The position numbers and the translations under genes were made by a program. Shown here piece after piece: positions 1 through 64,000 of a stretch of DNA of 64,000 nucleotides. A model generated the notes under the pieces. That model saw only the letters and a program-made list of their open reading frames with translations, was not told the origin of the DNA and did no database searches. Every line of letters begins with the position of its first letter. Position 1 is the first letter of the stretch. Origin of the DNA: Streptomyces sp. T12 (GTDB taxonomy: Bacteria > Actinomycetota > Actinomycetes > Streptomycetales > Streptomycetaceae); contig NZ_CP117866.1 in NCBI RefSeq assembly GCF_028736035.1, positions 11,139,001 to 11,203,000 on the forward strand. The letters are read 5' to 3'.

Positions 1-1703
1 AGTCCGCCGTGGACGCACACCGGGTGTTCGGCCCGTTCGCGCAAGCGGTGGCGCTGCGCCCGGCCATGCCCGAGGCGCACGGTGGGGACCAACTACCCCC
101 ATTTGGCAATGACTTGAGGCGCGTCGCCGCCGAGGTCGACTTGGCCCGCGCCGAAGGCCCCAGCGAGGTGCGCACGGCGGCGGGACTGCCCCGTCACGCC
201 CAGTTCTTCTTCACGTTCCTCGACTTCACCTCCCTGGGCTCCGAGGATGGCGGCAGCCTGACACTGCACGCGGACGAGTCCGACACCGCCCTCGCCCCTC
301 CGCCGCTGGGCACCGACGTCTTCCTGGCCGTGCGGCCGCTGGCGAACGGTGAGGGGTTGCGCATCACCGCACGGGCTTCGGCGGCGGCCCTCACGGCCGG
401 CCAGATCGCCGGGTTCACCGAGGAGATGCGACGACAACTGCAGGACGCGCTGAGCGAAGCCACTTCCCACCCCGCCCTCGACCCCACCCCCGTCCGCAGC
501 GGCCGCCGACGGCGACCCCACCTCGATGCCGCGCTCGTCGGATACCTGCCCGCCCCCGACCATCTCGCCGCCCTCGCCGGACTGCCGTACGACAGCCCCG
601 GCCCCGGCCGCGAGGAGATCCGGGCGCTGCTCTTCCCGGACGGTCGCGCCAGGCTGCTGGAGGAGACCACGACCCCGTTGGGGAACTCCGGTTTCGTCGC
701 GCTCCCGCTCTTCGCCGATGAACTGGCCCCGGCCGCCGATCTGGGCGCGCGCACGGCCCGCGCCGTGGAGCAGGCCGCCGCACTCGGCGCCCGCTGTGTC
801 TCGCTCGCGGGCATGATCCCGTCCCTCACCGGCTACGGCTACGACGTCCTGCGGGAGACCACGACGAGCGCGGCGATCACCACCGGACACGCCTCGACGA
901 CCGTCGCCGTGGCCAAGACCGTCCACTCCGCACTCGCGGCGACCGGCCGCCGCCTCGACGCCCTCTCCCTCGCCGTCGTCGGATGCGGCTCGATCGGCAC
1001 CTCGTCCCTACGACTGCTGCTGGCGACGGCACCCTGCCCGCCGGCCCGGCTGCTGCTGTGCGACCTGCCGGGCAGCGCCGCGCGACTCGAACGGCTGGCA
1101 GCGGACCTGTCGGCCGAGCAGCCTGCGATGTCGGTCCAGGTTGTCGAATCGGGGCGGACGCTGCCCGCGGTGGTCTACGAGGCCGAGGTGATCGTCACCG
1201 CAGTCAGCGGCCCGACGGCCCTTCTGGAGGTCGACCGGCTACGGCCCGGCACGATCGTGGTCGACGACTCCTTCCCGCACTGCTTCGACACCGCGAGCGC
1301 TCTGGACCGTATGAGCCGGGACCAGGACGTCCTGGTCGTCGGAGGCGGGCTGCTGGCCCTCGGCTCCACGCAGACGCAGCTGAACGAGGACCTGCCGGCC
1401 GTGGCGGGCGCGGGCTTCGCCATGCGGCACGGGATTCCGGGCACCCTGGCCTCGTGCCGACTGGAGTCACTGCTCCACGCGCACCTCAGGGAATCCGGCC
1501 GAGCCGCGAGCGACCTCCCCTTGATCCACGGCCTCGTCGACCTGCCCCGCGCCCTCGCCCACTGGGACGCGGCCGAGGCCGCCGGAGTGCGGCCTGCCCC
1601 GCTGCATCTGCTCGACCGCGTCATCGCCGAAGGCAGTGGGGTGCCCCTCAGGCCTTCGCACGCCATCCCAGCGCCGGACCCAGCCGGGCGGCGACATCGG
1701 TGA
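1..1703 (+). CDS. Condensation domain fused to acyl-ACP-reductase-like protein (5' end outside window)
   Basis: The frame is open to the left edge, so the N-terminus is missing. The first in-window start-like codon is GTG at 9, and residues are counted from it. Residues 1-150 look like the C-terminal half of an NRPS condensation domain (FFFTFLDF near 66, then a DVFLAVRP segment). Residues 175-540 resemble long-chain acyl-ACP reductase (AAR): an N-terminal GYLPAPDHL segment, a TTGHASTTVAVAK block at 291-303, and a Rossmann loop GCGSIG at 325-330. AAR reduces acyl-ACP to aldehyde through a cysteine thioester. That Cys is not evident at the expected place after GGGLL (445-449), although HCFD occurs at 424-427. 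The 3' end overlaps the opposing luciferase-like gene by 56 bp. It could be the tail of a larger NRPS/PKS. The fusion itself is seen; the function is inferred. Confidence 0.6.
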   Translation, partial: SAVDAHRVFGPFAQAVALRPAMPEAHGGDQLPPFGNDLRRVAAEVDLARAEGPSEVRTAAGLPRHAQFFFTFLDFTSLGSEDGGSLTLHADESDTALAPPPLGTDVFLAVRPLANGEGLRITARASAAALTAGQIAGFTEEMRRQLQDALSEATSHPALDPTPVRSGRRRRPHLDAALVGYLPAPDHLAALAGLPYDSPGPGREEIRALLFPDGRARLLEETTTPLGNSGFVALPLFADELAPAADLGARTARAVEQAAALGARCVSLAGMIPSLTGYGYDVLRETTTSAAITTGHASTTVAVAKTVHSALAATGRRLDALSLAVVGCGSIGTSSLRLLLATAPCPPARLLLCDLPGSAARLERLAADLSAEQPAMSVQVVESGRTLPAVVYEAEVIVTAVSGPTALLEVDRLRPGTIVVDDSFPHCFDTASALDRMSRDQDVLVVGGGLLALGSTQTQLNEDLPAVAGAGFAMRHGIPGTLASCRLESLLHAHLRESGRAASDLPLIHGLVDLPRALAHWDAAEAAGVRPAPLHLLDRVIAEGSGVPLRPSHAIPAPDPAGRRHR

Positions 1704-2706
1704 GGATCTGCACATAGTCCTCGTGCTCGAAGGTGAACGGCAGCGCGAACGCCACCTCGTCCACCTCGCGGAACGCGGCGTGGGCATGGAGGCGTTCGGC
1801 GATCTCCTCCGAGGTGCCGACGAGGTCCGGCGCGAACATCAGCCGGGCCGGACCTTGCGGTGACAGAGTCCGAGGGGTGCGCTTGGCGACGTACTCCTCG
1901 TATTTCGCGCGCTGCTCGGGCGTCGCGGAGTCGGTGGGGATGACGACGAGACCCTGCGAGACGCGGGCGTGCTCGCCGTCGGGGTGGTGGGCGCGGAACG
2001 CGCGTATGTGAGCGAGCTGGATCTCCGCGAAGTCCGGCGACTCCTCCGCTCCCTCCGCCCCCGCGGGCCCTTCCGCCTTGACGACGCTGCTGGTCAGGAA
2101 GTTCATCCCGTGCTCGCCGGCCCACTGTGCCGAACGCAGGCTGCCGCCGCCGTACCACATACGGCTGCCCAGGCCGGGGGAGTGCGGCTGCACACGGTCC
2201 GCGAACACTTCGAATCCCTCGATGCCGCTGAAGTCCGTGGCCGGCTTGCCCCGCACGAAGTCCAGCAGCCGCCGCACCCGCTCGTAGCCGAAGTCCTCGA
2301 CGTCCGCCGTGTCGGGATAGAGGGCCTCCTTGATGCGGTCGTAGTGCATCGGCGGACCCACGCTGACGCCCGGGTTCAGGCGGCCGCCCGACAGGAGGTC
2401 GACCGTCGCCAGGTCCTCCGCCAGCCGCAGCGGGTTCTCCCAGCCGAGCGGGATGACCGCAGTGCCGAGTTCGATACGGCGGGTGCGCTGCGAGGCCGCC
2501 GCCAGGACCGCGACGGGGGAGGAGATGCCGTACTGCAGATGACGGTGGCGGATCCACGCGCTGTCGAAGCCGAGCCGTTCGCCCAGCTCGATGATCTCGA
2601 GCGTGGACTCGTGGCCCCGGCGTGGATCCGCCTCGTCGAACAGGCCGATGGTGAGGAAACCCAGCTTGCTGAGCGGTCGTGAGGTCGGCGGCACGGGCCC
2701 CTCCAT
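1648..2706 (-). CDS. LLM-class flavin-dependent oxidoreductase
   Basis: 352 residues, the usual length for bacterial luciferase-like monooxygenases. It has the TIM-barrel pattern: a short N-terminal strand (LGFLTIGLFDEA), the ELGERLGFDSAWIRHRH segment near residue 40, the RRIELGTAVIPL strand and the DLLSGGRLNPGVSVG turn that usually helps bind FMN or F420. The family uses reduced FMN or F420 to oxidise varied substrates; the substrate cannot be told from sequence. Translation starts at ATG 2706, and the gene follows the metallophosphatase on the same strand after 69 bp, so they may be cotranscribed. The C-terminus overlaps the opposing condensation-reductase gene by 56 bp. Confidence 0.8.
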   Translation of the reverse strand: MEGPVPPTSRPLSKLGFLTIGLFDEADPRRGHESTLEIIELGERLGFDSAWIRHRHLQYGISSPVAVLAAASQRTRRIELGTAVIPLGWENPLRLAEDLATVDLLSGGRLNPGVSVGPPMHYDRIKEALYPDTADVEDFGYERVRRLLDFVRGKPATDFSGIEGFEVFADRVQPHSPGLGSRMWYGGGSLRSAQWAGEHGMNFLTSSVVKAEGPAGAEGAEESPDFAEIQLAHIRAFRAHHPDGEHARVSQGLVVIPTDSATPEQRAKYEEYVAKRTPRTLSPQGPARLMFAPDLVGTSEEIAERLHAHAAFREVDEVAFALPFTFEHEDYVQILTDVAARLGPALGWRAKA

Positions 2707-2775
2707 CGTTCACTGATCGAGTAGTACGGCAGTGCCAACGGGCCCGCGGCCGATGATGTTCCCGCGCTTCCCAGG

Positions 2776-4278
2776 TCAGACCAGGGAAATGGTGACCTCG
2801 TCCTCCACCGGCGGGTCGACCTCCTGGGCGCGGTTGCCGGTCGCGGCGTAGCAGCGCAGCCGGACGGTCTGCGGGGTGACGTCCAGGCGCAGGAAGCACT
2901 TGAAGAACGGCGGGCTGTAGGTCGCCGAGCCCGGCGAGAACAACTGGGTGTAGATCTTGCGCACGGGGAGCCGGAACCGCTTGGCCCGGTCGGCTCGGCG
3001 TCCCGTGCCCAGCAGGCCCGCGACCAGGCGCGTGCGCCAGGTGACGCGGGCGTCCGGGGCCGGTGCGCGACCCGGCTGGATCTCCAGCCGCTCGGCGATG
3101 ACGGCCGCGGCCTGAGTCTCGGTGAGGGTGAAGAAGCGGCGCATGCGCAGCCGTCGTCCGTACAGCCGGCTGTAGAAGGCCAGGGAGTCGCCGCGCAGCG
3201 GATAGCAGCGGAACTCCTTCTCGGTCACGTTCGCGATGTCGATCCGCGGAATGGTGTGCGTGGCGTGCATGAACGCACCGCCGCCGCCCGCGACCACGTA
3301 CTGGATGGTGCGGCCGTCCACCTGCACCGGGTAGCGCTGGTAGTTGTGGATGTCGCCGCCTATCGCCGCGACATAGCGGTGTGCCGGGTCGCGGACGATC
3401 TCGTCGACGGTGCCGCCCCCTTCGATCACGCCGGGGTGGTGTTCACCGTCCACGTACAGCGGCTGGCCAGTGATGAGGATCTTCGGCCGAGGGTCCTTGG
3501 ACACCTCGCGCAACCACGCGCCCTGTTCGGCGTCGATGGTGCCCAACAGGCCCGTGTCGATGCCGATGATCCGCACCGGCCCGGCGTCGATCGCCCAGTA
3601 CGGCCCTGGCTGGACGGCTTGTTGTGCGGCCCCCGACCTCAACTTCCGTGCCTCGGAGAGGTGTTGGCCGTCCTCCCGGCGCGGCCGGTGCCACAGCAGC
3701 GACCGCAGCCATGCCCCACTGAGCGGACGCGGCGCGGCCTCGGGTTCCAGGGGCGGGGCGTCGTCGCAGAAGACGCGCATGAACGCGCCGAGGTCCTCGT
3801 ACCAGTCGTGGTTGCCCGGTATCGCGTACATGGGCGCCTGGTAGTCCTGGTACGGCCGGAAGAACTTGGTGCCGTAGTCGTCGGCGCTGCCCACCGGATA
3901 GATCACATCACTCGCGACGACCGCGAACTGCGTGTCCTGACCCACCTTCAAAAGGCCCGGTACGACGGCGTACTGGGAGTCGTCGCCCTCGCCGGTGTCA
4001 CCGATGACGAGGAAGGAGAATCTGTCCGGGTCGTCGCGCCGGATCACCTTGTCCGCGGGTGCCCCGGCGGCCGCCCGCTGCGCCACCCAGCGGCTGCGGG
4101 TACGCCCTGTGGGGTCCCCGAACCAGGACGCCAGTACGCCGTTGCGGGCGGCCCACAGCGTCTTGGGGTTGAGCCAGGAGATTTTCTCGACCTTGTGCGG
4201 CATCAGCCGCTTGTACTCACCGAGTTCGGCGGCGCCCCAGCCGGCGCCTTCGGCGGTATCGCGTGAGGAGTCAGACAC
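2776..4278 (-). CDS. Calcineurin-like metallophosphoesterase
   Basis: 500 residues with dimetal phosphoesterase motifs in order: FLVIGDTGEGDD (motif I, near residue 90), a degenerate motif II SDVIYPVG where the usual Asp-Asn varies, GNHDWYEDL (motif III) and GGDIHNYQRY (C-terminal histidines). No signal peptide or transmembrane segment is visible, so the protein is probably cytoplasmic. The C-terminal ~170 residues after the histidines do not match a domain I recognise. The start is GTG 4278, chosen because a TACGGT -10 box lies six bases upstream (leaderless). Substrate unknown; phosphomonoesters, nucleotides or phospholipid head groups are all possible for this family. Confidence 0.82.
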   Translation of the reverse strand: MSDSSRDTAEGAGWGAAELGEYKRLMPHKVEKISWLNPKTLWAARNGVLASWFGDPTGRTRSRWVAQRAAAGAPADKVIRRDDPDRFSFLVIGDTGEGDDSQYAVVPGLLKVGQDTQFAVVASDVIYPVGSADDYGTKFFRPYQDYQAPMYAIPGNHDWYEDLGAFMRVFCDDAPPLEPEAAPRPLSGAWLRSLLWHRPRREDGQHLSEARKLRSGAAQQAVQPGPYWAIDAGPVRIIGIDTGLLGTIDAEQGAWLREVSKDPRPKILITGQPLYVDGEHHPGVIEGGGTVDEIVRDPAHRYVAAIGGDIHNYQRYPVQVDGRTIQYVVAGGGGAFMHATHTIPRIDIANVTEKEFRCYPLRGDSLAFYSRLYGRRLRMRRFFTLTETQAAAVIAERLEIQPGRAPAPDARVTWRTRLVAGLLGTGRRADRAKRFRLPVRKIYTQLFSPGSATYSPPFFKCFLRLDVTPQTVRLRCYAATGNRAQEVDPPVEDEVTISLV

Positions 4279-4284
4279 CGGTGC

Positions 4285-4290
4285 ACCGTA
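4285..4290 (-). promoter_or_regulatory. -10 box for leaderless metallophosphoesterase
   Basis: On the minus strand TACGGT is followed by GCACCG and then the GTG start at 4278. The 6-nt gap from -10 to start is typical of leaderless actinobacterial transcripts. Confidence 0.5.
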
Positions 4291-4363
4291 ACAATGATCT
4301 AGAGGACGCCGAGCAGGGGGAGGAGGCGCCCGCGTGTCGCCGCACCTCCCACCGCCCTCCGAG

Positions 4364-5287
4364 TCACCACTTGTGGGCGTAAAACTCCCGGCTCAGGCGG
4401 GGTTGCGGGCCGTCGGCAGCGGCAGCGGCAGCGGCAGGGGCAGAGGAAGCGGGATCGGGAGCGAACGCGGCGTCGGCGCCGGGCTGTTGCTCGGCGGCGC
4501 TGCTCGCACCGATCCGCCGGGCCGTGCCGGACCGGTCCCGCCGGCCGTCGCCGTCGCCGAGGACCAGGAGCGGGTCGAACATCACCACCACTCCGGCCAG
4601 CAGGAGGAAGATGATCGGCCCCAGGAGCATCGGCAGCAGCAGCGAGGTGGGCGAGTCACCGGCCCACGACTCACTGGTCGTGTCGTGCAGATGGACACTG
4701 ACGGCGGCCATACCCGTGTAGTGCATCCCGGAGACGGCCACACCCATGATCAGGCTGGCCCCGAGACTGGTCAGGAAACCCTGGATGGTGACGGCCGCCC
4801 ACAGTGCGGCGGTCGCGGCGACGATCGCGATCAGAACGGAGAGCCCCACGGCGAACGCGTCGTACTGAATGCTGCCGTCGAGGCGCAGCGCGGCCATGCC
4901 TAAGTAGTGCATGGCGGCCACGCCGAGCCCGGTGATGACGCCCGCACCGGTCAGCGCCCCCCTGCCCGCGCCCAGATAGCCCACGATGAACACGCCGATG
5001 CCGACGACGACGATCGCCACGGTGAGGCTGAGGACCGTCAGGCCCGTGTCGTAACGGATCCGGGTCTCCTCGACATCGAAGCCGATCATGGCGATGAAGT
5101 GCATCGTCCAGATGCCGCAGCCGATCGACGCGGCGCCGAGCGCCAGCCAACCCGGTTTCCACGACTGTTCGTTGAGCAGGGACCGGACAATGCACCGAAG
5201 TCCCAACGCCCCTCCCAGGCAGGCCATCAGATAGGCCGCCACCGGGGTCACCGCTCCGTAGCGGAACCCGTCAACCGTGCCTTGCAT
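4364..5287 (-). CDS. MHYT-domain integral membrane protein
   Basis: 307 residues from the ATG at 5287. This start has a GGGGGGAG ribosome-binding site about 9 nt upstream, so the longer in-frame ATG at 5353 is less likely. About seven hydrophobic helices carry the MHYT repeats: WTMHFIAMIG, AAMHYLGMAAL and SGMHYTGMAAV. MHYT proteins are thought to sense diatomic gases or metal through the Met/His pairs, often fused to GGDEF/EAL domains. None is attached here; the tail after the last helix is an Ala/Pro-rich cytoplasmic stretch with no domain. It stands alone between divergent genes. Confidence 0.85.
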   Translation of the reverse strand: MQGTVDGFRYGAVTPVAAYLMACLGGALGLRCIVRSLLNEQSWKPGWLALGAASIGCGIWTMHFIAMIGFDVEETRIRYDTGLTVLSLTVAIVVVGIGVFIVGYLGAGRGALTGAGVITGLGVAAMHYLGMAALRLDGSIQYDAFAVGLSVLIAIVAATAALWAAVTIQGFLTSLGASLIMGVAVSGMHYTGMAAVSVHLHDTTSESWAGDSPTSLLLPMLLGPIIFLLLAGVVVMFDPLLVLGDGDGRRDRSGTARRIGASSAAEQQPGADAAFAPDPASSAPAAAAAAADGPQPRLSREFYAHKW

Positions 5288-5559
5288 GCGCCAACTCCCC
5301 CCAGAGTCATGGCTCGTTGTGAGAAGCAAGGTGTACGGGTCAAGGGAGCGCAAAGCAAGCCTTTACCGCCGGTAGCCGTTGAACTCTGCATCACCGTGAG
5401 TCGACTTCGGTCACATAGGGGCGAGATCCGGCCAGGCGAGAGCCAGGAGCCAGGGAACGATTGCTGCTGCCATGGAGCCGAGCCCCAAGTGGTGCCGGGT
5501 CTCGGGATGTGGCACAGATGGTGGATGTGAGGAGTGGTCCAGGAGCCGAAGGACGGGAC

Positions 5560-6477
5560 ATGCGGGAACTGGCGATCATCGAGGCACCGTCCGTCCTGGG
5601 GCTGCGGCCGTCCGGCGTTCAGGAGCTGCCGGAGGCTCTGCTCGACGCCGGTCTGCCGGTCGGGCTCGATGCGGTACGGGTGGGCCGGGTCGAACCATCG
5701 GCGTACGACCCGACGAGGGACGCCGACACCGGGATCCTCAACCCCCACGGCATCGCGGAGTACTCCATCCGGCTGGCCGACGCCGTCGGCGGCGTCCTCG
5801 ACGCCGGGCGTTTTCCCGTCGTCCTCGGCGGAGACTGCAGCATCCTGCTCGGCAACCTCCTCGCCCTGCGCCGCCGTGGACGCCACGGACTGCTGTTCCT
5901 CGACGGCCACACCGACTTCTACCAGCCCTCGGCGGAGCCGACGGGTGAGGCGGCCTCGATGGAACTCGCCCTGGCCACGGGCCGCGGCCCTCGGCTGCTC
6001 ACCGACCTCGAAGGTCGCGGACCACTGCTGCGGGACGAGGACGTCGTCGTCTTCGGCTTCCGCGACGCCGCCGAGTCGGCCGAGGCCGGGATGCAGCCGC
6101 TGCCACCCCGCCTGCACGCGATCGACCTCGACGCCGTGCGCGCGACCGGCGCCACGACGGCAGCGCGCCAGGCGATCCACCGACTCACCGACAGCACCAG
6201 CACCAGCACCAGCACTGGCGTCGGGTTCTGGGTGCATCTCGACGTCGACGTCCTGGACGACGCGATCATGCCGGCCGTCGACTACCGCCAACCGGGCGGG
6301 CTGACCTGGGAGGAACTGGAGGGCGTACTGCATACGGCGCTGAGTGACCCGGGAGCCGTAGGGCTCGACGTCACCATCTTCAACCCTCGCCTCGACCCGG
6401 ACGGCGCGATCGCCGCCCGTCTCGCCGAGTGCCTGCGCCAGGGGTTCGGGGCAAGGCCCGATCACGTGCGTGACTGA
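5560..6477 (+). CDS. Arginase/agmatinase-family protein
   Basis: 305 residues from ATG 5560, preceded by a purine-rich AGGAGCCGAAGGA stretch. The ureohydrolase fold is shown by VVLGGDCSILLGN (residues 87-99), FLDGHTDFY (113-121) and WVHLDVDVLDD. These correspond to the metal motifs GGDH, DAHxD and DxDxxDP. The first metal-ligand histidine is Cys93 here, and the last motif lacks the usual Pro, so the metal site and substrate may differ from true arginase or agmatinase. A Ser-Thr run (STSTSTST) is encoded by a short CAGCAC-type repeat near 6192-6215. Hydrolysis of a guanidino or formimidoyl compound is likely but unproven. Confidence 0.75.
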   Translation: MRELAIIEAPSVLGLRPSGVQELPEALLDAGLPVGLDAVRVGRVEPSAYDPTRDADTGILNPHGIAEYSIRLADAVGGVLDAGRFPVVLGGDCSILLGNLLALRRRGRHGLLFLDGHTDFYQPSAEPTGEAASMELALATGRGPRLLTDLEGRGPLLRDEDVVVFGFRDAAESAEAGMQPLPPRLHAIDLDAVRATGATTAARQAIHRLTDSTSTSTSTGVGFWVHLDVDVLDDAIMPAVDYRQPGGLTWEELEGVLHTALSDPGAVGLDVTIFNPRLDPDGAIAARLAECLRQGFGARPDHVRD

Positions 6478-6579
6478 CCCACCCTGACGGGCGACCAGAA
6501 CCCAGGAACACGCCGTTCGTCCAAGCTTCGTCGATCTTTGTCCATGGGCGGATGCGCCGCCGGAGGCGAGGGTGGGGCG

Positions 6580-7839
6580 ATGAGTGAATTCAAGGTCGGG
6601 GAGACCAAGTCCCCCTTACCCGGGCGTACAACCGAACGGCGACGCACCCCCATCGGACTGATCGCGCTGGCACTGGGCGGGTTCGGCATCGGGCTGACCG
6701 AGTTCCTGATCGCCGGGCTGCTGCCGCAGGTGGCGTCGAGTTTCGCGGTGTCCGAGGCGGCAGCGGGCCGGCTGATCTCCGGGTACGCGCTGAGTGTCGC
6801 GATCGGCGCGATCGCGCTGACCGCGGCGACGGCACGACTGCCCCGCAAGCCCGTCCTGGTCGGCCTGGTGGCGCTGTTCGTCATCGGCAACCTGCTGTCC
6901 GCCGTCGCACCGAGCTATCCGGTGATGCTGCTCGGCCGGATCGTCGCGGCGTTGTGCCACGGCTCGTTCTTCGGCATCGGCTCGCTGGTCGCTCGCAGTC
7001 TGGTCGCGCCGGAGAAGAAGTCCCGCGCGGTGGCCGTCATGTTCGCCGGCCTGACGGTCGCGAACGTGCTGGGCGTGCCGTTCGGCGCGTGGGTGGGTGA
7101 GCGCTGGGGCTGGAGGGCGGCCTTCTGGACGGTCACCGCGATCGGCGTACTGGCGCTGGCCGCAATCGCCGCCCTCGTCCCCGGCCGGGCCGGCCAAACA
7201 CCGCCGCCGACAGCGGCGACGAGCAGCTCACGCCCCGCACCGCCCAGTGGCCTGCGGGCCCAGTTCCGTGCGTTCCGGTCCTGGCAGGTCTGGCTGACGC
7301 TGACGGCCACCGCGTTGAGCTACGGCGGCATGTTCGGTGCGTTCAGCTACCTCGCCTACACGTTCACCGAGGTCGGCGGATTCTCGCCGGCGGACGTCTC
7401 CTGGTTGCTGATGGTGTACGGCGTCGGCCTGGTCGTCGGGAACCTGATCGGCGGGCGAGCAGCCGACCGCGACCGTGACCGCGCCCTGGTCCTCGCCCTG
7501 CTCGGACTCACCATCACCCTGGCCGTGTTCGGTCTGCTGGCCGACAGCGCCGTCGCGTCGGTGATCCTCGTGTTCCTGATGGGACTCTTCGGCTTCGCCG
7601 GCGTGCCCGGCATGATCACTCGCGTCACCGATTACGCCCACGGGGCGGCGCTGGCCGCCAGCGCCAACGTGTCCGCGTCCAACCTCGGCAACGCCCTCGG
7701 CGCCTGGCTCGGGGGCGTGGCCATCACCGCGGGCCTCGGCTACACGGCGCCGCTGTACGTCGGTGCGGGAATCGTCCTGGCCTCCGTCGCCGTGATGGCC
7801 GTAGCCGCACACCTGGCCAGATCACCGGCACACCAGTAA
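6580..7839 (+). CDS. MFS exporter, DHA1 (AraJ/Cmr-like)
   Basis: 419 residues with about twelve membrane helices. The first is LIALALGGFGIGLTEFLIAG, a pattern typical of drug:H+ antiporter 1 exporters of the arabinose-efflux/chloramphenicol-resistance type. Motif A-like (AATARLPRKPVL) lies between helices 2 and 3, motif C-like glycines in helix 5 (GLTVANVLGVPFGAW), and a second motif A-like repeat (GGRAADRDRDR) between helices 8 and 9. ATG 6580 was preferred over the upstream ATG at 6538 because a GGAGGCGAGGGTGGGG purine run precedes it. The exported substrate cannot be inferred. Confidence 0.87.
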   Translation: MSEFKVGETKSPLPGRTTERRRTPIGLIALALGGFGIGLTEFLIAGLLPQVASSFAVSEAAAGRLISGYALSVAIGAIALTAATARLPRKPVLVGLVALFVIGNLLSAVAPSYPVMLLGRIVAALCHGSFFGIGSLVARSLVAPEKKSRAVAVMFAGLTVANVLGVPFGAWVGERWGWRAAFWTVTAIGVLALAAIAALVPGRAGQTPPPTAATSSSRPAPPSGLRAQFRAFRSWQVWLTLTATALSYGGMFGAFSYLAYTFTEVGGFSPADVSWLLMVYGVGLVVGNLIGGRAADRDRDRALVLALLGLTITLAVFGLLADSAVASVILVFLMGLFGFAGVPGMITRVTDYAHGAALAASANVSASNLGNALGAWLGGVAITAGLGYTAPLYVGAGIVLASVAVMAVAAHLARSPAHQ

Positions 7840-7955
7840 CCGTCCCGGCGCCGTCGAGGAGCCGTCGATCACCGCCCGGAACCGAGCACGCCCGGGGGCC
7901 GTACGAGAGTCCGTACTGGTGGCGTGCCGGGCCGGGCGGGGGCGGGGCGCGGGGT

Positions 7956-7961
7956 TACCGT
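7956..7961 (+). promoter_or_regulatory. -10 box for leaderless MFS gene
   Basis: TACCGT is followed by seven bases and the ATG at 7969. There is no convincing Shine-Dalgarno sequence, which supports a leaderless transcript. Confidence 0.55.
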
Positions 7962-7968
7962 CGGCGGC

Positions 7969-9159
7969 ATGGACGGCGATCGCCGAGGGTGGCGCGAGTG
8001 TTGGCTCAGCGGGGCGGTGTTCGCCGTGTGCATGGCCGGCACCACACTGCCGACCCCCCTCTACCCCCTCTACCAGGAGAAGTTCGGGTTCTCCGAGCTG
8101 ACGGTGACCGTCGTGTACGCCGTGTACGCCTTCGGGGTCATCGGCGTGCTGCTGCTGGTGGGCAACGCCTCGGACGCGGTGGGACGACGTGCGGTCCTGC
8201 TCTGCGGCCTGGGGTTCGCGGCCGCGAGTGCCGTCTGCTTCCTGTGCGCCACCGGGCTGGGCTGGCTCTACGCGGGGCGGCTGCTGTCGGGTCTGTCCGC
8301 AGGCCTGTTCACCGGGGCCGCCACGGCTTACGTGATGGAGTTGGCTCCACACGGCGGCGCATCGAGGGCCACGTTCGTGGCCACGGCGGCCAACATGGGC
8401 GGACTGGGCTGCGGTCCGTTGCTCGCCGGGGTGCTCGCCCAGTACGCCTCCTGGCCGCTGTACCTGCCGTTCGTCGTGCACCTCGCACTGGTGTCCGGCT
8501 CGGCCGCCGTCCTGCTGCGACTTCCGGAGACGGTACGGGAGCGGTCGCCACTGAGCACCGTACGGCCGCAGCGCCCCGGACTGCCCGCGCAGGTGCGTGC
8601 GGTGTTCGGGCCCGCGGCGATCGCCTCGTTCGTGGGGTTCGCGCTGTTCGGGGTGTTCACGTCGGTCAGCCCGGCGTTCCTCGCGGAGTCCCTCGACGTG
8701 GACAACCACGCCGTGAGCGGGCTGGTCGTGGCGCTGGCCTTCTTCGCCTCGACCGCCGGGCAACTCGCCGTCGGCAGAGTCGGGGTGGGGCGATCGCTGC
8801 CGCTGGGCTGCGCCGGCCTCCTCGCCGGGCTCGCGCTGCTCGCGGGAGCGCTGCGGTGGGACCTCATGGCGCTGGTGGTGGCGAGCGCGCTCGTCGGCGG
8901 GGGCGGGCAGGGGCTGGCGTTTCGTGGGGCGCTGGCCGCGGTGGCCGAGGCATCTCCGGCGGACCGGCGCGCGGCGGTGATCTCGACGCTGTTCGTGGTG
9001 GCCTACGCGGGCATCTCGGTGCCGGTCATCGGCGTGGGGGTGCTGACGGGCCCGATCGGTCTGGAGGGTGCGGGCCTGGTGTTCATCGCCTGCATGGCCG
9101 TCCTCGTCTCGACCGCGGCCGTCTATCTGGTACGGCGGCCGGTACCGGCGAGGGCGTGA
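7969..9159 (+). CDS. MFS transporter
   Basis: 396 residues and twelve predicted helices. The motif GTTLPTPLYPLYQEKFGF at the end of helix 1 and motif A (GNASDAVGRRAVLL) between helices 2 and 3 are typical of a common actinobacterial MFS drug-efflux subgroup. The start ATG 7969 is set by the leaderless -10 box at 7956-7961. It is followed on the same strand by rox, but a strong hairpin at 9203-9228 separates them, so cotranscription is doubtful. Substrate unknown. Confidence 0.87.
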   Translation: MDGDRRGWRECWLSGAVFAVCMAGTTLPTPLYPLYQEKFGFSELTVTVVYAVYAFGVIGVLLLVGNASDAVGRRAVLLCGLGFAAASAVCFLCATGLGWLYAGRLLSGLSAGLFTGAATAYVMELAPHGGASRATFVATAANMGGLGCGPLLAGVLAQYASWPLYLPFVVHLALVSGSAAVLLRLPETVRERSPLSTVRPQRPGLPAQVRAVFGPAAIASFVGFALFGVFTSVSPAFLAESLDVDNHAVSGLVVALAFFASTAGQLAVGRVGVGRSLPLGCAGLLAGLALLAGALRWDLMALVVASALVGGGGQGLAFRGALAAVAEASPADRRAAVISTLFVVAYAGISVPVIGVGVLTGPIGLEGAGLVFIACMAVLVSTAAVYLVRRPVPARA

Positions 9160-10800
<1,641 letters not shown>

Positions 10801-10860
10801 GCGCGCAGTGGTGGCACCGCAGGGACGGCGGCGCCCCAGAGGACGCTTGCCGCCGCATCG

Positions 10861-11551
10861 TCAGACGCCGTATTCGTCGGGGAGGCGCAGCGCGGGGCCG
10901 CCGACCTGCAGGCCCAGTGGGGTCGCGCGTCCCTTCGGCTCCTCCCACGGCTCCTGGCGGCCGAGTGCGGTGAGGTCGAGGTAGGGGATGCCGTAGTGGA
11001 ACTCTTCGATGCCACGGCCGAACGCCGAGTAGGTGTGGAAGACCTCGTCCCCGACACGCAGGAACGCGCTGACGCCCGGATAGTCGCCCCGCATGCTCTG
11101 CGACCACGGCCGCCCCGCCTCGGCGAGCTCGGCCTCGCTGCAGTGGTTGACCTGGACCGGCGCGACCCGGTCGTCGACGGTGGCGTGGAAGTCGTAGTTG
11201 AAGTCAGTGCCGGCCGAGGAGTACCAGGGGAAGGCCCACCCCATCCGCTCGCGGAACGCGGCGAGCTTCGCGTACGGCGCCCGTGTCACGGCGACCAGCG
11301 TCGTGTTGCGTACGTGCAACTGCCGCAGCGTGGCCGGGATCTGGTCGGCCGCGGTCGAGCAGGCTCACCTGCCCGTCGGGGCCTTCGAAGGCGTACGGCT
11401 TGTCGACGCGGACCATCGGCAGCCGCCGCCGCTCGGCGTTGACCTGGTCGCGTGCCCGGGTCAGCTCCTTCTCCCTGGCCAACAGCTCCTTGCGCGCGGC
11501 AAGCCACTCCTCGCGGGACACCACGTCGGGCAGGTTCGCCTTCGTCGCCAT
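10861..11551 (-). pseudogene. DUF899 thioredoxin-like protein, frameshifted with internal deletion
   Basis: The N-terminal part starts at ATG 11551 (GGGAG ribosome-binding site) and reads [20 protein letters not shown] up to DGQVSLLD near 11365. After that the frame loses similarity. Similarity resumes in another frame from about 11345 ([21 protein letters not shown]) and continues to the stop at 10861 ([15 protein letters not shown]). By comparison with the family as I remember it, about 30 residues are gone at the junction, including the VYHFMF...CPSC segment. A sequencing error would not explain the lost residues, so this is most likely a real pseudogene. Confidence 0.75.
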
Positions 11552-11732
11552 CTCGGATCTCCCAGCTGCTCTCGTTCTGCGATCGGACGCGCGACCCTCA
11601 GTCCAGCAGGTTGCCGGTGGCGGGCCGACGACGCCACGGCGCCCATGCTGCGCACCGCCCCCCGAAGGCACCTTGTTGCAGCAAGCCGCCACCTCGGCGC
11701 CACCACGCTCACCAGCGCCTGTCCGCTGCTGG

Positions 11733-11738
11733 CATGAT
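11733..11738 (+). promoter_or_regulatory. Possible -10 box for leaderless HAD gene
   Basis: CATGAT is followed by CAACGC and then the ATG at 11745, which fits a leaderless start. It is weaker than TANNNT. Confidence 0.35.
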
Positions 11739-11744
11739 CAACGC

Positions 11745-12413
11745 ATGACCAGTGAACGGGGGCGGCCGGGCCGCATGAAATATGTACTGTTCGATGTCGA
11801 CGGCACGTTGATCGACGCGGTGAGCAACCAGCGCCGGGTCTGGGCGGCCTGGGCGGAGCGGTACGGGCTGGATGCGGAGGAGGTCTACCAGGTGGCTCTG
11901 CGGACGCGGCCGATGGAGACGTTCGCCCAAGTCGCTGCGGACCACGATCCGCACGAGTGCCTGGCCACGCTGCACGAGCTGGAGGACGACGACGTCCGGT
12001 CCGGCGTCTATGCGGCTTTCGACGGCGCCTCGGAGCTGCTGCACGGCCTGCCACCGGGGTCCTGGGCGCTCGTGACGTCGAACTACGAGCACCGGGTGCG
12101 CGGCCGCTTCCTGCGGACGGGCCTGCCGGTGCCGGACGTGATCGTGGACGCGGCCGCAGTCGAGGAGGGCAAGCCCTCACCCGTGCCCTATGCGAAGGCC
12201 GCTGCGCAACTGGCTGCCGAGCCGGGAGACTGCCTGGTCATCGAGGACGCCCCCTCCGGTGTGCAGTCCGGGCTGCGCGCGGGGATGACGGTGTGGGGCG
12301 TGAACGCCGCGCTCGCGGTGGATGGCGTGCATCGCCACTTCGTCAGCCTCCGCGAGGCAGTCCCTCACATCCTGGCCTTCGTGTCCGGGCCTTGCGGGGA
12401 TGCCGCAGCCTGA
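11745..12413 (+). CDS. HAD-superfamily phosphatase (sugar-phosphatase/phosphoglycolate type)
   Basis: 222 residues. HAD motif I is VLFDVDGTLID (catalytic Asp pair, residues ~14-24), motif II is LVTSNYE, and motifs III/IV are EEGKPSPVPY and CLVIEDAPSGVQSG. An alpha-helical C1 cap lies between motifs I and II, as in beta-phosphoglucomutase, DOG phosphatase and phosphoglycolate phosphatase. The long open frame upstream of 11745 lies over the DUF899 relic and is not part of the gene. The likely role is dephosphorylation of a small sugar phosphate. Confidence 0.85.
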   Translation: MTSERGRPGRMKYVLFDVDGTLIDAVSNQRRVWAAWAERYGLDAEEVYQVALRTRPMETFAQVAADHDPHECLATLHELEDDDVRSGVYAAFDGASELLHGLPPGSWALVTSNYEHRVRGRFLRTGLPVPDVIVDAAAVEEGKPSPVPYAKAAAQLAAEPGDCLVIEDAPSGVQSGLRAGMTVWGVNAALAVDGVHRHFVSLREAVPHILAFVSGPCGDAAA

Positions 12414-12471
12414 GCCCGGGCGGGCGACGCGATGGCACGGACGAGGCACGTTGGAGACTGCCTCTGGAGGG

Positions 12472-12489
12472 CCGCCACTTGAGTGGTGG
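12472..12489. terminator. Weak hairpin between convergent genes
   Basis: CCGCCACTT and GAGTGGTGG form a nearly perfect short stem between the convergent HAD and dienelactone hydrolase genes. There is no T run, so this is a tentative bidirectional terminator. Confidence 0.3.
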
Positions 12490-12495
12490 AGCGGC

Positions 12496-13251
12496 TCAGA
12501 ACGTCCGCTTCAGCAGATCGAGCAGCGCCGCCCAGTGCCGTTCGTCCGCCTCAGCGTTGTACGCGGAGGTGTCGGCCTGCGTGAACCCGTGCCCCGCACC
12601 CGGGTAGACCTCGCAGCGGTGGCGGACCCCCGCCTCGGTGAGCGCGGTCTCGAGGCGCTCGATCTGCTCGACCGGCAGGGACGGGTCCTGGTCCGCATGG
12701 CCGAAGTACAGCTCGGCGGTGATGTGCCCGGCCACCAGGTGCGGGCTGTCCGGCGTCTGGGTCGCCAGCCGTCCGCCGTGGAATCCGGCCGCCGCGGCAA
12801 CCCGGTCCGGGAAGGTGCCGGCCGTGAGCAGGGACAGTCGCGCGCCCATGCAGTAGCCGGTCAGCGCCACCGGGCAGTCGGCCGCCACGGGGCAGTCGGC
12901 CAGCCAGCGCAGATAGGCGCCGGCGTCCCGCATCGCGCGTTCGGGCGTCAGCTCCTGCATGATCGGCATGATGGTCGCGAAGATCTCCGGCCGGGCCCCG
13001 GGATCGATGAACTCCGGCAACTCGACCACCGGCGCGCGCCCGTGACGGTAGAACACGTTGGGCACCAGCACCGTGTACCCGGCCTCGGCGAGGCGGTCGG
13101 CCATCTCCCTGAGCCGGGGCCGCAGACCGAAGGCGTCCATGTAGAGCAGGACCGCCGGACGGGGTTCCCCGTCAGCGGGATGGGCCAGATAGGCGTCGAC
13201 GGTGCCGTCTTCGGTGGGGATGTCGACGGTGGTTCCCTGTACGGCGGTCAT
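12496..13251 (-). CDS. Dienelactone hydrolase family protein
   Basis: 251 residues from ATG 13251 (GAGG ribosome-binding site about 12 nt upstream); the ATG at 13335 lacks one. The alpha/beta hydrolase has a cysteine nucleophile in GYCMGARL (Cys134), Asp187 in GHADQD and His221 in GAGHGF, the dienelactone hydrolase triad. A YMDAFGLRPRLREMADRLA segment follows the first strand. A DCPVAADCPVA duplication at about 120-129 arises from an 18-bp tandem duplication near 12870-12900. The family hydrolyses dienelactones or related esters. No chlorocatechol genes are adjacent, so the substrate is open. Confidence 0.85.
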   Translation of the reverse strand: MTAVQGTTVDIPTEDGTVDAYLAHPADGEPRPAVLLYMDAFGLRPRLREMADRLAEAGYTVLVPNVFYRHGRAPVVELPEFIDPGARPEIFATIMPIMQELTPERAMRDAGAYLRWLADCPVAADCPVALTGYCMGARLSLLTAGTFPDRVAAAAGFHGGRLATQTPDSPHLVAGHITAELYFGHADQDPSLPVEQIERLETALTEAGVRHRCEVYPGAGHGFTQADTSAYNAEADERHWAALLDLLKRTF

Positions 13252-13373
13252 GGCTGGGACGTGCCTCTCTGCGTGGGGGCGTAGGCGAGGGCCGGCCCGT
13301 GGGAGGGGCCGGGTCGAGGTCATCGTGGCACGCAAGCCTCAGGGCGCCGCGACCACCCCCCGCCCGGCCCATC

Positions 13374-13994
13374 TCACTCGAACCGGGACGTGTCGCCCGC
13401 TCCCTTCCGCACGATCTCGGCCTCGCCGCCCGAGAAGTCGATCACGGTCGTCGGCTCGGTGCCACAGTCCCCGGAGTCGACCACCGCGTCCAGCACATGG
13501 TCCAGCCGGTCCTTGATCTCCCAGCCCTGGGTCATCGGCTCGTCCTCGTCGGGCAGCAGCAGCGTGCTGGACAGCAGCGGCTCCCCGAGTTCGGCGAGCA
13601 GCGCCTGGGTGACGACGTGGGCGGGGATGCGCACGCCGACCGTCTTCTTCTTCGGATGCTGGAGCATGCGCGGCACCTCCTTCGTCGCGGGCAGGATGAA
13701 GGTGTAGCTGCCGGGCGTCGATGCCTTGATCGCGCGGAAGACGTCCTTGTCGACCAGCACGAACTGGCCGAGCTGCGCGAAGTCCTGGCAGACGAGGGTG
13801 AAATGGTGCCGGTCGTCCAGTCGGCGAATGGTCCGGATCCGGTCGATGCCGTCACGGCTGCCCAGTCGGCAGCCCAGCGCATAACAGGAGTCCGTCGGAT
13901 ACGCGATGAGCGCACCGGAGCGGACGCTGTCGGCGACCTGGGTGATGGTGCGCGGCTGGGGGTTGTCGGGGTGCACGTCGAAGTACTTCGCCAT
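13374..13994 (-). CDS. Sua5/YciO/YrdC-family protein (YciO-like)
   Basis: 206 residues covering one YrdC-like domain: GALIAYPTDSCYALGC near residue 28 and a TTVIDFSGGEAEIVRKG tail. Sua5/TsaC makes threonylcarbamoyl-AMP for tRNA t6A37. The YciO branch shares the fold, and its role is less clear; the length and the KKKTVGVRIP segment fit YciO better. The ATG 13994 start is supported by a TAGGCT -10 box six bases upstream. A hairpin with 7-bp arms at 13292-13312 lies after its stop and may end the transcript before the dienelactone hydrolase gene. Confidence 0.8.
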   Translation of the reverse strand: MAKYFDVHPDNPQPRTITQVADSVRSGALIAYPTDSCYALGCRLGSRDGIDRIRTIRRLDDRHHFTLVCQDFAQLGQFVLVDKDVFRAIKASTPGSYTFILPATKEVPRMLQHPKKKTVGVRIPAHVVTQALLAELGEPLLSSTLLLPDEDEPMTQGWEIKDRLDHVLDAVVDSGDCGTEPTTVIDFSGGEAEIVRKGAGDTSRFE

Positions 13995-14000
13995 TCGCCG

Positions 14001-14006
14001 AGCCTA
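14001..14006 (-). promoter_or_regulatory. -10 box for leaderless YciO gene
   Basis: On the minus strand TAGGCT, then CGGCGA, then the ATG at 13994. This is a good TANNNT match at leaderless spacing. Confidence 0.5.
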
Positions 14007-14112
14007 TGCCCTCGATGCCCGGCAGCCGCGCAGGCCGGGGCAGTCGGGCTTCGGGGAGCGTGTCCGAGAGCACGAGGCACCGGTCTCGTCGTGCCCCCCA
14101 CGACCGCCGCTC

Positions 14113-15219
14113 TCAGCCTGCTGTACGCACCGAATCGCGGATCACGAGCTGCGTGCTCAACACGACGTGGTTGTCGGAGGCGAAACCCACCTCTCGGTCC
14201 AGGGCGAGCCGTACGGCGGTGCGGCCCAGCTCCTCGTACGGGACACGGACCGTGGTGAGCGCCGGGGTCAGGTCGGCGGCGAACGGGACGTCGTCGAAGC
14301 CGACCAGGGAGACGTCGCGCGGCACGCGCAGACCGGCCTCGCGCAGGGCGGCCAGGGCCCCCAGTCCGACCACGTCGGACCCGGCGAAGACCGCCGTGAA
14401 CTCGACTCCCGTGCGCAGCGCTTCCCGTGTGCGCAGGTAGCCCGACTTCCGGGTGTAGTCCCCGGTGGTGTCCAACTCCGCGAGGTACGGCGCGCCATGG
14501 GCGCGCAGGGCGTCCTGATACCCGAGGTGGCGCTCCTCCGCGCTGCTGAAGCCGGGAGCGCCGCCGAGGAAGAGGACGCGCCGGTGGCCGGCCGTCAGCA
14601 GGTGCGCGGTGGCCTGGAAGGCGCCGCCTCGGTTGTCGTAGTCCACGACCGTGGCCGGCACGCCCTCCGGCAGCGGCGGCCGGCCGCACAGCACCAGCCG
14701 GGATCCCGCGGAGTCCAGCGCCTTGGCGTAGCCCGCCATACGGCGGTGGTAGGCGTCGTCCGTCACGGTGCCGCCGACGAGGACGACCGCCGCCGCGTGC
14801 TGTTCCCGCATGAGCTGGACGAGGTCGTCCTCCCGCTTGGTGTCACCCTTGGTGGAGCAGACCAGGCTGAGGCGGCCTCGGCGGCCGGCCTCCTCTTCCA
14901 CTCCCGCAGCCACGTGGGCGAGGGAGGGGCCGGTGATGTCGTTCATGACGAGGGCGATGGGGCCGGCGACACGTCCGGAGAGCGCCTTGGCGTGGACGTT
15001 CACGACGTAGTGGAGGGAGTCGACGGCGGCCATGACCCGCTGCCTGGTTTCCGCGGACACGGGGTAGTTGCCCGCCAGTGTCCGGGAAACGGTTGCTACG
15101 GAGACACCGGCCTTCGCGGCGACGTCGCGGATCGTGCTCGGCCTGTCGGTCGGCCTTCCCCTGCGCTTCGCCTTCTTTGCTCCCGGGGTGGTGGGCAGCC
15201 CCTTTTCCTCGTCCGTCAC
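14113..15219 (-). CDS. LacI-family transcriptional regulator
   Basis: 368 residues from GTG 15219, with a GGAG a few bases before it. The N-terminal helix-turn-helix and hinge are clear: TIRDVAAKAGVSVATVSRTL, then YPVSAETRQRV. They are followed by a periplasmic-binding-protein-like effector domain ending in FDDVPFAADLTPALTTVRVP. An identical 14-bp operator lies 71 bp before this gene and 68 bp before the GH97 gene, so it probably represses both itself and the glycosidase until a sugar binds. The gene lies just downstream of the GH97 gene on the same strand. Confidence 0.9.
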   Translation of the reverse strand: MTDEEKGLPTTPGAKKAKRRGRPTDRPSTIRDVAAKAGVSVATVSRTLAGNYPVSAETRQRVMAAVDSLHYVVNVHAKALSGRVAGPIALVMNDITGPSLAHVAAGVEEEAGRRGRLSLVCSTKGDTKREDDLVQLMREQHAAAVVLVGGTVTDDAYHRRMAGYAKALDSAGSRLVLCGRPPLPEGVPATVVDYDNRGGAFQATAHLLTAGHRRVLFLGGAPGFSSAEERHLGYQDALRAHGAPYLAELDTTGDYTRKSGYLRTREALRTGVEFTAVFAGSDVVGLGALAALREAGLRVPRDVSLVGFDDVPFAADLTPALTTVRVPYEELGRTAVRLALDREVGFASDNHVVLSTQLVIRDSVRTAG

Positions 15220-15289
15220 GGCTCCGACGTTACTGCACCGGCTTGGTCGTGTTGAGCCTGCCGATCAGAGAGGTACTCTCCAGTAGCTT

Positions 15290-15303
15290 GGTAAACGTTT
15301 TCT
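15290..15303. promoter_or_regulatory. LacI-type operator upstream of the lacI-family gene
   Basis: GGTAAACGTTTTCT contains the near-palindrome GTAAACGTTTTC centred on CG, the classic LacI/CcpA-type operator. An identical 14-mer occurs at 17404-17417. Confidence 0.8.
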
Positions 15304-15341
15304 CTCCTCTGAGCCGGTGGCGCTGTGCCTGCCGCCGAGGG

Positions 15342-17336
15342 TCAGCTTGGCTTCAGGACGACCGCCTGGCCGCCCGCCGGGGCCATGGCCACGCTCAGCG
15401 TGGTCTCCGAGGTGACGGTCTGAGTACTGACCACGACCGGGGTCCGGTACGGGCTGGTGCCCGGGGTGCCGTCGGCGTAGACGGTCGCCGTGTAGGTTCC
15501 GCTGCCCAGGAAGGACAGGGGGATCGACAGGGTCCGGGACGTCTCGTTGGTCATGGCCCCGAGGTACCACGTGTCGCCGCCCCGGCGGGCGACCGCCACG
15601 TACTCGCCGATCGAACCGGCCAGGGTCCGGCTCTCGTCCCACGTCGTGGGGATGGCGTTGAACCAGGGCAGTCCCGGCCAGTTCGCGGGGTTGGAGTACT
15701 TGGACGGCTTGTCGTACCAGAAGAGGAAGTTGAGGGGCTGGTAGTACACCGCGGCCATCGCCATCTGGTGGGCGTTGGTCGTCTTGTCGCGTGACTGGTC
15801 GTAGCAGATGGTGTAGTCCATCGGTCCGCCGATGTTGCGGGCGAAGGGCAGCGTCACGTTGTGCGTGGCGGTCGGGAACTGCTCGTTGCCCCGGACGCCT
15901 TCCAGGCTGATGTAGTTCGGGTACGTGCGCTCGTAGCCGAACGGACGGACGTCGTCGTGCATGTCGATCAGCAGCTGGTACTTGGCGGCCGCCTTGGCCC
16001 AGTCCGTGATCTGGTCGGTCATCGGCTGGGTGCCGTCGTTGATGAAGCCGAGCTTGATGCCCGAGACGCCCCAGCTCTTGTAGAGGCCGAAGAGCGAGTC
16101 CGCGTCGGTCAGCGCGAGCCGGTTGACGTAGAGGAAGACGCCGATGCCCTTGCTCGTGGCGTACGAGATGACGGACGGCAGGTCGATGGCGGCGATCGGC
16201 TTGGTCGCGTCGGGGGTGCTGAACTCGGGGCCGTACCAGCCGGCGTCGTACTCGATGTACTCCAGACCCCGGGCCACGGCGAAGTCGACGCCCGCGAGGC
16301 CCGCGGCGGTGCTGAGCTCGCAGCGGAAGACCTTGCCCGGCTTGATCCAAGAGGTGTCGGTCAGGGCGCTGGGCGGGGCCAGGTTGAGGATCAGTTCGGC
16401 GTTGTCGACGAGTTCGGCGTGGGTGGACCCGATCACCAGCGCGCGCCACGGCGTGGCGAACGGGGTGGTGACCGTGCTGGTCGTCTCGGCCGGGCCGGTG
16501 CCGCGGGCGGTGTGCTCCATCAGGAAGGCGGACAGGGCGCCCGGCTGCCCGTCGACCGAACTGAGCATCAGACGCGGGAAGTTCAGCCGCGAGGACTCGC
16601 AGACGCAGGCGATGAGACCGTCGGAGAGGGTGGCGGTCAGCGGCAGGTCGGTCAGCGGGCCGTTGTCCGTGGTGGAGGTCCCGGTGACCGGTATGGAGCC
16701 CGGCGCCACCGGGAGGTAGGCGTTCTCATCACGGGCGCTGTAGACGGTGGTGTCGTCGGGGAAGACGAAGGTCGTCAGCTCGTCGGAGATGGTGGCGGTG
16801 CCCTTGTCGAGCAGGACGTAGCGCAGTGCGACACCGGTCCTGTAGGCGCGGATCTGGACGCTGAAGCGGATCCCCGAGGCGGTGTCCCGCAGGTTCCAGC
16901 GCTGTTCCTGGTAAAGGTCGGTGACGGTGGCGTTGCGCCCGTACACCGGCGTCCAGGTGGTGCGGGTGGTCCAGTGCTGGTTCCGGGTCACCGTCACGTC
17001 GCTGCCGAGGACGGTCCCGTCGCTCAGCCCGAGGCCCAGCACGGATGTGTCGATCACCGTCTTGCCATTGTGCCGGGCGGACCACCGCAGCGCTCCGTCC
17101 ACCACCGACATCGTGATGGTGTTGCCGCCCATCCGCGCGGTCGCGTCGGTCGCGTCGGCCGCGTCCTCCGCGACGACCGCGTCGTCCGCCGCGTAGGCCG
17201 GCCGCGCGGCGCCGATCCCCGCCGCGGCCAGACCGGCGGTGACAGCCGTGCCCTTGAGCATCCCCCGGCGCGACAGTGCCACCGGGCTGCCGACTCTGTC
17301 CGGCGTGGGCTCTTCCCGGTCCTCTGAACTTCTCAT
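15342..17336 (-). CDS. Secreted glycoside hydrolase family 97
   Basis: 664 residues from ATG 17336. The N-terminus is a Tat signal: SRRGMLKGTAVTAGLAAAG followed by ARPAYA. The mature part has the GH97 order: an N-terminal beta-sandwich (WSARHNGKTVIDTSVLGLGL), a TIM barrel with YIEYDAGWYGPEF and LDYxxN-type strands, EGVRGNEQFPTATHN, then a C-terminal beta domain ending in VVLKPS. GH97 enzymes are exo-acting alpha-glucosidases or alpha-galactosidases. The YDAGWYG Asp resembles the nucleophile of the retaining branch, so alpha-galactosidase-like activity is my guess. Expression is probably controlled by the downstream LacI protein. Confidence 0.88.
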   Translation of the reverse strand: MRSSEDREEPTPDRVGSPVALSRRGMLKGTAVTAGLAAAGIGAARPAYAADDAVVAEDAADATDATARMGGNTITMSVVDGALRWSARHNGKTVIDTSVLGLGLSDGTVLGSDVTVTRNQHWTTRTTWTPVYGRNATVTDLYQEQRWNLRDTASGIRFSVQIRAYRTGVALRYVLLDKGTATISDELTTFVFPDDTTVYSARDENAYLPVAPGSIPVTGTSTTDNGPLTDLPLTATLSDGLIACVCESSRLNFPRLMLSSVDGQPGALSAFLMEHTARGTGPAETTSTVTTPFATPWRALVIGSTHAELVDNAELILNLAPPSALTDTSWIKPGKVFRCELSTAAGLAGVDFAVARGLEYIEYDAGWYGPEFSTPDATKPIAAIDLPSVISYATSKGIGVFLYVNRLALTDADSLFGLYKSWGVSGIKLGFINDGTQPMTDQITDWAKAAAKYQLLIDMHDDVRPFGYERTYPNYISLEGVRGNEQFPTATHNVTLPFARNIGGPMDYTICYDQSRDKTTNAHQMAMAAVYYQPLNFLFWYDKPSKYSNPANWPGLPWFNAIPTTWDESRTLAGSIGEYVAVARRGGDTWYLGAMTNETSRTLSIPLSFLGSGTYTATVYADGTPGTSPYRTPVVVSTQTVTSETTLSVAMAPAGGQAVVLKPS

Positions 17337-17403
17337 CGTGCTGGGGGCCTCTCCATTGAGGGCCGCGCCGGTGCGCGGCTCGATCCGAGCGGAGGACACA
17401 TGC

Positions 17404-17417
17404 GGTAAACGTTTTCT
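17404..17417. promoter_or_regulatory. LacI-type operator upstream of GH97
   Basis: GGTAAACGTTTTCT lies 68 bp before the GH97 start, identical to the site before the lacI-family gene. The pair suggests a local two-gene regulon. Confidence 0.8.
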
Positions 17418-17620
17418 GCTGGGGAATGTTGTACGCGCCGATGCAGGGTGGGTCAAGACCCGCCGACCCGGAGAAGAGGCCTCGAAGCGTGCCGCGCAGT
17501 TGGCCCAGGCTGCGACAACGTGAGGTGGGGGATGGCCGCCGCGATCCTGGGAACCCGTCCCCGACGCCCACGTCGGCGTACCGCCGAGCACGGGTGAGGT
17601 AACGTCCCGAACGGTATGTC

Positions 17621-19186
17621 GTGAAGGAAGCGCAGGACGAGGTGAAGGCCGACGTGGCTGGCAGAGAGGACGGGGTCCGCCAGACGGGGGTGCGGGGCGC
17701 CGACGCCTCGGCATGGGCGCAGGAGTTGCTGGACCACCTGCGGCCGACCGGGCAGGACGTCCCACGGGTCGTCGCCTGGCTCGCGGACGCCGTGCAGGGC
17801 ACCGCCTCACTGCAGGACGACACCGGAACGCTCCTCGGCGGCACACGGGCGACCCTGGACGAGCACCTCGTCGCGGCCGTCACCGCCGGCCGGATCGCCT
17901 CCGCCGCCTGGGAGGGCCAGGGCCGGCACCTGCGCCTGGTCAGGGTGGCGTACCCGAACCGGTCGTCGGCCGGCGTCCTCGCGGTGTCGCGCGAGACGCC
18001 CTTCGACCGGCGCACCTCCGACATCGTCACGCACACCGTCCAGGTGATCGAACTCCTGCTCAAGGCGGGCGAGATGACCGCCGCCGGACGCCGGCTCGAG
18101 CGGGCCACGTCCGATCTGCGGCTGGCGATCCTGCAGTTGCTGATGGTGGAGGACACCGTCTCCGCACGCCGGGTGGCCGCGGGACTGTGGCCCGGACTGC
18201 TCGACACCGACACCGCCTGCGTCTACGTCGTCGAGGGCACCGCGCAGGACCGGTACCGGCTGGCCGGGGAGTGCATCGACGCGACGGGCGAACGGGCGCT
18301 GGTCGTGCTCTGCCCGGCGGTGGACGAGCACGTGATCGTCGTGACGCCCGGCGAGGCCGAGGCCCAGGAACTGCGTTCCCTGATCGGCCCACGTCCGGGC
18401 ACCTTCATCGGCGGCAGCGCCCGGCAGGGCCTGGCCCGCACCGCCACCGCGTACGGGCAGGCCGTGAGCGCCCTCGCCGTCGCCCACTTCCGCCCGGACA
18501 AGGCCGCGGTCTACGCCGAACGCACCCACCCCGAGCGCCTGACCGACCCGGCGGCACTGCGCGGCTGGACGGCCCGTCTGCTGAACCCGCTCGACACCCT
18601 GCCGCACCACACCCGCGCCGAACTGCTCGCCACCACCCGGCTGGGCCTGGAGTTCACCGCCGTGAACGCCGCCAAGGTCCTGGGCGTCAGCCGCAACACC
18701 GTCCGCGCCCGCATGGAACGCGTGGAAGCCCTGCTGCGCACGGACTTCGCCGACCTGACCGCCCGTGCCGTGGTCCACCTGGCGCTCAACAGCCAGGTGA
18801 GCCTGGCGGGCGCACCGGCCGACACCGGCTCCTCGGAAGCGCCCCACACCTCGCTGTACGACCTGCTGTCCGGGCCCGCCATGCGCACCTGGGCGCAGGA
18901 ACTCCTCGCACGCCTGGACCAGGACACCCGGGACCTGCGCCGCACCCTGCGCACCTGGATCGCCGAAGGCGGCAACGCCGAACGCGCCGCGCAGACCCTC
19001 GGCGTCCACGCCCAGACCGTCCGCGAGCACGTCCGCAGCGCGGAACCCGTCCTCGAGCGGCAACTCCTCGCCGGCGGCAGCGACCTGTACGAGGTCGTCC
19101 TGGCCCATCTCGCCGTGGGCGACCTGGATCAGCCCGCCCTGCACGGGGCGAAACCGGGCCTTCCGGACTCACCTGTGCACAGGTGA
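17621..19186 (+). CDS. PucR-family regulator with two C-terminal helix-turn-helices
   Basis: 521 residues from GTG 17621. The N-terminal ~280 residues look like the GAF/GGDEF-like sensory region of PucR/CdaR activators. A PucR-type helix-turn-helix follows around residues 348-365 (NAAKVLGVSRNTVRARMERV). A second copy of the same type of segment occurs near the C-terminus (ERAAQTLGVHAQTVREHVRS), where most family members have one. It may read two half-sites or the second may be a degenerate duplicate. It is divergent from GH97, with 284 bp between. Ligand and targets unknown. Confidence 0.82.
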   Translation: MKEAQDEVKADVAGREDGVRQTGVRGADASAWAQELLDHLRPTGQDVPRVVAWLADAVQGTASLQDDTGTLLGGTRATLDEHLVAAVTAGRIASAAWEGQGRHLRLVRVAYPNRSSAGVLAVSRETPFDRRTSDIVTHTVQVIELLLKAGEMTAAGRRLERATSDLRLAILQLLMVEDTVSARRVAAGLWPGLLDTDTACVYVVEGTAQDRYRLAGECIDATGERALVVLCPAVDEHVIVVTPGEAEAQELRSLIGPRPGTFIGGSARQGLARTATAYGQAVSALAVAHFRPDKAAVYAERTHPERLTDPAALRGWTARLLNPLDTLPHHTRAELLATTRLGLEFTAVNAAKVLGVSRNTVRARMERVEALLRTDFADLTARAVVHLALNSQVSLAGAPADTGSSEAPHTSLYDLLSGPAMRTWAQELLARLDQDTRDLRRTLRTWIAEGGNAERAAQTLGVHAQTVREHVRSAEPVLERQLLAGGSDLYEVVLAHLAVGDLDQPALHGAKPGLPDSPVHR

Positions 19187-19257
19187 GTCCCACGGGCGCA
19201 GCAGCGGGCATCGACGCGATACCCAATCATCACGCGTAGACGTAGGTTCTACTCGCC

Positions 19258-19298
19258 GCGGGGGCACGACCGGAACGGGGGACCGGTCGCGTCCCCGC
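19258..19298. terminator. Bidirectional terminator between pucR-type gene and P450
   Basis: A 16-base arm at 19258-19273 pairs with 19283-19298 at about 14 of 16 positions around a 9-base loop, in the gap between two convergent genes. Confidence 0.6.
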
Positions 19299-19308
19299 TT
19301 CCGGCCGT

Positions 19309-20559
19309 TCAGGCCCGCAACCGCACCGGTATCTCCTGCCAGCCGAACGCGATGAACGACGGCACCTGGCGCAACTCGTCCTCACCGACGGCAAGTCGCA
19401 GGTCCGGGAAGCGGTCGAAGAGCGCGGGCAACGCCGTCAGGGCCTCCACGCGAGCGAGCGGGGCGCCGACGCACCGGTGCACCCCGATCCCGAACGCCAG
19501 ATGGTCGTCGGCGCCGCGCGCCGCGTCGAAGCTGTTCGCGTCCGGCCCGTAGTGCACGGGATCCAGCCCCGCCGCGGCGTACGTCGTGATGATCGCGTCC
19601 CCGGCCGCGATGGTCACGTCCCCGACCTTGATGTCGCTGACGGCGAACCGCAGGGGGAGTGACGCGATCGACGGGTGCACCCGCAGCGTCTCGTCGATCA
19701 CCGCGTCCCAGCCGATCTCGCCGGACCGTACGGCGGCCAGCTGCTCGGGGTGGGTCAGCAGGGCGACGACCGCGTTGCCGATGAGATTGACGGTCGTCTC
19801 GAAACCGGCGCCGATCACCAGCAGCAGCGTGTACAGCAACTCCTCGTTGCTGAGCCGGTCGCCGTCCTCGTCGCGCACCCGGATCAGCTCGGTCGTCAGA
19901 TCGTCCCCGGGCTGCTCGCTGCGGTGGGCGATCAGCGCCCCCAGCACCGTACCGATCTGCTGCTGCACGAACGCGGCGTGCTCCGGACTGGGGTCGGAGG
20001 TGTCCATGATGGCCGCGATGAGCTTTGCGGTGTCCTCCCGCAACTCCTCGGGCACACCGAACAGTTCGCAGATCATCCGCATGGGGAGGGGATGGGCGAG
20101 TCCGGCCTTCAGATCGACCACCGCGCCGCCCTCGCCGAGCGCAACGGGCGCGTCGAGCGCGTCGAGCAACTCCGTGGTGATCGCCTCCACCCGCGGCCGC
20201 ATCATCTCCGTACGCCGCTGTGTGAAGCTCGGCGCGACCAGCTTGCGCAGTCGCGTGTGGTCGGCGCCGTACGTGGAGAGCATGTTGACCACGCCGACCC
20301 AGCCCAGGATCCAGCCCCAGGAGGGGTGTTCGGCTATCTCGGGCCACAGCCTCCAGTGCTGTCGCGGGTCCTTGCTGACCTGCGGGTCGAGAATGAGCTC
20401 CTTGAGGGTGTCGTAGCCCGTGGGTGCCCATGCGGGGATGCCGCCAGGCAGCTCTACGGGCACGATCGGGCCGAGGGCGCGCAGCCGGGCGCTCTCGCCG
20501 GGGATGTCGGCACCGAACGGGTCGATGGCGATGCGGTCGATGCGGTCGGACACGGTCAC
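19309..20559 (-). CDS. Conservon-associated cytochrome P450 (canonical)
   Basis: 416 residues from GTG 20559. An AGGAG lies eight bases upstream inside the preceding gene, and the GTGA overlaps that gene's stop. All P450 signatures are present: I-helix AGFETT at 251-256, ExxR as ETLR at 290-293, and heme loop FGIGVHRCVGAP with Cys363. It is the last gene of the cvn operon, the position held by one of the P450s of Streptomyces coelicolor conservons 9-13. Substrate and electron partners are not encoded here. The tight coupling to the other P450 suggests they work together or pass on one signal. Confidence 0.92.
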   Translation of the reverse strand: MTVSDRIDRIAIDPFGADIPGESARLRALGPIVPVELPGGIPAWAPTGYDTLKELILDPQVSKDPRQHWRLWPEIAEHPSWGWILGWVGVVNMLSTYGADHTRLRKLVAPSFTQRRTEMMRPRVEAITTELLDALDAPVALGEGGAVVDLKAGLAHPLPMRMICELFGVPEELREDTAKLIAAIMDTSDPSPEHAAFVQQQIGTVLGALIAHRSEQPGDDLTTELIRVRDEDGDRLSNEELLYTLLLVIGAGFETTVNLIGNAVVALLTHPEQLAAVRSGEIGWDAVIDETLRVHPSIASLPLRFAVSDIKVGDVTIAAGDAIITTYAAAGLDPVHYGPDANSFDAARGADDHLAFGIGVHRCVGAPLARVEALTALPALFDRFPDLRLAVGEDELRQVPSFIAFGWQEIPVRLRA

Positions 20560-21794
20560 GACGGAACTCCTGGCTGGTCGGGGGAGCGAGGGCTGAACCG
20601 GACGGGCAGGGAGGTCAGGGAGCGGTGGAAGGGGCCGGGCCGCCAGGTCAGGCGCTCGCGGGGCAGGGCCGGCTCCAGGTCGGGAAGCCACTGGGTGAGC
20701 CGTTCGATCGCCTCGGTGGCGATGAGCAGCGTGTGCTGTCGGACCGGGCAGGCGTGCGGGCCCGCCGACCAGGACAGGTGCGAGGCGTCCTTGGGGTGGC
20801 GGCCGCTGGTGATCTCCCGCTCCGCGAAGTGCGCGAGCGCCCCGTAGGAGACGACCACCGGCACCGCGGCCCTGATCCACGTGCCGTGGAAGGACACCGG
20901 GCTGCGGGCGTAGTGGATGCCGTAGTTGGCCAGGGGTGTCTCGTGATGCAGCACCTCCACCACGGCGTCCATGACCGGGCGGGCCCCGCTGGTGAGCGTG
21001 GAGTAGTAGAGCGGGTTGCCGAGGATGCGGGACAGCGCGTTCGACACCAGGTTGGCCGTCGGCTCGTGCCCGGCGCCGAGCGTGAGGAACACCTGCCAGG
21101 TGACCTCCTCGGGCGTCAGCCCCGCCGGGTGGTCCAGCAGCCGGCTCGGCAGGTCGTCGCCGCGCCGCTCGGCCTTGGCCGCGATCAGCTCCAGCACGTA
21201 GCCGCCGAACTCCGCCTCGCCCTCGGCCGCTTCGGCGCCGCCCTCCATCATCTTGCCCAGCGCCCCGTCGAGCCTCTCGCTCTGGCTGTCCGGCAGCCCG
21301 AAGAGGTTGTTGAAGACCAGCGCCATCAGCGGCCGCGCGAACTCGCCCACCAGATCGGCCTCGCCCTTCGGCCCGAACCGGCCCACCAGCACCCGCACCG
21401 CCCGGTGCACCCGCGCCCGCAGGTCGTGCGGCTCGATGAGGTCGAAGGTGTCGATCAGCGAGGTGCGGTACCGGGCATGGGCGGCGCCGTCGGCGAACAG
21501 CGTGTTGGGCCGCCAGCGCATCATGCCCAGGATCGGCGAGTCGTCGGCGACCGTGGACTCCCACGGCCGCGGGTCGTGCGAGAACGTGTCCGTGTCGTGC
21601 AGCAGATCCAGTGCCGCCCGCCGGTCGGTGACGACGTACGCCGGCACGCCCGGCGCCAACTCCGCCCAGCCGAGCGGGCCCTGGGCGCGCAGCGCCTCGT
21701 AGTAGCGGTACGGATCCAGCGCGAAGCCGTCCTCCCACAGGCGCACGGGTGCCGCGCGGGAGAAGGCCTGCCGGTCGGGGGAGTGGGTGGTCAC
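20556..21794 (-). CDS. Conservon-associated cytochrome P450 without ExxR
   Basis: 412 residues, joined by ATGA overlaps to cvnD upstream and the second P450 downstream. The I-helix reads AGHEPT (241-246). The K-helix position reads E280-V-L-H283, so the near-invariant ExxR arginine is missing. The heme loop is SWSAGPHACP with Cys349, and the usual Phe is replaced by Trp. Loss of ExxR is known in the CYP157 family of streptomycetes. The protein may bind heme but be an atypical catalyst or a ligand sensor for the conservon GTPase system. Confidence 0.9.
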   Translation of the reverse strand: MTTHSPDRQAFSRAAPVRLWEDGFALDPYRYYEALRAQGPLGWAELAPGVPAYVVTDRRAALDLLHDTDTFSHDPRPWESTVADDSPILGMMRWRPNTLFADGAAHARYRTSLIDTFDLIEPHDLRARVHRAVRVLVGRFGPKGEADLVGEFARPLMALVFNNLFGLPDSQSERLDGALGKMMEGGAEAAEGEAEFGGYVLELIAAKAERRGDDLPSRLLDHPAGLTPEEVTWQVFLTLGAGHEPTANLVSNALSRILGNPLYYSTLTSGARPVMDAVVEVLHHETPLANYGIHYARSPVSFHGTWIRAAVPVVVSYGALAHFAEREITSGRHPKDASHLSWSAGPHACPVRQHTLLIATEAIERLTQWLPDLEPALPRERLTWRPGPFHRSLTSLPVRFSPRSPDQPGVPS

Positions 21795-22441
21795 CGGTCC
21801 TCCGGAGCGTGACGGTCGATCAGGTGCTGGACCAGCGCGAGCAGCGCGTCGACGGACGAATCCGCATCCCGCGCGTCACACGTCAACATCGGCGTGTCCG
21901 CGTCCAGGTCCAGGGCGGCGCGCAGCTGTTCCTCGGTGTAGTGGCGCGGCGCGTCCGGAAAGGCGTTGAAGGCGACGGCGTACGGCAGCCCGGACTCCTC
22001 CACCAGCCCCAGCACGTCGAACGACGCGTCGATCCGACGGCTGTCGACCAGGACCAGGGCGCCCAGCGCGCCGTAGGCGATGTCGTCCCACAGCGCCCGG
22101 AACCGCTCCTGCCCGGGCGTGCCGAACAGATACAGCACGACCCCGCCCGGCAGGCTGATCCGGCCGAAGTCGACGGCGACGGTGGTGGTCGACTTGTCCC
22201 GCACCCCGGCGAGATCGTCCACCTGCGCGGACGCCTCGCTGAGCGGCTCCTCGGTGTGCAGGGGACGGATCTCGGAGACGGAGTCGATCAGGGTCGTCTT
22301 GCCCACGCCGAAGGGACCGGCGACCAGGATCTTGACCAGGTCGAGGGCGGTGTCGGGCAGGTGGATGCTGCCGTCCGCGTCAGGGGTCGCACCAACTGCC
22401 TTGGTGGTGCGGCTAGTTGTGCTTGAGGGCGCGAAGGCCAT
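21791..22441 (-). CDS. cvnD: Conservon GTP-binding protein CvnD
   Basis: 216 residues. The P-loop is GPFGVGKTT (42-50), followed by a switch-like TTTVAVDFGRISL strand, the Walker-B/G3-like FGTPGQERFRALW and a YAVAFNAFPDA segment near the G4 position. CvnD proteins are small GTPases of the MglA-like type working with CvnA-C at the membrane, rather like a eukaryotic G-protein switch. The start overlaps the end of cvnC by 29 bp, and the stop overlaps the P450 start by 4 bp. Confidence 0.9.
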   Translation of the reverse strand: MAFAPSSTTSRTTKAVGATPDADGSIHLPDTALDLVKILVAGPFGVGKTTLIDSVSEIRPLHTEEPLSEASAQVDDLAGVRDKSTTTVAVDFGRISLPGGVVLYLFGTPGQERFRALWDDIAYGALGALVLVDSRRIDASFDVLGLVEESGLPYAVAFNAFPDAPRHYTEEQLRAALDLDADTPMLTCDARDADSSVDALLALVQHLIDRHAPEDR

Positions 22442-22775
22442 CGGCCACTCTCTTCAGCAGGTCGGGGTCGAAGCGTCCGGCGGGCGGGATCGGCGCACGG
22501 GCCAGCACCAGGTCGCGGTCGATGAGTTCGGCCGCCAGGACACGCACCGCGGACACCGGCAACCGCAGCAGCGCAGCGGCCTCCACCACCGTCAGCGAAC
22601 CGTCGTCCAGGGCGTCCAGCAGGGCGAGTTGGGCGGCGGGCAGACCGGCGGGGGCGGGCGTTCCGGCGCCGGTGAGCACCGACAGCCGCTCCAGGTGGGG
22701 CCGGCTGGGCCGGGCCACGCCGCCGGTCGACAGATACGCGGGAACCAGGGGGCGGCCGCCTCGGCGGCCGGTCAT
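22413..22775 (-). CDS. cvnC: Conservon protein CvnC (DUF742)
   Basis: 120 residues, the family's usual length, from ATG 22775, which overlaps the cvnB stop. It has the DUF742 pattern: VPAYLSTGGVARPSR, then HLERLSVLTGAG, then a winged-helix-like stretch (LTVVEAAALLRLPVSAVRVLAAELIDR) and a PPAGRFDPDLLKRVADGLRAL tail. DUF742 proteins act with the roadblock protein and GTPase in conservons; the tail probably contacts CvnD. A long extension of the frame upstream to 23786 is an artefact. Confidence 0.9.
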   Translation of the reverse strand: MTGRRGGRPLVPAYLSTGGVARPSRPHLERLSVLTGAGTPAPAGLPAAQLALLDALDDGSLTVVEAAALLRLPVSAVRVLAAELIDRDLVLARAPIPPAGRFDPDLLKRVADGLRALKHN

Positions 22776-23194
22776 GCCGGAGCGCCGCCGTCGGCACCTC
22801 GGGGCGCGGCGGCCATCGCCTTCTCGCCCAGCCGGGCCACCTGCGAGTGCACCCGGTGCGCGAGCAGATCCAGACGCACCTCCTCGTCCCCGTACGCGGC
22901 CACGCACGTGCCGTGGTCCGTCGGCACGATCAGCACGTAACCGTGGTCCGACTCGATGACGACCTGCCGCACCTCGGCCCGCTCCCGGTCGGCGAACGCG
23001 GCCGCCGCGGTACGGCAGGCTCCCTGCACGGTGCTGGTGATCGCGGCCACCCGCTCGGCCGAGGGCCGCGTGAGCGCGTCCGTGTACCCGGTCACCATTC
23101 CGTCCCGCGTGAGCAGCACGGCGGCCACCACATGCGGCACCTGCAGGATCGGTTCGAGCACCCACGCCGTGTCTCCCGCATCGCGGCTGGTCAT
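22772..23194 (-). CDS. cvnB: Conservon roadblock/LC7 protein CvnB
   Basis: 140 residues, one roadblock/LC7 domain: VPHVVAAVLLTRDGMVTGYTD, then SAERVAAITSTVQGACR, then VVIESDHGYVLIVPT. Roadblock proteins regulate small Ras-like GTPases such as MglA; here the partner is CvnD. The start overlaps the cvnA stop by 4 bp (ATGA) and the stop overlaps cvnC, indicating translational coupling and fixed stoichiometry. Confidence 0.92.
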   Translation of the reverse strand: MTSRDAGDTAWVLEPILQVPHVVAAVLLTRDGMVTGYTDALTRPSAERVAAITSTVQGACRTAAAAFADRERAEVRQVVIESDHGYVLIVPTDHGTCVAAYGDEEVRLDLLAHRVHSQVARLGEKAMAAAPRGADGGAPA

Positions 23195-24735
23195 CGAGCC
23201 GTTCCCCCTTCATGGTCGGTCTGATCGGTGTCGTTCGCCGCGGCTTCGGCGCGCTGTGGCGCCGCGTGCGCGGCTTCCGGTACGGCGGTGGAGGCGCCGC
23301 CGGTGCTCTCGTCGGCCGCGGACCGCGCGGCGGCGGTACCGGCCTGCAGCGCACCCAGCGCGGCGGCGGCCCGCTCCGGGCGGCGCACCGCGGGCCGCGG
23401 CGCGGGCACGTCACTCGCCGCGGCGGCCGGCGTCGTACGGCGTCGGCGCTGCGGCAGACCACCGGAGTCCCGCGGAGCGTGATGCCCGGATACGGCGCCG
23501 GAGGTGTCGTCGTCGTGCTCGGCCCCGTATCCGTGCGAGGTGCTGGACGCCTCACCTCGGGAGACGGCGGACGTCTCGCCTGAGGGGCCGTCGGACGTCT
23601 TGTCCGGGGAGCCGCCGGATGCCTCGTCCCGTGAGTCGACGGCGTCCTCGTCCCGGGCGGCCGGGCGGGTGGAGCGCGGCGCGCTCGCCGCGGGCGGTCG
23701 CTCGTCGGGGTCGATACGGCTGAGCAGATGGCTGTCGACCCGCAGTACCGCCCGCACCCCGCCGTACGGCGACGGCGACGACACATCCACGCTCAGGTCG
23801 AACTGCCGGGTCAGCTGCCCGATCGCGGCGAGCCCCATGCGCGGCGGATCGCCGAGCTCGGTGAGGAGAATCGGCTCGGAACCCGCCACCAACCGCTGCG
23901 CGCGGGCGCGTTCGTCCTGGGTCATGCCCAGACCCGCGTCGTCGACCGTGACGCAGGCGCCGTGATGCACGTGCTCCAGGTTGACCACGACATCCGTGTC
24001 GGGTGCGGAGTGCCGCAGGGCGTTGTCGAGGAGTTCGGCGACGATGATCGCGACCGGCTCGACGGCGTGCGACACGAGCCCGGTCCCCGCCGCCAGGTGA
24101 TTGTGGACCCGGACCCGGTGGTAGCCCGCGAGCCGGGCCTGACCGCCGGTCACCGCGTCCACCAGATGCGACTCCTCGCGGGCCAGCCCGACCCAGGCCC
24201 CGCACACCACGGCGGCGACCTGCGCCCGCCGCAGCGACTGCTCGTTCTCGTGGTCGAGCTGGAACAGGGTCTGCGTCAACTCCGGGTCGTCGTACTTCTG
24301 TTGGAGCCCGCGCAACGAGTCCTGCAGCCGGTACAGTCCCGCCTGGATCTCGCGCGTCGCCCCGCGCATACCGGCCTGTGCGGCCGCGTCGATCCGGGTG
24401 TGCTGCGCGGCCAGCTCGGTGTGCAGCCCGGCGAGCACATGCTCCAGCGCGAGGCCCAGTGGTGCCCTCGCCGTCTGCGGATGCAGCGGACCCGGCACGG
24501 CGAGGTGGGGATGCGCCAGCTGCCGGGCGGCGGCCGGGACGCGCTGCGTCGCAAGATGCTCGACCTCGGCCGTGAACGCCTCCAGCGCTCCTTCGAGTTG
24601 GCGGCGCAACGCGTCGATCTCGGCACGCTGCCTGGCCTGTTGCCGCTGTGCGCGCAGCAGCCCGCCGCCCAGGGCGAGTGCGGACAGCATGCCGACGGCG
24701 AGGCCGCCGGTCGCCAGGTCCGGTATTTCGATCAT
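23191..24735 (-). CDS. cvnA: Conservon sensor histidine kinase-like CvnA
   Basis: 514 residues from ATG 24735 (GGGA about nine bases upstream). One N-terminal membrane helix (GGLAVGMLSALALGGGLL), a charged coiled-coil (RAQRQQARQRAEIDALRRQL), a helical middle region, then a HATPase_c domain with N-box ELLDNALRHSAPDT and G1 DDAGLGM. The C-terminal ~170 residues are acidic, Ser/Pro-rich and disordered, ending in a basic QRRRRT segment. It heads the operon and probably detects an extracellular or membrane signal relayed to CvnB-D; no response regulator is nearby. The 293-bp gap before it holds the divergent promoter region with the 78-residue gene. Confidence 0.9.
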   Translation of the reverse strand: MIEIPDLATGGLAVGMLSALALGGGLLRAQRQQARQRAEIDALRRQLEGALEAFTAEVEHLATQRVPAAARQLAHPHLAVPGPLHPQTARAPLGLALEHVLAGLHTELAAQHTRIDAAAQAGMRGATREIQAGLYRLQDSLRGLQQKYDDPELTQTLFQLDHENEQSLRRAQVAAVVCGAWVGLAREESHLVDAVTGGQARLAGYHRVRVHNHLAAGTGLVSHAVEPVAIIVAELLDNALRHSAPDTDVVVNLEHVHHGACVTVDDAGLGMTQDERARAQRLVAGSEPILLTELGDPPRMGLAAIGQLTRQFDLSVDVSSPSPYGGVRAVLRVDSHLLSRIDPDERPPAASAPRSTRPAARDEDAVDSRDEASGGSPDKTSDGPSGETSAVSRGEASSTSHGYGAEHDDDTSGAVSGHHAPRDSGGLPQRRRRTTPAAAASDVPAPRPAVRRPERAAAALGALQAGTAAARSAADESTGGASTAVPEAAHAAPQRAEAAANDTDQTDHEGGTAR

Positions 24736-25028
24736 CGAGTCGGTTCCCAGGAGGTCGGTTCGGGGGCAGTGGGCAGGGCTGGTTCCGAGGCCTTGCGGCG
24801 AGGCGCTCGGAGCACAGTACACACCGTCATCGACCGATCTCGCACGGTCGACGGACACTTCGCTTCGAAAGTGCCGGGGCTCTGCTCACTTCTGCGTCGA
24901 CTGTCTGAATTGCCGTACAACATGGGGGAGTTGGGGTGGATGCCCGCCTCCAGAGGTGTCGCGTGTGTGCCCGTTCGGGCGGCGGGTACTCGGCGAGGCC
25001 AGGAACGGCAACGCCGGAGGAGGCCAGA

Positions 25029-25265
25029 ATGACCAGCGGCGTGGAAACCGGCCGTGTGACCGGTACGCAGGACAAGGACTACAACCTGATCTGGTACGTG
25101 GAGGCGTGTCTGAGCAACGCGCTGCGGCTGGAGACCTACATCGAGGACGCGGAGCGCGGCAAGGACGCCGAGGTGGCCGACCTGTTCCGCAAGGCCCAGG
25201 CGGACAGTCGCAAGGGTGCTGAACTGGGCAAGACGCTTCTGAGCAGGCGGCTGAACGGCGGCTGA
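25029..25265 (+). CDS. Small hypothetical protein, 78 residues
   Basis: Start ATG 25029 with an excellent GGAGGAGG ribosome-binding site. Mostly helical and charged: NLIWYVEACLSNALRLETYI then EDAERGKDAEVADLFRKAQ, ending in LGKTLLSRRLNGG. No signal or membrane segment. I do not recognise a named domain, though similar small proteins seem common in streptomycetes. It is divergent from the conservon and separated from the acyl ligase gene by a terminator, so it is probably monocistronic. Its final codons and stop lie in the first copy of a 16-bp tandem repeat. Confidence 0.75.
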   Translation: MTSGVETGRVTGTQDKDYNLIWYVEACLSNALRLETYIEDAERGKDAEVADLFRKAQADSRKGAELGKTLLSRRLNGG

Positions 25266-25314
25266 TCTGAACGGCGGCTGATCTGAACGGCGGTGGATCT
25301 GAACGGCGGCTGAC
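25251..25314 (+). repeat. 16-bp tandem repeat, 4 copies, across a stop codon
   Basis: Units begin CTGAACGGCGGCTGAT. Copies 1 and 2 are identical, copy 3 has two changes and copy 4 one. The TGA of the 78-residue gene (25263-25265) lies in copy 1. A unit length of 16 means loss of a stop would read into other frames. Confidence 0.9.
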
Positions 25315-25348
25315 CAAGCCCGCCCGTAGGGCCAAGCCCTCCCGCAGG

Positions 25349-25384
25349 GCCCGGACACTGACGGAGCGAAGGTGTCCGGGCTTT
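25349..25384 (+). terminator. Rho-independent-like terminator
   Basis: A perfect 10-bp stem (GCCCGGACAC with GTGTCCGGGC) around a 13-base loop, followed by TTTCG. It isolates the lipid/polyketide cluster from the 78-residue gene. Confidence 0.8.
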
Positions 25385-25464
25385 CGTCTGCGCAGGGCGA
25401 GGTGGTGGACGCGTGGAGGTCCGTCACTTCTTCAACTACCTGTTGGACACATAGGGTTTACTTT

Positions 25465-25519
25465 CGTTCGGCCCGTCGCACCGAACGGGCTTGCTAAGGT
25501 GCTACTCGTCGGTAGCAAG
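25465..25519. promoter_or_regulatory. Two inverted repeats upstream of the acyl-AMP ligase
   Basis: CGTTCGG and CCGAACG flank nine bases (25465-25487). Immediately after, CTTGCTA and TAGCAAG flank 16 bases (25490-25519). Both are candidate operators for the cluster. No regulator gene is adjacent, so the binder is unknown. Confidence 0.4.
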
Positions 25520-25691
25520 TCGTATGGGGGGCGCGAGGGGTAGGCGGACCGCGCCACAGCTCCTCGGCGGGTCGTCGAGACGGAAGGTCTGGCAAGGGGG
25601 CCGGGCCGACCGAGGCGTCTGCGCGTTGTCATCACGCGCCCCTCGAACTCCAGTTCCTCGCCCACTGATCCAGACAGGTGTGACTCGCCAC

Positions 25692-27467
25692 ATGGTTCGT
25701 TCCCTGGTCGATCTGCTGACCACGCACGCCTCGCACCATCCCGACCGAACCGCCTACCGCTACCTCGTCACCGGTGACTGCGACGGCGAGATCCAGGAGA
25801 TCTCGTACGGCCGTCTCGCCGAACGGGCCCGGGCCGTCGCGGCCTGGCTGCAGGAGCGTGGACTGACCGGCAGTCGCGCCATGCTGCTCTACCCGCCCGG
25901 CCCGGAGTTCATCTGCGGCTATCTCGGCTGCCTCGCGGCCGGTGTCGTCGCCGTACCGGGTGTCCCGCCGCAAGGCCGCGCGCAGAACCACCGTGCCCTG
26001 ACCCGGATGAAGCGGCTCATCGCCGACGCCGACGCCAAGGTGATCCTGGGCGGCCGCGAGGTGATCACGGCCCTGTCCGGCATGGTGGAGCACCTGCCCG
26101 ACCTGGCCGACATCACCCTCGTCGTCACCGAGGACATCCCCGACGAGGCGGCCGCCTCCTGGCGCGAGCCGGACCTCACCGCCGACTCGGTGGCCTTCCT
26201 CCAGTACACCTCCGGCTCCACCTCCGCCCCGCGCGGCGTGATGGTCACCCACGGAAACCTGCTGGACAACGAGCGGGTCATCACCGAGCGCATGGGCCAC
26301 ACGCCGGACGTCATCGCGCAGTACGGCCACGAGATGTTCGTCAGCTGGCTGCCCGTGTACCACGACATGGGTCTCATAGGCCCCGTCCTCAACACGGTCT
26401 ACCTGGGCGTGACCGCCACCCTCTTCTCCCCGCTGCACTTCCTCCAGCAGCCCCGACGCTGGCTGACCGCGATCGACCGCTACCGCCCGCACACGAGCGG
26501 CGGCCCCAACTTCGCCTACGAGCTCTGCCTCAAGCACGCCGGTCCCGAACTCCTCGACGGCCTCGACCTCAGCAGCTGGAAGGTCGCCTTCAACGGCGCC
26601 GAACCGGTCCGCGCCGCCACCCTGCGACGCTTCACCGACACCTTCGCCCCGGCCGGCTTCCGCCGCGAGGCCCTCTACCCCTGCTACGGCCTGGCCGAGG
26701 CCACCCTGATGGTCACCGGCAGCACGGTCACCACCCCGCCCACCCTGCTCCGGGCCTCCGAAACGGGCCCGCACGCCGGCCAGGCCGACGCTGCGGCCGT
26801 CAGCTCCGGACGCCCCGGCCCCGACGTCACCGTCGCCATCGCCGACCCCGAACGGCACGAGGAACTGCCCGAGGGCGAGGTCGGCGAGATCTGGGTGCGC
26901 GGCGCGAGCGTCGCCAAGGGCTACTGGCGCAACGCCCTCGCCACCCGCGAGACCTTCCGCGCCACCCTGACCGGCCACGAAGGCCGCTTCCTGCGCACCG
27001 GCGACCTCGGATTCCTGCGCGACGGCGAGCTGTTCGTCACCGGCCGCCTCAAGGACCTCATCGTCATCGACGGACGCAACCACTACCCGCAGGACCTGGA
27101 GCTGACCGCCGAGATGGCCCACCCGGCCCTGCGGCCCGGCTGCACCGCCGCGTTTTCTGTCGACGGGGGAGACGCGGGAAGCGGGTCAGACGTGAGCTCG
27201 TTCAACGGGTCGGAGGTGAGCTCGTTCGGCGAACAGCCCGTCATCGTCGCCGAGATCGCCCCTGACGCGGCGGGCGAGGCGGAGAAGATCATCGACGTCG
27301 TGCGCAGTGCGATCGGCGACGCCCACGGTCTGGCGGTGCGTGACGTCGTCCTGGTCCGGCCCGGCACCATCCCCAAGACGTCCAGCGGCAAGATCCAGCG
27401 CCATGCCTCCCGGGCGGCCTACCTGGACGGCGTCCTCGCCGTGATCGACGCGCCCGCCCTGAGCTGA
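25692..27467 (+). CDS. Fatty acyl-AMP ligase (FAAL)
   Basis: 591 residues from ATG 25692. ANL-superfamily motifs: YTSGSTSAPRGVMVTHGN (ATP loop), SWLPVYHDMGLIG, CYGLAEATLMVTG, RTGDLGFLRDGELFVTGRLK and the terminal Lys in KTSSGKIQRHAS. The SWLPxYHDMGLIG signature and overall fit to mycobacterial FadD32/FadD26-type enzymes point to a FAAL, which makes acyl-AMP and passes the acyl chain to an ACP rather than to CoA. The C-terminal subdomain has an odd insertion with a near-repeat (SDVSSFNGSEVSSFGE). It lies 64 bp before the synthase gene, whose first domain is an ACP, the likely acceptor. Confidence 0.9.
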   Translation: MVRSLVDLLTTHASHHPDRTAYRYLVTGDCDGEIQEISYGRLAERARAVAAWLQERGLTGSRAMLLYPPGPEFICGYLGCLAAGVVAVPGVPPQGRAQNHRALTRMKRLIADADAKVILGGREVITALSGMVEHLPDLADITLVVTEDIPDEAAASWREPDLTADSVAFLQYTSGSTSAPRGVMVTHGNLLDNERVITERMGHTPDVIAQYGHEMFVSWLPVYHDMGLIGPVLNTVYLGVTATLFSPLHFLQQPRRWLTAIDRYRPHTSGGPNFAYELCLKHAGPELLDGLDLSSWKVAFNGAEPVRAATLRRFTDTFAPAGFRREALYPCYGLAEATLMVTGSTVTTPPTLLRASETGPHAGQADAAAVSSGRPGPDVTVAIADPERHEELPEGEVGEIWVRGASVAKGYWRNALATRETFRATLTGHEGRFLRTGDLGFLRDGELFVTGRLKDLIVIDGRNHYPQDLELTAEMAHPALRPGCTAAFSVDGGDAGSGSDVSSFNGSEVSSFGEQPVIVAEIAPDAAGEAEKIIDVVRSAIGDAHGLAVRDVVLVRPGTIPKTSSGKIQRHASRAAYLDGVLAVIDAPALS

Positions 27468-27531
27468 CACCGCCCGGTTCACCGTCGTACGGCGATCTCC
27501 CTTGCCCGAATCCATGAGGACACCTGTCTAC

Positions 27532-41475
<13,944 letters not shown>

Positions 41476-41480
41476 CGGCG

Positions 41481-41517
41481 CCGGGCAGCAGCGATGAAGC
41501 CGGGCAGCAGCGATGAA
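41481..41517 (+). repeat. Tandem duplication between PKS and ACP-reductase genes
   Basis: Two adjacent copies of CCGGGCAGCAGCGATGAA, starting at 41481 and 41500, fill half of the 71-bp gap between the two genes. They push the reductase start away from the PKS stop and may alter translational coupling. Confidence 0.85.
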
Positions 41518-41546
41518 AGAGCAGGGCAACACCGTGAAGGGCTCTC

Positions 41547-43967
41547 ATGCGTGAGGTGAAGGACAACGTGCCGGCAACCGCCGATCAGCGGGCGACCGCG
41601 GAGGCGATCGAGCGGGGCGGCGTCGGTCTGACCGTGACCGACCTGCTGGCCAGGGTCACCGGGTCGGCCGAGCCGGCCGTGCGACCGGATGCCGCGGATC
41701 CTCCGGCACCCCGCGGCGCCGGCCCGGGCACGGCTTCGCCCGTCCACGGCACCCCGCCCCGCGACGTGGACGCCCTCGCCTGCGCTGTCGCAGCCGTTGC
41801 GGGCCGTCACGTCCCCGCAGGACAACTGGCGCCCGACGCCGACTTCTTCGACGCCGGCGGCACCTCCGTGAACGCGGTGGAGCTCGTCGCGGCGCTGGAG
41901 GAAGAGCTGGGCGTGCCGGTCGACCTGGATGAGGTGTTCGCCGATGCCAGGCCGATCAGCTTGGCCAGGCGCGCGCTGGAGAGCGCGGGATCCGGGGCGG
42001 CCGTACCGGAAACGCCGCGACACCCGGATGCCGGCCCCGCGGTGATGCGGGCGGTGCAGGCTCCACCGACGGCCGCCCTGTCCCTCACCACCCCGGCGGG
42101 CTCCACAGCCCGCCGCGACGACCTCACCCAGATCCTCGCCGACCTGGCCCTCGCCGACCGCCTGCCCTTCACCGCCTCGCCCGACCCCCTCCCACCGCGC
42201 CGCATCCTGCTGACCGGCGCGACCGGCTTCCTCGGCAGCCACATGCTCCTGGACCTGCTGCGGCACAGCGACGCCCATGTGTACTGCCTGGTCCGGGCCG
42301 CCGACGAGGAGGCGGCCGTGAACCGGCTCGGCGAGGCGCTCAAGGGCTACGCGCTGCCCTGGTCGTCGGAGATCCGCCGCCGCATCACCGTGCTGCCCGG
42401 CGACATCCGCCACCCCCGTCTGGGCCTCACCGACGACCTCTGGAACACCCTCGCCCACGAAGTGGACAGCATCGTGGGAGTGGCGGCCGCCGTGGACTTC
42501 CTGCGCGGCTACCAGTCCCTGCGCACCAGCAACGTCCTCGGCGCCCTCACCCTCGCCGAACTCGCCGCGACGGGCCGCCCCAAGCCCCTGCACCACATCT
42601 CCTCCATCGCCGTCTTCAACGAGGTCGGCATCCCTGCCATGGGCGAGGACGACCCCCTCGCCCACATCGACCGCCTCGTCGCCGGCTACGACCAGACGAA
42701 GTGGGCCGCCGAAGTGGCCCTGCGCCGCGCCCGCGACCACGGCCTGGTCGTCACGGCCCTGCGCCCGGGCGGCATCGGCGGTCACACCAAGACCGGCGCC
42801 TACAACCCCCAGGACCTGAGCAGCGGCCTCATCTCGGCCTTCGGCCGCTTCCGCACGGTCCCCGCCTTCCGCTACCTCAACGCCGGCCCCGTCGACTGGG
42901 TCAGCCGCGTCGCGGTCGCCGTCATCTGCGAACCCGACGCCTGGGGCTTCGACTACAACCTCACCGGCGTCCCCAACACCCTCGACGACGTCGTCAGCGA
43001 CATGGCCCTCGGCGGCATGCACGTCCGCGTACAGGACTGGGACGAGTGGCGCACCGACGCCCTGGCCCGCCTCCAGGCCGACCCGATCCCCGAACTGGCC
43101 TTCCTCACCCGCGTGTTGCAGAGCCCCACCGCCCTGAAACTCTGCGAGGCGACCCTGAAGGGACCGGCCGCCACGGCCGAGCGCACCATCGCACTCGTCG
43201 AGGCCCTCGGTCTTCGCCCGGCCTCCCGCTACGACGCCCGAGCCCAGCTGAAGACCTTCGAACGCCTCGCCCACGACGGTCTGGCCCGCCTCCCGCACAA
43301 GGACGACCAGCCCTACCTGTGGTTCACCGAGACCACCGAAGGCACCGTCGCCCCGATCCCCGCCACCCCGGCCACGCCCGCTGCGGCCCCCGCCACCCCC
43401 GACATCCCCTGCGCGATGTCCCTCACCCTCTCCCTCGCGAGCATGCACCAGCTGGTGACGGACCGCCGCGTCGACGTCCGAGGCGAGGTCACCTGCCCGG
43501 CCCTGCACCCCGAGCCGCTCACCGTGGAACGCGGCGACATCTGGATCCGCCCCGAGGGAGGCATCCCGCACCGGCACGGCCTGCGCCACCAACTCCTGCG
43601 CTACCACCTGCGGTTGACGGACACCGACGGCGGCCGCTGGTGGCTGGAGGGCCACAAGTACGCCCGCGCCCGCCGCGACCTCTGGCGCCAGACCCGCGCC
43701 CTGACCGTGGAACTCGGCCGCGAGGGCGAACCGGCGAGCCTGGCCGGCGAGGTCGTCGTCCCCGCCGACTCCTACGTACGCGACCAGATCGACGGCATCA
43801 AGGTCGACCCGCGCCTGACCAGCCAGGAGAAGCGCGCCGCCAAGCTCACCTGGCTCGCCTGGTTCGGCCTGGAGATGGGCCGCGGCCTGCTCGGCCCCTT
43901 CGCCCGGGCCGCCGCGGACCTGCTCGACCTGCGCCGCACCACGAACCCCACGGAGCACCACCGATGA
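41547..43967 (+). CDS. ACP-thioester reductase with extra C-terminal lipocalin-like domain
   Basis: 806 residues. ACP at ~73-145 with Ser107 in FDAGGTSVNAVEL. Thioester reductase (extended SDR) at ~215-580: TGATGFLG (223-230), SS at 352-353, and YDQTK with Tyr381 and Lys385. Residues ~623-795 form a further domain (GDIWIRPEGG, WWLEGHKYA, ADSYVRDQIDG). I recall this type lying between the GMC oxidoreductase and alpha/beta hydrolase parts of large actinobacterial cholesterol-oxidase-like proteins. The reductase should release the assembled chain from its ACP as aldehyde or alcohol. The ACP may also be the acceptor of the FkbH-derived glyceryl group. The stop overlaps the next gene by ATGA. Confidence 0.85.
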   Translation: MREVKDNVPATADQRATAEAIERGGVGLTVTDLLARVTGSAEPAVRPDAADPPAPRGAGPGTASPVHGTPPRDVDALACAVAAVAGRHVPAGQLAPDADFFDAGGTSVNAVELVAALEEELGVPVDLDEVFADARPISLARRALESAGSGAAVPETPRHPDAGPAVMRAVQAPPTAALSLTTPAGSTARRDDLTQILADLALADRLPFTASPDPLPPRRILLTGATGFLGSHMLLDLLRHSDAHVYCLVRAADEEAAVNRLGEALKGYALPWSSEIRRRITVLPGDIRHPRLGLTDDLWNTLAHEVDSIVGVAAAVDFLRGYQSLRTSNVLGALTLAELAATGRPKPLHHISSIAVFNEVGIPAMGEDDPLAHIDRLVAGYDQTKWAAEVALRRARDHGLVVTALRPGGIGGHTKTGAYNPQDLSSGLISAFGRFRTVPAFRYLNAGPVDWVSRVAVAVICEPDAWGFDYNLTGVPNTLDDVVSDMALGGMHVRVQDWDEWRTDALARLQADPIPELAFLTRVLQSPTALKLCEATLKGPAATAERTIALVEALGLRPASRYDARAQLKTFERLAHDGLARLPHKDDQPYLWFTETTEGTVAPIPATPATPAAAPATPDIPCAMSLTLSLASMHQLVTDRRVDVRGEVTCPALHPEPLTVERGDIWIRPEGGIPHRHGLRHQLLRYHLRLTDTDGGRWWLEGHKYARARRDLWRQTRALTVELGREGEPASLAGEVVVPADSYVRDQIDGIKVDPRLTSQEKRAAKLTWLAWFGLEMGRGLLGPFARAAADLLDLRRTTNPTEHHR

Positions 43968-45115
43968 TCTTCCGGACGACGAATCCCAGGACCACCAGGC
44001 CGGCCCTGCGCAGGGTCAGGACCACCACGCCCCTGCGCCCGCTGCGCCACCGCCTCGACCCGGCGACGGTCGAGGAGATCCCCTTCCACACGACCGACGG
44101 CGTACGCCTCGGCCTGACCCGCATCGACACAGGCGACCGCGCCCCCGCCCGCGACCGCCCCGCCGTCCTGCTCCTGCACGGACACACGGCCTCGGCCGAC
44201 ATGTTCCTGCTGCCCGAGACCCGCAACCTGGTCGACGCCCTCCTGGACGAGGGCTACGAGCCCTGGCTGCTCGACTGGAGAGGCAGCTGCCGACTGCCCT
44301 ACAACGAGACGGGCCGCCGCTACACCTACGACGACGTCGCCCTCTACGACATCCCCGAGGCCGTCCGCCACCTGCGCACCCGCATCGGCGACCGCCCCCT
44401 GTTCGCCGTCGCCCACTGCATAGGCTCCCTCACCCTCTCGATGAGCATGACGGCAGGCCTGGTACCCGGCCTGGCCGGCGTGGTGTCCCAGGGTGTCTTC
44501 CTCACCCCGAAGCTCGCGGGCCGTACCTCCCTGCGGATGACCCTGGCCGGGGAACTCCTCAAGTCCCGTATCGACCACATCCCCGTCGACCTGCGCAAGG
44601 TCGGCCTGTGGTCGAAGTACACCCCGCTGTTCGCCCTGGCCTCCCGCAGGGCGACCTGCCCGGACCCCACCTGCCAGATCCTGCACAACTCCGCCTGGGG
44701 AACCGGCGCCTCCCTCTTCGTCCACGAGCACCTGACCGACGCCACCCACGACCGCCTGGCCGAACTCCTCGGCCCCGCCCCGCTGTGGATCCTGCCGCAC
44801 CTGCGCCGCATCGAACTGGCCCGCACCGTGGTCCGCTGGCACGACACCGACCACCGCTACCAGGCCCTCCCGCAGAACGCCCTGGACGCGGCGGCCCGCA
44901 TCGACACCCCGGTGCTGCTCCTCGCGGGCAGCGAGAACGGCCTGTGGCTCGACTCCCAGAAGCTCTGCCGCGACGTCCTCGCCCGCCGCCAACCACAACT
45001 GGACGTCACGTACACCGAGATCCCCGGCTACGGCCATCTCGACACGTTCCTGGGCAGGGGAGCGGCCCTCGACGTCTTCGGGCACATCCTCGATTTCCTG
45101 GGCGAACGCCGGTGA
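43964..45115 (+). CDS. Alpha/beta hydrolase with Cys nucleophile
   Basis: 383 residues from ATG 43964 in an ATGA overlap with the reductase gene; the open frame upstream to 42701 is a shadow. Hydrolase fold: VLLLHGHTASADMFLLPE, WLLDWRGSCRLPY, nucleophile elbow AHCIGS (Cys in place of Ser), acid region LLLAGSENGLW, and IPGYGHLD with the catalytic His. The order and phrases such as CPDPTCQILHNSAWG match what I recall as the C-terminal hydrolase part of GMC oxidoreductase fusions. It probably acts on the product or an intermediate of the synthase, for example as acyltransferase or esterase. Confidence 0.85.
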   Translation: MIFRTTNPRTTRPALRRVRTTTPLRPLRHRLDPATVEEIPFHTTDGVRLGLTRIDTGDRAPARDRPAVLLLHGHTASADMFLLPETRNLVDALLDEGYEPWLLDWRGSCRLPYNETGRRYTYDDVALYDIPEAVRHLRTRIGDRPLFAVAHCIGSLTLSMSMTAGLVPGLAGVVSQGVFLTPKLAGRTSLRMTLAGELLKSRIDHIPVDLRKVGLWSKYTPLFALASRRATCPDPTCQILHNSAWGTGASLFVHEHLTDATHDRLAELLGPAPLWILPHLRRIELARTVVRWHDTDHRYQALPQNALDAAARIDTPVLLLAGSENGLWLDSQKLCRDVLARRQPQLDVTYTEIPGYGHLDTFLGRGAALDVFGHILDFLGERR

Positions 45116-45132
45116 CGACAGGCGGTGGGCCC

Positions 45133-45138
45133 GGCTAC
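45133..45138 (+). promoter_or_regulatory. Possible internal -10 box before second hydrolase
   Basis: TACCGT lies about 45 bp before the ATG at 45182, in the gap after the first hydrolase. No clear -35 was found. Confidence 0.3.
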
Positions 45139-45181
45139 CGTACCGGTCCGTAACGAGAAACTGGATACCAGGAGGCCACCC

Positions 45182-45961
45182 ATGCCGCAGCTCGAAGTCG
45201 ACGGCGCGACCCTGAGTTACGACGACGAGGGCCCCCGCGACGCCGACGCCGTGCCCCTGGTGTTCGTCCACGGCTGGACGGCGAACCGCCACCGCTGGGA
45301 CCACCAGGTGGCCCACTTCGCCGAGCAGCGCCGCGTCGTCCGCCTCGACCTGCGCGGCCACGGCGAGAGCAGCGGATCGGGGGTGCCAACGATCGCCGAC
45401 CTGGCGAAGGACGTCCTGGCCCTCCTCGATCACCTGAAGATCGAGCGGTTCGTGATCATCGGCCACTCCATGGGCGGCATGACCGCGCAGACCATCGCCC
45501 TCGCCCACCCGGAGCGGGTCGAGCGCATGGTGCTGGTGGACTCCATCGGCAAGATGGCCTACAGCCGGGGCCGCGCCCTGCTGATGGCCGCCTCGACGCT
45601 CGCCCCCTTCAAGCTGTTCGTCGCCGCCAACATCCAGCGCGCCTTCGCGCCCGGTTACCCGCGCGAGGAGGTCCGCGCGCACATCCGCGCCTCGGCCGAG
45701 ACTCCCCGCGAGGTCGTCATGACGCTCTACGGCGCCATGCGCGCCTTCGACGTACTGGACCGGGTCGGCGAGATAGACGCGCCCACCCTCATAGTCCACG
45801 GCTATCACGACATCCAGCTGCCCGTCGCCCAGATGCTGCGGATGGCCAAGGCCTACCCGGACGCGGTGGTCCGCATCCTGGACGCCGGCCACGAACTGCC
45901 GGTGGAGAAGCCGGCCGAACTGACGCTGGCGCTCGACCGCTTCCTCGCCGACCGCGCATAG
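45182..45961 (+). CDS. Alpha/beta hydrolase
   Basis: 259 residues from ATG 45182 with AGGAGG seven bases upstream. Triad: nucleophile Ser in GHSMGG, Asp in HGYHDIQL, His in AGHELPVE. The oxyanion-side HGWTANRHRWDHQ and RGHGESS are typical of esterase/haloperoxidase-like hydrolases. It is 66 bp after the Cys hydrolase on the same strand, so it may be the last gene of the lipid/polyketide cluster and could edit or release acyl chains. It may instead be an independent housekeeping esterase with its own promoter. Confidence 0.85.
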   Translation: MPQLEVDGATLSYDDEGPRDADAVPLVFVHGWTANRHRWDHQVAHFAEQRRVVRLDLRGHGESSGSGVPTIADLAKDVLALLDHLKIERFVIIGHSMGGMTAQTIALAHPERVERMVLVDSIGKMAYSRGRALLMAASTLAPFKLFVAANIQRAFAPGYPREEVRAHIRASAETPREVVMTLYGAMRAFDVLDRVGEIDAPTLIVHGYHDIQLPVAQMLRMAKAYPDAVVRILDAGHELPVEKPAELTLALDRFLADRA

Positions 45962-46034
45962 CGCGCGAGCGGGCGAAACAGCTGGACACCTCACTCGGGC
46001 CCCGGCCCGACCAGGCGCTTTATTTAAGTCTTGC

Positions 46035-46044
46035 CTTATATAAG
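46035..46044. promoter_or_regulatory. Palindrome upstream of ArsR gene
   Basis: CTTATATAAG is a perfect 10-bp palindrome in a low-GC patch between the -35-like TTGCCT (46031) and the -10 box. It is a plausible operator for the ArsR protein. Confidence 0.45.
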
Positions 46045-46054
46045 CAGGGGCTGG

Positions 46055-46060
46055 CATAGT
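46055..46060 (+). promoter_or_regulatory. -10 box for leaderless arsR-type gene
   Basis: CATAGT, seven bases, then GTG at 46068, with TTGCCT 18 bp upstream of the -10. Confidence 0.5.
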
Positions 46061-46067
46061 GGGCTCC

Positions 46068-46421
46068 GTGCACGCTTTCGATGTGCTGGGTGATCCGGTC
46101 AGGCGCCGGATATTGGAGCTGCTCGCGGCAGGCGAGCAGGCATCGGGCGACATCAGTGCCGTGATCCAGGACGAGTTCGGGATCTCCCAGCCGGCTGTCT
46201 CGCAGCACCTCCGGGTGCTGCGCGAGAGCGGCTTCGCATCCGTGCGGGCGCAGGGCACGCGGCGGCTGTACGCCGTCGACGCCGCGCCGCTGCGCGAGGT
46301 GGACGCCTGGCTGGAGAGATTCCGCGGTTTCTGGGAGCAGCGACTCGACGCCCTCGGAACGGAACTCGCGCGAGGCAAGCGCGAACGCAGACTGAGAAAG
46401 GAAGTGAGCGGGGATGAGTGA
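46068..46421 (+). CDS. ArsR-family transcriptional regulator
   Basis: 117 residues from GTG 46068, giving the usual start MHAFDVLGDPVRRRILELL. A second GTG at 46059 is less likely given the leaderless -10 box. Winged helix with recognition helix GISQPAVSQHLRVLRESG. No metal-binding cysteines are visible, as in the autorepressor subgroup paired with AHSA1 proteins. The 3' end overlaps the AHSA1 gene by 8 bp. The palindrome at 46035-46044 suggests autoregulation. Confidence 0.9.
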   Translation: MHAFDVLGDPVRRRILELLAAGEQASGDISAVIQDEFGISQPAVSQHLRVLRESGFASVRAQGTRRLYAVDAAPLREVDAWLERFRGFWEQRLDALGTELARGKRERRLRKEVSGDE

Positions 46422-47067
46422 GATCGTCGACGAGTTGAACCGCCTGCACCGGCAGGTCGGGGTACGGCAGGTCGAGGCGGGCGAGGCCCGCACCGTGCTG
46501 CTGCGGCGCACGTACGACGCCGAGATCGCCGACGTGTGGGACGCGGTGACGTCGGCCGAGCGGATCGGCCGCTGGTTCCTGCCGGTGAGCGGGGAGTTCA
46601 AGGTGGGCGGGCGATACCAGCTCCAGGGCCAGGCCGGCGGGGAGATCCTGCAGTGCGAGGAGCCGACGAGGCTGCGGGTCAGCTGGCTGTACGGGCCCGA
46701 TCCCGGCTTCAGCGAGGTCGAGGTGCGGCTCACGCCGGAGGGCGAGGAGCGCACGGTGCTGGAGCTGGAGCACGTGGCCGTGGTGCCGCCCGACTTCTGG
46801 GGCCGGTTCGGGCCGGGTGCTGTGGGTGTCGGCTGGGACGGGGCGTTGCTGGGTCTCGCCATGCACCTCGCTGGTGGCGGGATGAGCAGGGAGGAGTCCG
46901 AGGCCTGGCAGGTCTCGGACGAAGGCAAGGCGTACGCGACGCGGTCGGGTCAGCTCTGGGGAGAGGCCTACGCCGCCTCGGGAGCCGACGAGGAGGACGT
47001 GGCGGCCACCATGGCGGCGACGATCGCGTTCTACACCGGAGCGGAGAGCGAGGCGGGACAGTCGTAG
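46414..47067 (+). CDS. SRPBCC/AHSA1-domain protein
   Basis: 217 residues, one START-like SRPBCC fold: RTYDAEIADVWDAVTSAERIGRWFLPVSG, FKVGGRYQLQG, and VELEHV/VGVGWDGALLGLAMHL in the C-terminal helix. Such proteins bind hydrophobic ligands or co-operate with chaperones and are very often coupled to an ArsR regulator, as here. The ligand is unknown. A CGAAACTTTCG motif sits 8 bp after its stop and may belong to the xylanase promoter region. Confidence 0.85.
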   Translation: MSEIVDELNRLHRQVGVRQVEAGEARTVLLRRTYDAEIADVWDAVTSAERIGRWFLPVSGEFKVGGRYQLQGQAGGEILQCEEPTRLRVSWLYGPDPGFSEVEVRLTPEGEERTVLELEHVAVVPPDFWGRFGPGAVGVGWDGALLGLAMHLAGGGMSREESEAWQVSDEGKAYATRSGQLWGEAYAASGADEEDVAATMAATIAFYTGAESEAGQS

Positions 47068-47074
47068 ATCTCCT

Positions 47075-47085
47075 CGAAACTTTCG
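47075..47085. promoter_or_regulatory. Distal CGAAACTTTCG motif before xylanase
   Basis: An 11-bp CGAAACTTTCG (palindromic arms CGAAA/TTTCG), identical to the copy at 47203-47213 and 154 bp before the xylanase start. Possible operator of a xylan- or cellobiose-responsive repressor. Confidence 0.6.
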
Positions 47086-47174
47086 AACCTGGCAGGGGCT
47101 TCAAGAGCCCCTTCTTGAGTCAATCGCGCTTTGGGGTTGTGACGCCTGTTGACGCCAGGGATGGGTGCTCCTAG

Positions 47175-48611
<1,437 letters not shown>

Positions 48612-48651
48612 CCCGATTCCGGGTACGTTCCCCTACCGCCCCACCGCTGAA

Positions 48652-48687
48652 TGTCCGGCGCGGCGCCCTTGCCGCCCGCGCCGGACA
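48652..48687. terminator. Bidirectional terminator between xylanase and lipoprotein
   Basis: A perfect 12-bp stem (TGTCCGGCGCGG with CCGCGCCGGACA) around a 12-base loop, between two convergent genes. Confidence 0.75.
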
Positions 48688-48697
48688 CCCCCGTTGC

Positions 48698-49417
48698 TCA
48701 GGTGGTGCGCAGGGTCCGCTTGGCGAGTTCGTACGCCGGCAGCATCGCCCGGTGCTCGTCGGTGTCCAGACCGCCGAGGTGTATGACGACCGGCCCCTTC
48801 TTGGTGGTGAGGGCTATGGCCGACTCCTCCTTCGTCTCCTCCAGGAGCTTGCTGGTGTAGAGGTACTTCACCTCGACACCAGCGAGGTCGCCCGCCTTGA
48901 AGGTGCTGTACTTCTCCTTGCTCGTGCCGTTCTCCGCCGCGACGAAGGCCTCCAGTACGGAGCGTGCGTCGACATCACTCGGCTTGCCCGTCCACACGCG
49001 GAGGAAGCCGATGTTCCCCGCCGGCTTGGCGTCGACCTCACAGGCGGCAGCGACCGGGCCCTGGTACAGGAGCGCGTCGGCGATCTCCTGGGCCAGCTCC
49101 TCCTTCTCGGAATCGGCGGAGCCGTCACCGCTGTCGGCCACCTTCTCCTCGGCCGCCCCGGCGTCGACGGCCTCCGCCTCCCAGTCCTCGGCGATGTCGA
49201 ACGTGACGGGCAGCTCACAGGCCGACCCGGCGGCGCCGATGGTGCCGCCGCTCTTCACCGCCGCATCGCTGTCACTCCCCGCGTCGGCCGAGGCGGAAGC
49301 GCTCGCCGACGCCTTCGTGTCGGCGTCCTCAGCCGCCCCCGAACAGCCCGTCAGCACCCCGGCCAGCAAGGCCACCTGGGCCAGTCGGCGCCGTACATGT
49401 CCCGCCCCCACAAGCAT
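48698..49417 (-). CDS. Predicted lipoprotein of unknown function
   Basis: 239 residues with a GGGGAGAGAG ribosome-binding site. Signal peptide with lipobox LTGC (Cys at ~25), then a low-complexity Ala/Ser/Asp linker (ASASASASADAGSDSD) typical of surface lipoproteins in streptomycetes. The globular part, ~65-239, has two cysteines (SACEL and AACEV) that could form a disulfide, plus FLRVWTGKPSDVDA and KGPVVIHLGGLDTD strands. I do not recognise the domain. It is anchored on the outer face of the membrane. Upstream it is divergent from the isomerase-like gene. Confidence 0.78.
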   Translation of the reverse strand: MLVGAGHVRRRLAQVALLAGVLTGCSGAAEDADTKASASASASADAGSDSDAAVKSGGTIGAAGSACELPVTFDIAEDWEAEAVDAGAAEEKVADSGDGSADSEKEELAQEIADALLYQGPVAAACEVDAKPAGNIGFLRVWTGKPSDVDARSVLEAFVAAENGTSKEKYSTFKAGDLAGVEVKYLYTSKLLEETKEESAIALTTKKGPVVIHLGGLDTDEHRAMLPAYELAKRTLRTT

Positions 49418-49509
49418 CGTGCTCTCTCCCCACCCGATCCTGCTTCCTGATCTTGCTCAGGCGGCACACAGTATCCGAGACCACTGACAAGGGGGCCCCG
49501 GCCCTGCGG

Positions 49510-49515
49510 CATCAT
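49510..49515 (+). promoter_or_regulatory. Possible -10 box for leaderless isomerase-like gene
   Basis: CATCAT, six bases, then ATG at 49522, with no Shine-Dalgarno sequence. Confidence 0.35.
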
Positions 49516-49521
49516 GAGGCG

Positions 49522-50304
49522 ATGACCTCGCTGACCTTCGACCGCTACTGCGACGAGATCGTCACCCAGACCGAGCGCCTCACCGCCCATGTGCGGGGTG
49601 CGGACATGACCGCCCCGGTGCTCTCCTGCCCGGGCTGGAACCTCGGCCAACTGCTGCGGCACGTGGGCGGCGACCACCGCTGGGCGGAGGAGGTCGTACG
49701 GACCCGGGCCACGGCCCCGATCTCCGACGACCTGGTGAACGACCCGACCGCGTACCCCGACGAGGACGAGTCGTTCCTGGTGCCGTGGCTCCTCGAAGGT
49801 GCCGCAAGTCTCAGTGCCACCCTCCGCGCCGCCGGGCCCGACGCACTGGCGTGGAACCCTTCCGACGAGCAGTCCGCGCCGGTGGCGTTCTGGGCGCGGC
49901 GCATGACGTACGAGACCGCCGTGCACCGCGCCGACGCGGCCCTGGCGGCCGGAGGGGAGTTCGCGCTGGAGCGCGACCTCGCCGTCGACGCGGTGGAGGA
50001 GTGGCTGGAGTACTCGACCTTCCCCGAGGCGTTCGAGCCCCGGCCGGACCTGCCCGAGCTGCTCGGCCCCGGCCGTACGCTCCACTTCGACGCGACCGAC
50101 GCCGGACAATGGCTCGTCGACCTCACCGGCAAGCACCCCGTCTGGCGCGCGGGGGCCGACAACGCCACCGCGACCGCACGCGGCCCGGCCACGGACCTGC
50201 TCCTCTTCTTCTACCGCCGCCCCGCGCCCACCATCGAGACGCACGGCGACACAGCACTCCTCGACCTCTGGCTGACCCGCGCGGGCTTCTGGCTGGAGGT
50301 GTGA
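49522..50304 (+). CDS. Maleylpyruvate isomerase/DinB-like family protein (MDMPI)
   Basis: 260 residues from ATG 49522. The N-terminal four-helix DinB-like bundle carries the metal histidines: CPGWNLGQLLRHVGGDHRW and RRMTYETAVHRADA. The C-terminal ~80 residues (GRTLHFDATDAGQWLVDLTG) form the SCP2-like C-terminal domain of actinobacterial mycothiol-dependent maleylpyruvate isomerase homologs. Most such proteins are of unknown substrate and may use mycothiol in detoxification. It lies alone on the + strand. Confidence 0.85.
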   Translation: MTSLTFDRYCDEIVTQTERLTAHVRGADMTAPVLSCPGWNLGQLLRHVGGDHRWAEEVVRTRATAPISDDLVNDPTAYPDEDESFLVPWLLEGAASLSATLRAAGPDALAWNPSDEQSAPVAFWARRMTYETAVHRADAALAAGGEFALERDLAVDAVEEWLEYSTFPEAFEPRPDLPELLGPGRTLHFDATDAGQWLVDLTGKHPVWRAGADNATATARGPATDLLLFFYRRPAPTIETHGDTALLDLWLTRAGFWLEV

Positions 50305-50328
50305 CGCCGGCCGCCTGAAGTTCATCCG

Positions 50329-50925
50329 CTACTCGGCGACTTGCGTGACCACCTTGATGTTGAACGTGTGCGCCCCCAGACCGCCCGAGATCCCCAGGAA
50401 GAGCAGTGCGAAGTGCTCCTGTCCGCGTGCCGTGGTGATGTCGCCGATGTCCAGTTGGGACGACGCAGGCCAGCCGAGGCCGGTGAGCAGTCGGCCGGTG
50501 GTCCGTTTGGCGTCGGCGTCGTCGCCGGAGAGGTAGACGGTGCTCGGGCCGTCGAGAGTGCCCGGGGCGATCATCACGGTGGAGTCCATGGTGCACAGCG
50601 TCTTGACGACGGGGGTCAGCGGGAAGGCTGCCTGGATCTGTTCACCCAGGCTGCTGTTTGGGGTGCGAGGGCCGGTGCCCCGATGGAGCACAGCAACTCC
50701 ACGGAGACGGCGCCCGGAGTGGCGCTGACCAGCCCTCCGCGTGGGGCGCCGTCTCCCGCAGGCCCGCCACGGGCAGACCGAGGTCCGCCCGCTCCTGTGG
50801 CCTGCGTGAACCGAGGAGCACGTCGTGCCCCGCGGCGCTCCAGCCCTGGGCGAGTGCTCGTGCGACATTGCCGGCGTTCGCCGCCTCCACGGCGCGTACG
50901 GTCCGTCGATGGATTTGCCGAACCA
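50329..50925 (-). pseudogene. F420-dependent NADP oxidoreductase relic, multiple frameshifts
   Basis: Similarity to coenzyme F420-dependent NADP reductase-like proteins is spread over three frames of the minus strand: NAGNVARALAQGWSAAGHDV with LGSRRPQERADLGLPV in one, ATPGAVSVELLCSIGAPALA in the next, and NSSLGEQIQAAFPLTPVVKT to the TAG at 50329 in the third. About twenty residues also seem lost before NSSLG, and no proper start remains (EAANAGN instead of a G-x-G-N nucleotide loop). Decayed gene; boundaries are approximate. Confidence 0.75.
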
Positions 50926-51037
50926 GCAAGACTGTTCGCCTCCCTCCGCGCCGTCCCACAGGCTTCTTCAGAGTGGACCCGGCAGCCTTCGTGCCCGTCC
51001 GAGTCCCTCCACGACCCCTGCGCACCCGGGAGACGCC

Positions 51038-51676
51038 ATGACCGAGACCTCTGCCCTGAAGGCCGCCGAGTTCTGGGAGGCCCGCTACCGCGACGGCGGC
51101 CGGTTGTGGAGCGGCCGCCCCAACTCCCTGCTGGTACAGGAGGCTTCCGGCCTCCGGCCGGGCAGCGCGCTCGACCTCGGATGCGGAGAAGGGGCCGACG
51201 CGGTGTGGCTGGCATCGCGCGGCTGGCGGGTCACCGGCGTCGACATCTCGCACACGGCTCTGGAGCGCGCCGCCCTGCACGCCGCCGAGGCCGGTGTGAG
51301 CGACCGTACGGTCTGGGAACGTCACGTGCTGGGAGAGTCGTTCCCGCAGGGCTCCTTCGACCTGGTGAACGCGCAGTATCTGCAGTCGCCGATCGCACTG
51401 GACCAGCAGCGGATCCTGCGCCAGGCCGCCGATGCGGTCACGCCGGGCGGCACCCTGCTGATCGTCATGCACGCCGGCTGGCCGTCCTGGCAGAGCGAGC
51501 CGCCCTTCGAGGCGCAGTTCCCGACGCTGCAGAGCGTTCTCGACGAACTCGCGTTGCCGAAGGACGACTGGACCGTGGAGACAATGGAGGTGGTCCGCAG
51601 GGCGAGCCTGTCACCGGACGGAGTGAAGGGCTTCCGGGACGACAACGTGTGGCGTATGCGACGCGGCGAAGCCTGA
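51038..51676 (+). CDS. SAM-dependent methyltransferase (class I)
   Basis: 212 residues from ATG 51038, with a GGGAGA a few bases before it. SAM-binding motif I is ALDLGCGEGADAVWLAS, followed by the acidic turn VTGVDISHTAL. FWEARYRDGGRLWSGRPN before motif I is the usual N-terminus of tellurite-resistance/thiopurine-like small methyltransferases. An LLIVMHAGWPSW strand lies near residue 145. Substrate unknown. The next gene, glpD, is convergent. Confidence 0.87.
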   Translation: MTETSALKAAEFWEARYRDGGRLWSGRPNSLLVQEASGLRPGSALDLGCGEGADAVWLASRGWRVTGVDISHTALERAALHAAEAGVSDRTVWERHVLGESFPQGSFDLVNAQYLQSPIALDQQRILRQAADAVTPGGTLLIVMHAGWPSWQSEPPFEAQFPTLQSVLDELALPKDDWTVETMEVVRRASLSPDGVKGFRDDNVWRMRRGEA

Positions 51677-51780
51677 CGGAGAGCGCACGCTCCCGCGTGG
51701 CGCGTCCCGCCAGGCCCGTCAGCTCACGCCTTCCGCCAGTCCCATCAGCCCACGCCTCCTGCCGTCGCGCCCACCAGCCC

Positions 51781-53367
51781 TCACCCCTGCTGAGCCCACG
51801 CCTCTCCCAGTACCTCCCGTGCGGCCTCCAGCGCCGCCGCCCGGTCGGCCGGTACCAGCCCGATGCGGGTGCGTCGGTCGAGCAGGTCGGCCTCGTCCAG
51901 GGCGCCTTCGTGGCGTACGGCCCACAGCAGTTCGGCGGCGGTGACGGGGTGCCCCGGCAGCACGGGTTCGGCCAGCCGGGGATCGTGCGCGGCGAGCGCC
52001 TGGACGGCCGGTGCCTCGGTGCCGTAGCGCTGGACGAGGCGGCGCGGTGCCCGCAGGGAGCCGAGCGCGTCGGGTGATGCGGCGCCGACGAGCGGGAGGG
52101 AGGCGGTGGGGGAGGGGCCGGCGGTGAGCCGGTGGGTGGCGACGGCGGCGTCGACGGCGTCCTCGGCCATCCGGCGATAGGTGGTGAGCTTGCCGCCGAC
52201 CACGGTGATCACGCCGTCCGGCGAGGTGAGGACCGCATGTCGGCGGGAGATGTCGGCGGTCCGAGGGGCCGCGCCGGAGTGCTCGCCCGGGGTGGTGTCG
52301 AGCAGGGGGCGCAGTCCGGCGAACGCGCCCACGACGTCGTCGCGTTGGACCGGGATGTCGAGGACGGAGCCGAGGACGTCGAGGAGGAAGCCGATGTCCG
52401 TCTCGGGTACCTCGGGAACGTCGGGGATGTCGCCGTCGACGGGCTCGTCGGTGAGCCCGACGTAGACCCGGCCGTCGCCCTGGGGCAGGACGAGGACGAA
52501 GCGGTTGGTCTCCCCGGGGACGGGGACGTGGAGCCCCGCGGGCAGGGGCCCGAGGTGGTCTGCGCGCAGGACGAGATGGGTGCCGCGTGAGGGGCGGATC
52601 CGGATGCCGTCCACCAGGCCGCCCGCCCAGACGCCGGAGGCGTTGATCACGACGCGGGCCCTGATCTCGCCCTCCTCGCCGGTGAGTTCGTCGCGTATCC
52701 GGGCGCCGGACGCCGTGAGTCGCAGGGCCCTGACCCGGGTGAGGATCCGCGCACCGCGAGCGGCGGCGGTGCGGGCGATCGCGGTCACCAGGCGGGCGTC
52801 GTCGGTGAGCCGGCCGTCCCAGGACAGCAGGCCGCCGCGCAGGCCCTGGGTGCGCAGGGCGGGAGCGAGGTGCCGGGTCTCCACCGCGGAGAGCCGCCGC
52901 GGGGCCGGCAGGGTGGCGCGGGCGGTGCGGGCCGCCAGGCGCAGGGTGTCACCGGCCCGGAACCCGGCCCAGGCCAGAGCGGACTGGCCGCGGGAGACCA
53001 GCGCGGTGAGCGGCAGGACGAAGGGCTGGGCCCGCACCAGATGGGGTGCCGTGCGCTCCATCAGCACCCCGCGTTCGACCGCGCTCTCGTGGGCCACGTC
53101 GAGCTGCCCCGAGGCGAGATAGCGCAGCCCGCCGTGGATGAGCTTGCTGCTGAAGCGGGACGTGCCGAAGGCCAGGTCGTGTGCGTCGACGGCAACGACC
53201 GTCAGCCCTCGGGCGGCGGCGTCCAGGGCGGCCCCGGCGCCGGTCGCGCCCAGCCCGACGACCAGGACGTCCACGACCGGACCGCCGACCGTCTCGGCCA
53301 GTTCGCGCGAGCGCCGGGCGGCCGACAGGGACGATCCGGGAACCGGGGGAGGAGTGGTGGGGCTCAT
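51781..53367 (-). CDS. glpD: Glycerol-3-phosphate dehydrogenase, FAD-dependent
   Basis: 528 residues from ATG 53367, which overlaps the tetR stop; the frame open to 56214 is a shadow. FAD-binding VLVVGLGATGAGAALDAAARG at ~34-54, the GlpD signature SRFSSKLIHGGLRYL, and a C-terminal DAO_C-type domain (RYGTEAPAVQALA). It oxidises glycerol-3-phosphate to dihydroxyacetone phosphate at the membrane, passing electrons to quinone. No glpF or glpK is adjacent. Instead it sits opposite an alkyl-DHAP-synthase-like gene whose substrate family derives from DHAP, which hints at a lipid role. Confidence 0.9.
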   Translation of the reverse strand: MSPTTPPPVPGSSLSAARRSRELAETVGGPVVDVLVVGLGATGAGAALDAAARGLTVVAVDAHDLAFGTSRFSSKLIHGGLRYLASGQLDVAHESAVERGVLMERTAPHLVRAQPFVLPLTALVSRGQSALAWAGFRAGDTLRLAARTARATLPAPRRLSAVETRHLAPALRTQGLRGGLLSWDGRLTDDARLVTAIARTAAARGARILTRVRALRLTASGARIRDELTGEEGEIRARVVINASGVWAGGLVDGIRIRPSRGTHLVLRADHLGPLPAGLHVPVPGETNRFVLVLPQGDGRVYVGLTDEPVDGDIPDVPEVPETDIGFLLDVLGSVLDIPVQRDDVVGAFAGLRPLLDTTPGEHSGAAPRTADISRRHAVLTSPDGVITVVGGKLTTYRRMAEDAVDAAVATHRLTAGPSPTASLPLVGAASPDALGSLRAPRRLVQRYGTEAPAVQALAAHDPRLAEPVLPGHPVTAAELLWAVRHEGALDEADLLDRRTRIGLVPADRAAALEAAREVLGEAWAQQG

Positions 53368-53963
53368 GGCGTCAGGGTCCTCTCGAGGATGCTGCGCAGT
53401 TCTGCCAGGAAGGCCTCGCTGCTCAGGTCGGCGTCGTCCTCGTCGGTCATGGTCCGCAGGGACAGCGTGAAGGACTGGACGATCAGCAGCATGGCCCGCG
53501 CCTGCCGTTCGGCATGACCGGTGCGTACGGACCCGTTGGCGTGGCCCTCGCGCAGGGCGTCGGCCAGCAGCGCGATGAGGGCCTCCTGGCTCGCGCCGCG
53601 GCGGTCGAGGACGTAGGGGAGGAGCAGTTCCGGATCGACGTCGACGATCTTCCGGAACAGCGGATGGGCGCGGAAGGCCTCCACTCCGGCCACGAGCCCG
53701 TCGACGATCAGGCTCCGCGCGTCGGCCCCGGGGTGCCGCTCGGGCATGGCCCCCGTGGCCACCGCGACCCACTCCCGGGTCATCAAGTCCCCGACCAGGG
53801 TGCGCACATCGGGCCAGCGCCGGTACAGCGTCATCCGGGAGACCCCCGCGCGGCGGGCCACGTCGGTCAGCGTCGTGCGACGGACACCGACGGCCAGGAC
53901 GCAGTCGCGCACCGCGTCGAGCACCGCATCGCTGTCCGAGTGGTTGTGACGAATAGGCGTCAT
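53364..53963 (-). CDS. TetR-family regulator
   Basis: 199 residues. Helix-turn-helix TTLTDVARRAGVSRMTLYRRWPD at ~30-52 and a helical ligand domain. It overlaps glpD by 4 bp, so the two are coupled. The 73-bp divergent gap to the flavoprotein gene contains TGTCACAGTGTAAC, a low-GC stretch likely to hold both promoters and the operator. It probably represses both sides in response to a lipid or acyl-CoA ligand; this is inferred from position only. Confidence 0.88.
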   Translation of the reverse strand: MTPIRHNHSDSDAVLDAVRDCVLAVGVRRTTLTDVARRAGVSRMTLYRRWPDVRTLVGDLMTREWVAVATGAMPERHPGADARSLIVDGLVAGVEAFRAHPLFRKIVDVDPELLLPYVLDRRGASQEALIALLADALREGHANGSVRTGHAERQARAMLLIVQSFTLSLRTMTDEDDADLSSEAFLAELRSILERTLTP

Positions 53964-54036
53964 GTGTCACAGTGTAACGCCTGCGAGGCCGTCCGGGACA
54001 CGGCATCGCTCGAATCGACCGGTGAGGACGACGGCC

Positions 54037-55635
54037 ATGGACATGTTGTGGAGCGGTTGGGGCGACCCGGCCAAGGCGGCGCCGCTGCCCGAGACGGTGA
54101 CCGCGCTGCTGCGCGACCTGCTCGGCGTCAAGCCGCGCACCGCCGGGCCGGTCTCCCTGGAAGACATCGCCGTACCCGAGCCGAGCCTCGAACCCGCAGC
54201 GCGCCAAGCCCTGCTCGCCGCCGTCGGAGGCGAGGAGCACGTCCGCACCGACGCCGAGACCCGCATCCGGCACACCCGCGGCAAGTCCACCCCCGACCTG
54301 CTCCGCATCCGCGACGGCGAAGTCGACGACATCCCCGCAGCCGTCGTACTCCCCGCCGACCACGACGACGTGGTCGCCGTACTGCGCGCATGCGCCGAAC
54401 ACGGCCTGCCCATGGTCCCGTTCGGCGGCGGCACCTCCGTCGTCGGCGGCCTCGCCCCCGCCCGGCGGAGCCCCTTCATCGCCCTGGACCTGCGGCGCAT
54501 GGACCAGCTGCTCGCCCTCGACCCGGTCTCCCGCACGGCCACCCTGCAACCCGGACTCCGCGCCCCCCAGGCCGAGGCGCTGCTGGCCGAACACGGCTTC
54601 ACCCTGGGCCACTTCCCCCAGTCCTACGAGTGGGCCACCATCGGCGGGTTCGCCGCCACCCGCTCCAGCGGCCAGGCATCCGCCGGCTACGGCCGCTTCG
54701 ACGAGATGGTCCTGGGCCTGACCCTCGCCACCCCTGAGGGCACCATCGACACCGGCCGCGCGCCGCGCTCGGCAGCCGGGCCCGACCTGCGCCAGCTCCT
54801 GCTCGGCTCGGAGGGGGCTTTCGGCGTCATCACGTCCGTCACGGTCCGGATCCGCCCCGTCCCCCAGACCCGCGTGTACGAGGGCTGGCGCTTCCCCTCC
54901 TTCGAGGAAGGCGCCGCCGCGCTGCGCCGCCTCGCTCAGGACGGCCCGCGCCCGACGGTGCTGCGGCTGTCCGACGAGACCGAGACGCTGATCGGCCTCG
55001 CCCAGCCCGACGCCATCGGCGCCGACGGCGCGGGCCTCCAGCCCGCGGGATGCATGGCGATCGCCGGCTACGAAGGCACGGACGAGGACGCCTCGTACCG
55101 CAGGGAGGGGGCCGCAGCCGTCCTGCGCGCATGCGGCGGAACCCCGCTCGGCGAGGAACCGGGACAGCGCTGGGCGCACGGCCGCTACTCGGCCCCCTAC
55201 CTCCGGGACTCCCTGCTGGACGCGGGGGCGTTCGCGGAGACACTGGAGACGGCGGCCTTCTGGTCGCGCGTCCCGGAGCTGTACGCCTGCGTGCGCGAAG
55301 CCCTCACCACCACGCTCACCGAGTCCGGCACCCCGCCCCTGATCATGTGCCACATCTCCCACGTCTACGAGAACGGCGCCTCCCTGTACTTCACCGTCGT
55401 CTCGGCACAGGGCGACGACCCCGTGGCGCACTGGGAGAAGGCCAAGCACGCCGCCAACGAGGCGATCCTCACCGCGGGCGGCACCATCACCCACCACCAC
55501 GGCGTGGGCACCGACCACCGGGACTGGTACGTCCGCGAGGCGGGACCCCTGGGTATCGAGGCGCTGCAAGCCGTGAAACGCCGACTGGACCCGGCGGGCC
55601 TGCTCAACCCCGGCGTCCTCCTGCCCGCCGACTGA
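54037..55635 (+). CDS. FAD-binding oxidase, alkyl-DHAP synthase-like
   Basis: 532 residues from ATG 54037. FAD-binding PCMH domain: VPFGGGTSVVGGLAP and SYEWATIGGFAATRSSGQAS. The C-terminal FAD-linked oxidase part carries CHISHVYENGASLYF and THHHGVGTDHRDW. These match the alkyldihydroxyacetonephosphate synthase segments with the active-site HHH motif. AGPS swaps the acyl chain of acyl-DHAP for a fatty alcohol, forming the ether bond. Bacterial homologs of this kind, such as mycobacterial Rv2251, are not proven to do so. Divergent from tetR-glpD and 118 bp before the lipid kinase. Confidence 0.85.
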   Translation: MDMLWSGWGDPAKAAPLPETVTALLRDLLGVKPRTAGPVSLEDIAVPEPSLEPAARQALLAAVGGEEHVRTDAETRIRHTRGKSTPDLLRIRDGEVDDIPAAVVLPADHDDVVAVLRACAEHGLPMVPFGGGTSVVGGLAPARRSPFIALDLRRMDQLLALDPVSRTATLQPGLRAPQAEALLAEHGFTLGHFPQSYEWATIGGFAATRSSGQASAGYGRFDEMVLGLTLATPEGTIDTGRAPRSAAGPDLRQLLLGSEGAFGVITSVTVRIRPVPQTRVYEGWRFPSFEEGAAALRRLAQDGPRPTVLRLSDETETLIGLAQPDAIGADGAGLQPAGCMAIAGYEGTDEDASYRREGAAAVLRACGGTPLGEEPGQRWAHGRYSAPYLRDSLLDAGAFAETLETAAFWSRVPELYACVREALTTTLTESGTPPLIMCHISHVYENGASLYFTVVSAQGDDPVAHWEKAKHAANEAILTAGGTITHHHGVGTDHRDWYVREAGPLGIEALQAVKRRLDPAGLLNPGVLLPAD

Positions 55636-55649
55636 CCCCACACCCGCCT

Positions 55650-55708
55650 GCTCAGCCCCCCACACCCACCCGCTCAGCCCCCCACATCCACGCGCTGAGC
55701 CACCCGCC
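55650..55708 (+). repeat. 22-bp tandem repeat, about 2.7 copies
   Basis: Units starting GCTCAGCCCCCCACACCCAC lie at 55650 and 55672, with a partial third at 55694. They fill half of the gap between the flavoprotein and lipid kinase genes. Confidence 0.85.
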
Positions 55709-55753
55709 CCCCGTCTCCGGCAGCACCCTCCCGTCGGCCCGAAAGGCTCACCG

Positions 55754-56635
55754 ATGCGACAGTTCACCGCCATCGTCAACCCCACGGCGGGCGGATCCGC
55801 CTCGGCTGCCGCCCTGCTGCAGGTGGCCCGGCTGCTGCGGGAGGCCGGGGCCGGGCTGGAGACCGAGTACAGCCGCAGCCTGCCCCACGCCCGGGAACTC
55901 GCCCGGGACGCCGGACAGCGGGGCAGGGTGGTGCTCGCCGTCGGCGGCGACGGAATCGCCGGCGGCATCGGCGGCGCCCTCAGCGGCACCGGTGCCCTGC
56001 TCGGCCTCGTCCCGGCCGGCCGCGGCAACGACTTCGCCCGGGCGCTGAACCTCCCCACCGACCCCGCGGCACTCGCACAGGTGCTTCTGCACCACGAGCC
56101 TCGTAAGGTCGACACCATCGAAGTCGAGTCGGCCGTCCACGACCGCACCGTGGTCCTCGGCAGCGTGTACGCGGGCGTCGACGCACTGGCCAACCGCCAT
56201 GCCAACAACGCCACGCTCCTGCGGGGTGCCGCCTCCTACTACGCGGGCGGACTGCGCGCCGTCACCACCTGGCGCCCCGCGCGCTACCGGGTCACCGTCG
56301 ACGGCCGCGAACACCGCCTCACCGGCTACACGGTCGTGGCCGCCAACTCCGGCTACTACGGCTCAGGCCGCCTCATCGCGCCCGACGCCCGCGTCGACGA
56401 CGGCCTGCTGGACGTGGTGATGATCCAGGAGGCGCCGCGTCGGCTGTTCTTCGCCCTGATGAACGACCTCAAGACGGGCGCCCACGTCCACCGACCCCAG
56501 GTGCGGATCCTGCGGGGCAGGGAAGTCCGTATCGAGGCCGACCGTGAGGTGCCCTACGGCGCGGACGGCGAGGTCGACGCGACCCTCCCGGTCACGCTCA
56601 GAGTCCTGCCGGGAGCACTGCACGTACTGTGCTGA
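55754..56635 (+). CDS. Diacylglycerol/lipid kinase (YegS/DagK family)
   Basis: 293 residues. DAGK catalytic domain: FTAIVNPTAGGSAS at the N-terminus, VVLAVGGDGIAGGIG (GGDG motif) near 60-74 and PAGRGNDFARALNLP after it. The C-terminal beta-sandwich includes SGYYGSGRLIAPDARVDDGLLDVV. It phosphorylates diacylglycerol or a related lipid with ATP. The GGDG motif usually continues TxNE; here it is IAGG, an oddity. Together with glpD and the AGPS-like gene it suggests a conserved glycerolipid locus. Confidence 0.9.
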   Translation: MRQFTAIVNPTAGGSASAAALLQVARLLREAGAGLETEYSRSLPHARELARDAGQRGRVVLAVGGDGIAGGIGGALSGTGALLGLVPAGRGNDFARALNLPTDPAALAQVLLHHEPRKVDTIEVESAVHDRTVVLGSVYAGVDALANRHANNATLLRGAASYYAGGLRAVTTWRPARYRVTVDGREHRLTGYTVVAANSGYYGSGRLIAPDARVDDGLLDVVMIQEAPRRLFFALMNDLKTGAHVHRPQVRILRGREVRIEADREVPYGADGEVDATLPVTLRVLPGALHVLC

Positions 56636-56688
56636 GCCCGGGGCCGGAACCCTCGGCGTCGAGCCGGCGGCCGGGTCAGGGCGACCGC

Positions 56689-57054
56689 TCATCCACCGTC
56701 GACCGGCATCCGCTGGCGCGCCGTCCTCAGCTGCTGGGGCGCGGAGGTGCGATCGGCCTCGTCCTGGGCGAGCAGGGAGAGCAACGCGGCCACTGTCAGC
56801 CCGGCTTCGGCGGGGTGACGCAGTACCTTGGCCGGGGCGATCCGGTAGGTATTGGTGCGTCCCTCGCGGGTGTGCGACAGATAGCCTTCGTGCTCCAGAT
56901 CGGAAATGATCTTCTGGACGGCGCGTTCCGTGAGCCGGCAGTGCGCGGCGATACTCCGGATGCGGATGTTCGGGTTGTCGGCGATGGCCGCCAGCACGCG
57001 GGCATGGTTCGTCAGAAAGGTCCATCCGGTGTGCGGCTCAGGGACTCCATCCAT
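56689..57054 (-). CDS. Winged-helix transcriptional regulator
   Basis: 121 residues from ATG 57054. MarR/TrmB-like winged helix: HARVLAAIADNPNIRIRSIAAH, then TERAVQKIISDLEHEGYLSHTREGRTNTYRI. A short C-terminal tail has a helix for dimerisation. No sensor domain is visible. It is divergent from the STAS-ANTAR gene, with 129 bp of low-GC sequence between. Targets unknown. Confidence 0.85.
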   Translation of the reverse strand: MDGVPEPHTGWTFLTNHARVLAAIADNPNIRIRSIAAHCRLTERAVQKIISDLEHEGYLSHTREGRTNTYRIAPAKVLRHPAEAGLTVAALLSLLAQDEADRTSAPQQLRTARQRMPVDGG

Positions 57055-57114
57055 GTACCAAGACTACGACTGGCTGTTCACGTATTCAAAAACACGCACT
57101 GTATTTCATGTATC

Positions 57115-57141
57115 GGTTGACGTGTTCCGCTGTTCGGGTTC
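57115..57141 (+). promoter_or_regulatory. SigB-like promoter for STAS-ANTAR gene
   Basis: GGTTG, 16 bases, GGGTTC resembles the streptomycete SigB-type promoter (GNNTN14-16GGGTAY) and lies about 42 bp before ATG 57184, consistent with stress control. Confidence 0.4.
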
Positions 57142-57183
57142 AGTCTGGTACGGAGACGGGGAGCACCTGAGGGAGAGGCGGTC

Positions 57184-57963
57184 ATGGCAGAGCTCGCGTC
57201 CTCTGCGAACCCCCCTACGGGGGGCATTACCGACCCTGCGGACATCGCAAGCGCATCGGCGGCAGATCCGGCATGCTCGCTGGTGACCGCCGTCCGCCCG
57301 GACGGTGACCGGGTCATCGTGAAGGTCAGTGGAGAACTCGACCTCGATACCAGCGAGCGCTTCCGCAGCGTCCTGCGCGAAGCCCTGAACCGCTCGGTCG
57401 GCGGCGTCGATCTGGATCTGGAGGGCGTCACCTTCTGCGACTGCTCCGCCCTGAACATCTTGCTCACCCTGCGCCATCGAGCGCTGGAGCAGGCCAAGAC
57501 GATCGCCATCCACCCCGCGAGTGCGGCAGTGGACCGCCTGCTCACCCTCACCGGCACGCAAGCGCTGTTCGCCGGCCCGAGCCCGGACAGCCAGGACGCG
57601 CCGGCCCAGCACGCCCATGACACGCAGACGTCCGAGGGGGCCGACTACGACCTGCGGATCGAAGTCGCCCAGCTGCGACGGGCCATGCAGACCCGGCCGA
57701 CCATCGACCTGGCCCGGGGCATTCTGATGGCCTCGTTCAGCCTGAGCTCCGAGGAGGCCTGGACGGTACTGGTCGCGGCCTCGCAGAACACCAACACCAA
57801 ACTGCACTCCCTGGCCGGAGACCTGGTCACCGCGGTCAAGGGCGACGCGTTGTCGGACGCCGTGCAGGAACAGCTGTCCTCGGCGGTCGCCAGGGTCACC
57901 TCGTCCCCGGAAGCCACGCGAGGCGGGGCGGAGGACCAGGACCCGGCACAGGCCGCCAACTGA
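57184..57963 (+). CDS. STAS-domain and ANTAR-domain protein
   Basis: 259 residues, GGGAGAGG ribosome-binding site. The N-terminal STAS domain at ~28-135 (VKVSGELDLDTSERFRSVL, EGVTFCDCSALNILLTL with Ser at the anti-sigma-antagonist phosphorylation position) is followed by an ANTAR domain at ~155-215 (LRRAMQTRPTIDLARGILMA and SEEAWTVLVAASQNTN). ANTAR binds tandem hairpins in RNA and prevents termination; STAS pairs with anti-sigma kinases. The protein could link a partner-switch stress system to antitermination. No partner kinase is adjacent. Confidence 0.9.
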   Translation: MAELASSANPPTGGITDPADIASASAADPACSLVTAVRPDGDRVIVKVSGELDLDTSERFRSVLREALNRSVGGVDLDLEGVTFCDCSALNILLTLRHRALEQAKTIAIHPASAAVDRLLTLTGTQALFAGPSPDSQDAPAQHAHDTQTSEGADYDLRIEVAQLRRAMQTRPTIDLARGILMASFSLSSEEAWTVLVAASQNTNTKLHSLAGDLVTAVKGDALSDAVQEQLSSAVARVTSSPEATRGGAEDQDPAQAAN

Positions 57964-58019
57964 ACCGTCTGAACCGTCGCGGTTGCGTCGATCGGCAGCG
58001 CACCGGCAGGGTTCGGGGT

Positions 58020-58472
58020 GTGCCTACCTTGCTGATCGTGCATCACACCCCCTCGCCCAACTGCCAGGCCATGCTCGAAGCCGTCATCTCCGGCGCGACG
58101 GCGCCGGAGATCGAGAACGTCGAGGTCGTGCGCCGGCCGGCACTGTCGGCCACCGCGTCCGACGTACTCGACGCCGACGGCTACCTCCTGGGAACCCCGG
58201 CGAACCTCGGCTACGTCTCAGGAGCCCTCAAGCACTTCTTCGACCAGGTCTACTACCCCTGCCTGGACGCGACACAAGGCCGTCCCTTCGGCTACTACGT
58301 CCACGGCGGCAGCGACGTGACCGGCGCCGTCCGGGCGATCGACTCCATCACGACCGGCCTCGCCTGGCGACGCGCGGCGCAACCCGTGACAGTGACGGGC
58401 GAGCCCGGCAAAGCCGACGTCGAGGCGTGCTGGGAACTGGGAGCCACGCTCGCCGCCGGACTGATGAACTGA
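58020..58472 (+). CDS. Flavodoxin-like/NADPH-dependent FMN reductase family protein
   Basis: 150 residues from GTG 58020. Flavodoxin fold: LLIVHHTPSPNCQAMLEAVI (phosphate-binding loop TPSPNCQ), DGYLLGTPANLGYVSGALKHF and the YYVHGGSD strand. FMN-dependent electron carrier or quinone reductase. The loop has Pro and Cys where flavodoxins usually carry Gly/Thr, a minor variant. It follows STAS-ANTAR on the same strand by 56 bp and may be cotranscribed. Confidence 0.82.
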   Translation: MPTLLIVHHTPSPNCQAMLEAVISGATAPEIENVEVVRRPALSATASDVLDADGYLLGTPANLGYVSGALKHFFDQVYYPCLDATQGRPFGYYVHGGSDVTGAVRAIDSITTGLAWRRAAQPVTVTGEPGKADVEACWELGATLAAGLMN

Positions 58473-58510
58473 CCCGGGGCATAAGAAATTTCTGTGAATC
58501 CGTGAGGTGT

Positions 58511-58541
58511 TTGAACACGGCGCGGCCCGTCTCCGTATAAG
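58511..58541 (+). promoter_or_regulatory. Promoter before DUF1996 gene
   Basis: TTGAAC (58511-58516), 19 bp, TATAAG (58536-58541), about 50 bp before the start codon. A reasonable housekeeping match, though the spacer is one longer than ideal. Confidence 0.45.
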
Positions 58542-58591
58542 GCCGGGGGATTTTCATGCCCTGACCGACCACGAGGCGTAGGAGTACTTCC

Positions 58592-60664
58592 TTGGGACGC
58601 AGCACGCGAAGACGCCCCACGGGCGCACGGCGCGCGACTTTTGCAGCGGTCGCGCTGATGTTGGGCGGCGGCGGCCTGGTTGCGGCCAACGTCTACGCCT
58701 CGGCCACCGAGGACGGCGGAGCGGAACCTGCTCGGACGCTGTCCTCCCCAGCCGGCACCATCGACTGCCCGGACGTCGGCAGCCGACTGACGGCCGTGCC
58801 GGACGGGGCGAAGGAGGATGTCGCGAAGGAACTCGCCCTCCTGGACCAGCAGATCGCCGAGGCCTACCAGCGGTTGCAGGAGTCGGCCCGGGCCATCCAG
58901 CAGGACGCGGGCTTCGCCGACAGCGCGATCATGAATCCGCTGAAGGACAAGCGCACCGCGACGATCGAACGGATCGCCATCGCCGTCGACCGCCAGGGAG
59001 AACGCCCCGAAGGCCTGGAGTCCCTCGCCCCCTGCACCTTGCGCGCCGCGGACAGCGGCGACGGCGACCAGGGGAACGCCGGCCAGGACGAGGGCGGCGG
59101 CAACGAGGCAGGCGAGGAAGGCGCGGACCAGGGCAACGAGCAGCCGGGCAACGGCGGTCAGCCCGGTAACGGCGGCCAGGCCGGCAACGGCCCCGTCGCC
59201 GCGGACTTCGCGGACATCACCGCCGTACAGCCGAACGTGCCGAGCCCGGCCCTCCAGAACGAAGCCTCGCGCGGCACCTTCGCCACCAGCTGCGGAGTCA
59301 ACGAGAACGGCCTGTTCAACTCCGACAACGTGATCGTGGCCCCCGGCGTCTCCAACGGCGCCCACCACTTCCACGACTACGTCGGCAACCAGGCCAACGA
59401 CGCCTTCGCGAGCGACGAGGACCTGGCGAACGCCCAGACGACGTGTGTCGACCAGGGCGACAAGTCCACGTACTACTGGCCCGTGATACGTCTGCAGAAC
59501 GGAAACCAGGAGCAGGACGCGAACTCTCCCGGCGGCGGTATCGAGGGCAACGCCGGCGAGATCGTCACGCCCAAGGAAGTGACGCTGACGTTCGTGGGCA
59601 ACCCGCGCAGCAAGGTCACCGAGATGCCGCGCCTGCTGCGCATCATCACCGGCGACGCGAAGGCGTTCGTGAACGGCACCGCCAACGCCAACGCCTCCTG
59701 GAGCTGCACCGGCTTCGAGGACCGGCAGCTGAAGGACAAGTACCCGCTGTGCCCGCAGGGCAGCGACGTGGTGCGCACCTTCAAGTTCCAGAGCTGCTGG
59801 GACGGACAGAACATCGACAGCGCCAACCACCGCACCCACGTGGCGTTCGCGGCCGCCGACGGCAGCTGCCAGAACGGCTTCAAGGCCATTCCGCAGCTCG
59901 TGCAGCGGATCGTGTACGACGTCGACGCGCCGAGCCTCCAGGACGGCGGCCGTACGACCCCGCTGTTCGCGGTGGACTCCTTCCCCGAGCAGCTGCACAA
60001 GCCGGTCACCGACCACGGCGACTTCATCAACGTCTTCGCCGAGGACCTGATGGGGCAGATGGTCGACTGCATCAACGAGGGCCGTAAGTGTGGCGCGGGA
60101 GCCGACCAGGGCGGTGACCCGGGCCAGGACGAGCCGACCCAGCAGCCGACCGACGCTCCCGGCACTCCGCCGGCCGGGGACGACGAGCCGGAGCCCGGAA
60201 ACGGCAACGGCAACGGCAACGGAGGGAACGAGCAGACGGAGCCGCCGGCCACCGAAGACCCCGCGACCGAGGAGTCGGCGACCGAGGAGCCGGCCACCGA
60301 GGCACCCGCGAGCGACGAGCCCGGGAACGAGGCACCCGCCACCGACCCGGCGAAGGACGACAAGCCCACCGTGTCGAGCACGGTGGCGCCCAAGTCCTAC
60401 GGAACCCCGTCGGCCGACGCTGACGCCACCGCCCCCGCACAGGGCGGCTCGGGGAACGACGACGCGGACGCGGGCGGCGCTCCGGCGCAGACGCAGCCCT
60501 CCGCCGCCGGCGACGGATCTGACACCGGAAGCGGCACACAGCCGCAGGCCGTCGGGGGCAATCTCGCCGAGACGGGCAGCACGTTGTGGCCCGCCGCGGT
60601 CGGCGCCGTCCTCCTCATGGCCGGCTTCCTGCTGCTCATGCGCACGAGGCGCCGCACCGGATGA
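58592..60664 (+). CDS. DUF1996 protein anchored by LAETG sortase signal
   Basis: 690 residues from TTG 58592, chosen because a GGAG sits about 10 bp upstream and the protein then begins with a basic signal peptide ([21 protein letters not shown]). A Gly/Asn/Gln-rich linker leads to the DUF1996 core (~211-505; [29 protein letters not shown]), several cysteines likely in disulfides, then a long Pro/Thr/Glu/Gly-rich spacer. It ends in LAETG (658-662), one hydrophobic helix and RTRRR, the sortase E type cell-wall signal of streptomycetes. The DUF1996 activity is unknown. Confidence 0.87.
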
Positions 60665-60971
60665 CGGTGACGACGCACCGGAACGGCGCTTGACGCGGAG
60701 ACGTTCCCCAGGGGCCCGGACCGGTCTTCCCGGTCCGGGCCCTTCGCGTTCGCGCGGGCGCCAGGAGTTCCGGCCGCGACGCGTCGCGGCGTCCTGGTCC
60801 ACGATGGCGCCGCAGGAGATGTCCACATCCATCGCGGTGAGCGGCTGTCGACGATCGCTTCCCTGCCGGGAAACCCTTTTGGGCTGGTGGCTCTTCCGGC
60901 CGCGGAGCGCGGCCCCAGCCCTCATCCGATACGTCGGCGCGGAGCTGCGGAATTCGACACGCGCTCAAGGA
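60665..60971. other. 307-bp gap after DUF1996 gene
   Basis: Between the DUF1996 stop and the stop of the convergent DUF2071 gene. Apart from the terminator at 60712-60744 I see no gene, promoter or repeat; the short open frames here have no recognisable content. Confidence 0.6.
60712..60744. terminator. Strong rho-independent-like terminator
   Basis: A perfect 13-bp GC stem (GGGCCCGGACCGG with CCGGTCCGGGCCC) around a 5-base TCTTC loop, then TT. Serves the DUF1996 gene. Confidence 0.85.
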
Positions 60972-61733
60972 TCACGGCGTGGGGATGCCCGCCGGGCGGG
61001 CCGGCCGGCCGAGGCGGACCGGGACGCCGGGGGAGTACAGGACGCTGACGGGGGCGGTGCTCGGGGCGGGCAGCCCGGCCGCCGTGACGAGGTTCTCCTC
61101 GCAGGTGATCAGCTCCGCACGGTACAGCGGCCATCGGGGGTGGTGGTTGGGCAGGTACGCCAGCGGCTCAGGCCCGCCGAAGAACGCGTTGTGCATGCCC
61201 CAGCGGGCGGTGAGGAAGTGCTCCAACCCGGTGGGCTCCTCGATGCGTTCACCGGTGCGTACGGTGATGCGGCTGGATGCGCCGCGCGGGCCGGGCCAGC
61301 GACGGGAACTGGTGTAGGTGACGGTGTCGCCGACCGCGCGGACGCTCATCCGGGACCACAGATACGGCAGCCGGAAGCCGACGCGCCCCATCACGACCGG
61401 GATCAGCCGTCCGGCGTCCATCGACCGGAACACGACGCCACGCCGCCCGTGCGCGTCCACGGAGTACAGGCGCACGTTGGTCTCGGGAAAGGTCCCGAGA
61501 TACGGCACGCCGGGCAGCCGCAGCCAGCCGACGCGGTGCATCCGGAAGGCGACGAGCCCGACGTAGGTGACCCCGTCATGCGTGTCCGGGACGGTCCCTT
61601 TCGGCAACAGCCCCGCCACGGCGTCCGGTTCGACGGCCCAGTGGACGAAGGCGAGGTCGAGCCACTGCTGGGTGAGGAGGGGGGTGGGTATGAGGGTGGG
61701 AGCGTCGGGGCTGACGGGAGTGGGTTTCGGCAC
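60972..61733 (-). CDS. DUF2071 (YqjF-like) protein
   Basis: 253 residues from GTG 61733. The DUF2071 pattern is clear: LLTQQWLDLAFVHWAVEPDAV near the N-terminus, GVTYVGLVAFRMHRVGW, the FPETNVRLYSVDAHGRRGVVF strand pair, then EHFLTARWGM and PRWPLYRAELI. Members form an acetoacetate decarboxylase-like beta-barrel; the lysine of true decarboxylases cannot be identified, so activity is unknown. The next gene to the right, a tetR, is 43 bp away on the same strand. Confidence 0.88.
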   Translation of the reverse strand: MPKPTPVSPDAPTLIPTPLLTQQWLDLAFVHWAVEPDAVAGLLPKGTVPDTHDGVTYVGLVAFRMHRVGWLRLPGVPYLGTFPETNVRLYSVDAHGRRGVVFRSMDAGRLIPVVMGRVGFRLPYLWSRMSVRAVGDTVTYTSSRRWPGPRGASSRITVRTGERIEEPTGLEHFLTARWGMHNAFFGGPEPLAYLPNHHPRWPLYRAELITCEENLVTAAGLPAPSTAPVSVLYSPGVPVRLGRPARPAGIPTP

Positions 61734-61739
61734 GTCGCC

Positions 61740-61745
61740 AGGATG
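61740..61745 (-). promoter_or_regulatory. Possible -10 box for leaderless DUF2071 gene
   Basis: On the minus strand CATCCT, six bases, then GTG at 61733. Confidence 0.35.
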
Positions 61746-61776
61746 GCAGAGGCCCGGTCCGCCGTACTTCTGCCGG

Positions 61777-62448
61777 TCATGTCGCGGCTTTGTGTCCTCC
61801 ATGGCGGGCGGCGATACCGGCGAGGTACCCGCGCAGCATGAGCTTGGCTTCGTCGAGAAGGCCCGGGTCACCCTCGGGGTCACGGCGGAAGGCCTCCTGG
61901 GCGAGGGCGTCGGCGGCGAGGACCGCGGCGTGGCAGGCTCGGCCGAGCGTCTCGTCGTCGTGGGCGATGCCGACGGCCAGCAGGATGAGACGGACGCCTT
62001 CCGCCATCCGGCGTTTGTGCGCGCGGTCGGCGGCGCGGGTCTGCTCGGTGAGGCTGCTGCCGAACCACAGGGCCCGGAAGCCGTGTTCGGTGCGGTAGAT
62101 GGCGGCGTAGGCGTCGATGAGCACGCCGACGGGGTCGTCCCACTGTTCGTCGGCCGCGGCGCGGACGAGATCGTCCATGGCCGTCTCGAGCCGGGCGAAA
62201 TAGCCGGCCGCGAGGGCGTCGATGATCGCGTCGCGGTCGGGCAGGTACTGGTACAGAGAACCGACCGAGACCTTCGCCTCCGCAGCGATGCGCGTCGTGG
62301 TCAGTGCCTGCACGCCTTCGCCGACCAGGACACGTTCCGCGGCCTGAAGGACGCGGGCCAGGCGGGCTTTGCTGCGCGCCTGCTGCGGGGTGCGGCGTAG
62401 CGGAACGTGCCATGTGCCGCCGGGCTCCGGGGCCCTCGGGTCCCCCAT
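61777..62448 (-). CDS. TetR-family regulator
   Basis: 223 residues from ATG 62448. Helix-turn-helix TTRIAAEAKVSVGSLYQYLPDRDAI at ~51-75, with a helical effector domain ending in EAKLMLRGYLAGIA. Upstream it is divergent from the aldolase-kinase operon, with 57 bp between; the inverted repeat at 62467-62493 overlaps the aldolase promoter and would fit an operator. It probably controls the aldolase operon and itself, and perhaps the DUF2071 gene downstream. Confidence 0.88.
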   Translation of the reverse strand: MGDPRAPEPGGTWHVPLRRTPQQARSKARLARVLQAAERVLVGEGVQALTTTRIAAEAKVSVGSLYQYLPDRDAIIDALAAGYFARLETAMDDLVRAAADEQWDDPVGVLIDAYAAIYRTEHGFRALWFGSSLTEQTRAADRAHKRRMAEGVRLILLAVGIAHDDETLGRACHAAVLAADALAQEAFRRDPEGDPGLLDEAKLMLRGYLAGIAARHGGHKAAT

Positions 62449-62466
62449 GTGCGGCCTCCGAACATG

Positions 62467-62493
62467 AACGTGACTTTGTTTCAGGTTTACGTT
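62467..62493. promoter_or_regulatory. Imperfect inverted repeat, candidate TetR operator
   Basis: AACGT and ACGTT arms 27 bp end to end with partial symmetry inside, in a low-GC stretch of the divergent gap. It abuts the aldolase -10 box. Confidence 0.4.
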
Positions 62494-62498
62494 ACCGT
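62493..62498 (+). promoter_or_regulatory. -10 box for leaderless aldolase gene
   Basis: TACCGT, seven bases, then ATG at 62506, with no Shine-Dalgarno sequence upstream. Same pattern as at 7956. Confidence 0.6.
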
Positions 62499-62505
62499 CG
62501 CGTAC

Positions 62506-63192
62506 ATGACCGACTCAAGCTCGGTGCTGGGTCAGGAACGCGCCGCCGTGGCCGAAGCGTGCCGTCGACTGGGGGCGCAGGGCCTGCTCATCGGCACGGC
62601 AGGCAACGTCAGCATGCGGGTCGACGACCGTGTCGCGATCACCGCCACCGGCGCGGTGCTCGCCGACCTGACGGCCGACGAGGTGAGCGTGGTCGACCTC
62701 GACGGAAAGGTCGTGGCCGGGACGTTCGAGCCCACCTCGGAACTCGATCTGCACCTGGGCGTCTATCGCCGCTACGGCGCGGGCGCGGTCGTCCACACCC
62801 ATGCCCCGATGGCGACGGCCCTGTCCTGCGTGCTCGACGAACTGCCCTGCATCCACTACCAGTTGCTGACCCTGGGCGGCTCGATACGCGTAGCCCCGTA
62901 CGCCACCTTCGGCACCCCGGAGCTCGCCGAGTCCGTCCTGAGCGCACTTCAGGGCCGCAGTGCCGCGCTGATGGCGAGCCACGGCGCGCTCACCCACGCT
63001 CCGACGCTGGGCAAGGCGGTCGAGCACGCGCTGCTGCTGGAGTGGGCGTGCGGCGTCTACCAGCACGCGGCCGCCCTCGGAACGCCCCGCGTCCTCGACG
63101 AACACCAGCAACTCGCGGTGATCGAGGCCGCGCTCGCCCGGAACTACGGCACCACCCACCCCGTACCACCTGCGCAGGAGGGAAACCGATGA
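62506..63192 (+). CDS. Class II aldolase/adducin family protein (fuculose-phosphate aldolase-like)
   Basis: 228 residues from ATG 62506. The zinc site is visible: VVHTHAPMATALS (HxH), a third His in the LMASHGALTH region, and GTAGNVSMRVDDRVAITATG at the phosphate-binding N-terminus. Glu in TSELDLHLGVYRRY is the likely catalytic base. The family cleaves fuculose-1-phosphate, ribulose-5-phosphate or related sugars to DHAP and an aldehyde. The ATGA overlap with the PfkB kinase gene suggests the two act in series: the kinase phosphorylates a sugar, the aldolase splits it. Confidence 0.88.
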   Translation: MTDSSSVLGQERAAVAEACRRLGAQGLLIGTAGNVSMRVDDRVAITATGAVLADLTADEVSVVDLDGKVVAGTFEPTSELDLHLGVYRRYGAGAVVHTHAPMATALSCVLDELPCIHYQLLTLGGSIRVAPYATFGTPELAESVLSALQGRSAALMASHGALTHAPTLGKAVEHALLLEWACGVYQHAAALGTPRVLDEHQQLAVIEAALARNYGTTHPVPPAQEGNR

Positions 63193-64000
63193 AGGTCGTC
63201 ACGATGGGCGTGCATGTGCTGGACGTGCTGGTGCGGCCGGTGGAGGCGATACCCGAGGCCCAGGGCGCGACGCTGGTGGAGGACATCAGGATGACCGCCG
63301 CCGGGACGGCCGGCGGGACCGCACTGACCCTCGCCAAGCTGGGCGCGTCCGTGAGCAGCGCGGGGGCGATCGGTTCCGACCCCACCGGTGACATGCTGGT
63401 CCAACTGCTGGGCGCGGCCGGCATCGACACCCGCTTCCTCGTCCGCCGCACGGACACCCCCACCTCCGCGAGCGTCCTGCCCATCCGCCCCAACGGCGAC
63501 CGGCCGTCCCTGCACCTGCTCGGCGCCAACATCACCTACGGTCCCGACGACGTGCCCTGGGAGGCGATCGCCGAAGCGACCCACCTCCACCTCGGCGGCC
63601 CCGAGTTGATCGGGGTCGAGGCGGCCACGCGCATCCTGTCGTACGCCAAGGAGCACGGCGTGGTCACCTCGGTGGACCTGCTCGCCCCCGGCGTGCTGGG
63701 AAGCTTCGAGCAGATCGCCTCTGCTCTGCCGTACGTCGACCACATGCTGCCCAACGAGGACCAGGTCCTCGGTTTCACCGGCGAGGAGGACCTGGTAGCG
63801 GGCGCGAACAAGCTCCTCGCTGCCGGAGCCGGCCTGGTCGCGGTCACTCGCGGCGGTGACGGCGCGCTGCTGGCAACTCCGCAGGGCACCGAGAAGGTGC
63901 CCGCCTTCGCGATCGACGTGGTGGACACCACCGGCTGCGGCGACGCGTTCTCGGCCGGCTTCGTGCGCGGCATGGGCCTGGGCCGCACCCCGTACGACTC
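63189..64000 (+). CDS. PfkB-family carbohydrate kinase (3' end outside window)
   Basis: Starts at ATG 63189 with GGAGGG eight bases upstream, overlapping the aldolase stop by 4 bp, and runs off the right edge after 270 codons. It has the ribokinase-like sugar-binding AGGTALTLAKLG region (here AAGTAGGTALTLAKLGA), VTRGGDGALL in the ATP part, and the signature VDTTGCGDAFSAGF with catalytic Asp. Phosphorylates a sugar or ketose (fructose-, tagatose- or deoxyketose-type); the substrate is not determined. Coupled to the class II aldolase. Confidence 0.9.
   Translation, partial: MKVVTMGVHVLDVLVRPVEAIPEAQGATLVEDIRMTAAGTAGGTALTLAKLGASVSSAGAIGSDPTGDMLVQLLGAAGIDTRFLVRRTDTPTSASVLPIRPNGDRPSLHLLGANITYGPDDVPWEAIAEATHLHLGGPELIGVEAATRILSYAKEHGVVTSVDLLAPGVLGSFEQIASALPYVDHMLPNEDQVLGFTGEEDLVAGANKLLAAGAGLVAVTRGGDGALLATPQGTEKVPAFAIDVVDTTGCGDAFSAGFVRGMGLGRTPYD

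Follow-up and report, generated by a model that had tools for sequence, protein, structure and literature searches.

A further copy of the five-gene foxicin-type core in Streptomyces, with signs of a fatty acyl-AMP ligase start and a reductive release

The foxicin cluster of Streptomyces diastatochromogenes Tue6028 (Tü6028; KT440882) contains 41 ORFs, five of which stand in a row and have published lengths of 583 (foxBI), 4807 (foxBII), 945 (foxBIII), 378 (foxEI) and 259 aa (foxEII) (PMC5318452). FoxBII was described as ACP-KS-AT-DH-KR-ACP-KS-AT-DH-KR-ACP-C-FkbH, with both AT domains predicted to take methylmalonyl units, and disruption of its gene leads to the loss of the foxicins (PMC5318452). 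The chain of foxicin A was traced to an isobutyryl and two methylmalonyl units, its β,γ double bond being assigned to an unusual DH1 (PMC5318452). The five genes were found adjacent in 21 further strains, including S. regalis, S. curacoi and S. avermitilis, with homologues 73–96% identical, and outside Streptomyces no fox cluster was detected (PMC5318452).

The stretch of DNA analysed here, 64,000 nucleotides long and referred to as the window, covers positions 11139001–11203000 of an 11,360,781-base contig, in a genome of 11.46 Mb and two contigs, and resembles Streptomyces DNA by its homologues. It contains five adjoining genes on the forward strand (25692–45961) that keep the foxBI-BII-BIII-EI-EII order:

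25692..27467, +, probable FAAL (fatty acyl-AMP ligase), FoxBI homologue; PF00501 and PF23024, 79.7% identity to FoxBI of Tue6028
27502..41475 (start maybe 27532), +, two-module PKS with C and FkbH, FoxBII homologue; profile matches, 74.5% identity over 3341 columns
27592..27816 (boundaries approximate), +, N-terminal ACP, putative loading carrier; LGLGS motif with its Ser
27883..33126, +, module 1, KS-AT-DH-KR-ACP; DH1 motif HTVFGRTVVS
33214..38571, +, module 2, KS-AT-DH-KR-ACP; DH2 motif HKVTGEVWLP
38662..39831, +, condensation domain; HHAVSD, PF00668 at 86.0 bits
39832..41403, +, FkbH domain; N-terminal stretch of about 200 aa, then the TIGR01686 match (40444–41403)
41547..43967, +, carrier, thioester reductase and C-terminal domain, FoxBIII homologue; TIGR01746, 81% identity over 621 columns
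43227..43964, +, C-terminal domain of the FoxBIII homologue; no significant Pfam match, β-barrel-like in a predicted model
43964..45115, +, α/β-fold protein with a Cys at the nucleophile elbow, FoxEI homologue; 86% identity
45125..45961, +, α/β hydrolase with the Ser motif GHSMG, FoxEII homologue; 83% identity

The codon-position GC pattern supports four of the five frames as coding; the first hydrolase (43964–45115) did not pass this filter and is supported by Pfam matches and by its conservation. The ligase frame is open from 25491 to 27467, with a conserved start at 25692, and the PKS has 4657 aa when read from 27502, the frame of a relative beginning at the residue that matches 27532. At the Tue6028 locus, frames of 945, 378, 259 and 583 aa agree with the published lengths, frames of 481 and 371 aa likewise match the published foxGI and foxA, and the FoxBII frame measures 4869 aa if counted from the first possible start. 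The ligase identity extends over 590 columns, and for FoxBIII another 126 columns align at 54%; the identities of the five genes (74.5–86%) fall inside the range published for the homologues. Because gene order, gene lengths and an identity of 75–86% to the Tue6028 locus all agree, the five genes almost certainly constitute the core of a foxicin-type cluster. Both loci have in common the five core genes, their order, their domains, with a collinear PKS, and a Ser-type DH1 motif.

The set is therefore already known: a 2017 paper described it as the foxicin core, and the window holds one more copy of it (PMC5318452). A sequence-only reading of the window had placed the parts correctly, in that the ORF frames, the Pfam and NCBIfam matches, HHAVSD and DGDET were found close to where it put them, and its FAAL, C-FkbH and reductase labels hold by profile matches, motifs and sequence comparison. 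Its claim that no system with this order had been described is superseded by the 2017 publication; a characterised cluster with an identical domain order, which it had itself named as decisive against its proposal, is exactly what the foxicin cluster is, and the idea of an undescribed system was rejected (PMC5318452). What seems worth keeping is a revised account of chain initiation and release, the FoxEI cysteine, the FoxBIII C-terminal domain and an Amycolatopsis variant, all described below; the cysteine and the C-terminal domain had been passed over in the sequence-only reading.

The window differs from the Tue6028 locus in its surroundings. The accessory genes foxGI–III, foxA, foxTIV and foxTV and several further downstream frames of Tue6028 gave no tblastn match in the window. 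Among the relatives examined, some of the downstream accessory genes recur outside Tue6028 in S. albiflavescens (L035) alone; foxGI matched once, over 59 residues, near the end of locus L018. The fox locus of S. regalis is closer to the window in its core (90–95% identity), although the two belong to separate species by identity. About 24 kb upstream, the genome of the window carries a hybrid gene whose domain set, likened by description, is that published for S. regalis, S. curacoi and JHA19 (PMC5318452).

The first point at which our reading departs from the published one is the ligase, labelled an “A domain” in FoxBI. The window protein matches PF00501 (237.9 bits) and PF23024 (40.4 bits). 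Its best NCBIfam match is a long NRPS/PKS model, over the first 565 positions of that model, followed by FAAL models, whose curated cut-offs the window ligase does not reach. In a comparison with the PDB, the best matches, at about 500 bits (502), are chains named polyketide synthase, which we take to be FAAL domains, followed by chains named fatty-acid--AMP ligases; the best match to an amino-acid synthetase (gramicidin) reaches at most 95 bits. FoxBI of Tue6028 likewise contains PF00501 and PF23024, the FAAL-type C-terminal domain, with no significant Pfam match to AMP-binding_C, which suggests that this protein is also a fatty acyl-AMP ligase.

A ligase match is present in 11 of the 12 named genomes searched and in all 11 the best match adjoins the PKS by coordinates, that of S. 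poriferorum being in two pieces. Amycolatopsis xylanica is the exception, with no match at E <= 1e-100; its PKS has three modules and starts with a KS and an ACP, with no AT match between them, and its locus keeps C, FkbH, the carrier-reductase gene and FoxEI. Streptomyces sp. CB02959 encodes ligase and PKS as one fused frame of 5021 aa. A starter-loading role of the FAAL fits both this natural fusion and the case of A. xylanica, where the ligase is gone and the PKS has a new KS-ACP start. The model proposed by the foxicin authors has the PKS primed directly with isobutyryl-CoA, sees FoxBI as an amino-acid adenylation enzyme, the specificity of which was by their account not predictable, and lets FoxBIII end in a thioesterase (PMC5318452). 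The domains of FoxBI and the FAAL-PKS fusion argue against this model, as does the profile score of FoxBIII (see below), and we consider it improbable.

The PKS of the window has the domain order of FoxBII, with no ER or TE family among the matches listed (18 Pfam families; the best 25 of 181). The PDB matches of its C domain are to C domains in general, and its FkbH domain scores 410.3 bits against TIGR01686 (cut-off 146.65), with HHAVSD and DGDET present in the two domains. Homologue lists comprised the best 120 of 444 and the best 120 of 558 matches, and motifs were compared in an alignment of 117 full-length homologues (three shorter ones of 120 were excluded) plus the window. In these 118 sequences, the KS1 cysteine, the AT motifs YASH and FASH, HHxVxD of the C domain and DGDxT, DRFGD and SCR of the FkbH domain are each present in 118, and GHSQGEV of AT1 in 117; this retention of catalytic motifs argues that the locus is not a chance assembly. 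The six commonest forms of DH1, covering 111 of the 118 rows, all end in Ser, as does the HxxxGxxxxS motif of the window. FASH, the motif of AT2, is the less usual form. A search of the literature for a catalytic cysteine in FkbH enzymes returned nothing usable.

Both AT motifs and the DH1 motif of the window are the same as in Tue6028, and our best guess is therefore that the window strain would make the chain of foxicin A. The sequence-only reading had instead proposed a polyketide glycerolipid as the released product, made by extending a long fatty acid. The window ligase does resemble long-chain FAALs, and FAALs often take long acids, which was counted in favour of that proposal. The sole known product of the family, however, has a short chain, built according to the authors from isobutyryl and two methylmalonyl units, so that a long-chain lipid was rejected as the default product (PMC5318452). 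No support for a lipid role was found, foxicin A being an amide on an aminoquinone (PMC5318452), and we regard the glycerolipid as very improbable.

FkbH enzymes owe their name to a role in methoxymalonyl-type extender units, and the domain could be thought to supply such a unit to the PKS. The genome holds no second TIGR01686 match, this FkbH follows the C domain within one protein, and neither an acyl-CoA dehydrogenase nor a hydroxyacyl-CoA dehydrogenase family was seen in the neighbouring frames scanned, which were part of the ORFs. Together with the methylmalonyl prediction for both AT domains of FoxBII (PMC5318452), these findings make an extender role scarcely credible.

The conservation of the remaining genes was followed in 59 loci, gathered in a single scan that used six peptide patterns and is no census; genes in relatives were called by frame length and third-codon-position GC, a method that loses genes. 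C and FkbH are present in all 50 loci that reach upstream of the carrier-reductase gene, the other nine starting at or inside FoxBIII. FoxEI is found in 58 of 59, the exception (L014) being a locus that ends just past FoxBIII, and FoxEII was matched in 51 (in L058 over only 65 residues) and was missing or not found in eight. Once frames overlapping the core are set aside, non-core downstream families reach at most 16 of the 59 loci, several of which are incomplete. Upstream, in 12 genomes including that of the window and for the first 18 clusters (at least three genomes each), the ligase and a frame inside it are shared across clades, and the other shared genes are restricted to the window, S. 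regalis, S. curacoi, S. cyaneus and S. cyaneochromogenes. FkbH occurs in frames of 4545–5056 aa in 16 of 150 genomes of the genus, the window's own included, and in 17 if a short frame of only 2325 aa is added (G061, by coordinates the S. cyaneochromogenes locus), a count based on FkbH score and frame length. The foxicin paper gives about 2.6% of strains with the cluster (PMC5318452), for a sample that differs in kind from these 150 genomes.

The second departure concerns FoxBIII, published as “PCP-TE”. The window protein scores 246.3 bits and FoxBIII of Tue6028 242.8 bits as thioester reductases (TIGR01746, cut-off 213.35), and no thioesterase is found among the eight NCBIfam matches of FoxBIII. 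The Rossmann motif TGxTGFLG and YDxxKW are kept in 59 of 59 loci. These matches suggest that FoxBIII consists of a carrier and a thioester reductase. The carrier region aligns poorly; in the 51 loci covered, its motif reads DAGG[TS]SV in 42 and DVGGSSV in one, three deviate from these forms and five were not listed. A stretch of 246 aa at the C terminus of the window protein has no significant Pfam match; in a predicted model it is β-barrel-like (mean pLDDT 73.1), and a fold search with this model gave no PDB match at E <= 0.001.

At the nucleophile elbow of FoxEI, all 58 loci covered read AHC[IV]G. Cys152 and His358 are present in 22 of 22 aligned rows and residue 324, a candidate acid, is variable. 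In a model of poor quality (mean pLDDT 56.0), Cys152 lies between a strand and a helix, in a nucleophile-elbow-like position. A cysteine nucleophile would suit an acyltransferase as well as a hydrolase.

The best explanation, to which we assign a probability of about 0.5 and which relies on analogy with the termination systems discussed below, is a FAAL-started assembly line that joins a branched dienoyl chain as an ester to a glyceryl unit and releases it reductively. The FAAL would adenylate a free, short branched acid and load it onto the N-terminal ACP of the PKS, a step supported by the natural FAAL-PKS fusion. In the window strain, the two modules would add two methylmalonyl units, with DH1 giving a β,γ and DH2 an α,β double bond; an isobutyryl starter would then yield 2,4,6-trimethyl-2,5-heptadienoyl, which is the chain of foxicin A as renumbered here. 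The FkbH domain would take a phosphoglycerate donor, remove the phosphate and place the glyceryl unit on the carrier of the FoxBIII homologue, the C domain may transfer the chain to the glyceryl hydroxyl to form an ester, and the reductase domain would release an acyl-glyceraldehyde or the alcohol. Both the ester and the aldehyde are inferred by analogy with vioprolide and corramycin and with BurF. More speculatively, the FoxEI and FoxEII homologues might then shift or remove the acyl group, which in the foxicin producer is finally carried as an amide on an aminoquinone.

Foxicin A is an amide in which no intact glyceryl unit is visible (PMC5318452); this counts against the proposed line, disfavours an ester as end product, and the reductase might act on another thioester. 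Also to be weighed against it are the eight loci without a FoxEII match, the FAAL models left below their cut-offs and the FASH motif of AT2. The same enzymes would also serve a route in which the C domain forms an amide, a glyceryl-derived aldehyde or thioester becomes part of the aminoquinone and an amine receives the dienoyl chain, so that the core product would be a foxicin-like aminoquinone. Foxicin A is itself such an amide, foxBII disruption abolishes the foxicins, and the authors trace a C2 part of the ring to FkbH (PMC5318452). The genes invoked for the ring (sugar-metabolism and acetyltransferase genes; foxGI–III, foxA), on the other hand, have no match in the window and are not shared by most relatives examined; other parts of the genome may hold the genes required. 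We regard the amide route as possible, though less probable than glyceryl ester formation with reductive release. A rather doubtful further suggestion is that the core makes a product of its own in about one in nine of the Streptomyces species sampled, an O-(branched dienoyl)glyceraldehyde or glycerol released by reduction, with foxicin a strain-specific diversion of the acyl chain onto an aminoquinone and FoxEI a Cys-dependent acyltransferase in place of a hydrolase.

With copies in 17 of 150 genomes of the genus, the gene set is common, yet the literature found names one product family, and the parts of the foxicin literature available to us contain no re-annotation of FoxBI or FoxBIII. If the FAAL start and the release by a reductase are true, the published foxicin pathway would have to be redrawn, and product searches for the many silent copies should be directed to aldehydes, alcohols and glyceryl esters.

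For the termination of the chain, tetronate pathways also use a glycerate unit, but join it by a FabH-like enzyme, none of which is seen among the five core genes. By analogy, the closest characterised logic would be that of malleicyprol BurF and of vioprolide. The first modules of vioprolide and corramycin have the order FAAL-ACP-C-FkbH-T, for which a glycerate ester has been either proposed or demonstrated; they differ from the fox core in having no PKS modules between FAAL and C, no reductase at that point and a peptide that goes on. BurF uses an ester-forming C domain that joins the chain to a hydroxy acid, followed by an FkbH-type N-terminal extension and then by T and Red; both the ester formation and the reductive release were shown, and the aldehyde formed by Red undergoes a Knoevenagel-type cyclisation (PMC12304814). 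Such a cyclisation should not be expected for the fox chain, which would be an α-methyl enoyl. Likened by description, the two systems share a fatty-acid-primed chain and two extensions before C, the FkbH-type extension, T and Red; BurF has the extension only, lacking the phosphatase and acyltransferase portions of an FkbH, and takes a sulfonium hydroxy acid in place of glyceryl (PMC12304814), whereas the fox core contains a whole FkbH, in the order C-FkbH, T-R.

The C-terminal domain of the reductase protein is conserved, with a mean column identity of 83% in an alignment of 24 rows. No significant Pfam match was obtained for this domain; its structure model, of middling quality, appears beta-barrel-like, and a PDB fold search with it returned no match at E <= 0.001.

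Features of the window and their basis
43227-43964: C-terminal domain of the reductase protein, 246 aa (conservation, structure model)
20556-24858 (-): presumed conservon-like operon (Pfam, frames judged by eye)
53962-56635: FAD-linked oxidase (PF01565, PF02913), then YegS/diacylglycerol-kinase-like gene (Pfam)
9-1703: tail of a 4103-aa hybrid gene, L100:6393-18704 (Pfam)

The operon, which we take to be conservon-like, contains a sensor-kinase-like ATPase, a PF03029 GTP-binding protein, frames that by eye look roadblock-like and DUF742-like, and a P450-like protein without Pfam match. The oxidase and kinase-like pair might act on lipids.

A fox-type line is also found beyond Streptomyces, in Amycolatopsis xylanica (loci L086, L087 and L041), where it starts with KS-ACP, followed by three modules and C-FkbH, and where the ligase has no match.

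The hybrid gene, on a stretch of the same genome (L100), contains two AMP-binding domains, two C domains, one KS-AT-KR and three carriers. Its Pfam content is consistent with the A-PCP-KS-AT-KR-ACP-C-A-PCP-C gene that the foxicin paper (PMC5318452) describes for S. regalis, S. curacoi and JHA19, where it lies upstream of the fox genes.
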